From an uncultured Lachnospiraceae bacterium (GTDB lineage: Bacteria; Bacillota; Clostridia; Lachnospirales; Lachnospiraceae), in the NCBI GenBank assembly GCA_949948735.1, contig CATLGV010000006.1, forward strand, positions 1 through 64,000: a stretch of DNA of 64,000 nt, given 5' to 3'. This document shows, in pieces, positions 1-64,000 of the stretch (its first letter is position 1; each line of letters starts with the position of its first letter). Position numbers and translations under genes: made by a program. Below the pieces are notes generated by a model. It made no database searches. It had not been told where the DNA came from and saw only the letters and a list, made by a program, of their open reading frames with translations.

Positions 1-108
1 TGGCTGCTTTCCCGCAGATACGGGACGACGGTGGACGCGATAAAGCAGCAAAACGGACTGACCTCGGATATGCTCAGCATCGGTCAGGTGCTTCGCATTC
101 CGCAGTGA
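1..108 (+). CDS. LysM-domain protein, C-terminal end only
   Basis: Frame 1 is open from the window edge to a TGA at 106-108 and encodes 35 residues. They contain the second half of a LysM peptidoglycan-binding repeat: a YGTT-VDAIKQQNGL segment, then SIGQVLRIP and an immediate stop. The Asn-Gly-Leu followed by hydrophobic-x-hydrophobic-Gly-Gln-x-Leu-x-Ile-Pro pattern is the LysM signature. A terminal LysM points to a surface or spore-coat protein or a cell-wall hydrolase. The catalytic part, if any, lies outside the window, so the function is unknown. Confidence 0.75.
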   Translation, partial: WLLSRRYGTTVDAIKQQNGLTSDMLSIGQVLRIPQ

Positions 109-132
109 GATACGGCCATGTCAAATGAAGGG

Positions 133-161
133 TTGACATATACCCTTTAGGGGTATATAAT
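133..161 (+). promoter_or_regulatory. csoR promoter with overlapping CsoR-type operator
   Basis: A consensus promoter has TTGACA at 133-138, a 17-base spacer and TATAAT at 156-161. A pseudo-palindrome, TATACCC-TTTA-GGGGTATA (139-157), fills the spacer and runs into the -10 box. C-tract/G-tract dyads flanked by TA-rich ends are the known operator type of CsoR copper repressors. The position suggests that CsoR blocks its own promoter and that copper relieves this. csoR and copA are probably one transcript. Confidence 0.85.
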
Positions 162-217
162 CAGGCTGAAGGATAAAGCAGGCGCAGGAACGGGCTGCGC
201 TTAGAATGGAGGAACCT

Positions 218-517
218 ATGGAGAATGAGAAGGATTGCTGCAGGATAAAGAAACGCACGCCCAAGGAGCAGCGGGATCTGGTCAACCGCCTGAGCCGGAT
301 TGAGGGCCAGGTGCGGGGCATCAAGGGAATGGTGGAAAGGGATGCGTACTGCCCGGATATTCTGGTCCAGGTGGCGGCGGCCAACGCCGCGCTGAACAGC
401 TTTAGCCGCGTATTGCTGACCGAGCACCTGAAAACCTGTGTGACGCAGGACATCAGGGAGGGACGCGATGAGGCGGTGGAGGAGCTGGTTACCGTTTTGC
501 AGAAGCTGATGAAATAA
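218..517 (+). CDS. csoR: CsoR-family copper-sensing repressor
   Basis: The product is a 99-residue CsoR/RcnR-family (DUF156) all-helical repressor. Cys45 (in AYCPDIL), His70 and Cys74 (in LTEHLKTC) match the Cys-His-Cys Cu(I) site of CsoR, and an RLxRIEGQVRGI segment near residue 25 is the DNA-contacting family signature. I chose ATG 218 because GGAGG at 208-212 sits 5 bases upstream. The in-frame ATG at 206 overlaps that ribosome binding site and is unlikely to be used. An extra N-terminal Cys7-Cys8 pair is present. The neighbours, a CsoR operator upstream and copA downstream, support copper rather than nickel or sulfur sensing. Confidence 0.93.
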   Translation: MENEKDCCRIKKRTPKEQRDLVNRLSRIEGQVRGIKGMVERDAYCPDILVQVAAANAALNSFSRVLLTEHLKTCVTQDIREGRDEAVEELVTVLQKLMK

Positions 518-620
518 GCGTAAACGGGGAATACTTACCTTTGTCAATTAAGGGTACCATTGTCAGGCCGCCGGGGAGCGGCACGGATTGACAGATGGAG
601 AAAGGGGCATAGTCGTTTAT

Positions 621-3194
621 ATGGAACAATACACTGTGACGGGAATGAGCTGTGCGGCGTGCAGCGCCCGCGTGGAGAAGGCGGTATCGAAGGTTGCGGG
701 CGTGAATGCCTGCTCCGTCAGTCTGCTCACGAATTCGATGGGCGTAGAGGGCAGCGCGAGTCCGGAGGCGGTCATAAAGGCGGTGGCGGATGCAGGGTAT
801 GGCGCGTCGTTAAAGGCGAAGGGCGCCGTGAAACAGGCGTCCGGCGTTGATGAGCAGGAGGCGCTGCTTGCGGATAAGGAAACGCCGCGGCTGAAGCGCC
901 GCCTGTGGTGTTCGCTGGGCTTTCTGCTTGTGCTGATGTATGTTTCCATGGGACATATGATGTGGGGGTGGCCGCTGCCTGCGGCCCTGGCAGAGAATCA
1001 CGTCGGGATGGGGCTTTTGCAGCTTTTGCTGACAACGGCGGTGATGGTCATTAACCAGCGCTTTTTTGTCAGCGGCTTCCGGAGTCTGTGGCACAGGGCG
1101 CCCAATATGGATACGCTGGTCGCGCTGGGGGCCGCCGCGGCGTACGGCTACAGCGTTTATGCGCTGTTTGCGATGACAGGCGCGCAGGCAGCGGGCGATG
1201 CACAAGGCGTTATGGCCTTTATGCATGAATTTTATTTTGAGTCGGCGGCGATGATTCTGACGCTGATTACAGTCGGAAAGATGCTGGAGGCGCGCTCTAA
1301 GGGAAGAACTACGGATGCGCTGAAGGGGCTGATGCGGCTTGCCCCGAAGACAGCGGTGGTTGTCCGAAACGGCGCTGAGACGGAGGTTGGCATCAGCGAG
1401 GTCCGCAAGGGGGATGTGTTTGTCGTACGTCCGGGAGAGCATATCCCGGTGGACGGCATTGTGCTTGAGGGCAGCAGCGCAGTCAATGAAGCCGCACTTA
1501 CGGGGGAGAGCATTCCGGTGGATAAGGCGGCGGGGGACGCCGTATCCGCGGCGACGCTGAATCAGGACGGCTTTCTCAGGTGCGAGGCCGCGAGAGTGGG
1601 AGAGGATACGACGCTTTCACAGATTATCCGTATGGTGAGCGACGCGGCGGCGACAAAAGCGCCGATAGCCAAGGCGGCGGACAAGGTATCGGGAATCTTT
1701 GTGCCGGCTGTGATTGCGGCCGCGCTGGTTACGGCCGTGGTCTGGCTGCTTGCGGGGCAGGGCTTTGGGTTTGCGCTTGCGCGGGGGATTTCCGTGCTGG
1801 TTATCAGCTGCCCCTGTGCGCTGGGGCTTGCGACGCCGGTCGCGATTATGGTAGGAAACGGCGTAGGTGCGAAGAACGGCATTATGTTCAAAACCGCCGC
1901 TTCTCTTGAGCAGACCGGAAAGGTGCGGATTGTGGCGCTTGACAAGACCGGAACCATCACGGAGGGACGGCCTGAGGTGACGGATCTGATACCGGCCGGG
2001 GATGCGGACGAAGAGCGGCTGCTGCATGTTGCCTGTGCGCTGGAGCACAAAAGCGAGCATCCGCTTGCAAGGGCGGTTCTTGCGTACGCACAAAAGCGGC
2101 AGATACCCTGCGCCGAGGCGGCGGACTTTGCGGCGGTTCCGGGAAACGGCCTGTCGGCAGTTCTCGACGGTGTGGCGGTGTACGGCGGAAACGATCGGTT
2201 TATCAGCGCCAAAGCGGAAATACCGGAGACGGCGGCGCGGCAGGCCAGGGCGCTTGCGGAGGAGGGAAAGACGCCGTTGTTCTTTGCGGAGCAGGACCGG
2301 CTGATCGGCATTATCGGTGTGGCGGACGTTCTCAAGGAGGACAGCCCGCAGGCGGTACGCGCGCTGCAGGATATGGGAATCCGCGTGGTAATGCTGACCG
2401 GGGACAATGAACGGACTGCGCGCGCAATCGGCAGACAGGCCGGTGTGGACGAGGTGGTCGCGGGCGTGCTTCCTGACGGAAAGGAGCGCGCAATCCGCGC
2501 GCTGAAGGCGCAGGGGAGCGTGGCGATGGTCGGCGACGGCATCAATGATGCGCCGGCGCTGACAAGGGCGGATATCGGGATTGCGATTGGCGCGGGAACA
2601 GATATTGCGATTGACGCCGCGGACGTGGTATTGATGAAGAGCCGGCTGGGCGATGTTCCCGCGGCGATACGGTTGAGCCGTGCGACGCTGCGCAATATCC
2701 ACGAAAATCTTTTCTGGGCGTTTGCGTATAATATTATCGGGATACCGCTTGCGGCGGGCGTATGGATACCGCTGTTCGGATGGCAGCTTAACCCGATGTT
2801 TGGCGCGGCCGCGATGAGCCTGTCGAGCTTCTGCGTGGTAACCAATGCGCTGCGCCTGAATCTGGCGCACATCCATGACGCGTCCAAGGACAGGCGTCCG
2901 GGGCATTTTGCCCGCCTGCGGGGGACAGGAGCTGTAATAAACAAGGATTTTGAAAACGAAATGGAGGACAAGACGATGGAGAAGACAATGAAGATCGAAG
3001 GAATGATGTGCGGGCACTGCGAGGCGCGTGTCAGGAAATGCCTGGAGGCGCTTGACGGGGTGACGGAGGCGGCGGTAAGCCATGAGGCGGGAACCGCGGT
3101 TGTGAAGCTGAGCGGGGAGGTTTCCGACGAAGCGCTTGTCAGGGCGGTGGAGGAACAGGACTATAAGGTAGTCTCCGTAAGCGGAACGAAATAA
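621..3194 (+). CDS. copA: Copper-exporting P1B-type ATPase with a second, C-terminal HMA domain
   Basis: This 857-residue membrane ATPase exports Cu(I). It has an N-terminal heavy-metal-associated domain (GMSCAAC, Cys11/Cys14), TGES near 294, the transport motif CPC near 397, the phosphorylation motif DKTGT near 441, then TGDN and GDGINDAP. After the last membrane helices a linker leads to a second HMA domain (GMMCGHC, near 797-800), which is usually the separate chaperone CopZ. An internal ribosome binding site precedes that domain. ATG 621 follows AAAGGGG by 13 bases, a wide gap shared with two other genes in the window. An in-frame TTG at 588 is an alternative start. It is 103 bases after csoR and probably cotranscribed. 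Confidence 0.95.
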   Translation: MEQYTVTGMSCAACSARVEKAVSKVAGVNACSVSLLTNSMGVEGSASPEAVIKAVADAGYGASLKAKGAVKQASGVDEQEALLADKETPRLKRRLWCSLGFLLVLMYVSMGHMMWGWPLPAALAENHVGMGLLQLLLTTAVMVINQRFFVSGFRSLWHRAPNMDTLVALGAAAAYGYSVYALFAMTGAQAAGDAQGVMAFMHEFYFESAAMILTLITVGKMLEARSKGRTTDALKGLMRLAPKTAVVVRNGAETEVGISEVRKGDVFVVRPGEHIPVDGIVLEGSSAVNEAALTGESIPVDKAAGDAVSAATLNQDGFLRCEAARVGEDTTLSQIIRMVSDAAATKAPIAKAADKVSGIFVPAVIAAALVTAVVWLLAGQGFGFALARGISVLVISCPCALGLATPVAIMVGNGVGAKNGIMFKTAASLEQTGKVRIVALDKTGTITEGRPEVTDLIPAGDADEERLLHVACALEHKSEHPLARAVLAYAQKRQIPCAEAADFAAVPGNGLSAVLDGVAVYGGNDRFISAKAEIPETAARQARALAEEGKTPLFFAEQDRLIGIIGVADVLKEDSPQAVRALQDMGIRVVMLTGDNERTARAIGRQAGVDEVVAGVLPDGKERAIRALKAQGSVAMVGDGINDAPALTRADIGIAIGAGTDIAIDAADVVLMKSRLGDVPAAIRLSRATLRNIHENLFWAFAYNIIGIPLAAGVWIPLFGWQLNPMFGAAAMSLSSFCVVTNALRLNLAHIHDASKDRRPGHFARLRGTGAVINKDFENEMEDKTMEKTMKIEGMMCGHCEARVRKCLEALDGVTEAAVSHEAGTAVVKLSGEVSDEALVRAVEEQDYKVVSVSGTK
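2963..2978 (+). promoter_or_regulatory. Internal ribosome binding site and ATG inside copA
   Basis: GGAGG at 2963-2967 lies 8 bases before an in-frame ATG at 2976. Initiation there would make a 72-residue protein that starts just before the C-terminal HMA domain and has the size and motif of a free CopZ chaperone. The spacing equals that of ordinary starts in this window. It could be coincidence, since GGAGG also encodes part of Met-Glu-Asp. Whether it is used is inference. Confidence 0.5.
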
Positions 3195-3265
3195 AGTGAA
3201 AACCGTAATCAGATGAGACTTATGGCGGAGCTGTTGCACAATTCGGAATAAAAATTCAGATAATA

Positions 3266-3295
3266 TTGACAAGGATGCATATATAACTGTAAAAT
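3266..3295 (+). promoter_or_regulatory. Promoter of the c-di-GMP/HAD/MATE gene group
   Basis: TTGACA (3266-3271), an 18-base spacer and TAAAAT (3290-3295) lie about 70 bases before the next gene. This is the only good promoter seen before four close, same-strand genes ending at 9444. Confidence 0.6.
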
Positions 3296-3366
3296 TATAA
3301 CATGGTGCAATAATTGATAAAATATTGCGGACAGTGACACAATCCTGTCAAAAGGAGATGCGTGTA

Positions 3367-5427
3367 ATGCATAGAAAAAATACCATATTGATAGTGGATG
3401 ATGAAGCTATCATCAAAACATCCCTCAAGGACGTGTTAAGCAAGGAGTTTGACGTGCTGCTGGCGTCAGACGGCAAGGAAGCGCTGGAGGTCCTGGAGGA
3501 AAATCTGAATGAAATTGCCGTGATTGTGCTGGATTTGATTATGCCGGTCATGGACGGTTTTCAGTTCATGGCCGAGTTCAATACCCATCAGGAGTACGCG
3601 AATATACCGGTTATTGTGGCAACCTCCAATGACGACGAATATTCAGAGCAGAAGTGCCTTGAGGCCGGTGTGTGGGATTTCGTGATGAAGCCCTACAATC
3701 CGGTGCTTTTGTGTTTTCGGATAAAAAACGCGATTGAGAAGAGCCGTATGATCATGGCGGAGCGCGATCCGGTTACGGGACTTTATTCCAAGTTCAAGTT
3801 TTACCAGACAGTGCGCAGGATGCTTCTGGAGGTGCCGGGAGAGAAATTCGCTTTTGTGCGGTTTGACATAGACCGGTTTAAGATGATCAATAATTTTTAC
3901 GGCATCAAGGAGGGCGATAAGGTATTAAAAAGCATTGCTGCCGAGCTGCGGAGGATTGCGACCGTATTCGATAACTTTGTCTACGGGCGTCTTGAAAATG
4001 ATATATTTGCGGTCTGCATGCCCTACAAGGAGGAGAATATCGAGCTGCTTGCCAACGCGCTGCAGATTAATATGAAGAAGCTCAATAAAGATTATAATAT
4101 CAAGGTTTCGTGCGGCGTCTATGTGATCAGCGACTATAACATGGATGTGTCGGAGATGTATGACAGGGCGTTTCTTGCGGCAAAAAGCTGCAAGGGCAAG
4201 TATGTGCAGAATATCGCATATTATGATGAGAGCATGATAGAGAACATGCGCCAGGAGCAGTTCATTATCAATGAGGTCAATAAAGCGCTCGAGGAGGAGC
4301 AGTTTGCGGTGTATCTCCAGCCCAAGATTAATCTGGTGACGGACCGCTCCTACGGCGCGGAGGCGCTTGTGCGGTGGATGCATCCCGAAAAGGGGATGAT
4401 TTCCCCGGGTGAGTTCATTCCGGTTTATGAGCGCAACGGCATTATAGGGCGTCTTGACCAGTATATGTGGCGCCATGTGTGCGCGCTGCTGCGCAGATGG
4501 CTGGACGAAGGGCGCAGTCCCAATCCGATTTCGGTAAATGTGTCCAGAGTAAACATATACAATCCGCATCTGGTGGAGATCTTCAAAAATCTGATCACCG
4601 AGTATCGGATACCGGCGCATCTGTTGAATCTCGAGCTGACGGAAAGCGCTTTTACCGAGGATCAGGATCTGGTGATGCGCACCATGAGCAGGCTGCGTGC
4701 GATGGGCTTTAAGATTATGATGGATGACTTTGGAAGCGGCTATTCCTCGTTGAACGTGCTCAAGGATATGGAGGTCGACTATCTCAAGGTTGACATGAAA
4801 TTTCTGCAGCAGGAGCAGGGCTTTAACGGAAAAGGGGAGAAGGTGCTTACCTCCATTATCCGCATGGCAAAATGGTTACATATGCCTTCGATTGTTGAAG
4901 GCGTGGAAACGGCGGAGCAGGTGGATTTCCTCAAATGCATCGGCTGTGAATACGCGCAGGGCTATTTTTATGCAAAGCCGATGCCGGTAGCGGATTATGA
5001 GGCGTTTCTGATCAAGGAGGAAGAGCTTGGCGCGAATACGCGCAACGATGAAAATACCGGAATCGTCGGAGAGCTCTGGAATACGCGCTCCAATGTCAGC
5101 CTCTTCTTTGACATGCTGGAGGTGCCGATTGCGATATATGAGTACCGCAGGGAAAAGCTGGAGCTTTTGCGGGCCAACAGGCGTTATGAGAACGAGGTTT
5201 CGATGGATGCGGATGAGGATATTTCGGAGCATGAGCGGCGTATGGAGGCAGTTACACAGCTGCTGAAGGAGGCCTTTGGCAAGCTGATAAGCGGGGAATT
5301 CTGTGAACCGATGGAGCTTGAGTTCGCGGCGGATATCTGGTACCGGATAACGGTGAAAATGATAGGCAGGCGTTCGGATACGACAATCATCATGGCGACC
5401 TTTTACGATATCAGCGACTATAAATAA
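3367..5427 (+). CDS. Response regulator with REC, degenerate GGDEF and intact EAL domains (c-di-GMP phosphodiesterase)
   Basis: This cytosolic protein of about 686 residues starts with a receiver domain (VDDE, phospho-acceptor Asp in VLDLIMPVMDGF, Lys in MKPYNP). A GGDEF-like domain follows whose signature is replaced by RLENDIF, so it should not make c-di-GMP. The EAL domain keeps its catalytic motifs: GAEALVRW, NVSR, ELTES, MDDFGSGYSSL, VDMKF and EGVET. About 110 C-terminal residues look like a PAS-type fold ending in TFYDISDYK. It should therefore degrade c-di-GMP under phosphorelay control. No cognate kinase is adjacent. ATG 3367 was chosen because AAAGGAG lies 9 bases upstream, while ATG 3358 is too close to it. 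Confidence 0.92.
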   Translation: MHRKNTILIVDDEAIIKTSLKDVLSKEFDVLLASDGKEALEVLEENLNEIAVIVLDLIMPVMDGFQFMAEFNTHQEYANIPVIVATSNDDEYSEQKCLEAGVWDFVMKPYNPVLLCFRIKNAIEKSRMIMAERDPVTGLYSKFKFYQTVRRMLLEVPGEKFAFVRFDIDRFKMINNFYGIKEGDKVLKSIAAELRRIATVFDNFVYGRLENDIFAVCMPYKEENIELLANALQINMKKLNKDYNIKVSCGVYVISDYNMDVSEMYDRAFLAAKSCKGKYVQNIAYYDESMIENMRQEQFIINEVNKALEEEQFAVYLQPKINLVTDRSYGAEALVRWMHPEKGMISPGEFIPVYERNGIIGRLDQYMWRHVCALLRRWLDEGRSPNPISVNVSRVNIYNPHLVEIFKNLITEYRIPAHLLNLELTESAFTEDQDLVMRTMSRLRAMGFKIMMDDFGSGYSSLNVLKDMEVDYLKVDMKFLQQEQGFNGKGEKVLTSIIRMAKWLHMPSIVEGVETAEQVDFLKCIGCEYAQGYFYAKPMPVADYEAFLIKEEELGANTRNDENTGIVGELWNTRSNVSLFFDMLEVPIAIYEYRREKLELLRANRRYENEVSMDADEDISEHERRMEAVTQLLKEAFGKLISGEFCEPMELEFAADIWYRITVKMIGRRSDTTIIMATFYDISDYK

Positions 5428-5450
5428 CCTGTGCGGTGGAGGAATGCGCA

Positions 5451-6134
5451 ATGCGGACGAATGCGGCAATTGATACGGTGATATTTGATTTGGACGGAAC
5501 GCTGCTGTACACGCTTGAGGATTTGACGGATTCTGTCAATTATGCCCTGCGCGTATGCGGCCTCCCGCCAAGGAGCATAGATGAGATACGGATGTTTGTC
5601 GGCAACGGAATCCGGAAGCTGATGACGCGGGTAATGCCCGAGGGAGAGGCGAATCCGTTATTTGAAAAAGCCTTCGAGGCATTTCAGGCGCACTATGCCG
5701 TTCACTGCAACGACAAGACGAGAGCCTATGACGGTGTGCAGGCGCTTTTGCGGGAGCTTAAACGCGCGGGGTATGCGCTTGCCATTGTATCGAACAAGGT
5801 AGATTCCGCGGTCAAGGCGCTGCGGGATATGTATTTTCAGGATGTGGCAGTGGCGATTGGAGACCGGGAGGGGATGCGCAGAAAGCCCGCGCCCGACAGT
5901 GTGTTTCTGGCGCTGCGGGAGCTGGGAAAGGAAAAAGCGCAGGCTGTGTATGTCGGGGATTCGGATGTGGACCTGCAGACGGCGCGCAACGCCGGGCTGC
6001 CGTGCATCAGCGTGCTGTGGGGCTTCCGTGACAGGGAATTTCTGACGGCGCAGGGAGCCGAGAGCTTTGCGGAGCTTCCGATGGACGTAATGAAACTGAT
6101 CAAGAGCATGGAGAGGCAAGGAGAGAAGCAATGA
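5451..6134 (+). CDS. HAD-superfamily phosphatase, phosphoglycolate phosphatase-like
   Basis: All four HAD motifs are present in 227 residues: the nucleophile motif FDLDGTLL, Ser in AIVSNK, Lys in RKPAPD and the acidic VGDSDVD. A helical cap between motifs I and II fits the Gph/PpaX type, which hydrolyses small phosphate esters such as phosphoglycolate. The true substrate cannot be read from sequence. GGAGG 8 bases before ATG 5451 fixes the start. The stop overlaps the next ATG (ATGA, 4 bases), so the two genes are translationally coupled. Confidence 0.88.
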   Translation: MRTNAAIDTVIFDLDGTLLYTLEDLTDSVNYALRVCGLPPRSIDEIRMFVGNGIRKLMTRVMPEGEANPLFEKAFEAFQAHYAVHCNDKTRAYDGVQALLRELKRAGYALAIVSNKVDSAVKALRDMYFQDVAVAIGDREGMRRKPAPDSVFLALRELGKEKAQAVYVGDSDVDLQTARNAGLPCISVLWGFRDREFLTAQGAESFAELPMDVMKLIKSMERQGEKQ

Positions 6135-8059
6135 AGAAGATTGCCTTGGTGATGGATGGCTGGAAACGCTTTTTTACATATGCATGGCCTTCCGGAATAC
6201 TACAGAGAATCCGTGAAACGAATGAAGAGGTAAATCTTTATATTTTTAACAGCTCCGGAGACTGGAGCTGGGATACGGACTATAATATCGGTGAGTATAA
6301 TATTTACCGCCTGCCGGACTTTAACGAATTTGACGGGATTATTGTGGACGTAAATAACATACGTTATCCGGAGATTGTCGCGGAGCTTGCGGATGCGGTG
6401 CGCAAAACAGGGAAGCCTGCGGTATCCATTGCGAATGAGCTGGAGGGCTTTTATTATGTCGGTATCGACAATTATGCGTCCATGACAACGATGATTGAGC
6501 ATCTGTATACGGTGCACGGCTGCCGCCGGTTCTGGTTTATTATGGGGCCCAGGGAGAATTACGAGAATTCTGTCCGTGCGAAGGCGCTGCGGGACTTTCT
6601 GGAGCGGCATGATATTGCGTACAGACCGGAGGACTTCTATTTTGAATCGTATGAGTATCTGTGCGGATATAAGGGGTTTATGCGGATGCTTGGAAAGCTT
6701 GCGGAGGGGGAGGCGCTTCCGGACGCCGTTATCTGTGCGAACGACAATATTGCGGTAGGCGTGATGGAGGCAGCCGCTGAAAAGGGGTATCATGTGCCGG
6801 AGGATTTTTGTGTGACCGGCTTTGACAACTTTGACAAGGCGAGCTATTACTCCCCCAGGATTTCGACGGTGGGCCATATCCGGGAGGAGGTCGGCTATTG
6901 CTGCGCGGATCTGCTTTTACGGATATGGAAGGGCGAGCCGGTAGAGCGTTTTAATTTCACGCAGACGACGCCCATCTACTGGGACAGCTGTGGCTGCAGG
7001 AGCAGCCGGAGGGTGGATCAGGCGGCCCACATCAAGGGGCAGATGATGTATGACATAGAGACCACGGAGTTTGAGGAGCAGGTGCTTGCGCTGGACTATG
7101 AGCTTTTAAGCTGCAAAACAGTTAAGGAAATCTCCGCGTGTATTCCATCCTGCATTCCGGCCTTTAAGTGCGATGCGATTTACCTGATTCTGGATGAGCA
7201 CATGAATGATTTCCATAAGAATAGCATGCGTTATGACCAGCGGCTGCTGGATGATGACAAGTTTCCGGTGCACGGGTATTCGGAAAGAATGTTTGTGGAA
7301 TTTGCGTATGATTCCAAGTTTGGGGCAAAATATGAAAATACGATTATCCACAGCCTGTTTCCGCTGTTTGAGGACGCGCAGGGCGGTATGGATTTCCTGT
7401 TCATGCCGCTGCACTTCAGGAACCATACGGTGGGCTATTTTGTCATCCGCAATGCGATATATCTGATGGAAAAGCAGTATCTGTTCCGGGTTCTGAACAC
7501 GCTGACCTCGGCCATGGAGAACCTTCACGAGAAGGAACGGCTTGCCTATATGAACCGGATGCTTTCGGAGATGAGCATACGGGATTCCATGACGGGGCTT
7601 TACAACCGTCTGGCATTCTCCAAGCTGGCGGTGGATTTCTTTGAGCGCCGCAAAAGCAGAGGGGAACGCGTCCACGTCATGTTTATCGACATGGACAGGT
7701 TAAAGCATATCAATGACCATTTTGGACACGAGTATGGCGATGTGGCGATACAGACGCTCGCAAAGGCGATTCTGGACAATGTGGACGCGTGCGCGATACC
7801 GATCAGGAACGGCGGGGACGAGTTTGTGATTATACAGGAATCAATGTCCCCGGAGGAATACCAGAGCTTTGTAGGGCGCATACGGGAGCAGATAGAGGCG
7901 GAAGCCGGCCGTCTTGCCCTGCCGTTTACGCTTTCCTTCAGCGCCGGTATGGTATATACGGATGTGGACAGTGATAAGACGCTGGATGATTATATCAATA
8001 TGGCGGACGAAATCATGTATCGGGAAAAAGCGGACAAAAAAGCAAACAGAACGGAATAA
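6131..8059 (+). CDS. Cytosolic LacI-type sugar-binding domain fused to a GGDEF diguanylate cyclase
   Basis: This protein has 642 residues and no signal peptide or membrane helix. Residues 1 to about 290 form a periplasmic-binding-protein-like domain of LacI-repressor type (ICANDNIAVGVMEAA, VTGFDNFDKASYYSP, ISTV), without the helix-turn-helix that normally precedes it. A linker with a possible GAF-like part follows, then an intact GGDEF domain (DSMTGLYNR, FIDMDRLKHIN, RNGGDEFVI). It is probably a diguanylate cyclase that senses a cytosolic small ligand, perhaps a sugar or nucleoside. The four-base overlap with the HAD gene and the upstream EAL protein suggest one regulatory unit controlling c-di-GMP in both directions. 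Confidence 0.88.
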   Translation: MKKIALVMDGWKRFFTYAWPSGILQRIRETNEEVNLYIFNSSGDWSWDTDYNIGEYNIYRLPDFNEFDGIIVDVNNIRYPEIVAELADAVRKTGKPAVSIANELEGFYYVGIDNYASMTTMIEHLYTVHGCRRFWFIMGPRENYENSVRAKALRDFLERHDIAYRPEDFYFESYEYLCGYKGFMRMLGKLAEGEALPDAVICANDNIAVGVMEAAAEKGYHVPEDFCVTGFDNFDKASYYSPRISTVGHIREEVGYCCADLLLRIWKGEPVERFNFTQTTPIYWDSCGCRSSRRVDQAAHIKGQMMYDIETTEFEEQVLALDYELLSCKTVKEISACIPSCIPAFKCDAIYLILDEHMNDFHKNSMRYDQRLLDDDKFPVHGYSERMFVEFAYDSKFGAKYENTIIHSLFPLFEDAQGGMDFLFMPLHFRNHTVGYFVIRNAIYLMEKQYLFRVLNTLTSAMENLHEKERLAYMNRMLSEMSIRDSMTGLYNRLAFSKLAVDFFERRKSRGERVHVMFIDMDRLKHINDHFGHEYGDVAIQTLAKAILDNVDACAIPIRNGGDEFVIIQESMSPEEYQSFVGRIREQIEAEAGRLALPFTLSFSAGMVYTDVDSDKTLDDYINMADEIMYREKADKKANRTE

Positions 8060-8073
8060 GAAGGTTTTCATCA

Positions 8074-9444
8074 ATGCAGTTGTATGACAAAAAACAGATC
8101 GACACAGACAATGTCCTTTTTCACAACAGGGCATTGTTTCTGCTGTTAGCGCCCATTATTGTGGAGCAGCTTTTAAATTCATTTATGGGGATGGTGGATA
8201 CAATGATGGTATCCACGGTAGGCAGTGCGGCGATTTCTGCAGTGTCGCTGGTAGATTCCCTCAACAATCTGGTGATTCAGGTGTTCTCCGCGATGGCGGC
8301 GGGCGCTGCCATTATCTGTTCGCAGTATCTGGGCAGCGGGAAAGCGAAGGAGAGCAATCAGGCGGCAAAGCAGGTTGTCCTTACGGTCTTTGCGATTTCG
8401 GTGACGCTTACGCTGATTTGCCTGACTGGCAGGGAGCGTCTGCTGCGGCTGATTTTCGGCGCGGTAGAGAAGGAGGTTATGGATAATTCCCTTGTCTACT
8501 TCCTGATAACGGCGCTGTCCTATCCGTTTCTGGCGTTATTTAATGCAGGCGCTGCCTTTTTCCGCGCAGGCGGCAACTCGAAATTCCCCATGAAGGTATC
8601 CGTGGTTTCCAATGTACTCAATATTATCGGGAACGCGGTTTTTATCTATGGCCTGGGCTGGAGCGTTGCCGGCGCGGCGATAGCGACGCTGATTTCGCGG
8701 GTGTTCTGTATGGCAGTTATCTTTTATGCGCTGCGCAGGCCGCGTCAGGTGATTGTGCTGAGGGATTATCTCAAAATCAGGCCCGATATGCCGCTGATTT
8801 TAAAGATTATGGCAATCGGCATACCGGCGGGCATCGAAAACGGAATGTTTCAGTTTGGCAAGCTGGCGATACAGTCCACTGTGTCTACGATGGGAACGGT
8901 GGCGATAGCGGCGCAGGCAATGACCAATATTCTGGAAAACGTCAACGGTATTTTCGGCGTGGGCGTCGGGATTGGCCTGATGACGGTGGTGGGACAGTGC
9001 ATCGGAGCGGGCAGAAGGGAAGAAGCAAAATACTATATCGTGAAGCTTACCGGCGTGGCATGGGCAGGGATTCTGGCATCGTGTCTTCTGGTGCTGGCGA
9101 TAACGAGGCCGGTCACAAGGCTTGCCGGAATGGAAACCGCCGCCGCGGATATGTGCTTTGAGATGGTGGCGGCCATCACTGTTGTAAAACCGCTGGTATG
9201 GGTGGGGTCCTTTACCATTGCGTATGGACTGCGCGCGGCAGGGGATGTGCGCTTTTCCATGATTGTGTCCACGATAACCATGTGGTGCTGCCGCGTGGCG
9301 CTGTGTATTTTCCTTGTTCGGGTATATCATTTTGGTCCCATGGCGGTATGGATTGGCATGTTCGCAGACTGGGCGGTGCGCGCCGTCATTTTCTCCGCGC
9401 GGTTTCTGAGCGGAAAGTGGCTGAAAAATCAGGTCTTCGGGTGA
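8074..9444 (+). CDS. MATE-family efflux transporter
   Basis: This 456-residue polytopic protein of about 12 membrane helices starts with the MATE pattern LLLAPIIVEQLLNSFMGMVDTMMVSTVG. The second half repeats the pattern around GIPAGIENGMFQFGKLAI. MATE proteins export cationic drugs or metabolites against a Na+ or H+ gradient. The substrate is unknown. It starts 14 bases after the diguanylate cyclase and probably belongs to the same transcript. AGAAGG upstream is a modest ribosome binding site. Confidence 0.93.
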   Translation: MQLYDKKQIDTDNVLFHNRALFLLLAPIIVEQLLNSFMGMVDTMMVSTVGSAAISAVSLVDSLNNLVIQVFSAMAAGAAIICSQYLGSGKAKESNQAAKQVVLTVFAISVTLTLICLTGRERLLRLIFGAVEKEVMDNSLVYFLITALSYPFLALFNAGAAFFRAGGNSKFPMKVSVVSNVLNIIGNAVFIYGLGWSVAGAAIATLISRVFCMAVIFYALRRPRQVIVLRDYLKIRPDMPLILKIMAIGIPAGIENGMFQFGKLAIQSTVSTMGTVAIAAQAMTNILENVNGIFGVGVGIGLMTVVGQCIGAGRREEAKYYIVKLTGVAWAGILASCLLVLAITRPVTRLAGMETAAADMCFEMVAAITVVKPLVWVGSFTIAYGLRAAGDVRFSMIVSTITMWCCRVALCIFLVRVYHFGPMAVWIGMFADWAVRAVIFSARFLSGKWLKNQVFG

Positions 9445-9710
9445 CGCCGCCTATACGGTCCAAAGCTCCGGCTTCTGCAGGATTTTCTGCAAAATGGAAA
9501 AAATATCCAGATACAAAACTACAAGTATGATTAAATAATAATTGATTTTCATATCTTTGACAGTTTGAAATTATATTTTATGCGTTATTTTTGCAGGCTG
9601 GGATAAAGGATATTGACTCATAAGGTTTTATGGGAAAATGAAAAGCTGATTCTGGAAAAGCAGGGCGCTTCGCAGTCAGAACATAGAATAGCATATGATT
9701 TTTAAACGGA

Positions 9711-9749
9711 CAGGGCTTGCGCGGTTATGATGAATCGACACAAGCCCTG
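9711..9749. terminator. Inverted repeat in the 9445-9840 gap, possible terminator for merR-purC
   Basis: CAGGGCTTG (9711-9719) pairs perfectly with CAAGCCCTG (9741-9749) across a 21-base loop. Read on the minus strand it lies downstream of the merR-purC gene and is followed by a TTTAAAAA stretch, a weak U-tract. The rest of the 396-base gap is AT-rich, and I see no convincing gene in it. Confidence 0.4.
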
Positions 9750-9840
9750 CCGTATACCGGTCTTTAAACCTGTCCGGACAATACCTTGCAGCTGAACGTT
9801 TCAAAATGAAAGAAATAATGCAGTCAATGTCAGCCCCGTA

Positions 9841-11058
9841 TCACAATGCTTTTCCCGTCAGAAGCGTATATCCCTTCAGATAAATATCGTGCGTCTGGTC
9901 GATAATGTCCTGTGGCAGCGTCCAGTTATGCCCGTCGTGTGCCTTTAACCAGTCTCTTGCAGGCTGTTTGTCAAAGGAGGGCTGTCCGTGTCCGGGCTCA
10001 TAACCTTCTGCCGGCCAGAAGCGGGAGCTGTCCGGCGTCAGCAGCTCGTCTCCAAGGACAATCGTTCCGTTCTCGTCCAGGCCGAATTCAAACTTGGTAT
10101 CCGCAATGATAATCCCTCTGTTTCGCGCATAGTCTGCACATTTCTCATATAAGGCGATGGCGTATTCCCGAAGCTTTGCGGCGTATTCGGCGCCCTTTTG
10201 GGGGAACTGCCGTTCCAGACAGGCCACGCTCTGCTCGTAGGATATGCTCTCGTCGCGGCTGCCGTGCGCAGCCTTGGTGGTGGGTGTGTAAATCGGCTGG
10301 GGAAGCTGATCGGCTTCCCGAAGGCCTTCCGGGAGCCGGATTCCGCAGACCGTACGATCCTTTTGGTAGCTTTCCCAGCCGCTTCCGGCAAGGTATCCGC
10401 GCACAATGCATTCAACAGGGAACATCTCGAGTCTGCGGCAGAGCATGCTGCGGCCCTCAAAGCAGCTTTTCCGGAAAGCGGCGGGCATGTCGTCGAGGTC
10501 TGTGGAAAGCATATGATTCGGTACAATATCACGTGTCATTTCAAACCAGAATCTGGACATCTGTGTCAGGACGATGCCCTTTTGCGGCACTTCGTTTTTT
10601 AAGACCACGTCAAAGCAGCTGATGCGGTCCGAGGCCACAACCACCAGGCGGTTTTCATCCTCGTATATTTCGCGTACCTTTCCCTTTTTAATTTCTTTTA
10701 TTTCTGTTTTGTCAAAAAGTTCAAAATCCATTTGATTGTCTCCTTTCAAAATGCGGTCGATGTTCGCGACAAGATGCGTAAGGCGCGTTATTTTTGCGGT
10801 AAGCATGCGTCGCTGCATCTGCAGGATATGCGTTCTGTCAAGCGTAGGGTTTTCCATAACGGACTTAATCTCTTTCAGGGAAATGCCAAATTCACGAAAG
10901 AACAATATCTGCTGTAACTGCTCCAGGGCCTTATCGTCATAAAGCCGGTATCCGCCTTCGCTTTTGGCCGTTGGCTGAAGAAGGCCGATTTCGTCATAAT
11001 AGTGAAGCGTGCGCACGCTGATTCCTGTGATATCCGAGATTTCTTTTACTGTCCGCAT
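9841..11058 (-). CDS. purC: MerR-type regulator domain fused in frame to SAICAR synthetase (PurC)
   Basis: One 405-residue ORF encodes two proteins' worth of domains. Residues 1 to about 70 are a MerR winged helix-turn-helix (ISDITGISVRTLHYYDEIGLL, GGYRLYDD), and residues 70-108 are its dimerisation helix. From residue 126 (KGKVREIYE, ASDRIS, VRGYLAGSGW, TPTTKAAHG, ADTKFEFG, DELLTPDSSRFW) it is a full-length SAICAR synthetase of the long ADE1-like type, which joins CAIR and aspartate in purine synthesis. Residues 105-124 resemble the start of a TipA-type effector region, which PurC seems to replace. Met110 has its own strong ribosome binding site, so free PurC may also be made. No other pur gene is nearby. 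Confidence 0.9.
   Translation of the reverse strand: MRTVKEISDITGISVRTLHYYDEIGLLQPTAKSEGGYRLYDDKALEQLQQILFFREFGISLKEIKSVMENPTLDRTHILQMQRRMLTAKITRLTHLVANIDRILKGDNQMDFELFDKTEIKEIKKGKVREIYEDENRLVVVASDRISCFDVVLKNEVPQKGIVLTQMSRFWFEMTRDIVPNHMLSTDLDDMPAAFRKSCFEGRSMLCRRLEMFPVECIVRGYLAGSGWESYQKDRTVCGIRLPEGLREADQLPQPIYTPTTKAAHGSRDESISYEQSVACLERQFPQKGAEYAAKLREYAIALYEKCADYARNRGIIIADTKFEFGLDENGTIVLGDELLTPDSSRFWPAEGYEPGHGQPSFDKQPARDWLKAHDGHNWTLPQDIIDQTHDIYLKGYTLLTGKAL
10729..10746 (-). promoter_or_regulatory. Internal ribosome binding site and ATG for free PurC inside merR-purC
   Basis: On the minus strand AAAGGAG (10746-10740) lies 8 bases before the in-frame ATG at 10731-10729 (Met110). The arrangement is as good as at any independent gene in the window. 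Initiation here would give a PurC of about 296 residues without the DNA-binding head. In Streptomyces tipA, an in-frame internal start likewise makes the ligand-binding half alone. Confidence 0.7.
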
Positions 11059-11096
11059 CTGAATAACCCTGCCCTTTCTGTGCTCCTGATACCGCT

Positions 11097-11127
11097 ACTA
11101 TAAGCTATGACGTTCCGTGAGTGTCAA
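11097..11127 (-). promoter_or_regulatory. MerR-style promoter (19-base spacer) of merR-purC
   Basis: On the minus strand TTGACA (11127-11122) is separated by 19 bases from TATAGT (11102-11097), 38 bases before the ATG. A long 19-base spacer with a partial dyad (CACGgaACGT) is typical of promoters that MerR-family activators twist into shape. This suggests that the fused MerR head controls its own gene. Confidence 0.65.
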
Positions 11128-11203
11128 TAGTTTTTCGTTTTTTCTTTAAAAAATTTTTAATGGCAGCGCGTGAAATGTAAAAATTAGCAATAGACTTTGC
11201 TTT

Positions 11204-11233
11204 ATGACAATGATATGATAAAGGTACTATACT
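11204..11233 (+). promoter_or_regulatory. Promoter of the flotillin gene
   Basis: ATGACA (11204-11209), an 18-base spacer and TATACT (11228-11233) lie 27 bases before ATG 11261. It faces away from the merR-purC promoter. Confidence 0.5.
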
Positions 11234-11260
11234 AAAGGATTATTTATAAGGAGGCAGACG

Positions 11261-12811
11261 ATGGAGATTGGCGGTTGGATTGTTGCGGCAGTTGTATTGA
11301 TTTTGGTGGTGATATTGCTATGTATGGGCTATGTGAAGGCGCCGCCCGATATGGCGTATATTATCTCAGGTATTAAAAAGAAGTCCAAAATCGTTATCGG
11401 AAAGGCAAGTATCCGGATACCGTTTTTGGAGCGTCTTGACAAGCTGAACCTGAGGCTGATACCGATTGACGTCAAAACAAGCAACGCGGTCCCGACGGCA
11501 GATTACATCAATATTAATGTAGACGCTACCGTAAATATTAAGATCAGTAACGAGCCGGAGCGTCTGCGGCTTGCGGCGGAGAATTTCCTGAATAAAAATA
11601 CCGAATACATAGCCGGTGTCGCAAGAGAGGTTCTGGAAGGAAATGTGCGTGAAATCGTAGGCAAAATGAAGCTGGAGGAGATGGTTTCCGACCGTCAGAA
11701 GTTTGCGACGCTCGTAAAGGAGAACGCGGAGCCGGATCTGGCGGCAATGGGGCTGGATATTATCAGCTTCAATGTTCAGAATTTTGTGGACGGCAATGAG
11801 GTCATCGAGAACCTTGGTATTGATAACATTGTGAAAATCAAGAAATCCGCGGCGATTGCGCGCGCGGAGAGCGAGCGCGACATTAAGGTGGCGCAGGCGG
11901 CGGCCGATAAGGAATCCAACGATGCGGCTGTAACGGCCCAGACAGAAATCGCCAAAAAGCAGAACGAGCTTGCAATCAAGAAGTCGGAGCTGCAGATGGA
12001 GGCGGATACCAAGAAGGCGATGGCGGACGCGGCATACGAGATACAGAAGGAAGAGCAGCGTAAGACGATTGAGATTACGACCGCAAACGCGGATATTGCC
12101 AGACAGGAGCGCGAGATTGAGCTGAAGCAGAAGCAGGTAGCCGTTAAGGAGCGCGCGCTGGAGGCTGAGGTCAAGAAACAGGCGGAAGCGGATAAGTATG
12201 CGGCGCAGCAGCGTGCGGACGCGGCGCTGTATCAGAGGCAGAAGGAGGCGGAGGCGCAGCAGTTTGAGGCCCAGAGAGAAGCAGAGGCAAGGAAGGCGCA
12301 GGCAGACGCGGACCGGTTCTCCAAGGAGCAGGAGGCGCAGGGCGTAAGGGCCTTCGGTGAGGCGGAGGCGGCGGCAATTAAAGCCAAGGGCCTTGCGGAG
12401 GCGGAGTCTATACAGGCCAGGGGCCTTGCGGAGGCGGAGGCGATGGAAAAGAAGGCGGACGCCTACGCGAAGTACAATAAAGCGGCTGTAGCCGAGATGA
12501 TGATCAAGGTGCTTCCCGAGCTTGCGGGCAGGATTGCGGAGCCGCTGGCTCAGATTGACAAGATTACGATTATCGGCGGAGGCGACGGTGCAAACGGCGT
12601 TGAGCAGGTGGCGGGAAATGTTCCGGCGGTTATGACAAAGCTGTTTGAAGCTATGAGGGAGACGACGGGGATTGATTTGGCGAATATCATTAACGCGGAG
12701 TCCTATGACGCTAAGGTAAACCGCAATATCACCGTAAACGGGCTGGATGGCGTGAATCTGACCGTAAACGGCAGTGTGGACGCGCCCGAAGATTTTTCTC
12801 AGAAGGACTAA
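11261..12811 (+). CDS. floT: Flotillin-like SPFH-domain membrane scaffold protein
   Basis: The 516-residue product has one N-terminal membrane helix (VAAVVLILVVILLCMG), then an SPFH/band-7 domain (about 30-200). A long Ala/Glu/Lys-rich coiled coil (about 200-430) follows, with tandem KGLAEAES and RGLAEAEA repeats, and a flotillin-type C-terminal region that includes KITIIGGG. The order and length match bacterial FloT/YuaG, which organises membrane microdomains. The usual NfeD-like partner (YuaF) is not adjacent. AAGGAGG lies about 7 bases before the ATG. The neighbouring membrane and c-di-GMP signalling genes might use such a scaffold, but that is speculation. Confidence 0.92.
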   Translation: MEIGGWIVAAVVLILVVILLCMGYVKAPPDMAYIISGIKKKSKIVIGKASIRIPFLERLDKLNLRLIPIDVKTSNAVPTADYININVDATVNIKISNEPERLRLAAENFLNKNTEYIAGVAREVLEGNVREIVGKMKLEEMVSDRQKFATLVKENAEPDLAAMGLDIISFNVQNFVDGNEVIENLGIDNIVKIKKSAAIARAESERDIKVAQAAADKESNDAAVTAQTEIAKKQNELAIKKSELQMEADTKKAMADAAYEIQKEEQRKTIEITTANADIARQEREIELKQKQVAVKERALEAEVKKQAEADKYAAQQRADAALYQRQKEAEAQQFEAQREAEARKAQADADRFSKEQEAQGVRAFGEAEAAAIKAKGLAEAESIQARGLAEAEAMEKKADAYAKYNKAAVAEMMIKVLPELAGRIAEPLAQIDKITIIGGGDGANGVEQVAGNVPAVMTKLFEAMRETTGIDLANIINAESYDAKVNRNITVNGLDGVNLTVNGSVDAPEDFSQKD

Positions 12812-12902
12812 ATGATTTCCAGGAAGTGTCCGATATATATTGTGTAAGAAACAGAAGCGTATCATTCGTAAGCGTTTGGGCACTTCGGAATGGAGGCAGT
12901 CA

Positions 12903-13616
12903 ATGAGAGTAAACAGCAGTGTCAGGAATCTTGCGCGGGCGAGGATGATAAGATCCGCAAGGAGAAGCCGCGGGAGCAGATTATATAATACAAAGGCGCT
13001 TTCGTCGAATAATCTGAATAAGACAAACAATACAAGAAAACCCGGTGTAACATCTGCGACCAAGCAGATTGCTATGTATGAGCGGGTGGAAAAGTCCGCG
13101 AACGCATTGTCAAAAAATGTTGAGGATATGATGGCAGTCGGGAAGAAAACAGAGGTCACCGAGAAGGATAAAGCAGGCATGATTTCCGATATTAAGTCCT
13201 TTGTTTCCAATTATAACAGCGTCTACAGCGCATTGGGAGACCTGCAGGGCACGGCTGCGCTGTACAAGATGACGGCCGGTAAGGTTACGGAGGAATATGC
13301 GGATGAGCTGGAGAAGATTGGTATTACCGTTTCCAAGGAAGGGGAATTGTCGATAGACAAGGAAGCCCTGGAGGCTGCTGATTTTGAAGATATCAAGCGT
13401 GTGTTCGGCGCTGAGAACGGCTATGCGGATAAGATGAACGACCGGTTTGGCATTATAGAGCAGTTCGCGTCAAATTCCATTACGTCCATGGATAGGCTTT
13501 ACGGGACGACGACCTATAACAAAAACGGCGCCTACAATGCCTACGGCAGCGGCAGTCTTTCCGATTATGGCTTTTATAACGGGAAGTATTACGGCGGATA
13601 CAGTGATTGGATTTAG
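12903..13616 (+). CDS. Short FliD-like (flagellar cap C-terminal region) protein
   Basis: The 237-residue product has a basic N-terminus rich in Arg and Ser (about 1-45). Residues from about 95 (ISDIKSFVSNYNSVYSALGD, EYADELEKIGITVSKEGELSIDKEAL, DIKRVFG) resemble the C-terminal part of flagellar filament-capping protein FliD, which is normally about twice as long. The C-terminus is rich in Tyr, Gly and Asn. Start ATG 12903 follows GGAGG. It may be a short cap-related or adhesin-like protein, or a remnant. The FliD link is by motif only. The gene sits apart from the motor genes at the right end. Confidence 0.55.
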   Translation: MRVNSSVRNLARARMIRSARRSRGSRLYNTKALSSNNLNKTNNTRKPGVTSATKQIAMYERVEKSANALSKNVEDMMAVGKKTEVTEKDKAGMISDIKSFVSNYNSVYSALGDLQGTAALYKMTAGKVTEEYADELEKIGITVSKEGELSIDKEALEAADFEDIKRVFGAENGYADKMNDRFGIIEQFASNSITSMDRLYGTTTYNKNGAYNAYGSGSLSDYGFYNGKYYGGYSDWI

Positions 13617-13634
13617 AGAAGGGCAGATTAAAGA

Positions 13635-13665
13635 GGATTTCGCTTTATAAGCGAAATCCTTTTTT
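13635..13665 (+). terminator. Rho-independent terminator shared by convergent genes
   Basis: GGATTTCGC (13635-13643), a 7-base loop, GCGAAATCC (13651-13659) and a run of six T form a strong forward terminator. The stop codon of the minus-strand diguanylate cyclase (13645-13647) lies in the loop, so the hairpin also encodes the last residues of that gene. Confidence 0.85.
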
Positions 13666-15255
13666 CTTTTTCTTATCTTCATACATAATCTTGTCGGCTC
13701 TGTTGTAGGTGTCTTCCAGTGTGGTGTCTTCTGTGTCGGAGTATATCGCGCAGCCGTACGCAATCTGCATGCGCAATCCTTTATTCTCGCGGTTGCATGC
13801 GTCCACGCTGGATTCAAGCATCGCAAGATAGTAAGTCAGGTCAATGCGGGAAGCGTTCTGCACCAGAACGACAAATTCGTCGCCGCCCACGCGGTAGCAC
13901 TTCCCGATGCTGGAAAAAATCTCACTGATAATTGTTGCGCAGTTTTTGATATAGCGGTCACCGGCCGAATGCCCAAAGGTATCGTTCGTATATTTGAGAT
14001 TGTTCAAATCGCAGTCGATCACCGCAACATCCTTCGGAAGGTGGGAAAGCTGCTCAAAGTCCAGGTTAAAGCAGGAGCGGTTGTTCATGCCGGTCATCTG
14101 ATCGGTATAGGCAAGCTGCTGGTACAGGTTTGCCTGCGTACCCATTTTCATCAATGAGGCAGTCTCCTCCGCGGATGATAGTCCGAGCACAATAATATAA
14201 GTCAGAAAACCGATGCGGCCGAAGGTATTGCCGTCCTTTGCCCCGAGGTAATAGGCGGCAAGATCCATAAACAGCGTGACGGCACAGATAACAATGCAGA
14301 GCAGATGGATTTTGACCAGCCGGCGGTTTTCGCCTGCCTTTAGGTGCTTGTAGGACTGATAGATGATGACGCCGGCCAGAATGCCCATCATTACATGCGT
14401 CGACCACAGTGTTTCCCGCAGGTCATAAATGCCGGCGGCCTGGAACAGGATACATAAAATAATCTGTGCGACATTCAGCTGGAAAAAGATCTCCCATGCC
14501 TTGCTGTTGTCGTCGTAAAAGCTTTTGATAAACAGGCCGAAGGGCAGTGGCAGCAGCATAATGGACAAAAACGAAACGTACGAGCTCACAAGGTTATTAT
14601 GCAGGAGAAACGGCGTCATGGCACATTCGTTGATGGACCATATGGACAGGGTAATCGCGAATGTCCCGAGATAAAACAGCCGGGTCTTTGTATGAAACCT
14701 TTTGGCAAACCCCAGGTAATAACCTACCATCAGCAGGCCGATGCAGAACATGAGCACGCACAGGATAAACGGAAAAATGCTGGAGGTAATAATCCTGGCC
14801 GGAACGGAAAACGCGTTTCCGACGTAAAAGGTCGGAATGCTTGCCTTGTATGCCTTATAGGGGGAAGCAACCTCGATACGGATATCGGCTGCGGTCTCCG
14901 GCAGTGGGACAAAATTCCAGCAGTAGCCCGGAGAGTTGGAAAACGGGTTGTTGTTGGATATGGGATATTCGTAAATGAGATTCTCATCCACATATACGGA
15001 AACGCTCTGGTGAATGGTAAAGAAGGCGAGCAAATCCCGGTCCTCTGACACGGAATCGATGCGGCCTGTAATAATGGATCTCGAATAGGTGGTCGTATAG
15101 GTATAATCCTCCCAATACTGGACTGCACGCGGCGACTGGGCGTGCCGGGTATCCGTCGCGTTATCGTAAAAGAATATACCGATGAAGCAGAACAGGCTTA
15201 AGATGAAGACTGCCAGATATATGAGAAAAAACTTATGGTTTACGTCATGTTTCAT
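13645..15255 (-). CDS. Membrane diguanylate cyclase with an extracytoplasmic sensor and 7TM-like region
   Basis: The 536-residue product starts with a membrane helix (FFLIYLAVFILSLFCFIGIFFY). An external domain of about 130 residues and about seven closely spaced helices follow, then a C-terminal GGDEF domain (LAYTDQMTGMNNR, VIDCDLNNLKYTND, YRVGGDEFVVL). The layout resembles 7TMR-DISM signalling proteins. The intact signature predicts c-di-GMP synthesis in response to an outside ligand. ATG 15255 was chosen because AAGGAG lies upstream and the residues before it do not look like protein. It is divergent from the AI-2E-type gene and convergent with the FliD-like gene. Confidence 0.88.
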   Translation of the reverse strand: MKHDVNHKFFLIYLAVFILSLFCFIGIFFYDNATDTRHAQSPRAVQYWEDYTYTTTYSRSIITGRIDSVSEDRDLLAFFTIHQSVSVYVDENLIYEYPISNNNPFSNSPGYCWNFVPLPETAADIRIEVASPYKAYKASIPTFYVGNAFSVPARIITSSIFPFILCVLMFCIGLLMVGYYLGFAKRFHTKTRLFYLGTFAITLSIWSINECAMTPFLLHNNLVSSYVSFLSIMLLPLPFGLFIKSFYDDNSKAWEIFFQLNVAQIILCILFQAAGIYDLRETLWSTHVMMGILAGVIIYQSYKHLKAGENRRLVKIHLLCIVICAVTLFMDLAAYYLGAKDGNTFGRIGFLTYIIVLGLSSAEETASLMKMGTQANLYQQLAYTDQMTGMNNRSCFNLDFEQLSHLPKDVAVIDCDLNNLKYTNDTFGHSAGDRYIKNCATIISEIFSSIGKCYRVGGDEFVVLVQNASRIDLTYYLAMLESSVDACNRENKGLRMQIAYGCAIYSDTEDTTLEDTYNRADKIMYEDKKKKKGFRL

Positions 15256-15420
15256 TTGTATGGATATACTCCTTATCACTTGTAGAAGAAATTGTATACA
15301 GATGCAGATACAGTATAACATTATTTGAACCAATATTCCATTTATTTTCAAAAAAATATTTAAAAAATCAAAAAAATAATGTAAAATATTAGATAAATAT
15401 ATCAATTTGGAGGCTGACGG

Positions 15421-16671
15421 ATGGAAAACGGATTTGACAGGAAGAAGATAAAGCAGATCAGGGAGCTGATTCTGTTTGTCGCGGTGATTGCGCTGGTGCT
15501 TTTGTACCGGAAGGAGGCGCTGCATGCGGCGGGGGTGTGCGTTGCGATACTTAAGCCCTTTATCTATGGCGGGATAATGGCGTTTATTTTAAATATACCC
15601 ATGAACTTTATCGAGAAGAGGCTTCTGCACAACTGGCGCAGAAGGGGCACGGAGAAGATGAAGCGCTCTACGAGCATTGTGCTGAGCATTCTGTTTATTA
15701 TGCTGGTGCTGGCGCTGGTCATTGGTACGATTGTGCCGCATCTGGCCAGGACGGTGGTGGATTTGGGCAATAAGATTCCGCCGTTTGTTGAGGACACGAT
15801 GGAATGGCTGGAGGATTTGGCGGTACAGTACCCGCAGCTTGCGGATAATGTGGAGGAGCTTCAGGAGATTGATATTGACTGGGATGCGGTAACGTCTTAT
15901 GTGGTGCAGTTTTTAAAGTCGGGCGCGTCTAATATGCTGGCGTCCACGGTCGTGGTGGCAGGGAGCATCATCGGCGGCGTGTTGAACTTTTTTATCGGCT
16001 TTATTTTTGCCATTTATATTCTGGCGGGGAAGGAGACGCTGGGGAATCAGGGCAGGCGTATACTGGCGGCGTATCTGAGGCCGCGCCAGGAGAAGGCTGT
16101 TCTGAACGTGCTGGGCCTGTTGAACCGCAATTTCTCCAATTTTGTATCCGTTCAGTGCCTGGAGGCGGTTATTCTCGGCACGATGTTCGTCATTTCCATG
16201 ATCATTCTGGGGCTGCCGTATGCACTGATGATCGGCGTGCTGATTGCGTTTACAGCCCTGATACCGATTGTCGGCGCGTTTATCGGCTGTGTTGTCGGCG
16301 CTTTTCTGATACTTGTAAACAGTCCCATAAAAGCGCTGGTGTTTGTGGTATTGTTCTTCGTGCTGCAGCAGATTGAGGGGAATCTGATTTATCCGCGGGT
16401 AGTGGGGAACAAGGTCGGCCTGCCGGCGATATGGGTGCTGATGGCGGTGAGCGTCGGCGGCAGCCTGTTCGGCGTTCCGGGTATGCTGTTCTTTATACCG
16501 CTTGTTTCGACGCTGTATGCGCTTTTGCGCGACAGCGTAAATGAGCGCAACGGCAGGAAGCAGGAGGGCGGCAGGACGCAGAGAGCATCGGGCGGAGCCG
16601 GCCGCAATCGCAGTCACGGAGAGCGGAACCGGCCGTCGGCAAAGCAGGAGGCCGGGCAGGAAAGAGAGTGA
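15421..16671 (+). CDS. AI-2E transporter family (DUF20) membrane protein
   Basis: This 416-residue protein has about eight membrane helices in the order typical of the AI-2E/YtvI family. The central conserved block is TALIPIVGAFIGCVVGAFLIL, followed by LQQIEGNLIYPRVVGNKVGLP. The family includes exporters of autoinducer-2 and Na+/H+ antiporters, so the substrate is open. The Gly/Arg/Gln-rich tail (from about 375) is poorly conserved in the family. The start is supported by TTGGAGG upstream. Confidence 0.9.
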   Translation: MENGFDRKKIKQIRELILFVAVIALVLLYRKEALHAAGVCVAILKPFIYGGIMAFILNIPMNFIEKRLLHNWRRRGTEKMKRSTSIVLSILFIMLVLALVIGTIVPHLARTVVDLGNKIPPFVEDTMEWLEDLAVQYPQLADNVEELQEIDIDWDAVTSYVVQFLKSGASNMLASTVVVAGSIIGGVLNFFIGFIFAIYILAGKETLGNQGRRILAAYLRPRQEKAVLNVLGLLNRNFSNFVSVQCLEAVILGTMFVISMIILGLPYALMIGVLIAFTALIPIVGAFIGCVVGAFLILVNSPIKALVFVVLFFVLQQIEGNLIYPRVVGNKVGLPAIWVLMAVSVGGSLFGVPGMLFFIPLVSTLYALLRDSVNERNGRKQEGGRTQRASGGAGRNRSHGERNRPSAKQEAGQERE

Positions 16672-16681
16672 CGATTATAGG

Positions 16682-16710
16682 TTGCAATGGGCAGGGGTTT
16701 AGGATATGAT
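16682..16710 (+). promoter_or_regulatory. Promoter of the solute-binding protein/chemoreceptor pair
   Basis: TTGCAA (16682-16687), a 17-base spacer and TATGAT (16705-16710) lie 46 bases before the GTG start of the lipoprotein gene. Confidence 0.5.
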
Positions 16711-16756
16711 GAAAGCAGGGAGAGAGTACAGCCTTGTGCGGAAAGGGAGATGAATC

Positions 16757-18067
16757 GTGAAAAAGAGAAATGTAAGACGACATTTGAGGACGGCGGCGGC
16801 AGCGGCGTCGCTGGCCGCAATGGTGCTGACGGCCTGCAGCACGGGTGGAATGGCCAAAAGCACCCACACAGGCACACAGGATACAGATGCACAGAGCAGC
16901 GGCGCTCAGGAGGAGCAGCTTGAGAGCGGGAAGGTTGAGCTTAAGGTGTGGGCCGAGGAGGGCAACTTTGAGACGCTGAATAAAATGATCGAGAGCTTTA
17001 AGCAGGAATACGCAGGACAGGCGGACTTCGAGATTATTCTGGAGGGGGCGGCCGACGCGGACACAAGAAACCATGTTCTGGGGGATATACATAACAGTGC
17101 CGACATATTTTCCATGCCGGATGATCAGCTCTACAGTATGATTGCGGGCGGCGCGCTGTCACCGGTGGCCAATCAGGAAGCGGTAAAAAGCGCAAATCTG
17201 GACGAGGCTGTTGACGCGGCGTCTTATAAGGGGACGCTGTACGCGTACCCTTATACGGCGGATAACGGATACTTCCTTTACTACAATAAAGAATACCTGA
17301 CCGAGGAGGACGTAAAGACGATGGACGGTATTCTTGCGGCTGCGGAGGCGGCGGAGAAGAAGTTTTCCATGGAGTTCAATTCCGGCTGGTATCTGTATTC
17401 GTTCTTTGGCAATACAGGTCTGGAGTTTGGCATTAACGAGGACGGCGTGACCAACTACTGCAACTGGAACACGACGGAGGGCAGCATCAAGGGTGTGGAC
17501 GTTGCACAGGCGCTGCTGGATATTACGGCGAGCCCTGCTTTTATAGCGCAGGGGGACGGCAATTTTGTCACAGGAATACAGGAGGGTGAGATTATAGCGG
17601 GCATCAGCGGCGTTTGGAACGCGATGTCGGTAAAAGAGGCGTGGGGAGAGGATTACGGGGCGTGCAAGCTCCCGACCTATACCTGTAAGGGTCAGCAGAT
17701 ACAGATGGCTTCGTTTACGGGCTATAAGATGTTTGGCGTAAACGCATATTCCGAGCACTTGGCATGGGCGCATAAGCTTGCGGACTGGCTGACCAATGAA
17801 GAGAATCAGACACTGCGGTTTGTGGAGCGCAACCAGGGTCCTTCCAACAAAAATGCGGCAGCTTCGGAGGCTGTGGGCAAGGTTCCGGCGATCGCGGCGG
17901 TTATAGAGCAGTCGCAGTACGGCAATCTTCAGAGAGTCGGCAACAGCTATTGGATGGCCTGCATGAGCTTTGGCGATACGATTGCGGCGGGAAATCCGGA
18001 CAATGTGCCGCTGCAGGATTTGATGGATACGCTGACCAACGGCATAACGGCTTCGGCAGTGCAGTAA
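16757..18067 (+). CDS. Extracellular solute-binding lipoprotein (MalE-like ABC type)
   Basis: The 436-residue product has a lipoprotein signal (AMVLTAC, lipidated Cys near 27) and a Ser/Thr/Gln linker. A family 1 solute-binding fold follows (KVELKVWAEEGNFETLNKMIESF, YAYPYTADNGYFLYYNK, GVWNAMSVKEAWG), the kind that captures oligosaccharides for ABC import. No permease or ATPase genes are adjacent. The next gene, 12 bases downstream, is a chemoreceptor, so it may present a sugar to that receptor instead. The start is GTG, with GGGAG 7 bases upstream. A nearby ATG is out of frame. Confidence 0.9.
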   Translation: MKKRNVRRHLRTAAAAASLAAMVLTACSTGGMAKSTHTGTQDTDAQSSGAQEEQLESGKVELKVWAEEGNFETLNKMIESFKQEYAGQADFEIILEGAADADTRNHVLGDIHNSADIFSMPDDQLYSMIAGGALSPVANQEAVKSANLDEAVDAASYKGTLYAYPYTADNGYFLYYNKEYLTEEDVKTMDGILAAAEAAEKKFSMEFNSGWYLYSFFGNTGLEFGINEDGVTNYCNWNTTEGSIKGVDVAQALLDITASPAFIAQGDGNFVTGIQEGEIIAGISGVWNAMSVKEAWGEDYGACKLPTYTCKGQQIQMASFTGYKMFGVNAYSEHLAWAHKLADWLTNEENQTLRFVERNQGPSNKNAAASEAVGKVPAIAAVIEQSQYGNLQRVGNSYWMACMSFGDTIAAGNPDNVPLQDLMDTLTNGITASAVQ

Positions 18068-18079
18068 GGGAGGATGGAA

Positions 18080-19813
18080 ATGAAGAAAAGAAAACGCATG
18101 AGTATTAAGGTATTTATCCTGATTCCCGTGTTTATCCTCGGAATTGTAGCCGTTTTTTCCAATATACAGGGAATCAGCAATCTCGGAAAGGTGAATACGA
18201 CTGCGGTAAAGATTGCGAATGAACACATGATAAATATCACCAATCTCAATGACATTCAGAAGGAAGCGCAGGATATTCACAGAATGGCGCTTTCCCACAT
18301 TATTGCGACGGATCTGGATACGCTGATAGGGCTTGTGGACGGCATTCGCGCGCAGGAGGCGGTGCTGGACCGGTATCTTGTAGATTACAGGGAAAATCTG
18401 ACCCAGCTGGACAAGGGCGCATATGATACAATTCTTTCAAGCTATGAGGGCTTGAAATACGAGATTTCCTCACTGATTGCATTCAGCGGCAATAATCAGA
18501 AGGAGGAGGCCTTCGCGCTTGCAAACGGCGTGATCAAGCAGTACAGCGACGAGATACAGAATCAGATTGCGGACATGGTTGAAGAAGCCAAGGCAGAGGC
18601 CGCCGATGCGGGCAACGACTTATCGAAGGCGTATGATTCTGCGATTGTGATCAATATGACGATTATCGGCATCAGCGTTTTTGCGATTTTGCTGGCTTTT
18701 TATGTGGTATTTGTACTGGTTATCCGAAAGCTCAGTGTTGCAAACCGTGAAATCCGCGATATTATCAAAGACATTGACAATAATCAGGGCGATTTGACAA
18801 AGCGCGTGAGCATTTTGTCAAATGATGAGATTTCGGATCTGGGCAACGGCATCAATATCTTTATGGGAAAGCTTCAGGGGATTATGAAGATGATTATCGA
18901 GAATTCCCAAAGGCTTGAAAAGGTAGTAAACGAGGTACAGCAGAGCGTCAGAACCTCAAATGACAGCGCCTCCGATTTGTCCGCGGTGACACAGGAGCTT
19001 TCCGCGACAATGCAGGAGGTCGGGCATTCCGCTTCGATTATCAACCAGAACGCGGACGCCGTGCGCAGCGAGACGGAGACCATTGCGGATAAGTCCATCA
19101 GCATTAACGAATATTCGAAGCAGATGAAGGAAAACGCGGACAGGATGGAGATGAATGCGCGCCAGAATATGGAAGAGACCAGCGGAAAGGTGCAGGAGAT
19201 TCTGACCGTACTCAATGACGCGATTGAGGAGAGCAAGAAGGTTGAACAGGTAAACGGCCTGACAAACGATATTCTGAATATTTCCAGCCAGACCAATCTC
19301 CTTGCGCTGAATGCTTCCATTGAGGCAGCAAGAGCAGGGGAGGCCGGGAAAGGCTTTGCGGTGGTTGCGGATGAAATCCGGCAGCTTGCGGACTCGAGCC
19401 GTGAGACGGCCAACCGTATTCAGGAGATTAACGGCGTCGTTATCCACGCGGTGCACAATCTGGCAGACAATGCGAATAATCTCGTGGAATATATGAACGG
19501 CTCCATTCTTCCGGAGTTTGAGAATTTCGTCAAGAGCGGCGTGCAGTATCGTGAGAATGCCAGCTATATCGAGTCTGTAATGAACGGCTTTACCGGAAAG
19601 ACGGACGCCTTAAAGAGCGCCGTGGACGAGATTGCGGCTTCTATCGGCACGATCACGGATGCGATTGATGAAGGTGCAAGAGGCGTTACGGGCGCGGCGG
19701 AGAGTACCCAGATGCTTGTTACGGATATGGAAAATATCAGTAACCGCATGGAGGAGAATCAGGAGATCGCGGCAGCCCTGCAGAAGGAGACAAACGTATT
19801 TAAGAGCTTTTAG
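18080..19813 (+). CDS. Methyl-accepting chemotaxis protein
   Basis: The 577-residue receptor has membrane helices at about 8-28 and 195-215 around an external four-helix-bundle domain. A HAMP domain follows, then a long coiled-coil signalling domain with the conserved hairpin [25 protein letters not shown] and [13 protein letters not shown] blocks. It would signal to CheA/CheW, which are not in the window. ATG 18080 fits the GGGAGG site 6 bases upstream, whereas ATG 18074 touches it. Twelve bases separate it from the solute-binding lipoprotein gene, so the two are probably cotranscribed. Confidence 0.94.
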
Positions 19814-19905
19814 GCGGGCGTGGATTACATAGCGGTATGGAGAGAATGCAGGTGTGTGGCACATCTGCATTTTATCCGTACCGGTGCGCCAGGGGATGGA
19901 TTGTG

Positions 19906-20583
19906 ATGGAACAGGACAAGGGAAAGTGCGTGATTATAGGCGCAGGCGCGTTTCAAAGGGAAGCGCTTATCGAGGAAGCGTCCCTGCGCCCGGAGAAGGG
20001 GGATTTCTGCATTGCGGCGGACGGCGGGCTTGCGTATGCGCGCATGCTCGGCATGACGCCGGATATGCTGATAGGAGATATGGATTCGCTTTCGGAGGAG
20101 GCGCTTTCATGGGCGCGCTCGGATGACAGGCTTTGTATTCGGCAGCTTCCGGCGGAAAAGGATGATACGGATATGCTTGCCGCAATAAAGGAAGGCCTTG
20201 CGCGGGGCTTTCGGCGCTTCGTGCTGTACGGCGCGCTCGGAGGGAGCCTTGGACACACGCTTGCAAATATTCAGTGCCTTGATTATCTGAACCGTCAGGG
20301 AGCAAAAGGCGTGCTGCTTGGCAGCCGGGTTTACATGGAGCTGCTGTGCAACAGCCAGGTGTGTTATCCCGCTTCAATGTATCGAAAGGACCGCAGGATT
20401 TCTGTGTTTGCATATGGCGGGGATGCATACGGCGTAACGGAGATCGGCCTGAAGTATTCGCTTTCGGACGCCTGCGTGCGGCAGGATTTTCCGATTGGAG
20501 TCAGCAATGAATTTACAGGCCGGGAGAGCATGATCGCGGTGAGGGAGGGGAAGCTTCTGATATGTGTGGAAGATTTTATGTAG
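19906..20583 (+). CDS. Thiamine pyrophosphokinase
   Basis: The 225-residue enzyme transfers pyrophosphate from ATP to thiamine, making the cofactor TPP. Family motifs are present in order: AADGGLAYA, GDMDSL, EKDDTDM, GALGGSLGHTLANIQ and IGVSNEFTG. The ORF stays open back to ATG 19837, but the extra 23 residues are unlike the family and lack a good ribosome binding site. ATG 19906 gives the normal N-terminus and has AGGGG upstream. The 3' end overlaps the SRAP gene by 22 bases. Confidence 0.92.
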   Translation: MEQDKGKCVIIGAGAFQREALIEEASLRPEKGDFCIAADGGLAYARMLGMTPDMLIGDMDSLSEEALSWARSDDRLCIRQLPAEKDDTDMLAAIKEGLARGFRRFVLYGALGGSLGHTLANIQCLDYLNRQGAKGVLLGSRVYMELLCNSQVCYPASMYRKDRRISVFAYGGDAYGVTEIGLKYSLSDACVRQDFPIGVSNEFTGRESMIAVREGKLLICVEDFM

Positions 20584-21164
20584 AGGGCGCATACGGAACG
20601 CGTGAGATTGCGCCCTCCGAGTGCGCATGGATTATAACCGGTATCGGGGATACGCCCCGCATGGTGGAATGGGGCTATGAAGGGCGCGGAAAAGGACGGC
20701 TGATTATCAATGCAAGGAGCGAGAGCATACGGCAGAGGCCGCTGTTCGGGAGGGATTATCTGAAGAGACGGTGCGTGATTCCTGCCGGCGGCTTTTTTGA
20801 GTGGGATACGGACGGGAAGCGGCATTGCTTTTGTAAAGGTCCGGACGGCGGGGCGCTGTTTCTGGCCGGGATATGGACCGGCCTGCCGGGAGCGGCGGGA
20901 CGGTTTGCGGTGCTTACTGCGCCGGCCAATGCGCAGATGCGCGGCGTGCATGACCGGATGCCGGTCCTGATAGGGGAGGAAGAATTTCCGGCATGGTTTG
21001 GCGGGCTGCAGGAGGCGGATGCGCTTCTGGAGAAAAAAATAGCGGGAAGACAGGATTTTTATGAAAAAAAGGACTTGGAAACGGATGCGGGAAACGATAA
21101 TATAGAAGTATACGAGCAGCAAAGCCTTGCGGATTATCTGGGAGAAAGGGCCTGGGAGGCCTGA
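20562..21164 (+). CDS. SRAP-family (YedK/HMCES) protein acting on abasic-site DNA
   Basis: The 200-residue product begins MCGRF, placing the catalytic Cys at residue 2, and carries NARSE, a GGFFEW block and VHDRMPVL, the set that defines SRAP proteins. These form a thiazolidine crosslink with abasic sites in single-stranded DNA and shield them. Because the Cys must be residue 2, the start is certain. The first 22 bases lie inside the end of the thiamine pyrophosphokinase gene. Confidence 0.92.
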   Translation: MCGRFYVEGAYGTREIAPSECAWIITGIGDTPRMVEWGYEGRGKGRLIINARSESIRQRPLFGRDYLKRRCVIPAGGFFEWDTDGKRHCFCKGPDGGALFLAGIWTGLPGAAGRFAVLTAPANAQMRGVHDRMPVLIGEEEFPAWFGGLQEADALLEKKIAGRQDFYEKKDLETDAGNDNIEVYEQQSLADYLGERAWEA

Positions 21165-21182
21165 AACGAATAGGGGATAAGA

Positions 21183-22082
21183 ATGAGATATACATTTGCG
21201 GCATGGTTGTTTTTCTTTTATTTCTATTGTTTCCTCGGATGGATATGGGAGACCTGTTATGTGTCCGTCCTGCAGGGAAAGTGGGTAAACAGAGGATTTA
21301 TGCGCGGGCCGTTTTTGCCGATATACGGCTCGGGCGCCGTTGTGGTGCTGATATTTACGCTGCCCTTTCGAACGGCGGCGTTCAAGGTGTTTTTTGTCGG
21401 TATGGTGAGCGCTACGGTGCTGGAATATTTTACGGGGGCGGCGATGGAGCGGCTGTTTCATGTAAGATATTGGGACTACAGCAGCCAGCCGCTCAATCTG
21501 AACGGCCATATCTGTGCGCTGTCTTCGCTGGCGTGGGGCGCATTCTCCGTGCTTTTGACGCTTTACGGCCACAGTCCGGTGGAACGGTTTGTCCTGGGGA
21601 TGAATACCAATATTCTGGAAGGGCTTGTCTTTGCGCTGACAGCCTATATTTCCGTGGATATGGCGATGAGCGTGCGGGAGGCGTTGGATTTGAAGGCCCT
21701 GCTGATCAGTCTGGAAGAGAACAACGAAGAATTTCGGCATTTTTATAAGCGCTTTGAGGTGCTGACGGCCTTCTACGGCGGCAGCCTGAGGGAGAAGTCA
21801 GAGGCCGGCCTTCGCAAAATCAATTCGGCGCTTGGTACGGGAAGGGAGCTGTATGATAAGCTCGGGGAGAACGGCAGGCGGTATAAGGATACGTCGAAGA
21901 CGGCATTGCTGGAGAAGCTTGAGAAGGCCAAAAGAGGCAGGGAATATACCGGAATGCGCGCTTTGCTGCGGCGCAACCCCAATGCGGTTTCGAAAATGCA
22001 CGCGCACGCGTTTGGCGAGTTCCTGGCGTTTACGCAGCAGGAAGATAATGAGGCGGATACCGGCAGCGACAGGGCACAATGA
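21183..22082 (+). CDS. CmpB-type (putative ABC-transporter type IV) membrane protein with coiled C-terminus
   Basis: The N-terminal half of this 299-residue protein has about five membrane helices. It carries the family pattern GWIWETCYVSVLQGKWVNRG, then GPFLPIYGSGA, followed by EYFTG, WDYS and NLNGHI. That matches the ABC_trans_CmpB family, for which no firm function is known. The C-terminal 110 residues are charged and helical and should be cytosolic. It follows SRAP by 18 bases and precedes the hybrid kinase by 20, within one probable operon. Confidence 0.8.
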   Translation: MRYTFAAWLFFFYFYCFLGWIWETCYVSVLQGKWVNRGFMRGPFLPIYGSGAVVVLIFTLPFRTAAFKVFFVGMVSATVLEYFTGAAMERLFHVRYWDYSSQPLNLNGHICALSSLAWGAFSVLLTLYGHSPVERFVLGMNTNILEGLVFALTAYISVDMAMSVREALDLKALLISLEENNEEFRHFYKRFEVLTAFYGGSLREKSEAGLRKINSALGTGRELYDKLGENGRRYKDTSKTALLEKLEKAKRGREYTGMRALLRRNPNAVSKMHAHAFGEFLAFTQQEDNEADTGSDRAQ

Positions 22083-22102
22083 AATAAAGAGGGTGGAGTA
22101 TT

Positions 22103-23887
22103 ATGCTGAAGGAAATAAGGAACTGGGCAAATGAATATGTCGGACGGATTGATTCCGGTCTTTTGCGGTATAATTCCGTGCTGGGAATCGGAATCCCCGC
22201 GGTGGCGCTGCTGGTGTGTACGGAGGCTTTTATGGGGTATGCGAGCGACGGACTGCTTACGATGCTTGCGTTTTTGATATTTCTGATTGCGGTGGCGGTG
22301 CTTGGTAACCTTTATCCGCGGAAAATCCCGCTTTTTTCCGCGATGATTATCGGCATCGTTGATTTCATCGTCTTTCCGTTTATGTTTCTGTTTGCGGAGG
22401 GCGGCGGCATCAAGTCGGGAATGCCGGTGTGGATGACCTTTGGCGTTATTCTGCTGTGCATGATGACAGAGGGCTGGTATTTCAGGCTGATGCTTCCGCT
22501 GGCGCTGCTGGTAAATGTCGGGATTATCGTTTACGCGTACGATCATCCGGAATTGTTCCTTCAGAATGAGGAGGAATCCTACTACTATCTGGATAATCTG
22601 ATCGCCCTGCTGACAGTTGCGGTTTCTACCGGTATGATATTGAAATACCAGAGAAAGCTTGAGGACAGGCAGAAGGCGAAGATTGCCGAGGCGATGCAGG
22701 CGGCGGAGCTTGAGAAGCGCAATGCGCAGCGGGCAAATGAGGCGAAAACGGATTTCCTTGCGAGTATGTCGCATGACATCCGGACGCCCATGAACGCGAT
22801 TGTGGGTATGACCGATATTGCCAAGTACAATATTGAGGACAGGGAAAAGCTGGAGGAATGCCTTGACAAGATCTCCATCTCCTCAACGCAGCTGCTCAAC
22901 CTCCTGAACAATATTCTGGATATGTCCGAAATCGAGTCGCGGGACGCGCTGAAGCTGAAGGACAATCAGTTCAATATGGAGGAGCTGCTTGAAAACATCC
23001 AGCTGGTGCTTTCTCAGATGGCATACAGCAAAAAGGTGGGACTGAAGGTGGCTTTCGAGGTGCAGGACGGTAATCTGATCGGAGACGCAGTGCGGCTGCG
23101 CCAGGTGATGATGAATCTGATCAGCAACAGCATTAAGTTTACGAAGGCATTCGGACATGTGGACGTCCAGGTGACACAGACGCAGAGCTCGCGGGAGGAT
23201 ATTGCGGAATTTGATTTTGTGATACAGGATACTGGTATCGGTATGTCGCAGGAATTTATCGACAATTATATTTTTAAGCCGTTTGAGCGCAGCGACAGCA
23301 GATATGTACGGAAAACGGAGGGCTCGGGCATCGGTATGAGCATTACGAAGAGCATTCTGGATGCGATGGGCGCCGAGATCAAAATCGAGAGCCAGCTGGA
23401 TGTGGGGACACGGTTCTTTATACATGCCGCTTTTCGGATAGATACCAATATCGAAAACGCGCTGATCAAGGGTGAGGACGGTATTACGATTCTGGACGCG
23501 AAGGGCAAAAACCTTCTTGTGGTGGAAGATAACGAGATCAATATGGAAATCATCAAGGCGATACTGGAGCGGACGCAGGCGCATGTGGTATGCGCATGGG
23601 ACGCGGAGGAGGCGGTTGATATTGTAAGCGGCGCGGAGGAGCACTATTTTGACTTGATATTGATGGATATTCAGCTCCCCGGCATGAACGGATATGAGGC
23701 GGCTAAGACCATCCGCTGTATGAATCGCAATGATGCGGGGACGATTCCGATTATTGCGATGACGGCAAACGCTTTTGCGCAGGATGTGGAGAAGGCGCTT
23801 CATTCAGGTATGAATGCGCACGTTGCCAAGCCGATTGACGTTGACGATCTGTTTCAGAAGATGTACCATTTCCTGTTTGTGCGGTGA
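22103..23887 (+). CDS. Hybrid histidine kinase with C-terminal receiver domain
   Basis: The 594-residue product has about six N-terminal membrane helices (25-200) with short loops, so it may sense within the membrane. A coiled coil, a HisKA domain (SMSHDIRTPMNAIVGM) and a HATPase domain (NLISNSIKFT, DTGIGMS, GSGIGMSI) follow. The receiver domain ends the protein (VVEDNEIN, LILMDIQLPGMNGYEA, MTANAF, Lys in AKPID). There is no HPt domain, so a separate phosphotransfer protein or target would be needed. No partner regulator is adjacent. The orphan REC-EAL protein at 3367 is one possible target, but nothing in the sequence links them. Confidence 0.93.
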   Translation: MLKEIRNWANEYVGRIDSGLLRYNSVLGIGIPAVALLVCTEAFMGYASDGLLTMLAFLIFLIAVAVLGNLYPRKIPLFSAMIIGIVDFIVFPFMFLFAEGGGIKSGMPVWMTFGVILLCMMTEGWYFRLMLPLALLVNVGIIVYAYDHPELFLQNEEESYYYLDNLIALLTVAVSTGMILKYQRKLEDRQKAKIAEAMQAAELEKRNAQRANEAKTDFLASMSHDIRTPMNAIVGMTDIAKYNIEDREKLEECLDKISISSTQLLNLLNNILDMSEIESRDALKLKDNQFNMEELLENIQLVLSQMAYSKKVGLKVAFEVQDGNLIGDAVRLRQVMMNLISNSIKFTKAFGHVDVQVTQTQSSREDIAEFDFVIQDTGIGMSQEFIDNYIFKPFERSDSRYVRKTEGSGIGMSITKSILDAMGAEIKIESQLDVGTRFFIHAAFRIDTNIENALIKGEDGITILDAKGKNLLVVEDNEINMEIIKAILERTQAHVVCAWDAEEAVDIVSGAEEHYFDLILMDIQLPGMNGYEAAKTIRCMNRNDAGTIPIIAMTANAFAQDVEKALHSGMNAHVAKPIDVDDLFQKMYHFLFVR

Positions 23888-23977
23888 CGGGGAAATCGGT
23901 ATACAGATATAGGAAATGACGGAGAAAACGGCGTACAAAAAGCGGCTGTGGTGAACAGCGGGACGGAGGGAAAAAGT

Positions 23978-25156
23978 ATGGTCAACAAGGAAATGCTGCC
24001 AAGGCTGGGAGCGCTTTTGCAGGAAAGCGTGGCGGCGCAGGAAATCGCGGGAGCAAATCTCTGCGTACTGCATCGGGGAGAGGAGATTTATTACGCGGAG
24101 GCGGGCTTTGCCGATATTTCGGCGAACCGCAAAATCGGGCGGGACAGTCTGTTTCGGCTTTATTCCATGACGAAGCCGGTAACGGCGGCGGCCGTGATGC
24201 TTTTGGTGGAGCGCGGGATAGTGGATTTGCTGGATCCGATTGCAAAATACATACCAAGCTTTGAAAATATGACAGTAGCGTCGGAAAACGGGGATGTGCC
24301 GGCCAATCGGAGAGTGACGGTAAAGGACTGCCTGTCCATGACGTCCGGACTTGTATACAACTGTGATCCGGACCCTGCAAGCCGTGATACGGCGGCCGTG
24401 TTTGACGAGCTTGACAGCAGACTTTATTCGGAGAATCCGATGACGACGATGGAGGCCGCCCTGAAGCTGGGGGGAGCCCGTCTTGCCTTCCAGCCGGGAG
24501 AAGGATGGCGGTACGGGGTGAGCGCGGATATTCTCGGCGCCGTGGTCGAGGCGGCGGGCGGAATGCGTTTTGGGGAATTCCTGGAAAAGGAGTTCTTTGG
24601 GCCGCTTGGAATGCAGGATACCGGTTTTGCAGTGCCTGAAGAGAAGAGGGCGCGTCTGACAAAGGTGTATGAGGCCGCGGCAGGCGGCCTTGCGGAGTAT
24701 CACGGCAACCATCTGGGTATCTGCAACCATATGGACGCGGACATCCGCTTTGAGTCGGGCGGCGCGGGACTGGTGTCCTCCATAGAGGATTATAAGCATT
24801 TCGCACAGATGCTGATGAATAAGGGGACTTACCACGGCAGGAGGTACCTGTCTCCCGCGACGGTGGCATACATGACGGGCTGCCGCCTGCAGCCCTGGCA
24901 GCAGGAGATGATGAAGGGCTGGGATAATCTGCCCGGATTTACTTACGGCAATCTGATGCGGATTATGACGGATCCGTCACTGGCGGTTATCAACGGTTCT
25001 GTGGGCGAGTATGGCTGGGACGGCTGGCTTGGCCCGTATTTTGCCAACATGCCGCAGGTGGAGACGACGTTTTTGATGATGGTGCAGCTGCGGGATGCGG
25101 GTACCTTTACGCTGACGCGGAAGCTCAGGAATGTGCTGGCGGCGGCCATAGAGTAA
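23978..25156 (+). CDS. Serine beta-lactamase-like hydrolase (class C/esterase EstB type)
   Basis: The 392-residue cytosolic protein has the SxxK nucleophile motif SMTK (LFRLYSMTKPVTAAAVMLL) and a YGVS at the Tyr position. It also has GPLGMQDTGF and the GGAGLVSSIEDYKHFAQMLMN block of the beta-lactamase/transpeptidase-like esterase family. No signal peptide is seen, so an esterase or peptidase role inside the cell is likelier than antibiotic resistance. ATG 23978 follows GGAGGG. An in-frame upstream start (23948) lacks a site. Confidence 0.88.
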   Translation: MVNKEMLPRLGALLQESVAAQEIAGANLCVLHRGEEIYYAEAGFADISANRKIGRDSLFRLYSMTKPVTAAAVMLLVERGIVDLLDPIAKYIPSFENMTVASENGDVPANRRVTVKDCLSMTSGLVYNCDPDPASRDTAAVFDELDSRLYSENPMTTMEAALKLGGARLAFQPGEGWRYGVSADILGAVVEAAGGMRFGEFLEKEFFGPLGMQDTGFAVPEEKRARLTKVYEAAAGGLAEYHGNHLGICNHMDADIRFESGGAGLVSSIEDYKHFAQMLMNKGTYHGRRYLSPATVAYMTGCRLQPWQQEMMKGWDNLPGFTYGNLMRIMTDPSLAVINGSVGEYGWDGWLGPYFANMPQVETTFLMMVQLRDAGTFTLTRKLRNVLAAAIE

Positions 25157-25240
25157 GCAAACCGAATATGCCGGCGGCGGCCATAGCGTATGAAAAAGGT
25201 GAGCCGGCGGCGCATGGAACAGAAACCGAATATGCTGCGG
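25138..25240 (+). repeat. Small imperfect duplications after the hydrolase gene
   Basis: GGCGGCGGCCATAG-GTA occurs at the 3' end of the gene (about 25138-25155) and again about 33 bases later. AACCGAATATGC occurs near 25160 and again near 25224. Together they look like slippage or duplication of the gene's tail. They have no coding meaning that I can see. Confidence 0.5.
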
Positions 25241-25254
25241 CTGTGAAATAAAAA

Positions 25255-25292
25255 CGGGATGTACGGCGTATACACATACGCCGTACATCCCG
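25255..25292 (-). terminator. Rho-independent terminator of hsp20
   Basis: A perfect 17-base-pair stem (25255-25271 with 25276-25292) has a 4-base loop. On the minus strand it follows hsp20 by 50 bases and is trailed by TTTTTATTT. It may also slow transcription from the other side. Confidence 0.93.
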
Positions 25293-25342
25293 CTTCTGCT
25301 TCAAAGCTTCCTCAAGCCCCCGGTGGAAGCCGCAGGGCAGTG

Positions 25343-25801
25343 TTATCCCTCAATAGGAATATATTTGCTCTCCTCAATCGCAGGCTTAGCCTCCTTCTTC
25401 GGTACGCAAACCTTGAGGATGCCGTCCTCAAATCTGGCCTTGATATCCTCCTGTGTGACAGCCTCGCCGACATAGAAGCTTCTGCTGCAGGTGCCGTAAT
25501 ATCTTTCGCGGCGGATGTATTTGCCGTTCTCGTCCTTCTGGTCGTTATTCTGGCTGGTCTGGGCGTTGATGGTCAGGTATCCGTTCTGCAGCTCGGCTTT
25601 CACATTTTCCTTTTTGCAGCCCGGCAGATCAATATCCAGCTCATAGCCGGTGTCACTTTCCTTGACGTCTGTCCGCATGATGCCTGCGGAAGCATTGTAA
25701 CGTGACGTCGTCCGCAGCGGGCGGGCAAAATCCTCAAAGAAATCATCGAATAAGCTTTCTCCAAAAATACTGTTGAATGTGTTTGCGCTTGGTAATAACA
25801 T
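25343..25801 (-). CDS. Small heat-shock protein Hsp20 (alpha-crystallin type)
   Basis: The 152-residue holdase chaperone has an alpha-crystallin domain of about residues 45-140. Typical elements are VKESDTGYELDIDLPG, GYLTINAQ, SRSFYVGEAV and FEDGILKVCVPK. A short N-terminal DDFFEDF region drives assembly in this family. ATG 25801 was chosen because AAGGAGG is 7 bases upstream, whereas ATG 25807 is only 1 base from it. A perfect CIRCE element overlaps the promoter, so the HrcA repressor should control it. Confidence 0.95.
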   Translation of the reverse strand: MLLPSANTFNSIFGESLFDDFFEDFARPLRTTSRYNASAGIMRTDVKESDTGYELDIDLPGCKKENVKAELQNGYLTINAQTSQNNDQKDENGKYIRRERYYGTCSRSFYVGEAVTQEDIKARFEDGILKVCVPKKEAKPAIEESKYIPIEG

Positions 25802-25869
25802 AATCATTCCTCCTTAAATTAAATCATGTGAGCAGCCCTGTGGGCCGTTGTTATCTTTGTTATATATGT

Positions 25870-25911
25870 GTTATAACATACCTATTAGCACTCGTCAATA
25901 GGGAGTGCTAA
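25870..25911 (-). promoter_or_regulatory. hsp20 promoter with CIRCE operator
   Basis: TTAGCACTC (25885-25893), 9 bases and GAGTGCTAA (25903-25911) match the CIRCE consensus exactly. On the minus strand the -35 box TTGACG (25898-25893) lies inside CIRCE, 17 bases before TATAAC (25875-25870). HrcA binding would cover the -35 box and block transcription until heat or misfolding stress. Confidence 0.96.
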
Positions 25912-25966
25912 TAATTTATATTTTGTTTATAATTTTCTTCTGCGCACCCAAAAATACGTGGAAATG

Positions 25967-25995
25967 TTGACCTTTTATTCAATATATGGTATAAA
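25967..25995 (+). promoter_or_regulatory. Promoter for the MATE gene leader
   Basis: TTGACC (25967-25972), a 17-base spacer and TATAAA (25990-25995) predict transcription from about 26002. The leader before the gene would be about 140 bases. An ORF of 45 codons from ATG 25995 is open through the leader hairpin to a TAG at 26130-26132, inside the ribosome binding site of the MATE gene. Confidence 0.55.
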
Positions 25996-26049
25996 TGACT
26001 CATAAAACCCTGACGGGAGTGGATTTTTCAAGAAGCTTTCTTTTTTTCG

Positions 26050-26082
26050 CCACACAGCTCTATAGGAGCTGGGTGGTTTTTT
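26050..26082 (+). terminator. Terminator/attenuator in the leader of a MATE gene
   Basis: CCACaCAGCTC (26050-26060), a 5-base loop and GAGCTGgGTGG (26066-26076), with one mismatch, are followed by TTTTTT. No gene lies upstream on this strand and the MATE start is 61 bases downstream. The hairpin therefore probably attenuates the MATE gene rather than ending another one. Confidence 0.7.
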
Positions 26083-26142
26083 CATGCTGTAGGAAATTGC
26101 GACAGCCAATGGAGGGCAGGGTATGTGTTTAGGAGGACTCAT

Positions 26143-27480
26143 ATGGAACAGACATTTATGAAGGAAAAAAATATATTGTCGCTGGTGCTGTCCATGTCGC
26201 TGCCGATGGTATTGTCCATGGCGGTAAACGCGCTTTATAATATTATCGACAGCTATTTTGTGGCAAAGGTAAGCGAAGACGCGATGACTGCGCTGGCGCT
26301 TGTCTATCCGGTGCAAAATCTGGTCAATGCGATTGCAATCGGGTTTGGTATCGGCATTAACGCGTGCATTGCGTTCTATTTGGGCGCTGGGGACCGCGTC
26401 CGGTCGGACAAGGCGGCGTCGCAGGGAATTTTGCTGAGCTTTGTCCAGGGGGGCCTGCTGGCGGGGATTTGTATGATCAGTATGCCCGTATTTTTGAAAA
26501 ATTTTTCATCGGACAGGGAAATTACGGATTTGGCGCTGGGCTATGCAAACAGGGTGTTCCTGTTTGCACCGGTTATCGGGCTGGAGCTTGCCTTTGAAAA
26601 GATTTTTCAGGCGGCGGGGCGGATGAAGGTTTCGATGCTTAGCATGCTTTGTGGCTGTATCGCCAATATTGTCCTGGATCCTTTGATGATTTTCGGCGTC
26701 GGCTCTTTCCCGGCGCTGGGTATTGCGGGCGCGGCGTATGCCACCGGAATCGGGCAGTGCATTACGCTTTTGGTATATTTGCTGTTCTATGCCTTTTCCG
26801 GTATGCCGGTAAAAATCAGAAGAAGCGATATGCGGCCGGACGGCCTGATTATCAGAAAGCTGTACGCCGTAGGACTCTCGGCGTCCCTGAGCCTGGCGCT
26901 GCCGTCCCTGCTGATTTCCGTATTAAACGGGATTCTGGCGGCTTTTTCGGAGAAGTATGTCATGGTTCTGGGCGTGTATTATAAGCTGCAAACCTTCATA
27001 TATCTGACTGCAAACGGGATTATTCAGGGCATAAGGCCCCTGATGGGATACAATTTCGGTGCGGGAGAGCACGGGCGCGTCCGGAAAATCTTCAGGACTG
27101 CGCTGACATTGAACGCAGGCATTATGCTGCTTGGGATGATGATGTCGTGGGCGCTTCCGCAATGGCTGATCGGTTTGTTTACGGACAGCGCCGAGACCAT
27201 TGAAATCGGCGTGGGCGCGCTGCACCGTATCAGCCTGGGGTTTGTGGTATCGGCGGTGTCGATTACCTGCTCCGGCGCGCTGGAGGGGCTGGGGAAGGGC
27301 TTCCAGTCGCTGGTGATTTCGCTTCTGCGCTATGCAGCGGTGATTATCCCCGCGGCATATCTTTTCAGCTGGATTGCTGGACCGGACGGGGTGTGGCTTG
27401 CCTTTTGCTTTACGGAATTTGTGACGGCAGCGGCAGCCGCAGTGATTTATCGGCGCGAGGTGCGTGTGGATAAGGAATGA
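26143..27480 (+). CDS. MATE-family efflux transporter with attenuator leader
   Basis: This is a multidrug/toxin extrusion protein of 445 residues and 12 predicted helices. It begins with SMSLPMVLSMAVNALYNIIDSYFVAKV, and GYNFGAGEHGRVRKIF marks the MATE loop of the second half. It resembles the DinF/NorM-like clostridial branch. AGGAGG 6 bases upstream fixes ATG 26143. The terminator-like hairpin in its leader suggests induction by a drug or metabolite. A lipoprotein gene follows at 31 bases. Confidence 0.93.
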   Translation: MEQTFMKEKNILSLVLSMSLPMVLSMAVNALYNIIDSYFVAKVSEDAMTALALVYPVQNLVNAIAIGFGIGINACIAFYLGAGDRVRSDKAASQGILLSFVQGGLLAGICMISMPVFLKNFSSDREITDLALGYANRVFLFAPVIGLELAFEKIFQAAGRMKVSMLSMLCGCIANIVLDPLMIFGVGSFPALGIAGAAYATGIGQCITLLVYLLFYAFSGMPVKIRRSDMRPDGLIIRKLYAVGLSASLSLALPSLLISVLNGILAAFSEKYVMVLGVYYKLQTFIYLTANGIIQGIRPLMGYNFGAGEHGRVRKIFRTALTLNAGIMLLGMMMSWALPQWLIGLFTDSAETIEIGVGALHRISLGFVVSAVSITCSGALEGLGKGFQSLVISLLRYAAVIIPAAYLFSWIAGPDGVWLAFCFTEFVTAAAAAVIYRREVRVDKE

Positions 27481-27510
27481 GGCTTGCCTTTTGGGAGGAG
27501 ATTGTTGAGA

Positions 27511-29811
27511 ATGAAGTTGGGAATGAAGAAAAGAATAAAGGCTTCATTGCCGGTTGTGATGACGGTGATTTTGACTATGATGACCGGGTGCGGCAACAGG
27601 ACATCGGCGGTTGTGGCTGACATTGAGGCGGATACCGTTTATATAGAAGAGAAAAATAACGACGCGGTGGCGGAGCGCATAGCGGCGGCGTACCAGGATA
27701 TTTACGATGAAGCGGCGTCAGCAAATACACTGGGTAGTCTGGCGGTGACAAGGCGTATTGTAGACCGGCTTGGCGCGCTGGGGTATGTGGCCATTGACAG
27801 TGAAAATCAGATTGATATGGCGGGAGCCTGGCAGACGGAGGCGTTTTGTGAAGCGGTGGACAGCAAAAAAAGCGCCCGGATGACAATTATAGTGATTGAG
27901 CAGGCCGGCTTTCAAAAATTTGATTTGGAGACGGAGGACGGCAGCGTCAATGTTGTCAGAGGATATTACGAATATGACGCGAACGGATGTCTGCAAAACA
28001 GGAACACGGTAAGCTATCCGGCGGATTCATGGCAATACACGCCGGAGGGGTATTTGATTTTTTCGGGGAACTATTTTTCGGATGAGCGTTATATGCTGAC
28101 GTTAAGCGATGCATCGGAGCACACGGCGCTGCGGGTTTTGCCGCTGGATGAGACATGCAGGGAGTTGAACCGAAGGTATATATTGCCTGTCGGGTACAGG
28201 CAGAATAATCTGTTTCTTTGCGACTGGGATGAGACGGATTTTGGGCAGCTGGATTTTTATGATATGTTTGACAGGCTGTATCCGATGGTAAACGGGCAGC
28301 CGCATTCTTATACCGCGGTCGAAAATCCGGAGGCGGTTTATCAGGTGCCGGAGGACACCTTTGAAAGCACCATTATGGCATATTTTCATATAGACAGTGC
28401 CACGCTGCGCTTAAAGACAGGGTATATGCCGGAAAGCGCGGCTTATGAATACCGGCCCAGAGGCTTTTACGAGACGGAATACCCGGACATTCCATACCCG
28501 GAGGTGGCAGACTATACAGAGAACCCGGACGGAACGATTACGCTTCTGGTCAATGCGGTATATCCCAACGGAGATACATCGAGGCTGTATGCGCACAAAA
28601 CCGTGATTCGTCCGTTAAATGAAAACCAGTTTCAATATGTGTCGAATCAGACGATTTCACTGGATGAGGATTACGATATCTGGTGGCATGCCGACCGCTT
28701 GACAGCGGAAGAGCGCGTGTGGCAATCGGAAATGGGAGAGGAGGTCTCACACCGCTTTCTTACGCAGACGGAACAATGTGTGATAAGTGAGGCGGAAAAA
28801 GGAGAATTAAACGATATGGCGCTGGACGCGGCGAAACAGGTAAAAGAAGTGTACAGGGATATAGAGCTTGCGGGCGAATCGTTTTACGGCTCCAATATCA
28901 GGGAATTTACACACGATCAGTGCGAACAGGTGGTGCGTCTTCTTGGAGAGGCGGGCGGTGTTGCCGTTACGGAGGATACCAATATGGAAAACTACGGGCA
29001 GCTGGAAGCGTTTTACACTGCGTATCTGGAGAAGCGTGACGCGATGGTAACGGTATTTGACGTAAAGCGGGATGGCCTGATAGGCGCTGTGACCTTTCTA
29101 TACAGAGCCGGCAGGCTGCAGACTTATTATATTGGAATCTGCTGGCAGGAAGGCGGAGTGCCACAGATTAAGGAAACGCTGGTCAGTGATATTGCGGAAA
29201 TCAAGCTGACGCAAAAGGGATATTTTATCTATGCATATAAAGAAACCCTCCCGCATTCCAGCTTGCGCCAGTATTGGCGCGTAAAGCCGCTTTCCGATAA
29301 ATGCAGGGAATTGACGGCAAAATATATAGAGGGACTGAGCTATGTGAATTATAATGTCCTCGTAACGGACTGGGACAGCGGGAATGTGGAGGATATTTTA
29401 ATGCCCTGTATGTTTGAGGACATTTACAGGATGGATACGGGTGAAAACTTAAAAACGGAAAACTGGAAAATACCTGCCGAAACATTCGAAAGAATAATGA
29501 CGACGTATTTTCCGGTATCAACAGAGCAATTGCGAAAATGGTGCGGATATGATAAGAACAGCAACAGCTATGAGCATGAGATGATTCTTGCAAGCGCGTA
29601 TCCGCCCTTTGGAGAGGTTGTCGATTACAGCGTTGGCGCCGACGGGACGATTACGCTGACTGTGGACGGCGTATGGCCGGATTACAATTCGGATCTTGCC
29701 TTTACAAACACTATCGTGGTACAGCCTTTTGAAGACGGAACATTCCGATATCTATCCAATTCGATAGAGGAAAAAGAGCTGGAGGTGCCGGTGGCGTTCT
29801 GTAAAAGATAG
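27511..29811 (+). CDS. Lipoprotein with two similar halves, function unknown
   Basis: This protein of about 766 residues has a lipoprotein signal (VILTMMTGCG). Two halves share a pattern: a Tyr-rich segment with CDWDETD or TDWDSGN, then xPxETFExxMxxYFxxxxxxLR, then the endings NPDGTITLLVNAVYPNGD and GADGTITLTVDGVWPDYN, then FQYVSN or FRYLSN. It looks like an internal duplication. DUF6070-type lipoproteins of Lachnospiraceae have a similar appearance, but I cannot name a function. Starts at 27502-27523 are all possible; GGGAGGAG lies just upstream. It probably shares a transcript with the MATE gene before it. Confidence 0.8.
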   Translation: MKLGMKKRIKASLPVVMTVILTMMTGCGNRTSAVVADIEADTVYIEEKNNDAVAERIAAAYQDIYDEAASANTLGSLAVTRRIVDRLGALGYVAIDSENQIDMAGAWQTEAFCEAVDSKKSARMTIIVIEQAGFQKFDLETEDGSVNVVRGYYEYDANGCLQNRNTVSYPADSWQYTPEGYLIFSGNYFSDERYMLTLSDASEHTALRVLPLDETCRELNRRYILPVGYRQNNLFLCDWDETDFGQLDFYDMFDRLYPMVNGQPHSYTAVENPEAVYQVPEDTFESTIMAYFHIDSATLRLKTGYMPESAAYEYRPRGFYETEYPDIPYPEVADYTENPDGTITLLVNAVYPNGDTSRLYAHKTVIRPLNENQFQYVSNQTISLDEDYDIWWHADRLTAEERVWQSEMGEEVSHRFLTQTEQCVISEAEKGELNDMALDAAKQVKEVYRDIELAGESFYGSNIREFTHDQCEQVVRLLGEAGGVAVTEDTNMENYGQLEAFYTAYLEKRDAMVTVFDVKRDGLIGAVTFLYRAGRLQTYYIGICWQEGGVPQIKETLVSDIAEIKLTQKGYFIYAYKETLPHSSLRQYWRVKPLSDKCRELTAKYIEGLSYVNYNVLVTDWDSGNVEDILMPCMFEDIYRMDTGENLKTENWKIPAETFERIMTTYFPVSTEQLRKWCGYDKNSNSYEHEMILASAYPPFGEVVDYSVGADGTITLTVDGVWPDYNSDLAFTNTIVVQPFEDGTFRYLSNSIEEKELEVPVAFCKR

Positions 29812-29820
29812 TACACAATT

Positions 29821-31227
29821 CTAAATAATCTGCTTTCCCGCATTTTCATTACTTCTTTTGGTCTTTGGTTCGGAAGCGTGTAGTGCCGTCCGCCGGAACA
29901 CCTTAACAAAATACAAAATCTCCGCAATCGCCGTAATGAGCCATGAGAACACATACAGCAGATACAGCGATTCGATGGTGCCAAAGTAAGCGAATACGGT
30001 GTAAATCCAGACAATGCGGAAAACGCATGAGCCGAGGATGACCATAACGGTAGGCAGTGCGGTCCTGCCAAGCCCTCTGGAGGCCGCGATGGTATTGTCC
30101 ATGAATGCGGATACGGCATAGGACAGCGCCATGACGGACAAACGCCGTACACCGGCGTCGATGACGGCCTGTTCGTCGGTGAACAGCGATAAAAAGGGAT
30201 AGCGCAGAAGGTAGATGCCCACGCCCAGAATCAATCCGGCCAGAAACGAATAGAGCATGCAGATGAGATAGCTCTTTTGGATACGGTCTCTCTTCCGCGC
30301 CCCGTAATTCTGGGCAATAAAGCTGGAGCAGGCCGTATAGAAGGCGGCCATCATATCATAGACCAGCGGATCCGCATTGCTGGCGGCGGAATTGCCCTCC
30401 ACCATAACGTGGTCGAACGAGTTGACGCCCGTCTGCACAAACAGGTTTGCAAGGGCAAAGATTGCGTATTGGAGCGCAGACGGAATGCCGATGCGCAGAA
30501 TGCGTCTGAGCTTGTCGGAGGAAATTCTCAGGAAACCGGGACGCAGGCCGAAGCATTCATTGGTGCGCAGCAAAATGCGCAGAATCATCACAGCGGAAAA
30601 ATACTGTGACAAAATGCTGGCGATGGCGACGCCTGCAACATCCATGCGGCACACAATGACAAAGAACAGATTCATCAGTACATTCAGGACGCCGGCAAGG
30701 CTTAGATAGTACAAAGGTCTTTTGGTGTCGCCGGCAGCGCTCAGGATAGAGTTGCCGAAATTAAATACGCCCAGCGCCGGCATGCCCAGCAGATAGAGGC
30801 GCAGATAAATCAGCGCGTCCTCAATCAACTCTTCCTTTGTATGCATTGCAGTCAGGATGGGGCGCGAAAAGGCGATTCCCGAAAGCGTGATAAGCACGCC
30901 GGTCAGGAAGCAGAGAATCGCGGCGGTGTGCACCGTTTCCCGGACGTCCTTTTCGTTTTTGGATCCGATATAGAGCGCGGTAAGCGCATTGACGCCGCTT
31001 GACAGGCCCAGAAGAATCCCCGTAAACAGCGTCACAAGAATGCTGGTGGAGCCTACGGCGCCCAGCGCAATCGGCCCGGCGAACTTCCCGACGACAGCCA
31101 CATCCGACATATTGAATACGACCTGCAGTACATTGGAGAACATCAGCGGCACGCTGAAAAGCAGTATTTTTTTCCAGAGAGACCCCTCGCAGAGGTTCAT
31201 TTCGTAAGCTTTAGCTTTTGCTTTCAT
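29821..31227 (-). CDS. MATE-family efflux transporter
   Basis: The 468-residue product starts with LLFSVPLMFSNVLQVVFNMSDVAVVGKF and carries AGDTKRPL and IAQNYGARKRDRI, typical of MATE proteins of the DinF/MepA-like group. GGAGG lies 7 bases before ATG 31227. The ORF extends further upstream, but those residues are unlike the family. Its 3' end is 9 bases from the end of the convergent lipoprotein gene, with no clear terminator between them. Confidence 0.93.
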   Translation of the reverse strand: MKAKAKAYEMNLCEGSLWKKILLFSVPLMFSNVLQVVFNMSDVAVVGKFAGPIALGAVGSTSILVTLFTGILLGLSSGVNALTALYIGSKNEKDVRETVHTAAILCFLTGVLITLSGIAFSRPILTAMHTKEELIEDALIYLRLYLLGMPALGVFNFGNSILSAAGDTKRPLYYLSLAGVLNVLMNLFFVIVCRMDVAGVAIASILSQYFSAVMILRILLRTNECFGLRPGFLRISSDKLRRILRIGIPSALQYAIFALANLFVQTGVNSFDHVMVEGNSAASNADPLVYDMMAAFYTACSSFIAQNYGARKRDRIQKSYLICMLYSFLAGLILGVGIYLLRYPFLSLFTDEQAVIDAGVRRLSVMALSYAVSAFMDNTIAASRGLGRTALPTVMVILGSCVFRIVWIYTVFAYFGTIESLYLLYVFSWLITAIAEILYFVKVFRRTALHASEPKTKRSNENAGKQII

Positions 31228-31367
31228 GGATAGCCTCCATATTAACCACAGCCTGAGGGCTTGTGGGTGCACAAACTTGTTTTCTATTATGTCGATTAAG
31301 GGTAAACGGCAGCAATGAATGCCCGTTCTTCCGATTTGAAAATATCGGGCTTTGGAGCAACGGGAAT

Positions 31368-31787
31368 TTAACTGCTTCTGCGAATTTGAATCAGGCGCAG
31401 GACATCGTTATACAAAGCGCTCTTATCTTCCAAATCAATCATCAGCCATCTTTGGCCGTTTCCCTCCGGCGTCCGGTTATATATATCCGACAATTCAGCC
31501 GTACATTCCGGCAGTATTGCCTCGACAGGCGCTTTTTCCTTTGGGCCGATAACAATCATAACTGTAAAATAGCACTCCCTTGGATACACCGTGCACAGTG
31601 TTTTTCCGGATTTTTTGAATTTTATATTCCAGCCCTTTTCCCAGCTGCACGAGCTGTATTCTATTTTTTCATTGCATTTACAGGTGCTTTTGATTTCGGA
31701 ACACAATTGCGTGAAGACAGGATTTCGGATATATTCGCTTATCGTCTCAAGAGTAGGGCAGTTATCCTTTGCCTGCAAATCGATCAT
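31368..31787 (-). CDS. DUF3788-like small protein
   Basis: This 139-residue soluble protein has the order EKIEYSSCSWEKGWNIKFKK, TLCTVYPRECYFTVMIVIG and GQRWLMIDLED. The pattern fits the DUF3788 family (a YdhG/DUF1801-like fold), whose role is unknown. AAAGGAG lies upstream of ATG 31787. It is divergent from the blaI-like gene and could share control with it across the 291-base gap. The assignment is by motif only. Confidence 0.65.
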   Translation of the reverse strand: MIDLQAKDNCPTLETISEYIRNPVFTQLCSEIKSTCKCNEKIEYSSCSWEKGWNIKFKKSGKTLCTVYPRECYFTVMIVIGPKEKAPVEAILPECTAELSDIYNRTPEGNGQRWLMIDLEDKSALYNDVLRLIQIRRSS

Positions 31788-31911
31788 ATTGCTAAACTCC
31801 TTTCAACCCCGATTGCGCTCTTTCTGGCAGGGAAAAATCGCATAACATAGTATATCACAAATCTTATGGGAATTGTGAACAGATTGAAATGCTTTTTAAT
31901 CTTTTTACGGC

Positions 31912-31965
31912 TTGACGGAAGTGTCTAACAGTAGTAGACTTAAAATGTCTAATGATATTAGACAT
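31912..31965 (+). promoter_or_regulatory. Promoter and two BlaI-type operators
   Basis: TTGACG (31912-31917), a 17-base spacer and TAGACT (31935-31940) form a promoter. A dyad with GTCTA/TAGAC arms (31923-31939) covers the spacer and -10 box. A perfect 9-3-9 dyad, ATGTCTAAT/ATTAGACAT, lies at 31945-31965 around the expected start of transcription. BlaI/MecI repressors bind dyads of this size in pairs, so the downstream repressor probably controls its own operon here. Confidence 0.8.
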
Positions 31966-32022
31966 ATGCCGTTTTAAACTATATGCCGCAAAAACGGGCG
32001 TATACAGACGTTTACTCTACTC

Positions 32023-32051
32023 TCAATTGAGGGTACCTTCAATTGAGGGTA
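32023..32051 (+). repeat. Tandem TCAATTGAGGGTA repeat before the blaI-like gene
   Basis: TCAATTGAGGGTA occurs at 32023-32035 and 32039-32051, a 16-base period, between the operators and the ribosome binding site. Close relatives of the 13-mer occur before copA (544-556) and near 31292, both also in intergenic DNA. Confidence 0.6.
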
Positions 32052-32078
32052 AGGCTTTTCGGAAACGGAGGGATACTT

Positions 32079-32441
32079 ATGGACGAAAACAGATTAGGCG
32101 TGATGGAGGGGCGTTTTGCGGATATGATATGGGAGGCGGCGCCTGTCGGCACGGGAGAGCTGGTAAAGCTGTGTGCGGAGAGCTTCGGGTGGAAGCGCAC
32201 GACGACGTACACCATGCTCAAGCGCCTTTGCCAGAGAGGCATCTTTCAAAACGACGGCGGTACGGTGGTGGTGCTGCTGCCGCGGGAGGAGTTTCACAGG
32301 CGGCAGAGCGAGCAGTTTGTGGCGGATACCTTTGGCGGCTCCCTGCCTGCCTTTATTGCGGCCTTTACCAGGGGGAAAATATTGAGTGACGCGGAGGCGG
32401 ACGAGATACAGCGGCTGATTGACAAGAGCCGCGGTAAGTAA
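32079..32441 (+). CDS. BlaI/MecI/CopY-family repressor
   Basis: The 120-residue winged-helix repressor has the family pattern MEGRFADMIWEAAPVGTGELVKL, TTTYTMLKRLCQRGIF and FVADTFGGSLPAFIAAF. This family dimerises and leaves DNA when cleaved by a BlaR1/MecR1 partner. ATG 32079 follows GGAGGG by about 6 bases. The M56 membrane peptidase gene starts 13 bases after its stop, so the two form the classic sensor/repressor pair. No beta-lactamase gene is directly downstream. Confidence 0.92.
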   Translation: MDENRLGVMEGRFADMIWEAAPVGTGELVKLCAESFGWKRTTTYTMLKRLCQRGIFQNDGGTVVVLLPREEFHRRQSEQFVADTFGGSLPAFIAAFTRGKILSDAEADEIQRLIDKSRGK

Positions 32442-32454
32442 GGGGGGGAGAGGG

Positions 32455-34818
32455 ATGCTTTTGGAAGATTTATTTGTAACCGTACTGCGCATGAGCTTCT
32501 ACGGGACGATTGGCTGCGGCGTAGTGCTGGTCTGTGTACTGATAAATTATGCGAGGGCCCCCCGCTGGATTTCCATGGCGCTCTGGGGGCTGGTCGCGCT
32601 GCGGCTGCTCGTTCCGTTCTCCTTTTCCTCCGCGCTGAGCTTTTTGCAGGTGCGCGGACTCTCAGAAAGCATTGAGGGTGCGCTGGATTTTGAGGGGACC
32701 TACAGCGGAGATTATAAGATTGCGCTGGAGGGGAGCGCGCTGTATGAGGAGGCCGTAGCGGCGGGAAGTCCGGTGGAGCGGGGGGCCGGCGGAGACCATA
32801 TGGCCTATTACTACGAGCGGGAAAACGGGCGCATAGAGCCTGCCAAAACTGCGTATGAGACTTTCCTGCCCGCCGCGGCGCGCGTGTGGCTTGCCGGTAT
32901 GGCGGTATTATGGAGCTGGGCGCTTGTTTCCTGTATCCGGCTGAACTACAGGCTGCGATTTTCCATGCGGCTGATGAAGGGCGTATATGAGACGGACGCG
33001 GTTTCGTCTCCCTGCGTGGTCGGGATACTGCGGCCGCGGATTTACCTGATACCCGGCTTGTCAAAGCAGCAGCGGATGCATATCTTACTGCATGAGCGGA
33101 TGCATATACGGTATCTGGATCCTGTGTGGAAGCTGGTATCGTTCTTTGTAATCAGCGTACACTGGTTTAATCCCTTTTTGTGGGGGATGTACCGGCTGTT
33201 TCAGGGAGAGCTGGAGAAGGCCTGTGATGAGCGGGTGCTTGCGCGGCTTGGAGAGGACAGGAGGGCGGATTACGGGGAGACCCTGCTGGCGCTTTCCACG
33301 GGCAGGAAGCGGAGAATGCCGACGCCGACTGCGTTTGGGGAGAATGATATTAAAGAACGGATTAAACGAATACTGGCTTATCGCAAGCCGCTGGCGGTGG
33401 TGTCGGCTGCTGTTGCGCTTGCTGCCGTCATGGCATGCGCGGTCTTTCTGACCATGCCCCGAAGGCCGTCCCAGACTGCGCCGGAGGAGGTGCCGTTTCC
33501 CGGACTTGCGGCGGATGCGGCGCTGCCGGAAACCGGCACAGACGCGACAGATAATCTGCCGGAAACCGACGCGGCGGATGCGGACGCCATATCTGACACG
33601 CCTGTGTCCGATAGCGGCCCGGGACCAGATCTGACACAGGTGTATGAGGAGATAAATGACAATGGCGTCATATATCGGGCAAGGTGGGACGGCATCTACC
33701 GCATGGCGGAATCGGGACAGCGGGAGGAACGGATTTACGAGGGCTTTGCGGGGACAAATCCGTCGATGACGATATTTGAGGACAGACTGTATTTCAAGAC
33801 GGATAAGCTGTATCAGGAGGGCGCTTTAGACTGGGCGGACAATGCGATTCGCTGGATTGACCTGGAAACGCTGGCCGCCGGTGATTTGCCGCTGGTGCGT
33901 GAAAATGCGCTGATTTCGGAATTTTACATCTATGACGGATCGATACAGATATGGTATGCTTATCCCGATACCGTGGATTATGAGATGCTTTATGCGGACG
34001 AGGATACGGTGGGCGGCAGACCTGTTACACAGCTGTCCGCACAGGAGAAGGATTTGCTCGGCGCGCAGACCAGAGCGTCCGTGCTTGAGCATCCGGGAAC
34101 CCTGGTAAATATCTCAAACCGGATCCGGAATCAGAACCGGGCATATCTGGATATGGACGGAGACGGCAGGGCGGAAGAAATCATACTGGAGCCGTCGGAT
34201 AATCCGATAGACGACACACATCCGCTGCGGGGGTACCGCCTGCAGGTCGGCGGGGGCGTCATAGAACAGTCCGGGTATAATCCGGCGAATATTCTCTGGG
34301 CGGTGAGTCTGGACGGGCGGGAAATCCTGCTGGTGCTCTACGATGACGGCCCGAGTGCGGATCCGGAGTCATTTTTCTACCGGTATCAGGATGGGCAAAT
34401 CAGCGAGGCCGGCAGGTTTGACGAGGATATCCGTCTGTGCGAAATCAGCCCGGCGGGTATCATTACGGGCGGGCTTCGAAGAGAAATCGTGCAGACCGAC
34501 TGGATTACCGTACAGTGGCGGATGAATGAGAACGGCCTGCTGGAGGAGATTCCGCAGGAGGTGTATGATTTCCGCAACGGCAACTGGGTGGCGCTGAACG
34601 AGGCGCTGCCCCTGCATCCCGAACGGGAAAGCGCGCAGACCTTTTTGATAGAGCCGCAGCTGGTGCGGTTTTTGCAGACCTCCGCCGACGGGCACTGGGT
34701 GCTGGTGGAGGCAGAGGACGGCCGGCAGGGCTGGGTATGGATTGACGAGAACTATGAAGTCAAAGAGCTGCAAAAAAATGTGATGGATGTGTTTGACGGA
34801 ATTTACCTGGCAGGGTAA
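32455..34818 (+). CDS. BlaR1/MecR1-like M56 membrane metallopeptidase with an unusual external sensor region
   Basis: The 787-residue product has four N-terminal membrane helices with the zinc motif HERMH (His213-Glu214, His217) and a later ACDE helix, typical of M56 peptidases. A further helix (VVSAAVALAAVMACAVFL) leads outside. The external part has no penicillin-binding motif. It has a Pro/Asp/Thr-rich linker, a YEGFAGTNPSM-type repeat region, a DMDGDGRAEE calcium-loop motif (near 566-577) and an SH3-like end (HWVLVEAEDGRQGWVWIDENY). It probably senses something other than a beta-lactam, perhaps the wall, and then cleaves the BlaI-like repressor. Confidence 0.88.
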   Translation: MLLEDLFVTVLRMSFYGTIGCGVVLVCVLINYARAPRWISMALWGLVALRLLVPFSFSSALSFLQVRGLSESIEGALDFEGTYSGDYKIALEGSALYEEAVAAGSPVERGAGGDHMAYYYERENGRIEPAKTAYETFLPAAARVWLAGMAVLWSWALVSCIRLNYRLRFSMRLMKGVYETDAVSSPCVVGILRPRIYLIPGLSKQQRMHILLHERMHIRYLDPVWKLVSFFVISVHWFNPFLWGMYRLFQGELEKACDERVLARLGEDRRADYGETLLALSTGRKRRMPTPTAFGENDIKERIKRILAYRKPLAVVSAAVALAAVMACAVFLTMPRRPSQTAPEEVPFPGLAADAALPETGTDATDNLPETDAADADAISDTPVSDSGPGPDLTQVYEEINDNGVIYRARWDGIYRMAESGQREERIYEGFAGTNPSMTIFEDRLYFKTDKLYQEGALDWADNAIRWIDLETLAAGDLPLVRENALISEFYIYDGSIQIWYAYPDTVDYEMLYADEDTVGGRPVTQLSAQEKDLLGAQTRASVLEHPGTLVNISNRIRNQNRAYLDMDGDGRAEEIILEPSDNPIDDTHPLRGYRLQVGGGVIEQSGYNPANILWAVSLDGREILLVLYDDGPSADPESFFYRYQDGQISEAGRFDEDIRLCEISPAGIITGGLRREIVQTDWITVQWRMNENGLLEEIPQEVYDFRNGNWVALNEALPLHPERESAQTFLIEPQLVRFLQTSADGHWVLVEAEDGRQGWVWIDENYEVKELQKNVMDVFDGIYLAG

Positions 34819-34876
34819 AATGGTATCAGGGTCAACATAACAATACAACGAACATCTTGGGAAGGAGCGTGGAGAT

Positions 34877-36262
34877 ATGTTTCCGGAAAATTTTGTATGG
34901 GGTGTCGCAAGCAGCGCATATCAGATTGAAGGGACAGACGCGGAGGACGCAAGAGGGGAGAATGTCTGGGACGCGTTTGTCCGCGAGGGCAGGATTTACG
35001 GGGGGCACAATGCCGATACCGCGTGCGATCATATGCACAGGTACAAGGAGGACTTTGCATTGATGCAGGAGCTGGGGATCACCTCCTACCGGTTTTCCCT
35101 GAGCTGGTCGCGGATACTGCCGGACGGCGTCGGTGCAGTCAACGGGAAGGCGGTTGCGATGTACCGCGATATGATTCTGGAAATGAAAAAGAGAGGCATA
35201 ACGCCGTATGTGACGCTGTTTCACTGGGAATTTCCGCTGAAGCTCTATGAGAAGGGCGGATGGCTCAATGAGGAGTCGGTGGAGTGGTTTGGCAATTACG
35301 CAAGGGTGATCGCCGAGAATTTTTCGGATATTGCGGAATATTTCATCACACTGAATGAGCCGCAGTGCTTTATCGGGCTGGGCCATTTATCCGGCGGGCA
35401 CGCCCCGGGCGTGAAGCTGGAGCCGGCAAAGGTTTTTCAGATTACGCACAATGTATTGAAGGCGCACGGACGGGCAGTGCAGATGCTGCGTCAATACGCA
35501 AAGCAGCCCATTAAGATCGGTTATGCGCCTACCTGCGGCGTGGCGTATCCTTATACGGAGCGGCCGGAGGATATCGAGGCGGCAAGGAGCGTTTACTTTG
35601 CCTGCGACCGGCAGCCGATTGAGAACTGGACATGGAATGTGGCGTGGTTTTCCGATCCGGTATTCCTGGGCCGTTATCCGGAGGAGGGACTGAAGCTGTT
35701 TGCGCCGTATCTGCCGGAAATCACGAAGGAGGACATGGAGCTGATTCATCAGCCGCTGGACTTTATGGGGCAGAATATCTATAACGGATACTGGATACGG
35801 CAGGGAGCGGACGGAAAGCCAGAATATGTGGACAGGCCGGCGGATTTCCCGATGACTGCGTGCGGCTGGCCGATCACGCCGGAATGCCTGTATTGGGGCG
35901 TGCGCTTCCTGTATGAGCGGTATCATCTGCCGATTTACATCACGGAGAACGGCATATCCTGTGCGGATACGGTTGCGCAGGACGGCGCGGTGCATGATCC
36001 CGGCAGGATAGAGTTCCTGGACAAATATCTGTCCTGCCTGCAGCGGGCGGTGGAGGAGGGCGTTGAGGTCGCGGGCTATTTCCTCTGGACCTTCCTGGAT
36101 AACTTTGAGTGGGAAAAGGGATATAAGGAGCGCTTTGGCCTGGTTTATGTGGATTATCCGACCCAGAAGAGAATCCCCAAGGATTCTGCGTACTGGTACC
36201 GGGAGGTCTGCCGGACCAACGGCGGGAACCTGACTTACCGCAAGGACTTTCCGAAACGGTGA
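34877..36262 (+). CDS. GH1 beta-glucosidase / 6-phospho-beta-glucosidase family enzyme
   Basis: The 461-residue enzyme has the GH1 acid/base motif TLNEP and nucleophile motif ITENG. Other family blocks are FVWGVASSAYQIEG, SYRFSLSWSRILPDG and WTFLDNFEW. It has no signal peptide, so it acts on imported beta-glucosides. I cannot tell whether the substrate is phosphorylated, and no PTS genes are adjacent. AAGGAG precedes the ATG. Its last 28 bases overlap the end of the convergent MATE gene. Confidence 0.93.
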   Translation: MFPENFVWGVASSAYQIEGTDAEDARGENVWDAFVREGRIYGGHNADTACDHMHRYKEDFALMQELGITSYRFSLSWSRILPDGVGAVNGKAVAMYRDMILEMKKRGITPYVTLFHWEFPLKLYEKGGWLNEESVEWFGNYARVIAENFSDIAEYFITLNEPQCFIGLGHLSGGHAPGVKLEPAKVFQITHNVLKAHGRAVQMLRQYAKQPIKIGYAPTCGVAYPYTERPEDIEAARSVYFACDRQPIENWTWNVAWFSDPVFLGRYPEEGLKLFAPYLPEITKEDMELIHQPLDFMGQNIYNGYWIRQGADGKPEYVDRPADFPMTACGWPITPECLYWGVRFLYERYHLPIYITENGISCADTVAQDGAVHDPGRIEFLDKYLSCLQRAVEEGVEVAGYFLWTFLDNFEWEKGYKERFGLVYVDYPTQKRIPKDSAYWYREVCRTNGGNLTYRKDFPKR

Positions 36263-37563
36263 AGCAGAAACGGGAGCTCGTACAGCAGCATTGCGCCCCA
36301 GCCGATTAGATAGGCCCACGGCAGCGCGGTAATGCCCATGTGGAATACGAACACGAGCGGGACGCAGGCGAGGACGCGCACGCCCATATTGATCAGGCTG
36401 CTCCAAAGAGTGATTTTGAGGTCGCCCATGCCGCGGAAATATCCCTGGATGCCGTTGGTAACGGCCGGCACGATATACATAAAGGCGATGAGGTGCAGGT
36501 ACTGCCTGCCGAGCGTGATTGTCGCCGCGTCGCGGGTAAACAGGCTCATCAGCGGATTGGCGCACAACAGCAGCAGGATTCCCATGATAAGGCCGTAAGC
36601 CAGCTCCACGGACATTCCGATGGAAAAGGCGGCGCGGACACGCTTCATTTCCCCTGCGCCGCGGTTTTGCGCCATCACGCTTGTCATGGCATGCCCGATA
36701 TTCTGTTCCGGAATATAGGCGTAATCGTCGATGCGGTTGATGGCGGTAAAGGCGGCGGTCGCCGTTACGCCCATCGTGTTGACGATTCCCTGGATACCCA
36801 GCTTTCCGAGCTGTACGGTGGATTGCTGCAGGGCGCTCACAAAACCGTACTGTATGGTTTCTTTTAAAAGCTTCTGGTCAAAGACGAGCCATTGCCGGCC
36901 AAGCCTCAGAAGCGGAATCCTTTTCTGGATATACAGCCAGCACAGAAGGCAGCTGAACGCCTCGCTGAGCACCGTGCTGACGGCGCAGCCGACGGTTCCC
37001 AGCGAAAAGACCACGACAAACACAAGATCCCCGACGATGTTGATGGCCGCGCTGATTCCCAGGAAACAGAGCGGGGATTTGCTGTCGCCCATCGCCCGGA
37101 GCGTGCTTGCAAAGAAGTTATAGATAAAGTTAAATACCAGACCGCACAGAATGATTCGCAGATACGCCGCGGCCTGCGTCCGGATGGAGGCCTCCACGCG
37201 CAGGACTGTCAGAAGAAGCGGCGCGGCAGCAAGCCCGGCTGCCGTAAGCAGCAGGGAAAACGCAATACCGGAAAGCATGGCGGTGCTGGCCTGGCGCCGG
37301 AGAACCTCGTAATTTTTGGCGCCGTAGAGCGTTCCGACAAGGATGCCCGCGCCGAGGCAGATTCCCTGCACGAACAGGATGATCAGCGTCATCAGCGGAT
37401 TGCTTGTCCCGACGGCGGCCAGCGCTTCCTTGCCGACACAGCGTCCGACAATGATGCTGTCGATTGCATTGTAGGTAAGCTGGAGCAGATTGCCCAGAAC
37501 CAGTGGTATCGTGAATTTGATAAGGAGAGGGAGAATGGCCCCCCGGGTCATGTCGTTTGTCAT
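36235..37563 (-). CDS. MATE-family efflux transporter
   Basis: This is a 442-residue polytopic MATE protein, starting KFTIPLVLGNLLQLTYNAIDSIIVGR and carrying RAMGDSKSPL and MAQNRGAGEMKRV in the two halves. A weak site (AAAGGAAA) precedes ATG 37563. Its 3' end overlaps the GH1 gene by 28 bases on the opposite strand, so transcripts must run into each other. Confidence 0.93.
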   Translation of the reverse strand: MTNDMTRGAILPLLIKFTIPLVLGNLLQLTYNAIDSIIVGRCVGKEALAAVGTSNPLMTLIILFVQGICLGAGILVGTLYGAKNYEVLRRQASTAMLSGIAFSLLLTAAGLAAAPLLLTVLRVEASIRTQAAAYLRIILCGLVFNFIYNFFASTLRAMGDSKSPLCFLGISAAINIVGDLVFVVVFSLGTVGCAVSTVLSEAFSCLLCWLYIQKRIPLLRLGRQWLVFDQKLLKETIQYGFVSALQQSTVQLGKLGIQGIVNTMGVTATAAFTAINRIDDYAYIPEQNIGHAMTSVMAQNRGAGEMKRVRAAFSIGMSVELAYGLIMGILLLLCANPLMSLFTRDAATITLGRQYLHLIAFMYIVPAVTNGIQGYFRGMGDLKITLWSSLINMGVRVLACVPLVFVFHMGITALPWAYLIGWGAMLLYELPFLLHRFGKSLR

Positions 37564-37771
37564 AGCGGTTTCCTTTTATAAACAGAATAAGCGCCCATTC
37601 TCAATTGACAGGGGCACATACACAGGATACCACATCAGGGGGCGGATTCCTACCGCGATTTTGAGGACGCGGCATAAAATTTTTGGCGGCTGCAGGCAAA
37701 GGATATTGCATTTCGCGGAAAACTGTATTACCATTATCAAAATTGACAGGAATGATAGGAGGAGAGTATTG

Positions 37772-38938
37772 ATGCAGACAATCTGGACAGGGGGACTTCC
37801 GCCGATGGGGTGGAATTCCTGGAATACGTTTACATGGGATATTAACGAGGAGCTGATTCGGCAGGTCGCGGACACCTTTGTGGCGGAGGGATATAAGGAC
37901 GCGGGGTACGAGTATATTGTGATTGACGACTGTTGGAGCCTAAAGCAGCGGGACAATCAGGGAAATCTGGTGGCGGATCCGGCCAAGTTTCCCGGCGGTA
38001 TCAAAGCGCTTGCGGATTATATCCATGCCAAAGGCCTGAAATTCGGTATGTATTCCTGTGCCGGCACACATACCTGCGCGGGATATCCGGGGAGCTTTGA
38101 GCATGAATTTCAGGACGCCAGGCAGTTTGCGGCGTGGGAAGTGGATTATCTGAAATATGATTACTGCTACAAACCGCGTACGATGGACGGAGAGCTTTTG
38201 TACCGGCGGATGGGACTTGCCCTTAAAAATTCGGGGCGCGATATTTTGTTTTCCGCCTGCAACTGGGGGGAGGACAACGTACATACGTGGATTCGCTCTG
38301 CCGGCGCGCATATGTACCGTTCTACATCGGATATACAGGACAATTGGGAATCCGTCAAGCGGATTGCGCTGTCCCAGCTTGATAAGATGAGCTATACGGG
38401 AAGCTTCTGCCATAACGATATGGACATGCTGGTAGTCGGCATGCGCGGCGGGAGCAACGACGCCTTTATCGGGAAAATCGGCGGCTGTACGGATGTGGAA
38501 TACAGGACGCACTTTGCGCTGTGGTGCATGATGGGTTCACCGTTAATGATTGGCTGCGATGTGCGCAGGGCGGATGCGGCGACGAAGGATATTCTTCTGA
38601 ATAAGGAAATAATAAGCATTAATCAGGACAGGGAATCGAGGGGCTGCTACGTGATTCATCCCGAACCGCAGTGGCTGAACAACAGCGGATGCTTTGTGCT
38701 GGTAAAGCTGCTTGCGGACGGCGGGCTTGCAATCGGCTTTTTCAACCTCGGCGACGGGCAGCGGGAGATTCCGCTTCAGTTCTGGGATATGGGGCTGGCT
38801 TATGGGGCCGGTGCGGCGCTGTCCCTGTACGACTGCTTCCGGCACGAGGAGCTTGGACAGTTCAGGGAGCGTTTCGTCGCGGTAGTGCCTTCCCATGACT
38901 GTTTGATTTTAAAGGGGAGGCCGATTATCAATGCCTGA
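37772..38938 (+). CDS. GH27 alpha-galactosidase
   Basis: The 388-residue enzyme removes terminal alpha-galactosyl groups, for example from raffinose-type sugars. It starts with the GH27 block PPMGWNSWNTF and has IDDCW. The nucleophile Asp lies in YLKYDYC and the acid/base Asp in CHNDMDML. It is intracellular, with no signal peptide. AGGAGGAG before ATG 37772 fixes the start; a long upstream in-frame extension is not family-like. The next gene overlaps its stop by 8 bases. Confidence 0.93.
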   Translation: MQTIWTGGLPPMGWNSWNTFTWDINEELIRQVADTFVAEGYKDAGYEYIVIDDCWSLKQRDNQGNLVADPAKFPGGIKALADYIHAKGLKFGMYSCAGTHTCAGYPGSFEHEFQDARQFAAWEVDYLKYDYCYKPRTMDGELLYRRMGLALKNSGRDILFSACNWGEDNVHTWIRSAGAHMYRSTSDIQDNWESVKRIALSQLDKMSYTGSFCHNDMDMLVVGMRGGSNDAFIGKIGGCTDVEYRTHFALWCMMGSPLMIGCDVRRADAATKDILLNKEIISINQDRESRGCYVIHPEPQWLNNSGCFVLVKLLADGGLAIGFFNLGDGQREIPLQFWDMGLAYGAGAALSLYDCFRHEELGQFRERFVAVVPSHDCLILKGRPIINA

Positions 38939-39134
38939 GGCTGAGGGGTGCTTCCAATGCGGCGCTGCGCTTACATGGGATGACAGGGCGATTTATATGA
39001 AAATGATCAGCCGGGATGCCAGGCAGTTCTTATGCATGGACTGCCTGGCCCGGGGGCTGGGGTGCACAAGGCAGGACCTGGAGAAAAGGGTACAATACTA
39101 CAGGGAATCGGGGAACTGTACCCTTTTTCGGTGA
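38931..39134 (+). CDS. Small protein with two CxxC pairs, probably zinc-binding
   Basis: The 67-residue protein has CFQC (Cys7/Cys10) and CMDC (Cys35/Cys38), spaced like a treble-clef or ribbon zinc site, and a basic helical tail. It overlaps the alpha-galactosidase by 8 bases and ends 29 bases before the VWA gene. I do not recognise a named family. Overlap and spacing argue that it is real and cotranscribed. It could bind nucleic acid or serve as an adaptor. Confidence 0.65.
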   Translation: MPEAEGCFQCGAALTWDDRAIYMKMISRDARQFLCMDCLARGLGCTRQDLEKRVQYYRESGNCTLFR

Positions 39135-39163
39135 CTTGCCGGGAGCAGGACAAGGAGGAATGC

Positions 39164-40366
39164 ATGTTTTCAAAGTTTTTTGACGTCTGCAGGGAGAAGG
39201 GGCTGAATGTTACGCTGGGCGAATGGCTCGATTTGCAGGAGGCGCTGGACAAGGGCCTGTGCCAGGCTTCTCTGACGCAGTTTTATTATGTGGCAAGGAT
39301 GATTCTCGTAAAGAGCGAGACAGAATTTGACAAATTTGATATGGCGTTTGAGGAGTGCTTTAAGGGCGTGAAGACGGAGACCGAGGTCGGCAGGCGGATG
39401 CTGTCCTGGCTGGATAAGCCGGAGATGAGCGAGCTGCTCCACGAGGAGGAGCGTCACTGGCTCAATCAGGTCGAGGATATGCATGTGGACAAGGAGGACG
39501 TCGAGGAGAAGTTCAAGCAGCGCCTCAAGGATCAGGACAGCGAGCACAACGGCGGGAGCTACTGGATCGGCACGATGGGCAAGACGCAGTTTGGCAATAC
39601 CGGCGGTAATGTGGGCGGCGTGCGGGTGGGCGGCACCACGGGCTATCAGTCGGCCTTCTCCGTGGTTGGCGCGCGTAAATACAGGGATTTCCGGGATGAC
39701 AAGGTGATTGACAACCGGCAGTTCCAGCTTGCGTTCCGGCGGCTGCGCCAGTTTTCCACCAAGCTCGATATTCCCAAGACCGAGCTGGACATCGACGGCA
39801 CCATTGACAAGACCTGCAATAACGGCGGCTATCTGCAAATCGAGATGCAGAAGCCCCGGAAGAATGCCGTGAAGCTGTTGCTTTTGATGGATTCGGGCGG
39901 TACGATGATACCCTATACCAGGCTTTTAAATGATTTATTTCAGGCAGTCCATAAATCAAACCACTATAAAGACGTAAAGGTATATTATTTTCACAACTGC
40001 ATTTATTCCAAGCTGTACAAGACGCCGGAGTGCGAAAACGGCGACTGGATTGACACGGAATGGCTGTTTCGCAATGCGGACAGCGATTACAAGGTAATCA
40101 TCGTGGGAGACGCCGCGATGGCGCCGGAGGAGCTTTACTCGGATACCGGCAATTACCGCGGGCCAAACGGCGGGCTTTCCGGTTACCAGTGGCTCCAGCT
40201 GGTAAAGCGCCATTATAAAAAAATCGTATGGATGAATCCGAAGATGGCTCCCGGGCGCGCGCCGTGGCGTGAGGCGGAGACTGCCGTCAAGGAGCTGTTT
40301 CCGATGTACAAGCTCACGGTGAAGGGGCTGAATGAAGCGATGATAAAGCTGATGTCGAATAAGTAG
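39164..40366 (+). CDS. VWA-domain protein of the CoxE-like type
   Basis: The 400-residue product has an N-terminal helical region (about 1-160) with acidic stretches and a Gly-rich segment (GGNVGGVRVGGTTGY). A C-terminal von Willebrand A domain follows (KLLLLMDSGGTM, VYYFHNCIYSKLY, VIIVGDAAMAPEEL, WMNPKMAPGRAPWR). Its metal-site motif reads DSGGT instead of the standard DxSxS. CoxE-like VWA proteins normally work with a MoxR AAA+ ATPase in assembly of metal enzymes or complexes, but none is encoded here. AAGGAGG precedes ATG 39164. Confidence 0.82.
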   Translation: MFSKFFDVCREKGLNVTLGEWLDLQEALDKGLCQASLTQFYYVARMILVKSETEFDKFDMAFEECFKGVKTETEVGRRMLSWLDKPEMSELLHEEERHWLNQVEDMHVDKEDVEEKFKQRLKDQDSEHNGGSYWIGTMGKTQFGNTGGNVGGVRVGGTTGYQSAFSVVGARKYRDFRDDKVIDNRQFQLAFRRLRQFSTKLDIPKTELDIDGTIDKTCNNGGYLQIEMQKPRKNAVKLLLLMDSGGTMIPYTRLLNDLFQAVHKSNHYKDVKVYYFHNCIYSKLYKTPECENGDWIDTEWLFRNADSDYKVIIVGDAAMAPEELYSDTGNYRGPNGGLSGYQWLQLVKRHYKKIVWMNPKMAPGRAPWREAETAVKELFPMYKLTVKGLNEAMIKLMSNK

Positions 40367-40501
40367 GAGTTTTCCGGTACTTTTTTGCACCGTGCCTGCA
40401 TATGCTTAAGTAAATTGAGGCAAAAACAAGCGTATCGGGCAGGGGAAGGAGTGCGGGGCCGGCAGTTCCCTCCATGCGGACGCTTCGTAATGGAGGTAAA
40501 A

Positions 40502-42004
40502 ATGAGTCAGCTTAATACAAATCAGGAATTCAATTTATATAAGGACATCAGCCAGCGCACGGGCGGAGAAATCTACGTCGGCGTGGTGGGGCCCGTCCGG
40601 ACGGGGAAATCGACGTTTATCAAGCGTTTTATGGATATTATGGTGCTGCCGCAAATCGAGAACGAGCATGAGCGGACGCGGACGCAGGACGAACTTCCCC
40701 AGAGCAGCGGCGGCAAGACCATCACGACGACGGAGCCGAAATTCATCCCCAAGGAGGCGGCGCAGGTTGAGATCAGCGACGGCATTGAAGTGAAGGTGCG
40801 GTTGATTGACTGCGTAGGCTACATGGTGGACGGCGCGACAGGGCACATGGAGGAGGACACGGAGCGCATGGTGAAAACGCCATGGTTCAAGGAGGAGATT
40901 CCGTTTACGCAGGCTGCGGAGCTTGGGACGAGAAAGGTGATACAGGACCATTCCACGATTGGCATTGTCGTGACAACGGACGGGAGCTTTGGCGAGATTC
41001 CGCGCGCGTCTTATCGGAGCGCCGAGGAGCAGACGATACAGGAGCTGAAAAAGCTCGGAAAGCCCTTTATCGTTCTGGTCAATACGACAAAGCCCTACGG
41101 GGAGGAGGCCAAGGCTGTTGCCGCGGAGCTGGAGAAGCTTTATCAGGTCAAGGCAATACCGATGAATATCGAACAGCTCCGAAGAGAGGACATTACGATG
41201 ATTTTGGAGCAGATTATGTATGAGTTTCCGGTGTCTGTCATCGAGTTCTATACGCCCAAATGGATGGATATTATGTCCCTGTCGAATCCCATGAAGCAGG
41301 AGATGGTGGAAAAGCTGCGGGATATTATGGATAAGGTCCGGACAGTGCGGGATATTCTGGAGAAGGATATCCAGCAGGAGCTGGAGGGCAGCAGCGATTA
41401 TATCAAACGCTGCAAGTATGACCATGTAAATATTGCGGACGGCTCGGCCTCCTATCTGCTGGAGGGGGATACGAAGTATTATTACGAGCTTTTGAGCCAG
41501 ATGACGGGCGAGACGATCAGCGGGGAATATCAGTTGATGCAGCTTTTGTCGTCTCTTGCGGAGATGAAGAAGGAATACAAGAAGATATTGAATGCGCTCG
41601 AGAGTGCGCGGCAGAAGGGATACGGCGTGGTAACGCCGGAGCGTGAGGAGATTACGCTGGAGAATCCGACCATCATCAAGCATGGCAATAAATACGGCGT
41701 AAAAATAAAGGCGCAGAGTCCGTCCATCCACATGATCAAGGCAAATATCGAGACAGAGATTGCGCCGATTGTGGGTACGCAGCAGCAGGCGCAGGATTTG
41801 ATTGATTATATCTCGGATGCGGGAACCTCTAAGGAGGGAATCTGGGAGACCAATATCTTCGGAAAGACGGTGGAACAGCTTGTCAATGACGGCATTACCG
41901 GTAAGGTCTCGATGATCGGTGAGGAGAGTCAGATCAAGCTGCAGGATACGATGCAGAAGATTGTCAACGATTCCAACGGCGGCATGGTCTGTATTATTAT
42001 TTAG
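40502..42004 (+). CDS. spoIVA: Stage IV sporulation protein A
   Basis: The 500-residue spore-coat ATPase assembles the basement layer of the coat on the forespore surface. The Walker A motif is GPVRTGKSTF. Family blocks such as FNLYKDISQRTGGEIYVGVVG, LIDCVGYMV and the C-terminal NDSNGGMVCIII tail match SpoIVA closely in order and length. TGGAGG lies 7 bases before ATG 40502. Its presence shows that the organism belongs to a spore-forming line. A strong terminator follows. Confidence 0.97.
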   Translation: MSQLNTNQEFNLYKDISQRTGGEIYVGVVGPVRTGKSTFIKRFMDIMVLPQIENEHERTRTQDELPQSSGGKTITTTEPKFIPKEAAQVEISDGIEVKVRLIDCVGYMVDGATGHMEEDTERMVKTPWFKEEIPFTQAAELGTRKVIQDHSTIGIVVTTDGSFGEIPRASYRSAEEQTIQELKKLGKPFIVLVNTTKPYGEEAKAVAAELEKLYQVKAIPMNIEQLRREDITMILEQIMYEFPVSVIEFYTPKWMDIMSLSNPMKQEMVEKLRDIMDKVRTVRDILEKDIQQELEGSSDYIKRCKYDHVNIADGSASYLLEGDTKYYYELLSQMTGETISGEYQLMQLLSSLAEMKKEYKKILNALESARQKGYGVVTPEREEITLENPTIIKHGNKYGVKIKAQSPSIHMIKANIETEIAPIVGTQQQAQDLIDYISDAGTSKEGIWETNIFGKTVEQLVNDGITGKVSMIGEESQIKLQDTMQKIVNDSNGGMVCIII

Positions 42005-42032
42005 GCGGCGCCGGAAGAGCGGCGCGCTTGCG

Positions 42033-42073
42033 GGGGCAAAGCCTATCGGACAGGGTAGGTTTTGCCCCTTTTT
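42033..42073 (+). terminator. Rho-independent terminator of spoIVA
   Basis: A stem of about 15 pairs (42033-42047 with 42054-42068, two or three G-T pairs) closes a 6-base loop and is followed by TTTTT. It lies 29 bases after the stop codon. Confidence 0.92.
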
Positions 42074-42110
42074 CATGCAGAAGAAATCTTCCCTACTTGA
42101 TTGCTGGCAG

Positions 42111-42139
42111 TTGTGCTTTTGGGAAACATTGTTTATAAT
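42111..42139 (+). promoter_or_regulatory. Promoter of the nucleoside salvage operon
   Basis: TTGTGC (42111-42116), a 17-base spacer and a perfect TATAAT (42134-42139) lie about 110 bases before the purine nucleoside phosphorylase start. Confidence 0.6.
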
Positions 42140-42247
42140 AGAAAGAAGTATCAGGGCCGAGGATACAGGAAAAGGCGCCTTGATAAAAGTGCAGGACGGA
42201 AGACAAAAGAGGCGGCGCGTGGAGATATGCGCAGAAAAGGAGGACAT

Positions 42248-43075
42248 ATGAACAAAATATACGATAAGCTGAAGAACTGCTATGACAGTGTGCGGGCAAA
42301 GACTGATTTCGTTCCGAAGGTGGCGCTGGTACTGGGCTCCGGCTTGGGCGATTACGCCGACAGCATCCGGGTTGAGACCGAGATCTCCTATAAGGATATC
42401 GAGGGCTTCCCCGTCTCGACCGTGCCGGGACACGACGGCAGGTTTATTTTCGGTTATGTGGGGGAAGTGCCGGTCGTCTGCATGAAAGGGCGCGTGCATT
42501 ATTACGAGGGATACCCAGTGTCCGATGTGGTGCTGCCGACGCGGCTGATGAAGCTGCTGGGGGCAGAAATCCTGTTTCTGACAAATGCGTCAGGCGGCAT
42601 GAATAAGCGTTTTGCGGCCGGCGATTTGATGCTGATTACAGATCACATCGGTATTTTTGCGCCGAATCCGCTGATTGGGCCGAATGTGGACGAGCTGGGC
42701 ACGCGGTTCCCGGATATGAGCGAGGTCTATGACAGAGACTTGCAGGAGGTTATCCGGAATACTGCCAGAGAAAATGACATTCGGCTGCAGGAAGGGGTTT
42801 ACGTCCAGCTGACGGGGCCCTGCTATGAATCGCCGGCTGAGATTCGGATGCTGTCAGGCTTTGCCGACGCCGTGGGGATGAGTACGGTGGTGGAGGCCAT
42901 CGCGGCAAACCATTGCGGCATGAAGATCTGCGGCATCTCCTGCGTCTGCAATCTGGCAGCAGGCATGAATCCGACGCCGCTTTCCCATAAGGAGGTACAG
43001 GAGGCTGCGGACAAGGCGGCGTCGGTGTTTGCGAAGCTGGTAACGGACAGCATTCTTGCGTTCGGAAGGATGTAG
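42248..43075 (+). CDS. punA: Purine nucleoside phosphorylase
   Basis: The 275-residue enzyme splits inosine, guanosine or their deoxy forms with phosphate. Motifs of the trimeric class are present: LVLGSGLGD near the N-terminus, PGHDGRFIFG, FLTNASGGMN, TGPCYESPAEIRM and a late AAGMNPTPLSHKEV. AAAAGGAGG 6 bases upstream sets ATG 42248. Cytidine deaminase follows at 23 bases, so the operon starts with nucleoside salvage. Confidence 0.94.
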   Translation: MNKIYDKLKNCYDSVRAKTDFVPKVALVLGSGLGDYADSIRVETEISYKDIEGFPVSTVPGHDGRFIFGYVGEVPVVCMKGRVHYYEGYPVSDVVLPTRLMKLLGAEILFLTNASGGMNKRFAAGDLMLITDHIGIFAPNPLIGPNVDELGTRFPDMSEVYDRDLQEVIRNTARENDIRLQEGVYVQLTGPCYESPAEIRMLSGFADAVGMSTVVEAIAANHCGMKICGISCVCNLAAGMNPTPLSHKEVQEAADKAASVFAKLVTDSILAFGRM

Positions 43076-43098
43076 GTGTAAAAAGGAGGAGGCAAAGA

Positions 43099-43515
43099 AT
43101 GGAAAATAAGGAGCTGATACGGTTAGCGCTGGAGGCGAGGGAGCGCGCTTATGTGCCCTATTCGCACTATCAGGTCGGCGCGGCGCTTCTGGCCAAAAAC
43201 GGAATGGTCTACCAGGGCTGCAATATAGAGAACGCGGCGTATACGCCGACAAACTGCGCGGAGCGGACGGCGTTTTTTAAGGCTGTAAGCGAGGGCGAGC
43301 GGGAATTTGAGGCGATTGCGATTGTGGGCGGCTATGCGGGTGCGCCCACAGGCTATGCGTATCCGTGCGGCGTGTGCAGACAGGTGATGATGGAGTTTTG
43401 CGACCCGAAAAGCTTTCGGGTGATCACGGCGGTTTCGGAGGAGGCTTATCTGGAAAAAACGCTGGAGGAGATGCTGCCGCATGGCTTTGGCCCCTCGGAT
43501 TTGAACGGGGGCTGA
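43099..43515 (+). CDS. cdd: Cytidine deaminase
   Basis: The 138-residue enzyme deaminates cytidine and deoxycytidine to uridines. The zinc site is complete: the catalytic Glu in NCAERTAFF and Cys pair in PCGVCRQ. YVPYSHYQVGAALL and GCNIENAAYTPT are family signatures. It has the normal length for the homotetrameric form. One base separates its stop from the next ATG. Confidence 0.95.
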   Translation: MENKELIRLALEARERAYVPYSHYQVGAALLAKNGMVYQGCNIENAAYTPTNCAERTAFFKAVSEGEREFEAIAIVGGYAGAPTGYAYPCGVCRQVMMEFCDPKSFRVITAVSEEAYLEKTLEEMLPHGFGPSDLNGG

Positions 43516-43516
43516 G

Positions 43517-44251
43517 ATGGTTATCACGTATATAAAGCACAGCTGCTTTTGCGTCGAGCTGGAGCGGCATGTGCTGCTGTTTGACTACTGTCTGGAGGGG
43601 GAGCTGCCGGCATTTTCCGGGGATAAGAAGCTGCTGGTATTTACTTCCCACAAGCATTCGGATCATTTCAATGTAGGCATTCTGCAGCTGGCGGAAACGT
43701 ACCCCAATGCGCACTTTTTCCTTGGCGCGGGACTGCGGCTGAACGAAAAATATCTTGCAAGGAACGGAATAACCATCGACAGGGATGCGTATATTACAAA
43801 TCTGTACAAGCGTCAGGAATGTGATTATGAGGATATTCATGTGCGGACGCTGCGCTCCACGGATGCGGGCGTAGCGTATCTGATCGACTGCGAGGGTTAT
43901 AAGCTTTACCATGCGGGTGATTTGAACTGCTGGTGCTGGCGCGGGGAAGAGAAAGAATTTAACGACAGGATGAAGCGGGAGTACGAGGCGGAAATCGATA
44001 CGATTCGGGGGGAAAAGATTGATTTTGCGTTTGTGCCGCTGGATCCGCACCTGGAGGATACCTATTGGATGGGAATGTCGTATTTCATGCAGGCAGTGGG
44101 GGCGGCGCAGGTGTTTCCGATGCATTTGTGGGAGGAATACGATACGATTGGCCGGTATAAGGCCAATGAGGGACGGGCGTATGCGGAACATATTGTAAAT
44201 ATTACGGCGCCGGGACAGAGATTTTTGTTTGGCCTGGGTGTCATAGGGTAA
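43517..44251 (+). CDS. Metallo-beta-lactamase-fold hydrolase
   Basis: The 244-residue protein begins ITYIKHSCFCVEL and has the metal motif SHKHSDH, a later LYHAGDLN and a His near FPMHLWEEYD, as in MBL-fold hydrolases of the UlaG-like branch. The substrate is unknown. It could act on a nucleotide-derived lactone or phosphoester, given its place between cdd and the MutS-like gene, but that is inference. Confidence 0.85.
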   Translation: MVITYIKHSCFCVELERHVLLFDYCLEGELPAFSGDKKLLVFTSHKHSDHFNVGILQLAETYPNAHFFLGAGLRLNEKYLARNGITIDRDAYITNLYKRQECDYEDIHVRTLRSTDAGVAYLIDCEGYKLYHAGDLNCWCWRGEEKEFNDRMKREYEAEIDTIRGEKIDFAFVPLDPHLEDTYWMGMSYFMQAVGAAQVFPMHLWEEYDTIGRYKANEGRAYAEHIVNITAPGQRFLFGLGVIG

Positions 44252-44263
44252 GGGTAGGATTCA

Positions 44264-45988
44264 ATGGAGTTAGTAGTATTATTGGCAGTTATTTTTGGCG
44301 CTTTCCTGTATGTGATGTTTCGGGGGGCATATGAGGAAAAGCGGCAGCGTGCAAGATACAGGGAATATCTGAAGGAGGCCTGCGGAAGCTTTTCGGACAG
44401 GGAGTACAATCCGGGGGATATGGAGCGGATTGCGCGGTATTATATGAGGCAGTGCGGCGAAAATGTGATTGACGACATCACATGGAACGACCTGAATATG
44501 GATGAGATTTTTGCTTTGATGAATTTCGCGCAGTCTTCCTCGGGCGAGGAGTATCTCTACGCGATGCTGCGCTGCCCGAAGCTTTCGGACGAAGACGGGC
44601 GCATGGCTTGGATGGAACGGCATATCGGCTATATGGCGGCGCATGAGGAGGATCGTCTGGATACGATGATGCTTCTTCACGATCTTGGCAGGACCGGGAG
44701 GTACTCCCTGTATGATTATTTGGGGTATCTGGAAACGCTTGGCGTCAGGGGCAATGCAAAGCATTACGCTGCGATTCTCCTGCTTGCGGTCTCTGTCGGG
44801 ATGGTTTTTGTCAACGCTTCGCTTGGCGTGGCGCTTCTGATCGGCGTGGCATGCGTGAATATCATCACGTATATGAAGGAGAAAAATACGGCGTCACCCT
44901 ATGTCACGACATTTGCTTATATTATGCGTATGATTAAATGCGCGGAGCACATTGTACAGCATGGGTACGGGGAAGAATTGGAGGACTGCATGGCGGCCCT
45001 GAAAAAACGGCGGGACAAGTTCAAGGCGTTTGAGAAGGGCTCCGGCATCGTGATGAAGATGAACAGCTCAACCGGCAACATTGACGAGCTGTTATTGGAT
45101 TATGTGAAAATGCTGACGCATATCGATATTATCAAGTTCAACAGGATGCTTCGAATCGTGCGGGACAACCAGCAGGAAATCGCGGATCTGGTTGAGGTGA
45201 TCGGATATCTGGACGCGGTGATTTCCATCGTGTATTTCCGTGCCGCGCTGCCGTGCTTCTGTGTTCCGTCGCTTGCGGAGGGCAGGGAAGCGCAGCTTGT
45301 CGTGGAAGAGGGATACCATCCCGCCCTTGCCAGGCCGGTTCCAAACAGCTTTTCCCAGACCAGAGGAATGCTCGTGACGGGCTCCAACGCATCCGGCAAG
45401 TCGACCTTCCTGAAGATGGCGGCGATTAACGCGATTCTGGCGCAGACAATCCATACCTGCGCCGCGCAAAGGTACAGCGGAAACTATTACAGGATATATT
45501 CGTCGATGGCGCTGCGGGACAGTCTGGCAGACGGGGAAAGCTATTATATCGTAGAAATCAAAGCGCTCAAGCGGATTATGGACGCGGCGGCAGCGCCGTG
45601 CGAAGTCCCGCTGTTATGCTTTGTGGACGAGGTGCTGCGCGGGACGAACACTGTGGAGCGGATTGCAGCGTCGGCGCAGGTGATGCAAAAGCTTTCCCGG
45701 CCGGGGATTTACTGCTTTGCGGCTACGCATGATATTGAGCTGACGCATTTGCTGGAGGGCGCTTACGACAATTACCACTTCGAGGAGGAGGTCAGAGAGG
45801 GCGACGTGTTGTTTTCCTACCGTCTGCTCGAGGGAAGGGCGCATACAAGAAACGCAATCCGGCTTCTGGAGATTATCGGTTTTTCGGAGGACATTATCCA
45901 GAAGGCGGACGATATGGCAGGGGAATTTCTGCGTTCCGGTGAATGGAAGCTGGAAGGCGCGGGTATGAATCAGGGAAACGCTGATTAA
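44264..45988 (+). CDS. Membrane-anchored MutS-family ATPase
   Basis: The 574-residue product has a MutS ATPase domain: Walker A TGSNASGKSTF (near 372), ALRDSLADGESYY, Walker B CFVDEVLRGTN (near 450) and ATHDIELT. Unlike mismatch-repair MutS it lacks the N-terminal mismatch-reading domain. It has a membrane helix at 1-20 and two more near 165-205 (AILLLAVSVGMVFV, GVALLIGVACVNIITYM). The middle keeps the helical core and clamp. Such MutS-like membrane ATPases are common but uncharacterised in Clostridia. It ends the salvage operon. Confidence 0.88.
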   Translation: MELVVLLAVIFGAFLYVMFRGAYEEKRQRARYREYLKEACGSFSDREYNPGDMERIARYYMRQCGENVIDDITWNDLNMDEIFALMNFAQSSSGEEYLYAMLRCPKLSDEDGRMAWMERHIGYMAAHEEDRLDTMMLLHDLGRTGRYSLYDYLGYLETLGVRGNAKHYAAILLLAVSVGMVFVNASLGVALLIGVACVNIITYMKEKNTASPYVTTFAYIMRMIKCAEHIVQHGYGEELEDCMAALKKRRDKFKAFEKGSGIVMKMNSSTGNIDELLLDYVKMLTHIDIIKFNRMLRIVRDNQQEIADLVEVIGYLDAVISIVYFRAALPCFCVPSLAEGREAQLVVEEGYHPALARPVPNSFSQTRGMLVTGSNASGKSTFLKMAAINAILAQTIHTCAAQRYSGNYYRIYSSMALRDSLADGESYYIVEIKALKRIMDAAAAPCEVPLLCFVDEVLRGTNTVERIAASAQVMQKLSRPGIYCFAATHDIELTHLLEGAYDNYHFEEEVREGDVLFSYRLLEGRAHTRNAIRLLEIIGFSEDIIQKADDMAGEFLRSGEWKLEGAGMNQGNAD

Positions 45989-45998
45989 AGCGTTTCCC
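45973..45998 (+). repeat. Inverted repeat at the end of the MutS-like gene
   Basis: GGGAAACGCT (45973-45982) pairs perfectly with AGCGTTTCCC (45989-45998) around the stop codon. No T run follows, so it is either a weak terminator or an RNA 3'-end stabiliser. Confidence 0.5.
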
Positions 45999-46009
45999 GT
46001 GAAGAAATC

Positions 46010-46204
46010 TTATGCGAATTTTTGCAGTTTTTCGCTGTGTTCTACAATTACTTTTTTCATAACATCAATATCTGCCTGCATAGCGTCAAGCTGGGATATA
46101 CCGCTTTTGTAGCGATTGTATGTGCTTGTATATTTTTCTCCGTTTCTGCAATACAGCTTTGTTTAAATTTGCTTTAATAGCTCAGCCTTGCTGAGAATGT
46201 GTAT
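46010..46204 (-). pseudogene. Decayed small ORF with an in-frame stop
   Basis: On the minus strand a frame of about 64 codons reads like protein (ILSKAELLKQI, stop, TKLYCRNGEKYTSTYNRYKSG, then a helical MQADIDVMKKVIVEHSEKLQKFA ending). A TAA at 46163-46165 interrupts it where AAA would restore Lys, and no start codon is seen upstream. It looks like the remains of a small charged protein. I do not recognise the family. It fills most of the 292-base gap, along with the inverted repeat CTCAGC-CTT-GCTGAG (46181-46195). Confidence 0.4.
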
Positions 46205-46280
46205 TCAGTATATCATAACCCTGATGTAAAGCCTATTTAATTATCGGAGCTTGAAATTGCAAAGAACAGTTGGCATCTGA

Positions 46281-48824
46281 CTATCTTTTTATCATAAGCT
46301 TTGCGCCATATTCATCCTCGCATGGGGCCGAGTTATCCAAAAGTTCTGCAAATTCCGCCTCGGTCATAGGCTTGTAGAAATAATAACCCTGTATCATGTC
46401 GCAGCTTACCGACTGCAGGAACGCGAGCTGCTCCCTGGTTTCCACGCCCTCGGCCACGACCTTTGCGCCGACGTCGTGCGACAGTCCGATAATGTGCTTG
46501 ATGATTGATTCCGCTTTCCCATCCTTTCCAATCTGCGAGATAAAGCCCATGTCGATCTTAATGACGTCAAATTCAAAATTTTCAAGCGTCGAGAACGATG
46601 ACATCCCACTGCCGAAGTCGTCCAGCATCAGTGAAAGGCCAAGCGCTTTCATCTCGTTCAGGAAAGAAATCGCATCCGATTCAAGCTCCGCGTAAGCCGA
46701 TTCTGTTACCTCCAGCTTTAGCATATCCCTGATATTTATCTGGTGCACCAGCTTCGTCTTCAGCATCTCGAGCAGCCTGACGTCATAGAAATCCACTCTG
46801 GACAAATTGACCGCGCATGGAACAACCTTCTGGCTTTTGATCATCCGGCCGTAATTAAAGGCGATGACGCTGTTTACCATAAAGCTGTCAATCTTCGTGA
46901 TACAGCCTTCCTTTTCAAACACCGGCACAAACTGCCCCGGGGAAATCATTCCCCGCTCCGAATGGCGCCATCTGATGAGGGCCTCCGCGCTCACGATTTC
47001 TCCTGTCATCGCATCGACAACAGGCTGGTAATATGTCTGGAACTCCCCCCTGGCAAACGCATTGTCAATCTGCGAAATAAGCCATCTGCGGTTCATATAG
47101 TCGTCGCTCATTTTCTGGTTACATACGGCATAACAGCTGCCATGTGCCGGGTCAAGTGTTTTCTCTGCCAGCTTCGCGTGGTCAAGCAGGCGCTGAATTT
47201 TCATTCCGTCTCCGCTGGCCTCACCGTCCTGTCCATTCGCATGTTCCTCGCCGCCGATATGGCAGATGCCGCACCTGATCAGTATCGGCAGCCGCTTGGA
47301 CTCCTCCACATAGCACTGGCAGCACATCTCCTCAAGCCTGTCGTCCGTAAGATACGCTGTCTTTACAATCAGGGCAAAATGGTCGCTCTCAAGCCTCGCC
47401 AGCAGTACGGGATGCAGCGCGCTTGCCAAAACGTCCCTCGTCATAAAAATCACCATGTCGCCGCTGTGACGCCCCAGCAGGTCGTTCACTGCCTTGAACC
47501 CCTGCACGTTGGCATAGACGACAGAATATCCTTTCCGGTATTCAGGCTCCTTCAGCATTTTCTCCGCCTGGGTAATAAATCCAAGCTCGGAATACTCGTC
47601 CGTCATCCAATCGCGGTCAAGAACCATGGAAATGTCGGTGTAGCTGACCATCAGCCGCCTTTTATCGCCGGCAATCAGCCTGGCACGCAAATCATACGCT
47701 TTGATTTCATTCCCCGTGTCCAGATGGACGGTCCTTGCGTATTCTCTCTTATTTGCGATTTCATCCAAAATGACCTCGAGCGCGCTTTGCTCCAAAAAGG
47801 GCTGCTGCTCCTCCGGCACCACAAGCTTTTCCGTCAGCAGGCGGTTCAGCTCCTCTAAGGTGTCAATATTGACAGGAATGATTCCCCTCTCCAGCAGAAA
47901 ACCGCCGATATGGAGACATGTGGCGCTTCCGCTCTCCGAATCGACTTCCACGATGCAGTCATACCTGTCCGATACGATGGAATGAAAATATCTTGCGCCG
48001 TCGTTGACAGACGCCGAACACTCGCGCCTGAGCCTTGCGTTGTCAGAATGGATAATCCCGGCATGGAGCGGTCTTGTTCTGCCATTCTCCATAATTTCGC
48101 CTTCGCCAAAAAACTCCGTGACGCCGTTTCTGATGATAAAATAAGCGCCGTCGGGAATCAGGTAGATTTCCCTGCCGCGGCTGTCCTGCGCCAAAATCTC
48201 GTCCACAAGCTTCATGCCGTCTAAAACGACGGTCTTCTCATAGTCGATATGCGGCATGATATTGATTCCGGTAAGGCCAAGGCCGTCCGTGAATTTCACA
48301 AAATCCGGGTCTGTCGCTTCCCCCGGAAGCTCCGGCGGCAGATACACATTCTCTGCGGCATTCACCGCTCCGGCGCTGAGGCCGATAAAAATCCCGTCAA
48401 AGATCTCCCTGTTATGGATAAGCTCCTTTAACCCGCATCGTTTCATAAAAGCGTTTTCTGTTGGCGCATGACCGCCTGAGAGATAGAACACGTCCGCCCA
48501 TTGCAGCGCGTCCTTGAGCGCGTTTTGCGCAGCGTCTGCCCTGGAGCAGCCTGTCTGTTCCCGATATGTATTGATTGCCCTGTCGTCAAAGCATCTGATT
48601 TCCTCGATAAAAAAGCCCGCCAGTGAAAACGCGTCGCGCATTTCCTCCGTCACATGGTCGGACGCCCCGGCATCGGACGGGTCGCATGCAAAGACAAGAA
48701 ATCTGGCATGGTCCGGCCAGTATCTTTTCAAATTATCGACAAAGCCGTTGGACGCATCCACAGGCTTTGGCACATACTTCTTCGGCTGGTATTCCACAAA
48801 GCTGCTGGTTAAAAAAACGACCAT
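46281..48824 (-). CDS. Peptidase S51-like domain fused to degenerate GGDEF and intact EAL (c-di-GMP phosphodiesterase)
   Basis: One 847-residue soluble protein. Residues 1 to about 235 are a peptidase S51 (dipeptidase E/cyanophycinase-like) fold with YLSGGHAPTENAF, nucleophile Ser150 in GLSAGA and His192 in MPHIDYE. Residues of about 240-410 look PAS-like. A GGDEF-like domain has RLESDHF instead of its signature and should be inactive. The EAL domain keeps SAEALIRW, NLSR, EVTES, LDDFGSG, KIDMGF and AEGVET, so c-di-GMP hydrolysis is expected. GGAGG precedes ATG 48824. I know no family with this architecture. A peptide such as cyanophycin-derived Asp-Arg could be its ligand or substrate. Confidence 0.9.
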   Translation of the reverse strand: MVVFLTSSFVEYQPKKYVPKPVDASNGFVDNLKRYWPDHARFLVFACDPSDAGASDHVTEEMRDAFSLAGFFIEEIRCFDDRAINTYREQTGCSRADAAQNALKDALQWADVFYLSGGHAPTENAFMKRCGLKELIHNREIFDGIFIGLSAGAVNAAENVYLPPELPGEATDPDFVKFTDGLGLTGINIMPHIDYEKTVVLDGMKLVDEILAQDSRGREIYLIPDGAYFIIRNGVTEFFGEGEIMENGRTRPLHAGIIHSDNARLRRECSASVNDGARYFHSIVSDRYDCIVEVDSESGSATCLHIGGFLLERGIIPVNIDTLEELNRLLTEKLVVPEEQQPFLEQSALEVILDEIANKREYARTVHLDTGNEIKAYDLRARLIAGDKRRLMVSYTDISMVLDRDWMTDEYSELGFITQAEKMLKEPEYRKGYSVVYANVQGFKAVNDLLGRHSGDMVIFMTRDVLASALHPVLLARLESDHFALIVKTAYLTDDRLEEMCCQCYVEESKRLPILIRCGICHIGGEEHANGQDGEASGDGMKIQRLLDHAKLAEKTLDPAHGSCYAVCNQKMSDDYMNRRWLISQIDNAFARGEFQTYYQPVVDAMTGEIVSAEALIRWRHSERGMISPGQFVPVFEKEGCITKIDSFMVNSVIAFNYGRMIKSQKVVPCAVNLSRVDFYDVRLLEMLKTKLVHQINIRDMLKLEVTESAYAELESDAISFLNEMKALGLSLMLDDFGSGMSSFSTLENFEFDVIKIDMGFISQIGKDGKAESIIKHIIGLSHDVGAKVVAEGVETREQLAFLQSVSCDMIQGYYFYKPMTEAEFAELLDNSAPCEDEYGAKLMIKR

Positions 48825-48944
48825 AAAAGCTTCCTCCGTTTCTTTAATGCATCTTTTATAATCTTAGCATTCCTTCGGTAATATTGCAATATCCTTTGCC
48901 GGCGGGCTATGCGCTGCGCGCGTCACATAAAATTTTCATACATC

Positions 48945-48974
48945 TTGACGGCGGCCCGCGGACAGTGGTATGAT
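48945..48974 (+). promoter_or_regulatory. Promoter of a tiny membrane-protein gene
   Basis: TTGACG (48945-48950), an 18-base GC-rich spacer and TATGAT (48969-48974) lie 55 bases before ATG 49030. Confidence 0.6.
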
Positions 48975-49029
48975 TAGAGCATAAGTTTTGGGCATATTTG
49001 CAGACTTAGAAAGGGGTATGGTTATCAGT

Positions 49030-49176
49030 ATGGCAAATTTAATAGAATTTTTCAGAATGTTTTTCTCTTATCTTTTGACCTTTGCAGTGATTGCGGTAGT
49101 AGCGGGTATCGGCGGTGTTGTCGGTGTGAAGTGCTGGAAGCCTAAGGTTAAGACGGAAGAGGTAAAGGGCGAGTAG
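49030..49176 (+). CDS. 48-residue single-helix membrane protein
   Basis: The product has one strong membrane helix (FFSYLLTFAVIAVVAGIGGVVGV), an N-terminal amphipathic stretch and a charged tail (KPKVKTEEVKGE). Its own promoter, its terminator (49266-49299) and an AAAGGGG-N13-ATG leader shared with copA and the ABC ATPase gene support it as a real single-gene unit. The function is unknown. Small proteins like this often modify a transporter or enzyme in the membrane. Confidence 0.75.
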   Translation: MANLIEFFRMFFSYLLTFAVIAVVAGIGGVVGVKCWKPKVKTEEVKGE

Positions 49177-49265
49177 CTCCTGATTTGTACGCCCGCCCAA
49201 GCGGGCAGATGAGAGTTAGAGTGGAAGCGGCCGGTTCTTTTCGGACAGCTTTACAGGAATAGAAG

Positions 49266-49299
49266 CAGCGGTAAATCTGGACAGGTTTGCCGCTGTTTT
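49266..49299 (+). terminator. Terminator of the tiny membrane-protein gene
   Basis: A 12-pair stem (49266-49277 with 49284-49295, three G-T pairs) closes a 6-base loop and is followed by TTTT. The rest of the 260-base gap before the GH78 gene holds a GCCCGC/GCGGGC hairpin near 49191 and no gene. Confidence 0.85.
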
Positions 49300-49436
49300 A
49301 TACACAGGCCCGCAGCAGGAAGCCTGCCGTCAAAGCGGCATGCGGGCCGCATTGCGGGTAGAGAGAAGCTTTCCTGCCCGACGGATTACAGATTAAGTTC
49401 CGTTTTTGGCGCATTTGCGGGATAAGGAGGGAACAT

Positions 49437-51593
49437 ATGCTTCAAGAAGCTCTGTGGATTGGCGGCGGTAATGAGGACGGAGCCTGCCCCGAATTTATAA
49501 AAGAATTTTGTATCAATAAGGAGGTAAAAAGCGCCTGTCTGGCGGTTACGGCAATTGGCGTTTACGAGGCGCATATAAACGGCAGACGCGTGGGGGACTT
49601 TATTCTGGCTCCCGGCTGTACGGCGTATCATAAACGATTACAGTATCAGACCTATGACGTGACGGATATGCTGGAGGAGGAGAACCGGCTTTGCATAGCG
49701 GTGGGCACAGGGTGGCACCGGAACCGGATGTGCAAGGGCCGTCCGGAGATCCATGAAAAGCCGTGTGCGGTGCTTGCGGCGCTTACGATAGAATATGCGG
49801 ACAAAACCGGAGAGAAAATCATTACGGACGGTTCGTGGCGTGTGAAAAAGAGCCGTATTCTGATGTCGGATTTATATGACGGGGAGCTTTATAACGCTGC
49901 GCTGCCCGAAACAGAAGGGGCAGCGGTAACCGTTTTGACGCTTTCAAAGGACATGCTGATTCCGCAGGAGGGTGAAAAGGTATGCGAGCATGAGCGGCTG
50001 AAGCCGGCAAAGCTTTTCGTATCGCCCAAGGGTGAGCGCATTATAGATTTCGGACAAAATCTTACGGGATACGTTGAATTTAGCATTGACGCGGAGGAAA
50101 ATACGAGAATCCGATTCTCGCACGCGGAGATTCTGGATGCGGACGGCAATTTTTATACGGAGAACTACCGGAGCGCAAGGGCAGTCGTTGAATATATATG
50201 CAAAGCGGGGAAGCAGACGTACAAACCGCATTTTGCCTTTTTCGGTTTTCGGTATATCCGGCTTGACGAGTTTCCGGAGCAGGTAACTCTGGACGATTTT
50301 ACTGCGATTGCGGTATATTCGGATCTTGTCCGCACCGGCAATATCGAAACCGGCAATCTCAAGATAAATCAGCTCTTTTCGAATACGCTGTGGTCGCAGA
50401 AGGGCAACTTCCTAGATATTCCCACCGATTGTCCGCAGCGCGACGAGCGGCAGGGCTGGACCGGAGACGCGCAGGTATTTGTAAAGACCGCCTGCTATAA
50501 TTACCATGTAAAACGCTTTTTTGAAAAGTGGCTTGGGGATGTGCGCGCGGAGCAGCGGGAGAACGGCTCCGTTCCCGATATGATACCGAATTTCTGGAAC
50601 GGCGCAGGTTCCAGCAGCGCGTGGGGCGATGTGATTACGATTATTCCATGGCAGCTTTACCGGATGTACGGTGATGTGAAGCCGCTTGCGGATAATTTTG
50701 ACGCGATGAAGAAATGGGTGGATTATATTACCGGGGACAGTCTCCAAAAATATTTGTGGATATGCGCTGACAGCGAAAAGGCGTTGTGGAAGAAGCACTA
50801 CGGCGACTGGCTTGCGCTTGACGCGCCTGCAGGGAGCTATACCGGTTCAAGCAGCGTTGATTTTATCGCAAGTGCGTTTTATGCCGGTTCAACAAAGCTG
50901 CTTATAGAATCGGGGAAGGTGCTTGGCCGGGATGTGACTGCATATGAGGAGCTGTATAAGAACATTGTGGCGGCTTTCAAAAAGACATTTCATATATTAA
51001 AGACGCAGACGGAGCATACGCTGGCGCTGTACTTTGATTTGACGGACGATAAGCAGGCCGTTGCAAAAGCGCTTGACGCCATGATAAAAGAAAACGGCAA
51101 TAAGCTTCAGACCGGCTTTGTCGGAACGCCGTACCTTCTGCACGTTTTAAGTGAAAACGGCTATGCCGGCACCGCGTATGATTTGCTTTTACAGGAGGAA
51201 TACCCGTCGTGGCTTTATGAGGTCAATCATGGGGCGACCACGATCTGGGAGCACTGGGACGGCGTGCGCGAGGACGGTACCTTCTGGAGCAGCGACATGA
51301 ATTCGTATAACCACTATGCCTATGGCTCGGTGATGGACTGGGTTTATACGGTTGCCGCAGGCATAAGGCCGGCTCAGGCGGGATTTCGTGAGGCGATTAT
51401 CGCGCCGACGCCCGACAGGCGTCTCGGATGGCTGGACGTATCGCTTAAAACGGCTTACGGGCGGATTGCGTCCAAATGGATTTGCGGCGGGAGCGGTATA
51501 CGATATGAAATCCATACGCCCGTTCCGGCACTTATCATCATAGGCGGCAGGGAACACAGGGTGTCAGAGGGCAGCTATATTTTCTGGACTTAA
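49437..51593 (+). CDS. GH78 alpha-L-rhamnosidase
   Basis: The 718-residue intracellular enzyme releases rhamnose from plant glycosides or polysaccharides. An N-terminal beta-sandwich region (GVYEAHINGRRVGDFILAPG, RLQYQTYDVT) leads to an (alpha/alpha)6 catalytic domain. Its acidic motifs are DCPQRDERQGWTGDAQVF and GATTIWEHWDG, followed by the family's SYNHYAYGSVMDW. The length is within the short GH78 range. AAGGAGG precedes ATG 49437. No rhamnose catabolism or transport gene is adjacent. Confidence 0.94.
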   Translation: MLQEALWIGGGNEDGACPEFIKEFCINKEVKSACLAVTAIGVYEAHINGRRVGDFILAPGCTAYHKRLQYQTYDVTDMLEEENRLCIAVGTGWHRNRMCKGRPEIHEKPCAVLAALTIEYADKTGEKIITDGSWRVKKSRILMSDLYDGELYNAALPETEGAAVTVLTLSKDMLIPQEGEKVCEHERLKPAKLFVSPKGERIIDFGQNLTGYVEFSIDAEENTRIRFSHAEILDADGNFYTENYRSARAVVEYICKAGKQTYKPHFAFFGFRYIRLDEFPEQVTLDDFTAIAVYSDLVRTGNIETGNLKINQLFSNTLWSQKGNFLDIPTDCPQRDERQGWTGDAQVFVKTACYNYHVKRFFEKWLGDVRAEQRENGSVPDMIPNFWNGAGSSSAWGDVITIIPWQLYRMYGDVKPLADNFDAMKKWVDYITGDSLQKYLWICADSEKALWKKHYGDWLALDAPAGSYTGSSSVDFIASAFYAGSTKLLIESGKVLGRDVTAYEELYKNIVAAFKKTFHILKTQTEHTLALYFDLTDDKQAVAKALDAMIKENGNKLQTGFVGTPYLLHVLSENGYAGTAYDLLLQEEYPSWLYEVNHGATTIWEHWDGVREDGTFWSSDMNSYNHYAYGSVMDWVYTVAAGIRPAQAGFREAIIAPTPDRRLGWLDVSLKTAYGRIASKWICGGSGIRYEIHTPVPALIIIGGREHRVSEGSYIFWT

Positions 51594-51623
51594 AATTCAG
51601 AAAATATTACATTATGTTTGAAA

Positions 51624-51652
51624 TTGACAATAATATGCAATTGTACTACAAT
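51624..51652 (+). promoter_or_regulatory. Promoter of a candidate non-coding RNA
   Basis: TTGACA (51624-51629), a 17-base spacer and TACAAT (51647-51652). Spacer and flanks resemble the nrdD promoter at 52007-52035 (AT-rich with a shared AATTG-AC core), as if one was copied from the other or both bind one regulator. Confidence 0.75.
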
Positions 51653-51658
51653 GAGCCA

Positions 51659-51855
51659 TAGACATTACAAATGCCATAATGCGGATTTTACATGGGATGA
51701 TCCTGTGCCGGACAGGCCCGGTATTGTATATCGGTATGATTATTTCCTTATCAGTGAAGAACAGATGAACAGAAATCATATACCGAATACGTATTGATGG
51801 AAATAAGCGATTACGCAACGGCCGCACGTGCATGTGCGGCTGTTGTTTTGTTTTA
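51659..51855 (+). ncRNA. Candidate structured RNA of about 195 bases upstream of nrdD
   Basis: It lies between a good promoter (51624-51652) and a strong terminator (12-pair stem 51816-51827 with 51834-51845, then TTTTGTTTT), and has no ORF. Internal pairing is extensive. CCATAATGCG (51674-51683) pairs with CGTATTGATGG (51790-51800) with one bulge. CCTG (51702-51705) pairs with CAGG (51713-51716). CGGTATGATT (51732-51741) pairs with 51774-51785. A closing stem around a bubble with a side hairpin and an apical stem could be a 6S-like RNA, another regulatory RNA or a riboswitch with terminator. I match no known family. Confidence 0.55.
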
Positions 51856-51906
51856 CAGGAAATTGCGGCAGTGTAAATCATTTAAACAAAAAGCGAAGCT
51901 TTTTGC

Positions 51907-51934
51907 AACCGGGTGCGGCGGCACCCGGTTTTTT
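51907..51934 (+). terminator. Second terminator before nrdD
   Basis: A perfect 10-pair stem (AACCGGGTGC with GCACCCGGTT) closes a 4-base loop and runs into six T. A short AAAAAGC-GAA-GCTTTTT hairpin sits just before it. Both isolate nrdD from upstream transcription. Confidence 0.85.
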
Positions 51935-52006
51935 GTTTTGTCAATGGAGGGTATTATGAATATTTGACAAATCGAAGGCAGTTATCATTATTGCTCAGCT
52001 TTCTGA

Positions 52007-52058
52007 TTGACAATGCGATGTAATTGCACTATACTAGGCTACAGACACTATATATAGT
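52007..52058 (+). promoter_or_regulatory. nrdD promoter with NrdR box
   Basis: TTGACA (52007-52012), a 17-base spacer and TATACT (52030-52035). ACACTATATATAGT (52045-52058) follows at the expected start of transcription and matches the NrdR-box core. A looser copy overlaps the -10 box. NrdR represses ribonucleotide reductase genes when dATP is high, so nrdDG is probably an NrdR target. Confidence 0.85.
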
Positions 52059-52112
52059 ACACGAATAAAATAACACATACAATATAAAAGAATGTAGAGG
52101 AGCGGGATTTCC

Positions 52113-54278
52113 ATGAGCGAAGAGATTGATTACAGCAGCTTGTATCAGCCTGAGAGAACGGTATATGTGATTAAAAAGGACGGAAGCAAGGAGGCCTTCA
52201 ATATTCAGAAGGTGATTACCGCGGTGGGCAAATCGGCGTACCGCGCCCTTACCAAATTTACAGACGAGGACAAGCGCTGCATCTGCGAGCATGTAATCAG
52301 CAAGGTGGACGAGATCGCGCAGGAGGATGTGCCGATTCCCATCATGCACAATATTGTGGAGAGCGCGCTCGAGGAAGTAAAGCCGGTGGTGGCAAAGAGC
52401 TATCGTGACTACCGCAATTACAAGCAGGATTTTGTGCGGATGATGGATGACGTCTACAAAAAGAGCCAGTCTATCATGTATGTGGGCGATAAGGAGAACG
52501 CCAATACCGATTCCGCGCTTGTTTCCACGAAGCGGAGCCTGATTTTCAACCAGTTTAACAAAGAGCTGTATCAGAAATTTTTTATGACGACGGAGGAGAT
52601 TCAGGCGTGCAGGGACGGATATATCTATGTCCATGACATGTCCGCGCGCCGTGATACGATGAACTGCTGCCTCTTCGACGTGCAGAGCGTGCTTTCCGGC
52701 GGCTTTGAGATGGGAAATATCTGGTATAACGAGCCCAAGTCCCTTGACGTGGCGTTTGACGTAATCGGCGACATTGTGTTGAGCGCGGCGAGCCAGCAGT
52801 ACGGCGGCTTTACGGTGCCGGAGGTTGACAAGATCCTTGCGCCGTATGCGGAAAAGACCTACAAGTCCTCCCTTGAGAAATATACGAATCTCGGCGTGCC
52901 CGAGGAGCGGGCCGTGGAGGAGGCGCTTGCCGATGTGGAGCGCGAGTTTGAACAGGGCTTTCAGGGCTGGGAGTACAAATTTAATACCGTAGCGAGCAGC
53001 CGCGGCGATTACCCGTTTATCACGGTTACCGCGGGAATCGGCACGGAGCGTTTTGCAAAGATGGCGACAATACAGATGCTGAATGTAAGGCGTAAGGGAC
53101 AGGGGAAGAAGGATTGCAAGAAGCCGGTGCTGTTCCCCAAGATTGTCTTTCTATATGACGAAAATCTGCACGGTGCGGGCAAGCCGCTGGAGGATGTCTT
53201 CGAGGCGGGAATCCGCTGTTCGTCCAAGACCATGTATCCGGACTGGCTGAGCCTGACTGGCAAGGGGTATATCGCGAGTATGTACAAGCGGTACGGCAAG
53301 GTAATCTCCCCGATGGGCTGCCGTGCGTTTCTCTCACCGTGGTATGAGAGAGGCGGAATGCACCCTGCGGATGATCAGGATGTGCCGGTATTTGTGGGGC
53401 GGTTTAACATTGGCGCGGTATCGCTGCACCTGCCGATGATTCTGGCAAAGGCAAGACAGGAGAGCCGGGACTTTTATGAGGTGCTGGACTATTATCTGAA
53501 TCTGATTCGGCAGCTCCATATCCGCACCTATGCATATCTTGGCAATATGCGCGCGTCCACGAATCCGCTCGCTTACTGCGAAGGCGGCTTCCTGGGTGGA
53601 CATCTGAAGCTTTCGGATAAGATTAAGCCGCTGCTGAAGGCGGCGACGGCGTCCTTTGGCATCACGGCGTTTAACGAGCTGCAGATGCTTTATAATGGGA
53701 AATCTCTGGTAGAGGACGGAGCGTTTGCGCTGGAGGTACTGGAATATATCAATAAAGAAGTGAACCGCTTCAAGGAGGAGGACGGTAATCTGTATGCGAT
53801 TTACGGGACGCCGGCCGAGAACCTGTGCGGCCTGCAGGTGACACAGTTCCGTGAGAAGTACGGCATTGTGGAGGGGGTATCGGACAGGGAGTACGTCAGC
53901 AACAGCTTTCACTGCCATGTGTCCGAGGACATCACGCCGATTGAGAAGCAGGATCTGGAATATCGGTTCTGGGAGCTGTCCAACGGCGGCAAGATACAAT
54001 ATGTGAAGTATCCGATCGATTACAATATCACGGCGATTAAAACGCTTGTGCGGCGGGCGATGGATATGGGCTTTTATGAGGGGGTAAACCTGTCGCTGGC
54101 TTACTGCGACGACTGCGGTCATCAGGAGCTTGAGATGGACGTCTGCCCGAAATGCGGGAGCAAGAACCTGACGAAGATTGAACGGATGAACGGTTATCTG
54201 TCCTATTCCCGCGTGCACGGCGATACGCGCCTCAATGACGCGAAAATGGCGGAGATTGCAGAGCGGAAAAGTATGTAG
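52113..54278 (+). CDS. nrdD: Anaerobic (class III) ribonucleoside-triphosphate reductase
   Basis: The 721-residue oxygen-sensitive enzyme makes deoxynucleotides by glycyl-radical chemistry. An N-terminal ATP-cone (about 14-105, VIKKDGSKEAFNIQKV) gives allosteric control. The core has MNCCLFD and SSRGDYPFITVT. The C-terminus has a four-Cys zinc site (CDDCGHQ and CPKCGSKN) and the RMNGYLSYSRVHGDTRLN segment carrying the radical Gly. AGGAG lies upstream of ATG 52113. The activase gene nrdG follows. Confidence 0.96.
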   Translation: MSEEIDYSSLYQPERTVYVIKKDGSKEAFNIQKVITAVGKSAYRALTKFTDEDKRCICEHVISKVDEIAQEDVPIPIMHNIVESALEEVKPVVAKSYRDYRNYKQDFVRMMDDVYKKSQSIMYVGDKENANTDSALVSTKRSLIFNQFNKELYQKFFMTTEEIQACRDGYIYVHDMSARRDTMNCCLFDVQSVLSGGFEMGNIWYNEPKSLDVAFDVIGDIVLSAASQQYGGFTVPEVDKILAPYAEKTYKSSLEKYTNLGVPEERAVEEALADVEREFEQGFQGWEYKFNTVASSRGDYPFITVTAGIGTERFAKMATIQMLNVRRKGQGKKDCKKPVLFPKIVFLYDENLHGAGKPLEDVFEAGIRCSSKTMYPDWLSLTGKGYIASMYKRYGKVISPMGCRAFLSPWYERGGMHPADDQDVPVFVGRFNIGAVSLHLPMILAKARQESRDFYEVLDYYLNLIRQLHIRTYAYLGNMRASTNPLAYCEGGFLGGHLKLSDKIKPLLKAATASFGITAFNELQMLYNGKSLVEDGAFALEVLEYINKEVNRFKEEDGNLYAIYGTPAENLCGLQVTQFREKYGIVEGVSDREYVSNSFHCHVSEDITPIEKQDLEYRFWELSNGGKIQYVKYPIDYNITAIKTLVRRAMDMGFYEGVNLSLAYCDDCGHQELEMDVCPKCGSKNLTKIERMNGYLSYSRVHGDTRLNDAKMAEIAERKSM

Positions 54279-54331
54279 CGGGAAGAAGGTTCTGCAAATT
54301 GAAATAATGAATACAAAACGGGAGAGAGAAT

Positions 54332-54928
54332 ATGCGGTATCACAATATTACAAAGGATGATATGCTCAACGGGGACGGGCTGCGCGTTGTCCTGTGGGTG
54401 GCAGGCTGTGAGCATTGCTGCAGGGACTGCCAGAACCCCATGACATGGGATCCCAACGGCGGATTGGAATTTGACGCGGCGGCAAAGGCCGAGATTTTTG
54501 AGCAGCTGGATAAGCCTTATATAGCAGGCATTACGTTTTCGGGCGGAGATCCGATGCACTGCGCCAACCGGGAGGGCGTGAAGGCGCTGATGGCGGAGAT
54601 TAAGGAGAAATATCCCGAAAAAACCATATGGATGTATACCGGCGACACCTGGGAGAGCGTGATGCGCTATCCGATGATACGCTATGTGGATGTGCTGGTT
54701 GACGGGGAGTTTGAAGCGGACAAGAAGGATGTTACGCTTTTGTGGAAGGGCAGCAGCAACCAGCGCGTGATTGACGTTCAGGCGACGCTCGCGCAGAAGG
54801 ACGGCACGGCGCCGGTCCTGCACTGCGGCGACCACGACGATATTGCGATGGGGCGTGAGACGGCAGGCGGCAGTGAGAATATCCTGCAGTTTAACGGCGG
54901 CAGCTGCGGCATCAAGAGGAAGGCCTGA
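54332..54928 (+). CDS. nrdG: Anaerobic ribonucleotide reductase activating protein (radical SAM)
   Basis: The 198-residue activase uses a 4Fe-4S cluster held by Cys26, Cys30 and Cys33 (Cx3Cx2C in GCEHCCRDCQNP) and SAM to place the glycyl radical on NrdD. GITFSGGDPM is the SAM-binding GGD block, and LVDGEFE is a family marker. It carries about 30 extra C-terminal residues with a second Cys/His-rich stretch (LHCGDHDD) beyond the usual NrdG end. GGGAG precedes the ATG. Its stop overlaps the next start by one base (TGATG). Confidence 0.94.
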   Translation: MRYHNITKDDMLNGDGLRVVLWVAGCEHCCRDCQNPMTWDPNGGLEFDAAAKAEIFEQLDKPYIAGITFSGGDPMHCANREGVKALMAEIKEKYPEKTIWMYTGDTWESVMRYPMIRYVDVLVDGEFEADKKDVTLLWKGSSNQRVIDVQATLAQKDGTAPVLHCGDHDDIAMGRETAGGSENILQFNGGSCGIKRKA

Positions 54929-55605
54929 TGAAGAGCATTATGATTTTGGAGGATGACCGCGCGCTCAGCCGGGGCATTGTGATGGCGCTGCGTAAGGAGG
55001 CGTATCGGTTTATCCAGTGTTATACCCTGGAGGAGGCGCGGCAGCAGCTTTCAGAGGGGTCCAGGCCGGATATACTGCTGTTGGATATCAATCTGCCCGA
55101 CGGGGACGGATTTGACTTCCTGAAGGAGGTTAAGGCACAGGAAACCTTTCCGGTTATCGTGGTGACGGCAAACGATATGGAGATTGACGAGGTGATGGGG
55201 CTGGAGCTTGGCGCGGCGGATTATATTACCAAGCCCTTCAGTTTGATGGTGCTGCGGGCAAGAATAGAGAAGGTACTGAAGACGCAGTCCCCCGGCGGTT
55301 CTGCGGCAGTCTACGAGCAGGGAGACCTGCTCTTTGATTTTGCGGGAATGCGTTATTATGTCGCGGGGCGGGAGGTGGCGCTCAGCGGGACGGAGCAGCG
55401 TCTTTTGCGCCTGCTGGTGGAGAACCGCGGCAGCCATCTGACCAGGGCGTTCCTGACAGACAGGCTGTGGACGGACGGAGCGGAATACGTGGATGAGAAC
55501 GCCTTGTCCGTAACCGTGAAACGGCTTCGGGACAAGCTGGAGGAAAATCCGTCCAAGCCTGCGCATATCCGGACTGTATACGGGATTGGCTATGTATGGT
55601 ACTAG
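54928..55605 (+). CDS. OmpR/PhoB-type response regulator (BceR-like)
   Basis: The 225-residue regulator has a receiver domain (LEDDRALS, Asp in LLLDINLPDGDGF, VVTAND, Lys in TKPFS) and a winged-helix domain (LSGTEQRLLRLLVEN, VDENALSVTVKRLRDKLE, IRTVYGIGYVW). Its ATG shares one base with the nrdG stop, an unexpected link between reductase and signalling genes. It is followed by a kinase and a two-gene ABC module, the order of antimicrobial-peptide sensing Bce systems. Confidence 0.94.
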   Translation: MKSIMILEDDRALSRGIVMALRKEAYRFIQCYTLEEARQQLSEGSRPDILLLDINLPDGDGFDFLKEVKAQETFPVIVVTANDMEIDEVMGLELGAADYITKPFSLMVLRARIEKVLKTQSPGGSAAVYEQGDLLFDFAGMRYYVAGREVALSGTEQRLLRLLVENRGSHLTRAFLTDRLWTDGAEYVDENALSVTVKRLRDKLEENPSKPAHIRTVYGIGYVWY

Positions 55606-55624
55606 GGGATAGGAGGATTGCCCT

Positions 55625-56503
55625 ATGAATTGGTTCAAGAGGCGTCGTTTTTCTTACCGCAGGTTAAATGAGATGATTGACAGCGCGCTGGACGGGACGT
55701 TCGCGGAGAAAAGCTACGACGAGAGCGAGCTGTCAAAGCTGGAGGTAAAATGGCAGCGGTTTCTGAATGCCTCGCTGCTGTCCCGCAGGCGCATTGAAGC
55801 GGAGCGAAACAGCATTAAGGAGCTGGTGACGGATATTTCGCACCAGCTCAAAACGCCGCTTGCCAATATCCTGCTGTACACGCAGCTTTTGGAGGAGCAG
55901 CCGCTGAACGCGGAAAGCAGGGCGCTTGCAGAAGAGATTGGCAGCCAGTCCGAAAAGCTGGCTTTTCTGCTGCAGTCCCTGGTAAAGATGTCGCGCCTGG
56001 AGAGTGGGATTCTGGCGCTTACGCCCGTGCGGCAGGACGCGGCGGTATTGCTTGAAAAGCTGGTGGGACAAGCCCGGGCGAAGGCAAAGGCCAAAGGGAT
56101 TGTGCTGCAAACGGCAGCCCCGGATACGCAGGAGACGCGCGCGGAGGCTGTTTTTGATTTGAAATGGACGCTGGAGGCTGTCGGCAATATAGTCGACAAT
56201 GCGGTAAAGTATGCGCCCGGGCAGTCGGTCGTTACAATATCGCTTCGCGTATATGAGCTGTTTGTGTGTATTTTGGTTGCGGATGAGGGCGTCGGGATCC
56301 CGGAGGAGGAGCGGGCCCGGATTTTTGACCGGTTTTATCGCGGCAGGCATGTCCGACAGGAGGAGGGTATCGGCATCGGCCTTTATCTTGCGAGGGAGAT
56401 TATCAGTGTGCAGGGCGGATATATCAAGGCTGCGGCCAATCACGAGGCGGGCAGGGGAGCGGTATTTTATGTGTATCTGCCCCGGGCGGAGAAGTCTGAA
56501 TAG
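55625..56503 (+). CDS. Histidine kinase without membrane helices (BceS-like module)
   Basis: The 292-residue kinase starts with a basic helical stretch and has a HisKA block (ELVTDISHQLKTPLANILLYTQLLEEQ). The HATPase domain (IVDNAVKYA, VADEGVGIPEEE, FDRFYRGRHVRQEEGIGIGLYLAREI) is complete. Bce-type kinases normally have two N-terminal membrane helices, but none is visible here, so it is presumably soluble and takes its signal from the ABC permease or another membrane protein. The start has GGAGG upstream. It is 20 bases after the regulator. Confidence 0.92.
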   Translation: MNWFKRRRFSYRRLNEMIDSALDGTFAEKSYDESELSKLEVKWQRFLNASLLSRRRIEAERNSIKELVTDISHQLKTPLANILLYTQLLEEQPLNAESRALAEEIGSQSEKLAFLLQSLVKMSRLESGILALTPVRQDAAVLLEKLVGQARAKAKAKGIVLQTAAPDTQETRAEAVFDLKWTLEAVGNIVDNAVKYAPGQSVVTISLRVYELFVCILVADEGVGIPEEERARIFDRFYRGRHVRQEEGIGIGLYLAREIISVQGGYIKAAANHEAGRGAVFYVYLPRAEKSE

Positions 56504-56558
56504 AGAGAATCTTTCAAAACCGTAATATTTCAGAAAGGATGTCGAAAGATTGGTCTGC

Positions 56559-56596
56559 TATAGTCTATGTTGAAGAAACGGCATAGGCTATATTTT
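56559..56596 (+). terminator. Possible terminator between kinase and ABC genes
   Basis: TATAGtCTATG (56559-56569) pairs with CATAGgCTATA (56582-56592), with one mismatch, followed by TTTT. A second hairpin (ATAAGGA...CCGGC-TGA-GCCGG...TCCTTAT, 56600-56630) follows at once. Together they may end the kinase transcript or act as a regulated leader for the ABC genes. Confidence 0.55.
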
Positions 56597-56682
56597 CATA
56601 TAAGGATCCGGCTGAGCCGGGCGTCCTTATGTTGTGTTTGCGGCCGAAAGATACAGATTTGGAAAGGGGCATGGTAATAAAG

Positions 56683-57354
56683 ATGAACATACTGCAGACA
56701 GATGGATTAAAAAAATATTACGGGGAAGGAGAGAGCCTTGTCAAAGCGCTTGACGGCATAAGCTTTTGTGTGGAGCAGGGGGAATTTGTCGCGATTGTCG
56801 GCACGAGCGGGAGCGGCAAATCGACGCTGCTGCATATGCTCGGCGGCCTGGACCGCCCGACAGAAGGAACGGTCTCCATAGAGGGGAAGAATATTTTTGA
56901 ATTAAAGGACGAGGCGCTGACGATTTTCAGGCGCAGAAAAATCGGTTTTGTTTTCCAGAATTATAATCTGGTGCCGGTATTAAATGTGTATGAGAATATC
57001 CTGCTGCCGATTCAGCTTGACGGAAACGAGCCGGATACGGCTTATATCAATACGATTGTGGATACGCTCGGACTGCGGGATAAGCTCAATAATCTGCCAA
57101 ACAACCTGTCCGGCGGACAGCAGCAGCGCGTCGCGATTGCAAGGGCGCTTGCCTCAAAGCCCGCAATCATACTGGCGGACGAACCCACGGGGAATCTGGA
57201 CAGCAGGACGAGCCAGGATGTGCTGGGGCTTTTAAAGGTTACCAGCCGGAAATTCTCCCAAACGATGGTGATGATTACGCACAATGAGGAGATCGCGCAG
57301 CTTGCGGACCGCATTGTGCGAATCGAAGACGGCAAAATCGTAAAAAGAGCGTAG
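56683..57354 (+). CDS. ABC transporter ATPase (BceA/MacB-like)
   Basis: The 223-residue ATPase has Walker A GTSGSGKST, Q-loop VFQNYNL, signature LSGGQQQRVAIARAL, Walker B IILADEP and a TMVMITHNEE switch. It belongs to the LolD/MacB/BceA type that works with FtsX-like permeases. ATG 56683 lies 13 bases after AAAGGGG; a closer ATG at 56671 is only 1 base away from it. The permease gene starts 17 bases after its stop. Confidence 0.95.
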   Translation: MNILQTDGLKKYYGEGESLVKALDGISFCVEQGEFVAIVGTSGSGKSTLLHMLGGLDRPTEGTVSIEGKNIFELKDEALTIFRRRKIGFVFQNYNLVPVLNVYENILLPIQLDGNEPDTAYINTIVDTLGLRDKLNNLPNNLSGGQQQRVAIARALASKPAIILADEPTGNLDSRTSQDVLGLLKVTSRKFSQTMVMITHNEEIAQLADRIVRIEDGKIVKRA

Positions 57355-57371
57355 GTTTGGGGGTGAATGGA

Positions 57372-60014
57372 ATGAAGGTAGCAAACGGAAAATGCATCCG
57401 CAGACTGAGTATACGGAGCATGAAGGCGGCGCGTGTCCGCAACTGGGTTGCTGTGGCCGCAATCTCCCTGACAACACTGCTGTTTACGGCGCTGTTTACG
57501 ATTGCGATGTCAATGGTTTACAGCTTTGAGCAGTCCAATTTCCGTCAGGCAGGCGGATATGCGCATGGGACCTTCAAGTATTTGACGCAGGAGCAGTACG
57601 AGACGCTCAAGGATGATCCGCTCATCAAGGCGCGCGGCATGCGGCGTGTGCTGGGGATGGCGCAGAAGGAGCCTTTTCAAAAGTCCCATGTGGAAATCAG
57701 CTATTCGGACGCCAACACGGCCAAATGGATGTTCTTGGAGCCTGCTGTGGGACGGCTGCCGCAGGAGAATACCAACGAGGCGGCGACGGATACCCGCATC
57801 CTGTCCCTGCTTGGCGTTACGCCCGAGCTTGGAGCGGAATTTGAGATGACCTTTACGGTCAACAATATAGAAACTACGCAGACCTTTACGCTCTGCGGCT
57901 GGTGGGATTATGATGAATTGATTACCGCCAATCATGTGCTGGTGCCGAACAGCCGCGTGGAAGCAGTGCTTGAGGAGCTGGGCGTTACGTATCAGGCAGG
58001 TGATGTGTGGGGCACCTACGGCATGGACGTTATGCTGAAAAGTCCGGCGCATATAGAAGCGGATTTGTGCACGGTTTTGGAGAATCACGGCTATCGGATG
58101 GGCAGCCGGGATGAGAATGAGATTGCGATTGGGGTAAACTGGGGATACGTCTCGGCGCAGCTCTCCGACAGTATGGATCCTATGACGCTTTTGTCGCTTG
58201 CGGCGATGCTGGTGCTGATTGTTTTTACGGGATATTTGATTATTTATAATGTTTTCCAGATATCCGTGTCCAATGATATCCGCTCCTATGGCCTGCTAAA
58301 GACAATCGGCGCAACCGGACGGCAGATTCGGCGAATGGTGGTGATACAGTCGTTCCTTCTGTCTGCGATCGGTATTCCGGCAGGTCTGCTGGCTGGCTAT
58401 GGCGTGGGCGCGCTGCTGACGCCGGTTATCCTGAGGACGCTCAATGGCGTGCAGATTGGGGAGCTGTCGCAGAGCCCGTGGATTTTTGCCGGGGCCACGC
58501 TGTTTTCTCTGGGAACGGTGGTAATTTCCTGCCGAAGGCCGTCCCGCATGGCGGCGCGGGTGTCGCCGATTGAGGCGCTGCGGTATACGGAGGGCGGCAG
58601 CCGGAAAAAGAAACGGCGGGCAGCCAGGGGGGCGTCCATCTATAAGATGGCGCTGGCAAATCTCGGAAGAAGCAGGAGCAAAACGGCCGTTACGGTGATA
58701 TCGCTCTCACTTGCGGTAGTGCTGCTGGAGATTACGTTTACCTTTACAAGCGGCTTTGATATGGATAAATATCTGCGGGATATGACGGTTGATTTTATCG
58801 TGGCGGACGCAAGATACTTTCAGACAACCGGCATTTTCTACGAGGATCTGGCGCTGCCGCAGGAGGTTATCGGTATGCTCTCCTCTATGGACGGGGTTGC
58901 CGGCGGCGGGCGGACCTACGGCGGCTGCGGTTCGATAGCGGAGCTGTCGGCGGAAGAGGATTTCAGAAAGGTGTACAGCTACTGGGACAGAGGGGATACG
59001 CTGGAGGCCCGCGTGGCAGCATGCGAACGGATAGAGGACGGCAGGCTGCAGTCTGCCATTGAGCTCTACGGAATGGAGGATTTCTGCCTGAATCAGCTTA
59101 GGGTAATAGAGGGGGATATCACCAGGCTTTCAAGCGGGGGGAATTATATTGCGGCAGTCTGCCTGACAGACGATTACGGAAACCCCATAGCGGACACATA
59201 CTGGGCGCGGCCCGGCGACAAGGTGACGCTGCGGTATACGGAGGAATACGAGTTTTATAACCCGGAAACCGGCAGGGTCTACGAGGAGGGCGAGGATTTG
59301 TCCATGGAGCCTTTTAAGGCGCGCTCCGTCCGGTACCGCGATGTGGAGTATGAGGTAGCGGCGCTGGTAGCGGTGTCGCCCAAGCTCAATTATCGCTACT
59401 ACGGAAGCTCCCAGTATGTGCTGGGCGCAGAGACCTTTATCCGGGATACGGGGACGGAGGCGGTCCTGCATTATTCCTTTGATATGCAGGATGAGGCCGG
59501 CCTGGCGCGGATGGAGGCGTATCTGGATGAGTTTACGGGCGGCATCAGCTCCAGGTTTGATTATGAAAGCAAGAAATTTTATGAGGATGAATTTGCAGGC
59601 TTTCGAAATATGTTTAATATTATGGGCGGTACATTAAGCTTTATCGTCGGCATGGTAGGCGTCCTGAACTTTTTGAATGCGGTGCTGACGGGAATTATGG
59701 CGCGCAGCAGGGAATTTGCGGTGCTGCAGTCCGTTGGGATGACAGGGCGTCAGCTCAAGATGATGCTGGTGACGGAGGGATTGCTCTATGCGCTTGGCTC
59801 TGTGGCCATATCGCTGCTTTTGTGCACCGCACTGCAGCCGTTTGCGGCCAACGTGCTCGAGGGCATGTTCTGGTTCTTTACGTACCGGTTTACCATTGCG
59901 CCGATTGTTGCGGTGACGCCGTTTTTTGTCCTGCTGGGCGTGGGGCTGCCGCTGCTCACGTATCGCTTTGCGGCGCGCAGGTCCATTGTGGAGCGGATTC
60001 GGGAAGCGGAGTGA
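57372..60014 (+). CDS. FtsX-like ABC permease with a large external domain
   Basis: The product has 880 residues. Helices occur near 25-45, then three near 275-385, one near 440, and three near 760-860, with two large external regions between them. This is the MacB/FtsX repeat pattern (NDIRSYGLLKTIGATGRQIRRM in the first half, REFAVLQSVGMTGRQLKMMLV in the second). BceB-like permeases remove or sense peptide antibiotics, and the neighbouring two-component pair supports that, although the helix layout is closer to duplicated FtsX permeases. Its last 59 bases overlap the convergent AraC gene. Confidence 0.92.
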   Translation: MKVANGKCIRRLSIRSMKAARVRNWVAVAAISLTTLLFTALFTIAMSMVYSFEQSNFRQAGGYAHGTFKYLTQEQYETLKDDPLIKARGMRRVLGMAQKEPFQKSHVEISYSDANTAKWMFLEPAVGRLPQENTNEAATDTRILSLLGVTPELGAEFEMTFTVNNIETTQTFTLCGWWDYDELITANHVLVPNSRVEAVLEELGVTYQAGDVWGTYGMDVMLKSPAHIEADLCTVLENHGYRMGSRDENEIAIGVNWGYVSAQLSDSMDPMTLLSLAAMLVLIVFTGYLIIYNVFQISVSNDIRSYGLLKTIGATGRQIRRMVVIQSFLLSAIGIPAGLLAGYGVGALLTPVILRTLNGVQIGELSQSPWIFAGATLFSLGTVVISCRRPSRMAARVSPIEALRYTEGGSRKKKRRAARGASIYKMALANLGRSRSKTAVTVISLSLAVVLLEITFTFTSGFDMDKYLRDMTVDFIVADARYFQTTGIFYEDLALPQEVIGMLSSMDGVAGGGRTYGGCGSIAELSAEEDFRKVYSYWDRGDTLEARVAACERIEDGRLQSAIELYGMEDFCLNQLRVIEGDITRLSSGGNYIAAVCLTDDYGNPIADTYWARPGDKVTLRYTEEYEFYNPETGRVYEEGEDLSMEPFKARSVRYRDVEYEVAALVAVSPKLNYRYYGSSQYVLGAETFIRDTGTEAVLHYSFDMQDEAGLARMEAYLDEFTGGISSRFDYESKKFYEDEFAGFRNMFNIMGGTLSFIVGMVGVLNFLNAVLTGIMARSREFAVLQSVGMTGRQLKMMLVTEGLLYALGSVAISLLLCTALQPFAANVLEGMFWFFTYRFTIAPIVAVTPFFVLLGVGLPLLTYRFAARRSIVERIREAE

Positions 60015-60879
60015 CAAAGCTTCTGTATGCGCGGGGCGTCATCCGGTATTTTTTCTGAAATGCCCTTGTAAAATAGGAATGGTTGCGGAAGCCGCAGTTT
60101 GCCATAATGTCAATTACCCTGAGGTCGGTCTCCTTTAACTGCTTTGCGGCCAGCTCCAGACGGTAATTTACCAGATAGGCGTTGAAGCTCATACCGGTGA
60201 GCTCTTTAAACAGCTTCATAAAATGACTCTCTGAGAAGCCGCATTGATTTGCGGCTTCTTTTATGGGGATTTCGCGGTCATAGAACCTTCGGACATAATA
60301 AAGCGCATTTTTCAGCCTGCCGTAGGAGAACTGCAGGCTGTTGCTGTCAACGGCCGCAGCAGTGCTCTGCCGCCATATGAAATAGAGGAGGCGGTACAAA
60401 TCCGATTTGATGATCAGCTCATGGGGGGAGCGGCTCTCCCGCATGTGGCCGAGTATGGACAGAACGCAGGGGGAGATTGTCCGGTTGAAGGCGGATTCTG
60501 CCGGATAAAAGCAATCCATTGCCCTTTCCCCGCGTAAAAAGGGAAGGACATATTGCTCATGGCAGAGGTCGCTTTCGGAGCCCTCGAACAGGGAGGGATG
60601 GAACAGAATATTGAAATATTCTCCTGCCGCGGCGCCGGCCTGCTCAATCGAGTGCAGGGCATGGGGCAGGATAACGACGAGATCCTTCTCGCAGAGCGTA
60701 TATGCCTTTCCCCATACGGTAACCTGCATCCGCCCTTTGGCGCAGTAAATCAGCTCAAAGTCGTCGTGCCAGTGCAGGGGGAAGGAGGGAATCCATTCGG
60801 GAATGCGCCCGTGGTATACGCTGCAGGGAAAGGGAATGGTTCCGTGAATTTTTGTTTCGTGCAAAGGGGTGGTGTTCAT
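59956..60879 (-). CDS. AraC-family transcription regulator with cupin domain
   Basis: The 307-residue regulator has an N-terminal cupin-type sensor domain (HWHDDFELIYCAKG, VILPHALHSIE). The C-terminal AraC helix-turn-helix pair includes IPIKEAANQCGFSESHFMKLFKELTGM and VIDIMANCGFRNHSYFTRAFQKKYRMTP. These usually control sugar use. GGAGG precedes ATG 60879; the longer ORF start is not supported. It is divergent from the MATE gene at 61115 and may control it. Confidence 0.93.
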   Translation of the reverse strand: MNTTPLHETKIHGTIPFPCSVYHGRIPEWIPSFPLHWHDDFELIYCAKGRMQVTVWGKAYTLCEKDLVVILPHALHSIEQAGAAAGEYFNILFHPSLFEGSESDLCHEQYVLPFLRGERAMDCFYPAESAFNRTISPCVLSILGHMRESRSPHELIIKSDLYRLLYFIWRQSTAAAVDSNSLQFSYGRLKNALYYVRRFYDREIPIKEAANQCGFSESHFMKLFKELTGMSFNAYLVNYRLELAAKQLKETDLRVIDIMANCGFRNHSYFTRAFQKKYRMTPRAYRSFVTPLPESAPQWTCAPQSDT

Positions 60880-60950
60880 TGGGTTCCTCCGAGAGTGAAA
60901 ACAGCACTCAAAATAGAATTGTGTTAATAATATAGGATTATATTGCAAGA

Positions 60951-60979
60951 ATTATAGCACATATAAGAGTACAATACAA
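60951..60979 (-). promoter_or_regulatory. Promoter of the AraC gene
   Basis: On the minus strand TTGTAT (60979-60974), a 17-base spacer and TATAAT (60956-60951) lie 71 bases before ATG 60879. Confidence 0.55.
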
Positions 60980-61009
60980 GTACGGGCGAAGCTGCCGCCC
61001 GGGTAAAAG

Positions 61010-61096
61010 AGGATGCTTTTCGCATCAGGCAGCCGGCCGGTAAACCCCTTTTTCCCTTTATCCTTTTATCGGCCGGCGCATGGCAAAAGGCATCCT
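61010..61096 (+). promoter_or_regulatory. Long inverted repeat in the leader of a MATE gene
   Basis: The arms 61010-61044 and 61065-61096 pair over about 30 bases with small bulges (AGGATGC...TTTT...GCCGGCCG...TAAA with its complement), closing a pyrimidine-rich loop. A smaller GGGCG/CGCCC hairpin precedes it near 60984-61000. The structure ends just before the ribosome binding site, so it may regulate translation or transcription of the MATE gene. I match no named riboswitch. Confidence 0.7.
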
Positions 61097-61114
61097 GCTG
61101 GCGGAGGGATGCGT

Positions 61115-62437
61115 ATGAGATCAAAATCATTTATGAAATTATATATACCGATTGCTTTGGAGACCCTGTGCTATATGCTGGCAGGGATGGTGGATACCGT
61201 CATGCTTTCCACGGTAGGGGACAATGCGGTCGGGGCTGTCGGGACGGCAAATACATACATGAATGTATTCATTATGATGTTCCAGGTGGTTTCGGCAGGC
61301 ATGATCGCCGTGATGACACAGTACATCGGAGCGGGAAGAAACGGAGTTGCCTGTCAGGCAAGGCGGCTGGGGGCCGTATTAAACGCGGCGCTGGGTATTT
61401 TGCTGTCGGTCTTTTTGTTTATCTTTTCAGGAGTGGTTCTGGAAACCGTAGGCGTAGCGCCGCTTCTGCTGGAGGACGCCCGGACTTATCTTAAGATTGT
61501 GGGCGGCTTCTGCTTTCTAAATGCGTTGATACCGATTTTCTCCAGCTATCTGCGCGCTTTCGGGCATACCAGACAGCCGCTGGCGGCGACTTTGCTGTCG
61601 AATGGGGCGAATCTGGCGCTGAACGCTGTTTTTCTGTTCGTATTCCATAGCGGCGTGGCGGGCGTGGCGGCCGCAACGGTAATATCCCGTATCCTGAATC
61701 TCGTAATTGTAATGGCCGCCTCAAAGTGGCTGGTAAAGACTGAAGCGGACGGGGAGCGGCTGAAAAACAGGGAGGTATTTGCCCAGATTATAAGGGTGGG
61801 GCTGCCGTCCGCGCTGGAGACGGCGCTTTATAATGTGGCGATGACGCTGACGATTCGTTTCTTAAATCAGATGGACGAGTCGGGCTTTCATGTGACGGCG
61901 AGGGCGTACGCTGCGCAAATCGCGAACTTTTCTTACTGTGCCGGCGCTGCGCTGGCACAGACCAATGCCATTATGACAGGCTGGCGAATCGGGGAGGGGG
62001 ATTATGAAGCCTGCGACAAAGGAACGAAGAAAGCGGCGTGCATCGGAATCTGCGTGGCGGCGGGACTGGAGACCGTGTTTTTCCTCGGCGCGGACGTGCT
62101 GATTGGGCTGCTCACGGAGGATGCCGCGATGATACGTCTGGTAAAGACGCTTCTGGCAATTGACATTGTGCTTGAGGTAGGGCGCGTGACCAATCTGGTA
62201 TTCGGACAGGCGCTCAAAACCAGCGGGGATGCCCTTTTTACAACGATAATCGGCGTGCTCTTTATGTACGTGTGCATGGTCGGCGGAACCTGGTTTTTCG
62301 GCATACATTTGAACCTCATGGCAGTCGGCGCCTATATCGGGATGGCGGGGGACGAATGTGTGCGTGCAGTGTTTATGTTCTGGCGCTGGCAGTCGGGAAA
62401 ATGGAAAGCAAAAGGCTTCATCAGGCCTGCGGAATGA
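61115..62437 (+). CDS. MATE-family efflux transporter
   Basis: The 440-residue MATE protein starts MKLYIPIALETLCYMLAGMVDTVMLSTVG and has TQYIGAGRNGVACQARRL plus a mirrored second half (VGLPSALETALYNVAMT). GGAGGG 6 bases upstream supports ATG 61115, while ATG 61109 touches it. Its start and ending resemble those of the MATE gene at 8074. A long leader hairpin and a divergent AraC gene suggest specific regulation. Confidence 0.93.
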   Translation: MRSKSFMKLYIPIALETLCYMLAGMVDTVMLSTVGDNAVGAVGTANTYMNVFIMMFQVVSAGMIAVMTQYIGAGRNGVACQARRLGAVLNAALGILLSVFLFIFSGVVLETVGVAPLLLEDARTYLKIVGGFCFLNALIPIFSSYLRAFGHTRQPLAATLLSNGANLALNAVFLFVFHSGVAGVAAATVISRILNLVIVMAASKWLVKTEADGERLKNREVFAQIIRVGLPSALETALYNVAMTLTIRFLNQMDESGFHVTARAYAAQIANFSYCAGAALAQTNAIMTGWRIGEGDYEACDKGTKKAACIGICVAAGLETVFFLGADVLIGLLTEDAAMIRLVKTLLAIDIVLEVGRVTNLVFGQALKTSGDALFTTIIGVLFMYVCMVGGTWFFGIHLNLMAVGAYIGMAGDECVRAVFMFWRWQSGKWKAKGFIRPAE

Positions 62438-62489
62438 CGCCGCAGGCTTAAACGGGCGCTTGCCTCTCTGAAAGGACGTGTTCTTGTGC

Positions 62490-62518
62490 TTGAAAAGAAT
62501 TCCGTTTCATAGTATACT
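62490..62518 (+). promoter_or_regulatory. Promoter of flbD
   Basis: TTGAAA (62490-62495), a 17-base spacer and TATACT (62513-62518) lie 50 bases before ATG 62569. It is of the housekeeping type, not the flagellar sigma-28 type. Confidence 0.6.
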
Positions 62519-62568
62519 GATACGAGGATGAAGGATGATGTCCCAGGCAGGGAGGGAAGTGAGACAGC

Positions 62569-62781
62569 ATGATAGAAGTCACAAAGCTCAACGGCTCGAA
62601 GCTTTTGGTGAATACCAGCCTGATTGAGCAGGTGGAGGAGACGCCGGATACGGTGATCACGCTCACAAGCGGGAAAAAGATAATTGTTAAGGAAAGCCGG
62701 CATGAAATTAAAGATTTTGTAAAAACTGCCAGACAGGAATATTTCAGGCGGGAAACAGCGGATTCATCGGATATAACTTAA
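62569..62781 (+). CDS. flbD: FlbD-family flagellar protein
   Basis: The 70-residue product begins MIEVTKLNGSKLLVNTSLIEQVEETPDTVITL and continues with SGKKIIVKES, the FlbD signature. This small protein is found in flagellar operons of Clostridia next to motA and motB. Its exact job is not settled. A terminator whose 5' arm lies in the last codons separates it from motA. Confidence 0.9.
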   Translation: MIEVTKLNGSKLLVNTSLIEQVEETPDTVITLTSGKKIIVKESRHEIKDFVKTARQEYFRRETADSSDIT

Positions 62782-62797
62782 AAAATCCGCTGTTTTT
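62756..62797 (+). terminator. Terminator at the end of flbD
   Basis: CAGCGGATT (62756-62764, in the flbD coding end) pairs with AATCCGCTG (62784-62792), followed by TTTTT. It should reduce read-through into motA, which has its own promoter. Confidence 0.75.
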
Positions 62798-62832
62798 GGC
62801 GTGCGGCATGCGGTAATTTGTTCAGAAAAATG

Positions 62833-62861
62833 TTGCAATTTATGTTCCCTTACAGTATTAT
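62833..62861 (+). promoter_or_regulatory. Promoter of motA-motB
   Basis: TTGCAA (62833-62838), a 17-base spacer and TATTAT (62856-62861) lie about 70 bases before the GTG start of motA. Confidence 0.55.
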
Positions 62862-62930
62862 AGATATAGAAATTGAGTACATAGTCTGCCCTGGGGCAGG
62901 TATGTCAAAAGATAAAAGGGGTGTGGAGAA

Positions 62931-63722
62931 GTGGATTTAGCGTCTTTGATTGGATTTATAGCGTGTTTGATCTTGGTAATCTTTGGTATCGTAAGCGGCG
63001 ACGACGGATTCGCGGCGATAAACTTCTTTATGAGCGGCTCGTCGGCCTTGATCACCTTTGGCGGCGCGGTTATGTGTACCATGATGTCGGTAAGCATGTC
63101 TGATTTTGTAAACGGTCTCAAAAGCTTCGCGTTAATCTTTAAGCCTGTAAATATCAATGTTACAGAGATGATTACAAAAATTATAGAGCTCTCTAACGTG
63201 GCCAGAAAAGAGGGCCTTCTTTCTTTGGAGGAGGCAGCAGGCAATCTGGAAGACGAATTTATGAAGAAGGGCATTATGCTGATTGTAGACGGTACGGATC
63301 CGGAGCTTGTGCGGGGGATTCTGGAGACGGATCTGAACAGTATCGAGTCGCGTCATAAGACGAACATCGGCTTCTGGGAGACGATGTCTTCCATGGGTCC
63401 CGCATGGGGTATGATCGGTACGCTGGTTGGTCTGGTTATCATGCTGCAGCATATGTCCGACCCTACGACGCTCGGACCGGCGATGGCGGTTGCGTTGATT
63501 ACCACATTCTATGGCTCTCTGCTTGCAAACTGGATTTGTACGCCGACGGCCAATAAGCTCAAATCCAACAATGCGACGGAGGTACAGGCCAAGGAGATTA
63601 TGATAGAGGGCCTGTTGTCCATACAGGCGGGCGAGAACCCCCGTGTTATCGAGGAGAAACTGAAATCCTTCCTGGCTCCTAAGGACAGAGGATCAGGTGA
63701 AGAGGCCGGAGGTGAGGCTTAA
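62931..63722 (+). CDS. motA: Flagellar motor stator protein MotA
   Basis: The 263-residue product has four membrane helices (near 5-22, 30-55, 150-170, 185-205). The stator blocks are present, with MGPAWGMIGTLVGLVIMLQ and ALITTFYGSLLANWICTPTANKL. It forms the ion channel with MotB. The start is GTG 62931, with GGGGTG upstream. The stop overlaps the motB ATG by one base (TAATG). Confidence 0.95.
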   Translation: MDLASLIGFIACLILVIFGIVSGDDGFAAINFFMSGSSALITFGGAVMCTMMSVSMSDFVNGLKSFALIFKPVNINVTEMITKIIELSNVARKEGLLSLEEAAGNLEDEFMKKGIMLIVDGTDPELVRGILETDLNSIESRHKTNIGFWETMSSMGPAWGMIGTLVGLVIMLQHMSDPTTLGPAMAVALITTFYGSLLANWICTPTANKLKSNNATEVQAKEIMIEGLLSIQAGENPRVIEEKLKSFLAPKDRGSGEEAGGEA

Positions 63723-64000
63723 TGGCAAAAAAGAAAGAAGAGGAAGTGAAAAAGGGCCTGGACGAGTGGATGGGTACTTTTTCGGACATGATGACTCTGC
63801 TGATGTGCTTTTTTGTTATGCTGTTTGCGATGTCGAGTATTGACGCCGCGAAGTTTGAAGAGGTGGCGAGGTCCTTTCAGTCTACCTTCAGTATCTTTAA
63901 AGGGGGCGCGCAGGCAGTCGGCGACGGCATTCTGGTCAGCACCGGCGTCAGCCAGCTCAACCAGTTAGACGAGTTTATCAATTCGACCGGTAAGACGGCC
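63722..64000 (+). CDS. motB: Flagellar motor stator protein MotB, N-terminal part
   Basis: ATG 63722 opens a frame that runs off the window (93 codons seen). It has a short basic N-terminus and the channel helix FSDMMTLLMCFFVMLFAMSSID with the ion-carrying Asp, then the plug region. The peptidoglycan-binding OmpA-like domain lies outside. It overlaps the motA stop by one base. The ion type (H+ or Na+) cannot be told from this part. Confidence 0.93.
   Translation, partial: MAKKKEEEVKKGLDEWMGTFSDMMTLLMCFFVMLFAMSSIDAAKFEEVARSFQSTFSIFKGGAQAVGDGILVSTGVSQLNQLDEFINSTGKTA

Follow-up and report, generated by a model that had tools for sequence, protein, structure and literature searches.

c-di-GMP phosphodiesterases of the sensor-GGDEF-EAL type have PAS, GAF, haem-PAS and similar domains as their known inputs, and the sensor domain usually lies N-terminal to the GGDEF-EAL tandem. 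To our knowledge, many c-di-GMP phosphodiesterases have no known input signal. Among proteins of the S51 peptidase fold, passages of a paper in mBio give the catalytic triad of PepE as Ser120-His157-Glu192 and that of MccG as Ser133-His168-Asp196 (PMC9239234), and a passage of another paper gives that of Streptomyces Orf2 as S134-H170-D198 (PMC11078827). The mBio paper also has a clade II, to which one passage, with reference to Yadav et al. 2019, assigns S51 proteins that lack peptidase activity (PMC9239234).

The gene described here, which lies on the minus strand at 46281..48824 of the window (the whole stretch of DNA that was analysed, 64,000 nucleotides), brings these two kinds of protein together in a single open reading frame of 847 residues with an ATG start and zero internal stops. 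The first-pass annotation had proposed that this frame joins an S51 domain to an EAL domain, and Pfam matches above the cut-offs bear it out: Peptidase_S51 (PF03575) at residues 95-234 (E 4.4e-8, 33.5 bits; cut-off 23.9), GGDEF at residues 404-504 (E 1.7e-8) and EAL at residues 585-819 (E 5.9e-66, 222.7 bits). The annotation had also reported a nucleophile Ser and a His in the S51 part, a degenerate GGDEF motif and a conserved EAL domain; all were found (Ser150 in GLSAGA, His192 in MPH, ARLESDHFA at residues 476-484, and ten checked EAL active-site residues, all intact), and its view that neither half looks decayed holds for the window copy. The features are as follows; counts refer to the 43 fusion proteins and 25 EAL-less S51 proteins described below.

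46281..48824, minus strand: whole gene, S51-middle-GGDEF-EAL, 847 residues (open reading frame and Pfam)
48833..48837, minus strand: GGAGG, ribosome-binding-site-like, 5' of the ATG (sequence)
48060..48824, minus strand: S51 domain, residues 1-255 (Pfam at 95-234; whole-domain alignment with stand-alone S51 proteins)
48375..48377, minus strand: codon of Ser150, predicted nucleophile (Ser in 36/43 fusions and 25/25 EAL-less S51 proteins)
48249..48251, minus strand: codon of His192, predicted catalytic His (His in 41/43 fusions)
48150..48152, minus strand: codon of Asp225, predicted third triad residue (Asp in 43/43 fusions; aligned with an Asp of DR_1070)
47625..48041, minus strand: middle region, residues 262-400 (no family detected in Pfam and PDB profile searches)
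47313..47615, minus strand: degenerate GGDEF domain, residues 404-504 (Pfam match)
47376..47390, minus strand: ESDHF in place of GGDEF, residues 479-483 (sequence)
46368..47072, minus strand: EAL domain, residues 585-819, ten checked active-site residues intact (Pfam and residue check)

The highest 19-residue hydropathy mean of the protein is 1.48, so a membrane segment is not expected. The nearest large ORFs flanking the gene encode a MutS domain V protein and an alpha-L-rhamnosidase; both are on the plus strand, and the fusion gene on the minus strand thus looks monocistronic. A search of the whole window against Rfam at the gathering threshold gave zero matches, riboswitches included. An ORF of 371 residues runs antisense to the fusion gene (46743-47858, plus strand), with similar antisense frames at the fusion loci L024 and L025, and is probably a codon-usage shadow. 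An operon partner was considered and rejected, since neighbours compared by eye at 16/43 fusion loci included no gene common to all; the same comparison at 15/25 loci of EAL-less S51 proteins likewise gave no common gene. The related pair L062 and L088 shares neighbours, with a Mur-ligase-type gene adjoining the fusion and a Ham1-type (nucleotide pyrophosphatase family) gene a few kilobases away (L062:2458-3048, L088:11170-11760); a Ham1-type gene also adjoins the fusion at L024:5345-5992, and its presence near the fusion may be due to chance.

The 43 different S51-GGDEF-EAL fusion proteins all come from one family, Lachnospiraceae; the genome samples overlap, and 43 is the number of distinct fusion proteins gathered from all of them. 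The full-length fusion occurs in 5/38 genomes of the window's genus. Among 397 genomes of the family, the S51 domain was found in 50 at E 1e-15, and in seven of these, the window's included, it shares a 779-860-residue frame with GGDEF-EAL (the copy of genome G401 has a run of N). The 392 genomes of the order gave 24 matches, of which 11 have a long frame, all in Lachnospiraceae and one of them 662 residues long (G659); in the six genomes of two other families that gave a match, the frames are short. Across the phylum (398 genomes), the window's own genome was the sole match at E 1e-15. Another genus of Lachnospiraceae is rich in matches (29/61 genomes, 26 with a long frame), and a scan of GTDB contigs gave three fusion loci, all Lachnospiraceae; L024 appears from its coordinates to be the copy of genome G003, and L025 and L026 are two additional copies. 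At L084:5684-7672 a 662-residue open frame stops inside the EAL domain, which reflects either a broken gene or an assembly fault.

In the S51 tree of 67 rows, from which (as from its alignment) L060 was excluded for a run of N in its S51 part, 42 fusion domains lie on one side of a branch (SH-aLRT 100 in a quick tree) and the 25 EAL-less S51 proteins on the other, which places the fusion at one origin. A 42-row tree of the sequence that is left when the S51 part is removed, built without L084 because its frame ends in EAL, repeats many groups of the S51 tree: the window's genus with L025 and L026, most of the 61-genome genus, L058 with L059, L062 with L088, and L061 with L086. L086 (G701) and L090 (G686) belong to the 61-genome genus, yet in both trees they group elsewhere and have long branches, which makes transfer or old duplicates likely. 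Most simply, the two trees would reflect a single fusion event followed by joint divergence of the two halves. Chance does not explain the fusion; the first-pass annotation had asked whether relatives carry it, and many do, as the 5/38 genomes of the genus and the 43 proteins attest. A plasmid origin was considered and rejected: the plasmid records that match the S51 part number 42, every one from Lactococcus and below 60% identity. Of these distant plasmid relatives, the 10 listed carry the annotation peptidase E or type 1 glutamine amidotransferase-like.

The S51 part of the window protein falls outside the models of two named enzyme families. It scores 22.7 bits with the cyanophycinase model (TIGR02069; cut-off 126.6), and the PepE model (NF003642, PRK05282) matched 2/27 members at E 0.01, the window member not among them. 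The best solved-structure matches of the S51 profile (27 rows: 12 of the 43 fusions and 15 of the 25 other S51 proteins) are Lmo0363 and DR_1070, at E 4.2e-4 and 4.5e-4, both of which, in Yadav et al. 2019, reportedly lack Asp-X dipeptidase activity. The first-pass suggestion of an Asp- or Arg-containing dipeptide as ligand finds no footing in these scores and relatives; given which solved proteins lie nearest, the existence of a clade II with S51 proteins that lack peptidase activity, and the scores with the cyanophycinase and PepE models, Asp-X specificity is not to be assumed. A second S51 match above the cut-off lies in a 225-residue frame of the window's genome (G000:C27:35068-35454). In two Lachnospiraceae genomes the S51 domain is joined to an MraW-type (RsmH-like) methylase (L063:6083-7858, L064:4845-6614), and at L065:5473-7164 to a PfkB-type carbohydrate kinase, with the triad intact in all three; this subfamily is thus a recurring N-terminal module in Lachnospiraceae.

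The middle region was compared in 30 aligned members, out of the 36 left after L060, L084, L026, L145, L143, L132 and L069 were dropped. At E 1, the window member had no Pfam match, no Pfam family was hit by two or more of the 30 members, and PAS families were absent from the hits; the profile of the same 30 members matched zero solved structures in the PDB at E 1. In 20 relatives compared, none of the other three regions of the protein is lower in identity. The middle region contains a stretch, D-I-T...D-x-D-W-M-T-D, that resembles PAS-GGDEF junctions. The first-pass annotation had called residues 262-400 or thereabouts PAS-like; given that the profile searches at E 1 returned nothing usable, and no PAS, the region is not given that name here.

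Downstream of the middle region, the GGDEF motif is degenerate in 43/43 fusions, following the pattern [ED][SNAG]D[HN][FY]; the window protein, with ESDHF, lacks the GG(D/E)EF motif of diguanylate cyclases, and cyclase activity is not expected. L147, L149 and L150 have DN in place of DH in this motif; all three also lack the S51 Ser and lie within one subclade of seven rows. Ten residues of the EAL domain, E614, N673, E705, E708, D735, D736, K756, E792, E795 and Q812, were checked as the active-site residues seen in EAL structures. They are intact in 42/43 fusions, the exception being L084, whose frame ends within EAL. The window's genome (84% complete) holds nine EAL matches above the cut-off and one PilZ match, so c-di-GMP signalling proteins exist in it. 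At 3751-5010 the window encodes part of a second GGDEF-EAL protein (708-residue frame); its identity to the fusion, over residues 400-829 of the latter, is 32%.

The S51 active site has a different history. The predicted triad of the window protein is Ser150, His192 and Asp225, the last assigned by profile alignment with the Asp of DR_1070, and position 225 is Asp in 43/43 fusions. The first-pass annotation had singled out the third S51 catalytic residue as the one to check, and at the level of sequence the window copy has it. Glu165, which is nearly invariant (Glu in 42/43 fusions), was considered for this role for its spacing after Ser150; Asp225 was preferred because the acid of the published triads stands 28-35 residues past the His (here 33) and because of its alignment with DR_1070. 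The whole triad is present in 36/43 fusions. The nucleophile position is Ser in 36, Gly in six and Asn in one, the Ser-less proteins being L088, L089, L090, L147, L149, L150 and L151, whereas no EAL residue is lost in any complete protein; the Ser is kept in 25/25 of the EAL-less S51 proteins examined. On the 42-row S51-free tree six changes of state at this residue are needed, of which well-supported branches impose at least five; shuffled labels gave values as low in 138/500 cases, so the losses show no excess clustering. His192 is lost in 2/7 Ser-less fusions vs 0/36 Ser-bearing ones (Fisher p 0.023, kinship ignored). Other positions of the domain are kept: Asp225, Ser215, Asn155, Gly152 and Pro191 occur in 43/43 fusions, so that all seven Ser-less rows keep Asp225 and Ser215, and six of these keep Glu165, with Asp replacing it in one. 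AlphaFold models of residues 1-404 and of the full-length protein, made with four-row alignments, had mean pLDDT values of 44.0 and 42.8, too poor to use.

In one sister pair, substitution rates suggest that loss of the Ser did not release the S51 domain; the S51 and EAL ratios are rough, since dS is often saturated or undefined. In that pair, L149/L150, with both members Ser-less, the S51 part has dN 0.195 and dS 2.72 (near saturation), a ratio of about 0.07 (about 95 nonsynonymous and 110 synonymous changes), and the EAL part has a ratio of 0.027; on this rough measure the Ser-less S51 domain is still under constraint. Since L149 has Asn and L150 has Gly at the nucleophile site, the Ser may have been lost once or twice in this pair. 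Seven pairs with Ser in both members gave S51 ratios of 0.047 to 0.165. Of four pairs with Ser in one member, two were estimable (0.115 and 0.196); the higher value, from L087/L089, is the highest estimable S51 ratio and is what would be expected under relaxed constraint. S51 dN is low relative to dS in all the pairs with an estimable dS (10 of the 12), one Ser-less pair included, and exceeds EAL dN in 10/12 pairs compared.

We favour, with a probability of roughly 0.55, the reading of the protein as a one-component c-di-GMP phosphodiesterase of the cytosol, with the S51 fold as its input (sensor) domain and an S51 ligand setting the EAL rate. With most cleft residues kept and an expendable nucleophile, the S51 domain has the profile of a binding domain, and the EAL site, preserved in all complete proteins, has that of an output; the two together point to S51 as the input domain of a phosphodiesterase. 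The S51 domain also sits N-terminal to GGDEF-EAL in the fusions. A small peptide-like or aspartyl-containing metabolite would bind in the cleft of the S51 active site; whether the cleft is occupied or empty would be relayed through the middle domain and a GGDEF domain that has lost catalysis, and an active EAL domain would then alter its rate of hydrolysis of c-di-GMP to pGpG. Most members, the window copy included, are probably still able to hydrolyse the ligand, judging from their triads, and in these Ser-His-Asp members slow hydrolysis by S51 would probably reset the sensor; Ser-less members would bind the ligand only. We conclude that ligand binding is the signal and that hydrolysis is secondary. 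Counted against the sensor reading are the triad kept in most members, the higher dN of S51 than of EAL in most pairs, the L087/L089 ratio, the low-pLDDT models and a neighbourhood that points to no substrate.

The first-pass annotation had offered two proposals, that the S51 part sets EAL activity or that c-di-GMP controls a peptidase. The conservation of the EAL site in complete proteins, set against the repeated loss of the S51 Ser, favours the former and disfavours the latter. A receptor EAL domain with S51 as output would be compatible with the domain order alone. EAL receptor proteins such as FimX and LapD typically lose catalytic residues, whereas here 42/42 complete proteins keep all ten and it is the site of the would-be output that decays, which makes this arrangement very improbable. 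About as improbable is an inert S51 passenger, fused by chance and merely aiding the folding or dimerisation of the phosphodiesterase, and we place it last. The faster evolution of S51 than of EAL in most pairs would suit it, as would the faint S51 signal of some members (in Pfam scans of whole fusions, covering the window protein and seven others, the S51 match fell, among those seven, below the cut-off in L088 and L061 and was absent in L090 and L151), but a passenger would not account for a triad kept in 36/43 fusions, five positions (Asp225, Ser215, Asn155, Gly152 and Pro191) unchanged in 43/43, or an S51 dN that stays low against dS even in a Ser-less pair.

A weightier rival, possible though in our view on the doubtful side, is a bifunctional enzyme in which S51 turnover matters in itself, peptide or amide hydrolysis is tied to c-di-GMP breakdown and the Ser-less proteins are secondary derivatives. 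The window copy has the full triad, as do 36/43 fusions overall, and the His is lost solely where the Ser is lost, so hydrolysis seems to be selected for in most members and its role may exceed a reset; according to passages on MccG (PMC9239234) and Streptomyces Orf2 (PMC11078827), Ser-His-Asp S51 enzymes are active elsewhere. Against it stands the Ser state, which changed at least five times while EAL was retained and so shows turnover to be dispensable in several lineages. The solved structures closest to the domain are those of Lmo0363 and DR_1070, and a passage of the mBio paper assigns S51 proteins that lack peptidase activity to clade II (PMC9239234).

Within the sensor reading, we tentatively suggest, as a possibility rather than an expectation, a passage from enzyme to sensor: the domain would have begun as a hydrolase that reported its substrate by occupancy or as an acyl-enzyme while destroying it, and in several lineages would now be a pure binding pseudo-peptidase. 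For the signal, an (iso)aspartyl peptide and a compound resembling an aspartyl nucleotide are then both conceivable, and if so, peptide turnover or antibiotic exposure would be tied to c-di-GMP. Since natural variants with and without the peptidase Ser exist, ligand binding and hydrolysis are separable by comparison.

The S51 domain of the fusions shares with PepE, cyanophycinase, MccG and Orf2 the nucleophile elbow, the His and an acid at the third triad place, and passages on MccG (Asp196, PMC9239234) and Orf2 (D198, PMC11078827) show Asp there as well. Unlike these enzymes, it is fused to GGDEF-EAL and mostly carries a GGHxPTEN, GGHxPTQL or GGHxPTQN motif. Lmo0363 and DR_1070 were solved as stand-alone proteins, whereas the window S51 domain is part of a fusion. 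Stand-alone GGHVPTQN S51 proteins of Lachnospiraceae and its order are the same domain over its whole length (35-41% identity to that of the window in the 15 compared); they are mostly about 230-250 residues long, without GGDEF-EAL, and always keep the Ser among those examined.

On the side of the output, the top family scores of the window protein are with the DibA, GepA, PRK10060 and DosP models, and the cut-offs of these named families lie far above its scores (220.5 bits vs a cut-off of 980 for DibA). The best solved-structure match is 4rnh, 'Motility regulator' (MorA). In the open-access literature (titles and the starts of abstracts, outside subscription papers and preprints), no paper on an S51-GGDEF-EAL fusion was found. 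Sensor-GGDEF-EAL phosphodiesterases are already known; one with an S51 domain as input has, on the evidence of the open-access search, not been described. With phosphodiesterases of the DosP, DibA and MorA type the window protein shares the GGDEF-EAL tandem, the degenerate GGDEF and the intact EAL site; their inputs, as generally known, are PAS, GAF and haem-PAS domains, whereas its own input would be an S51 peptidase fold, and second-messenger enzymes would thereby gain a peptidase fold in their range of sensor domains.
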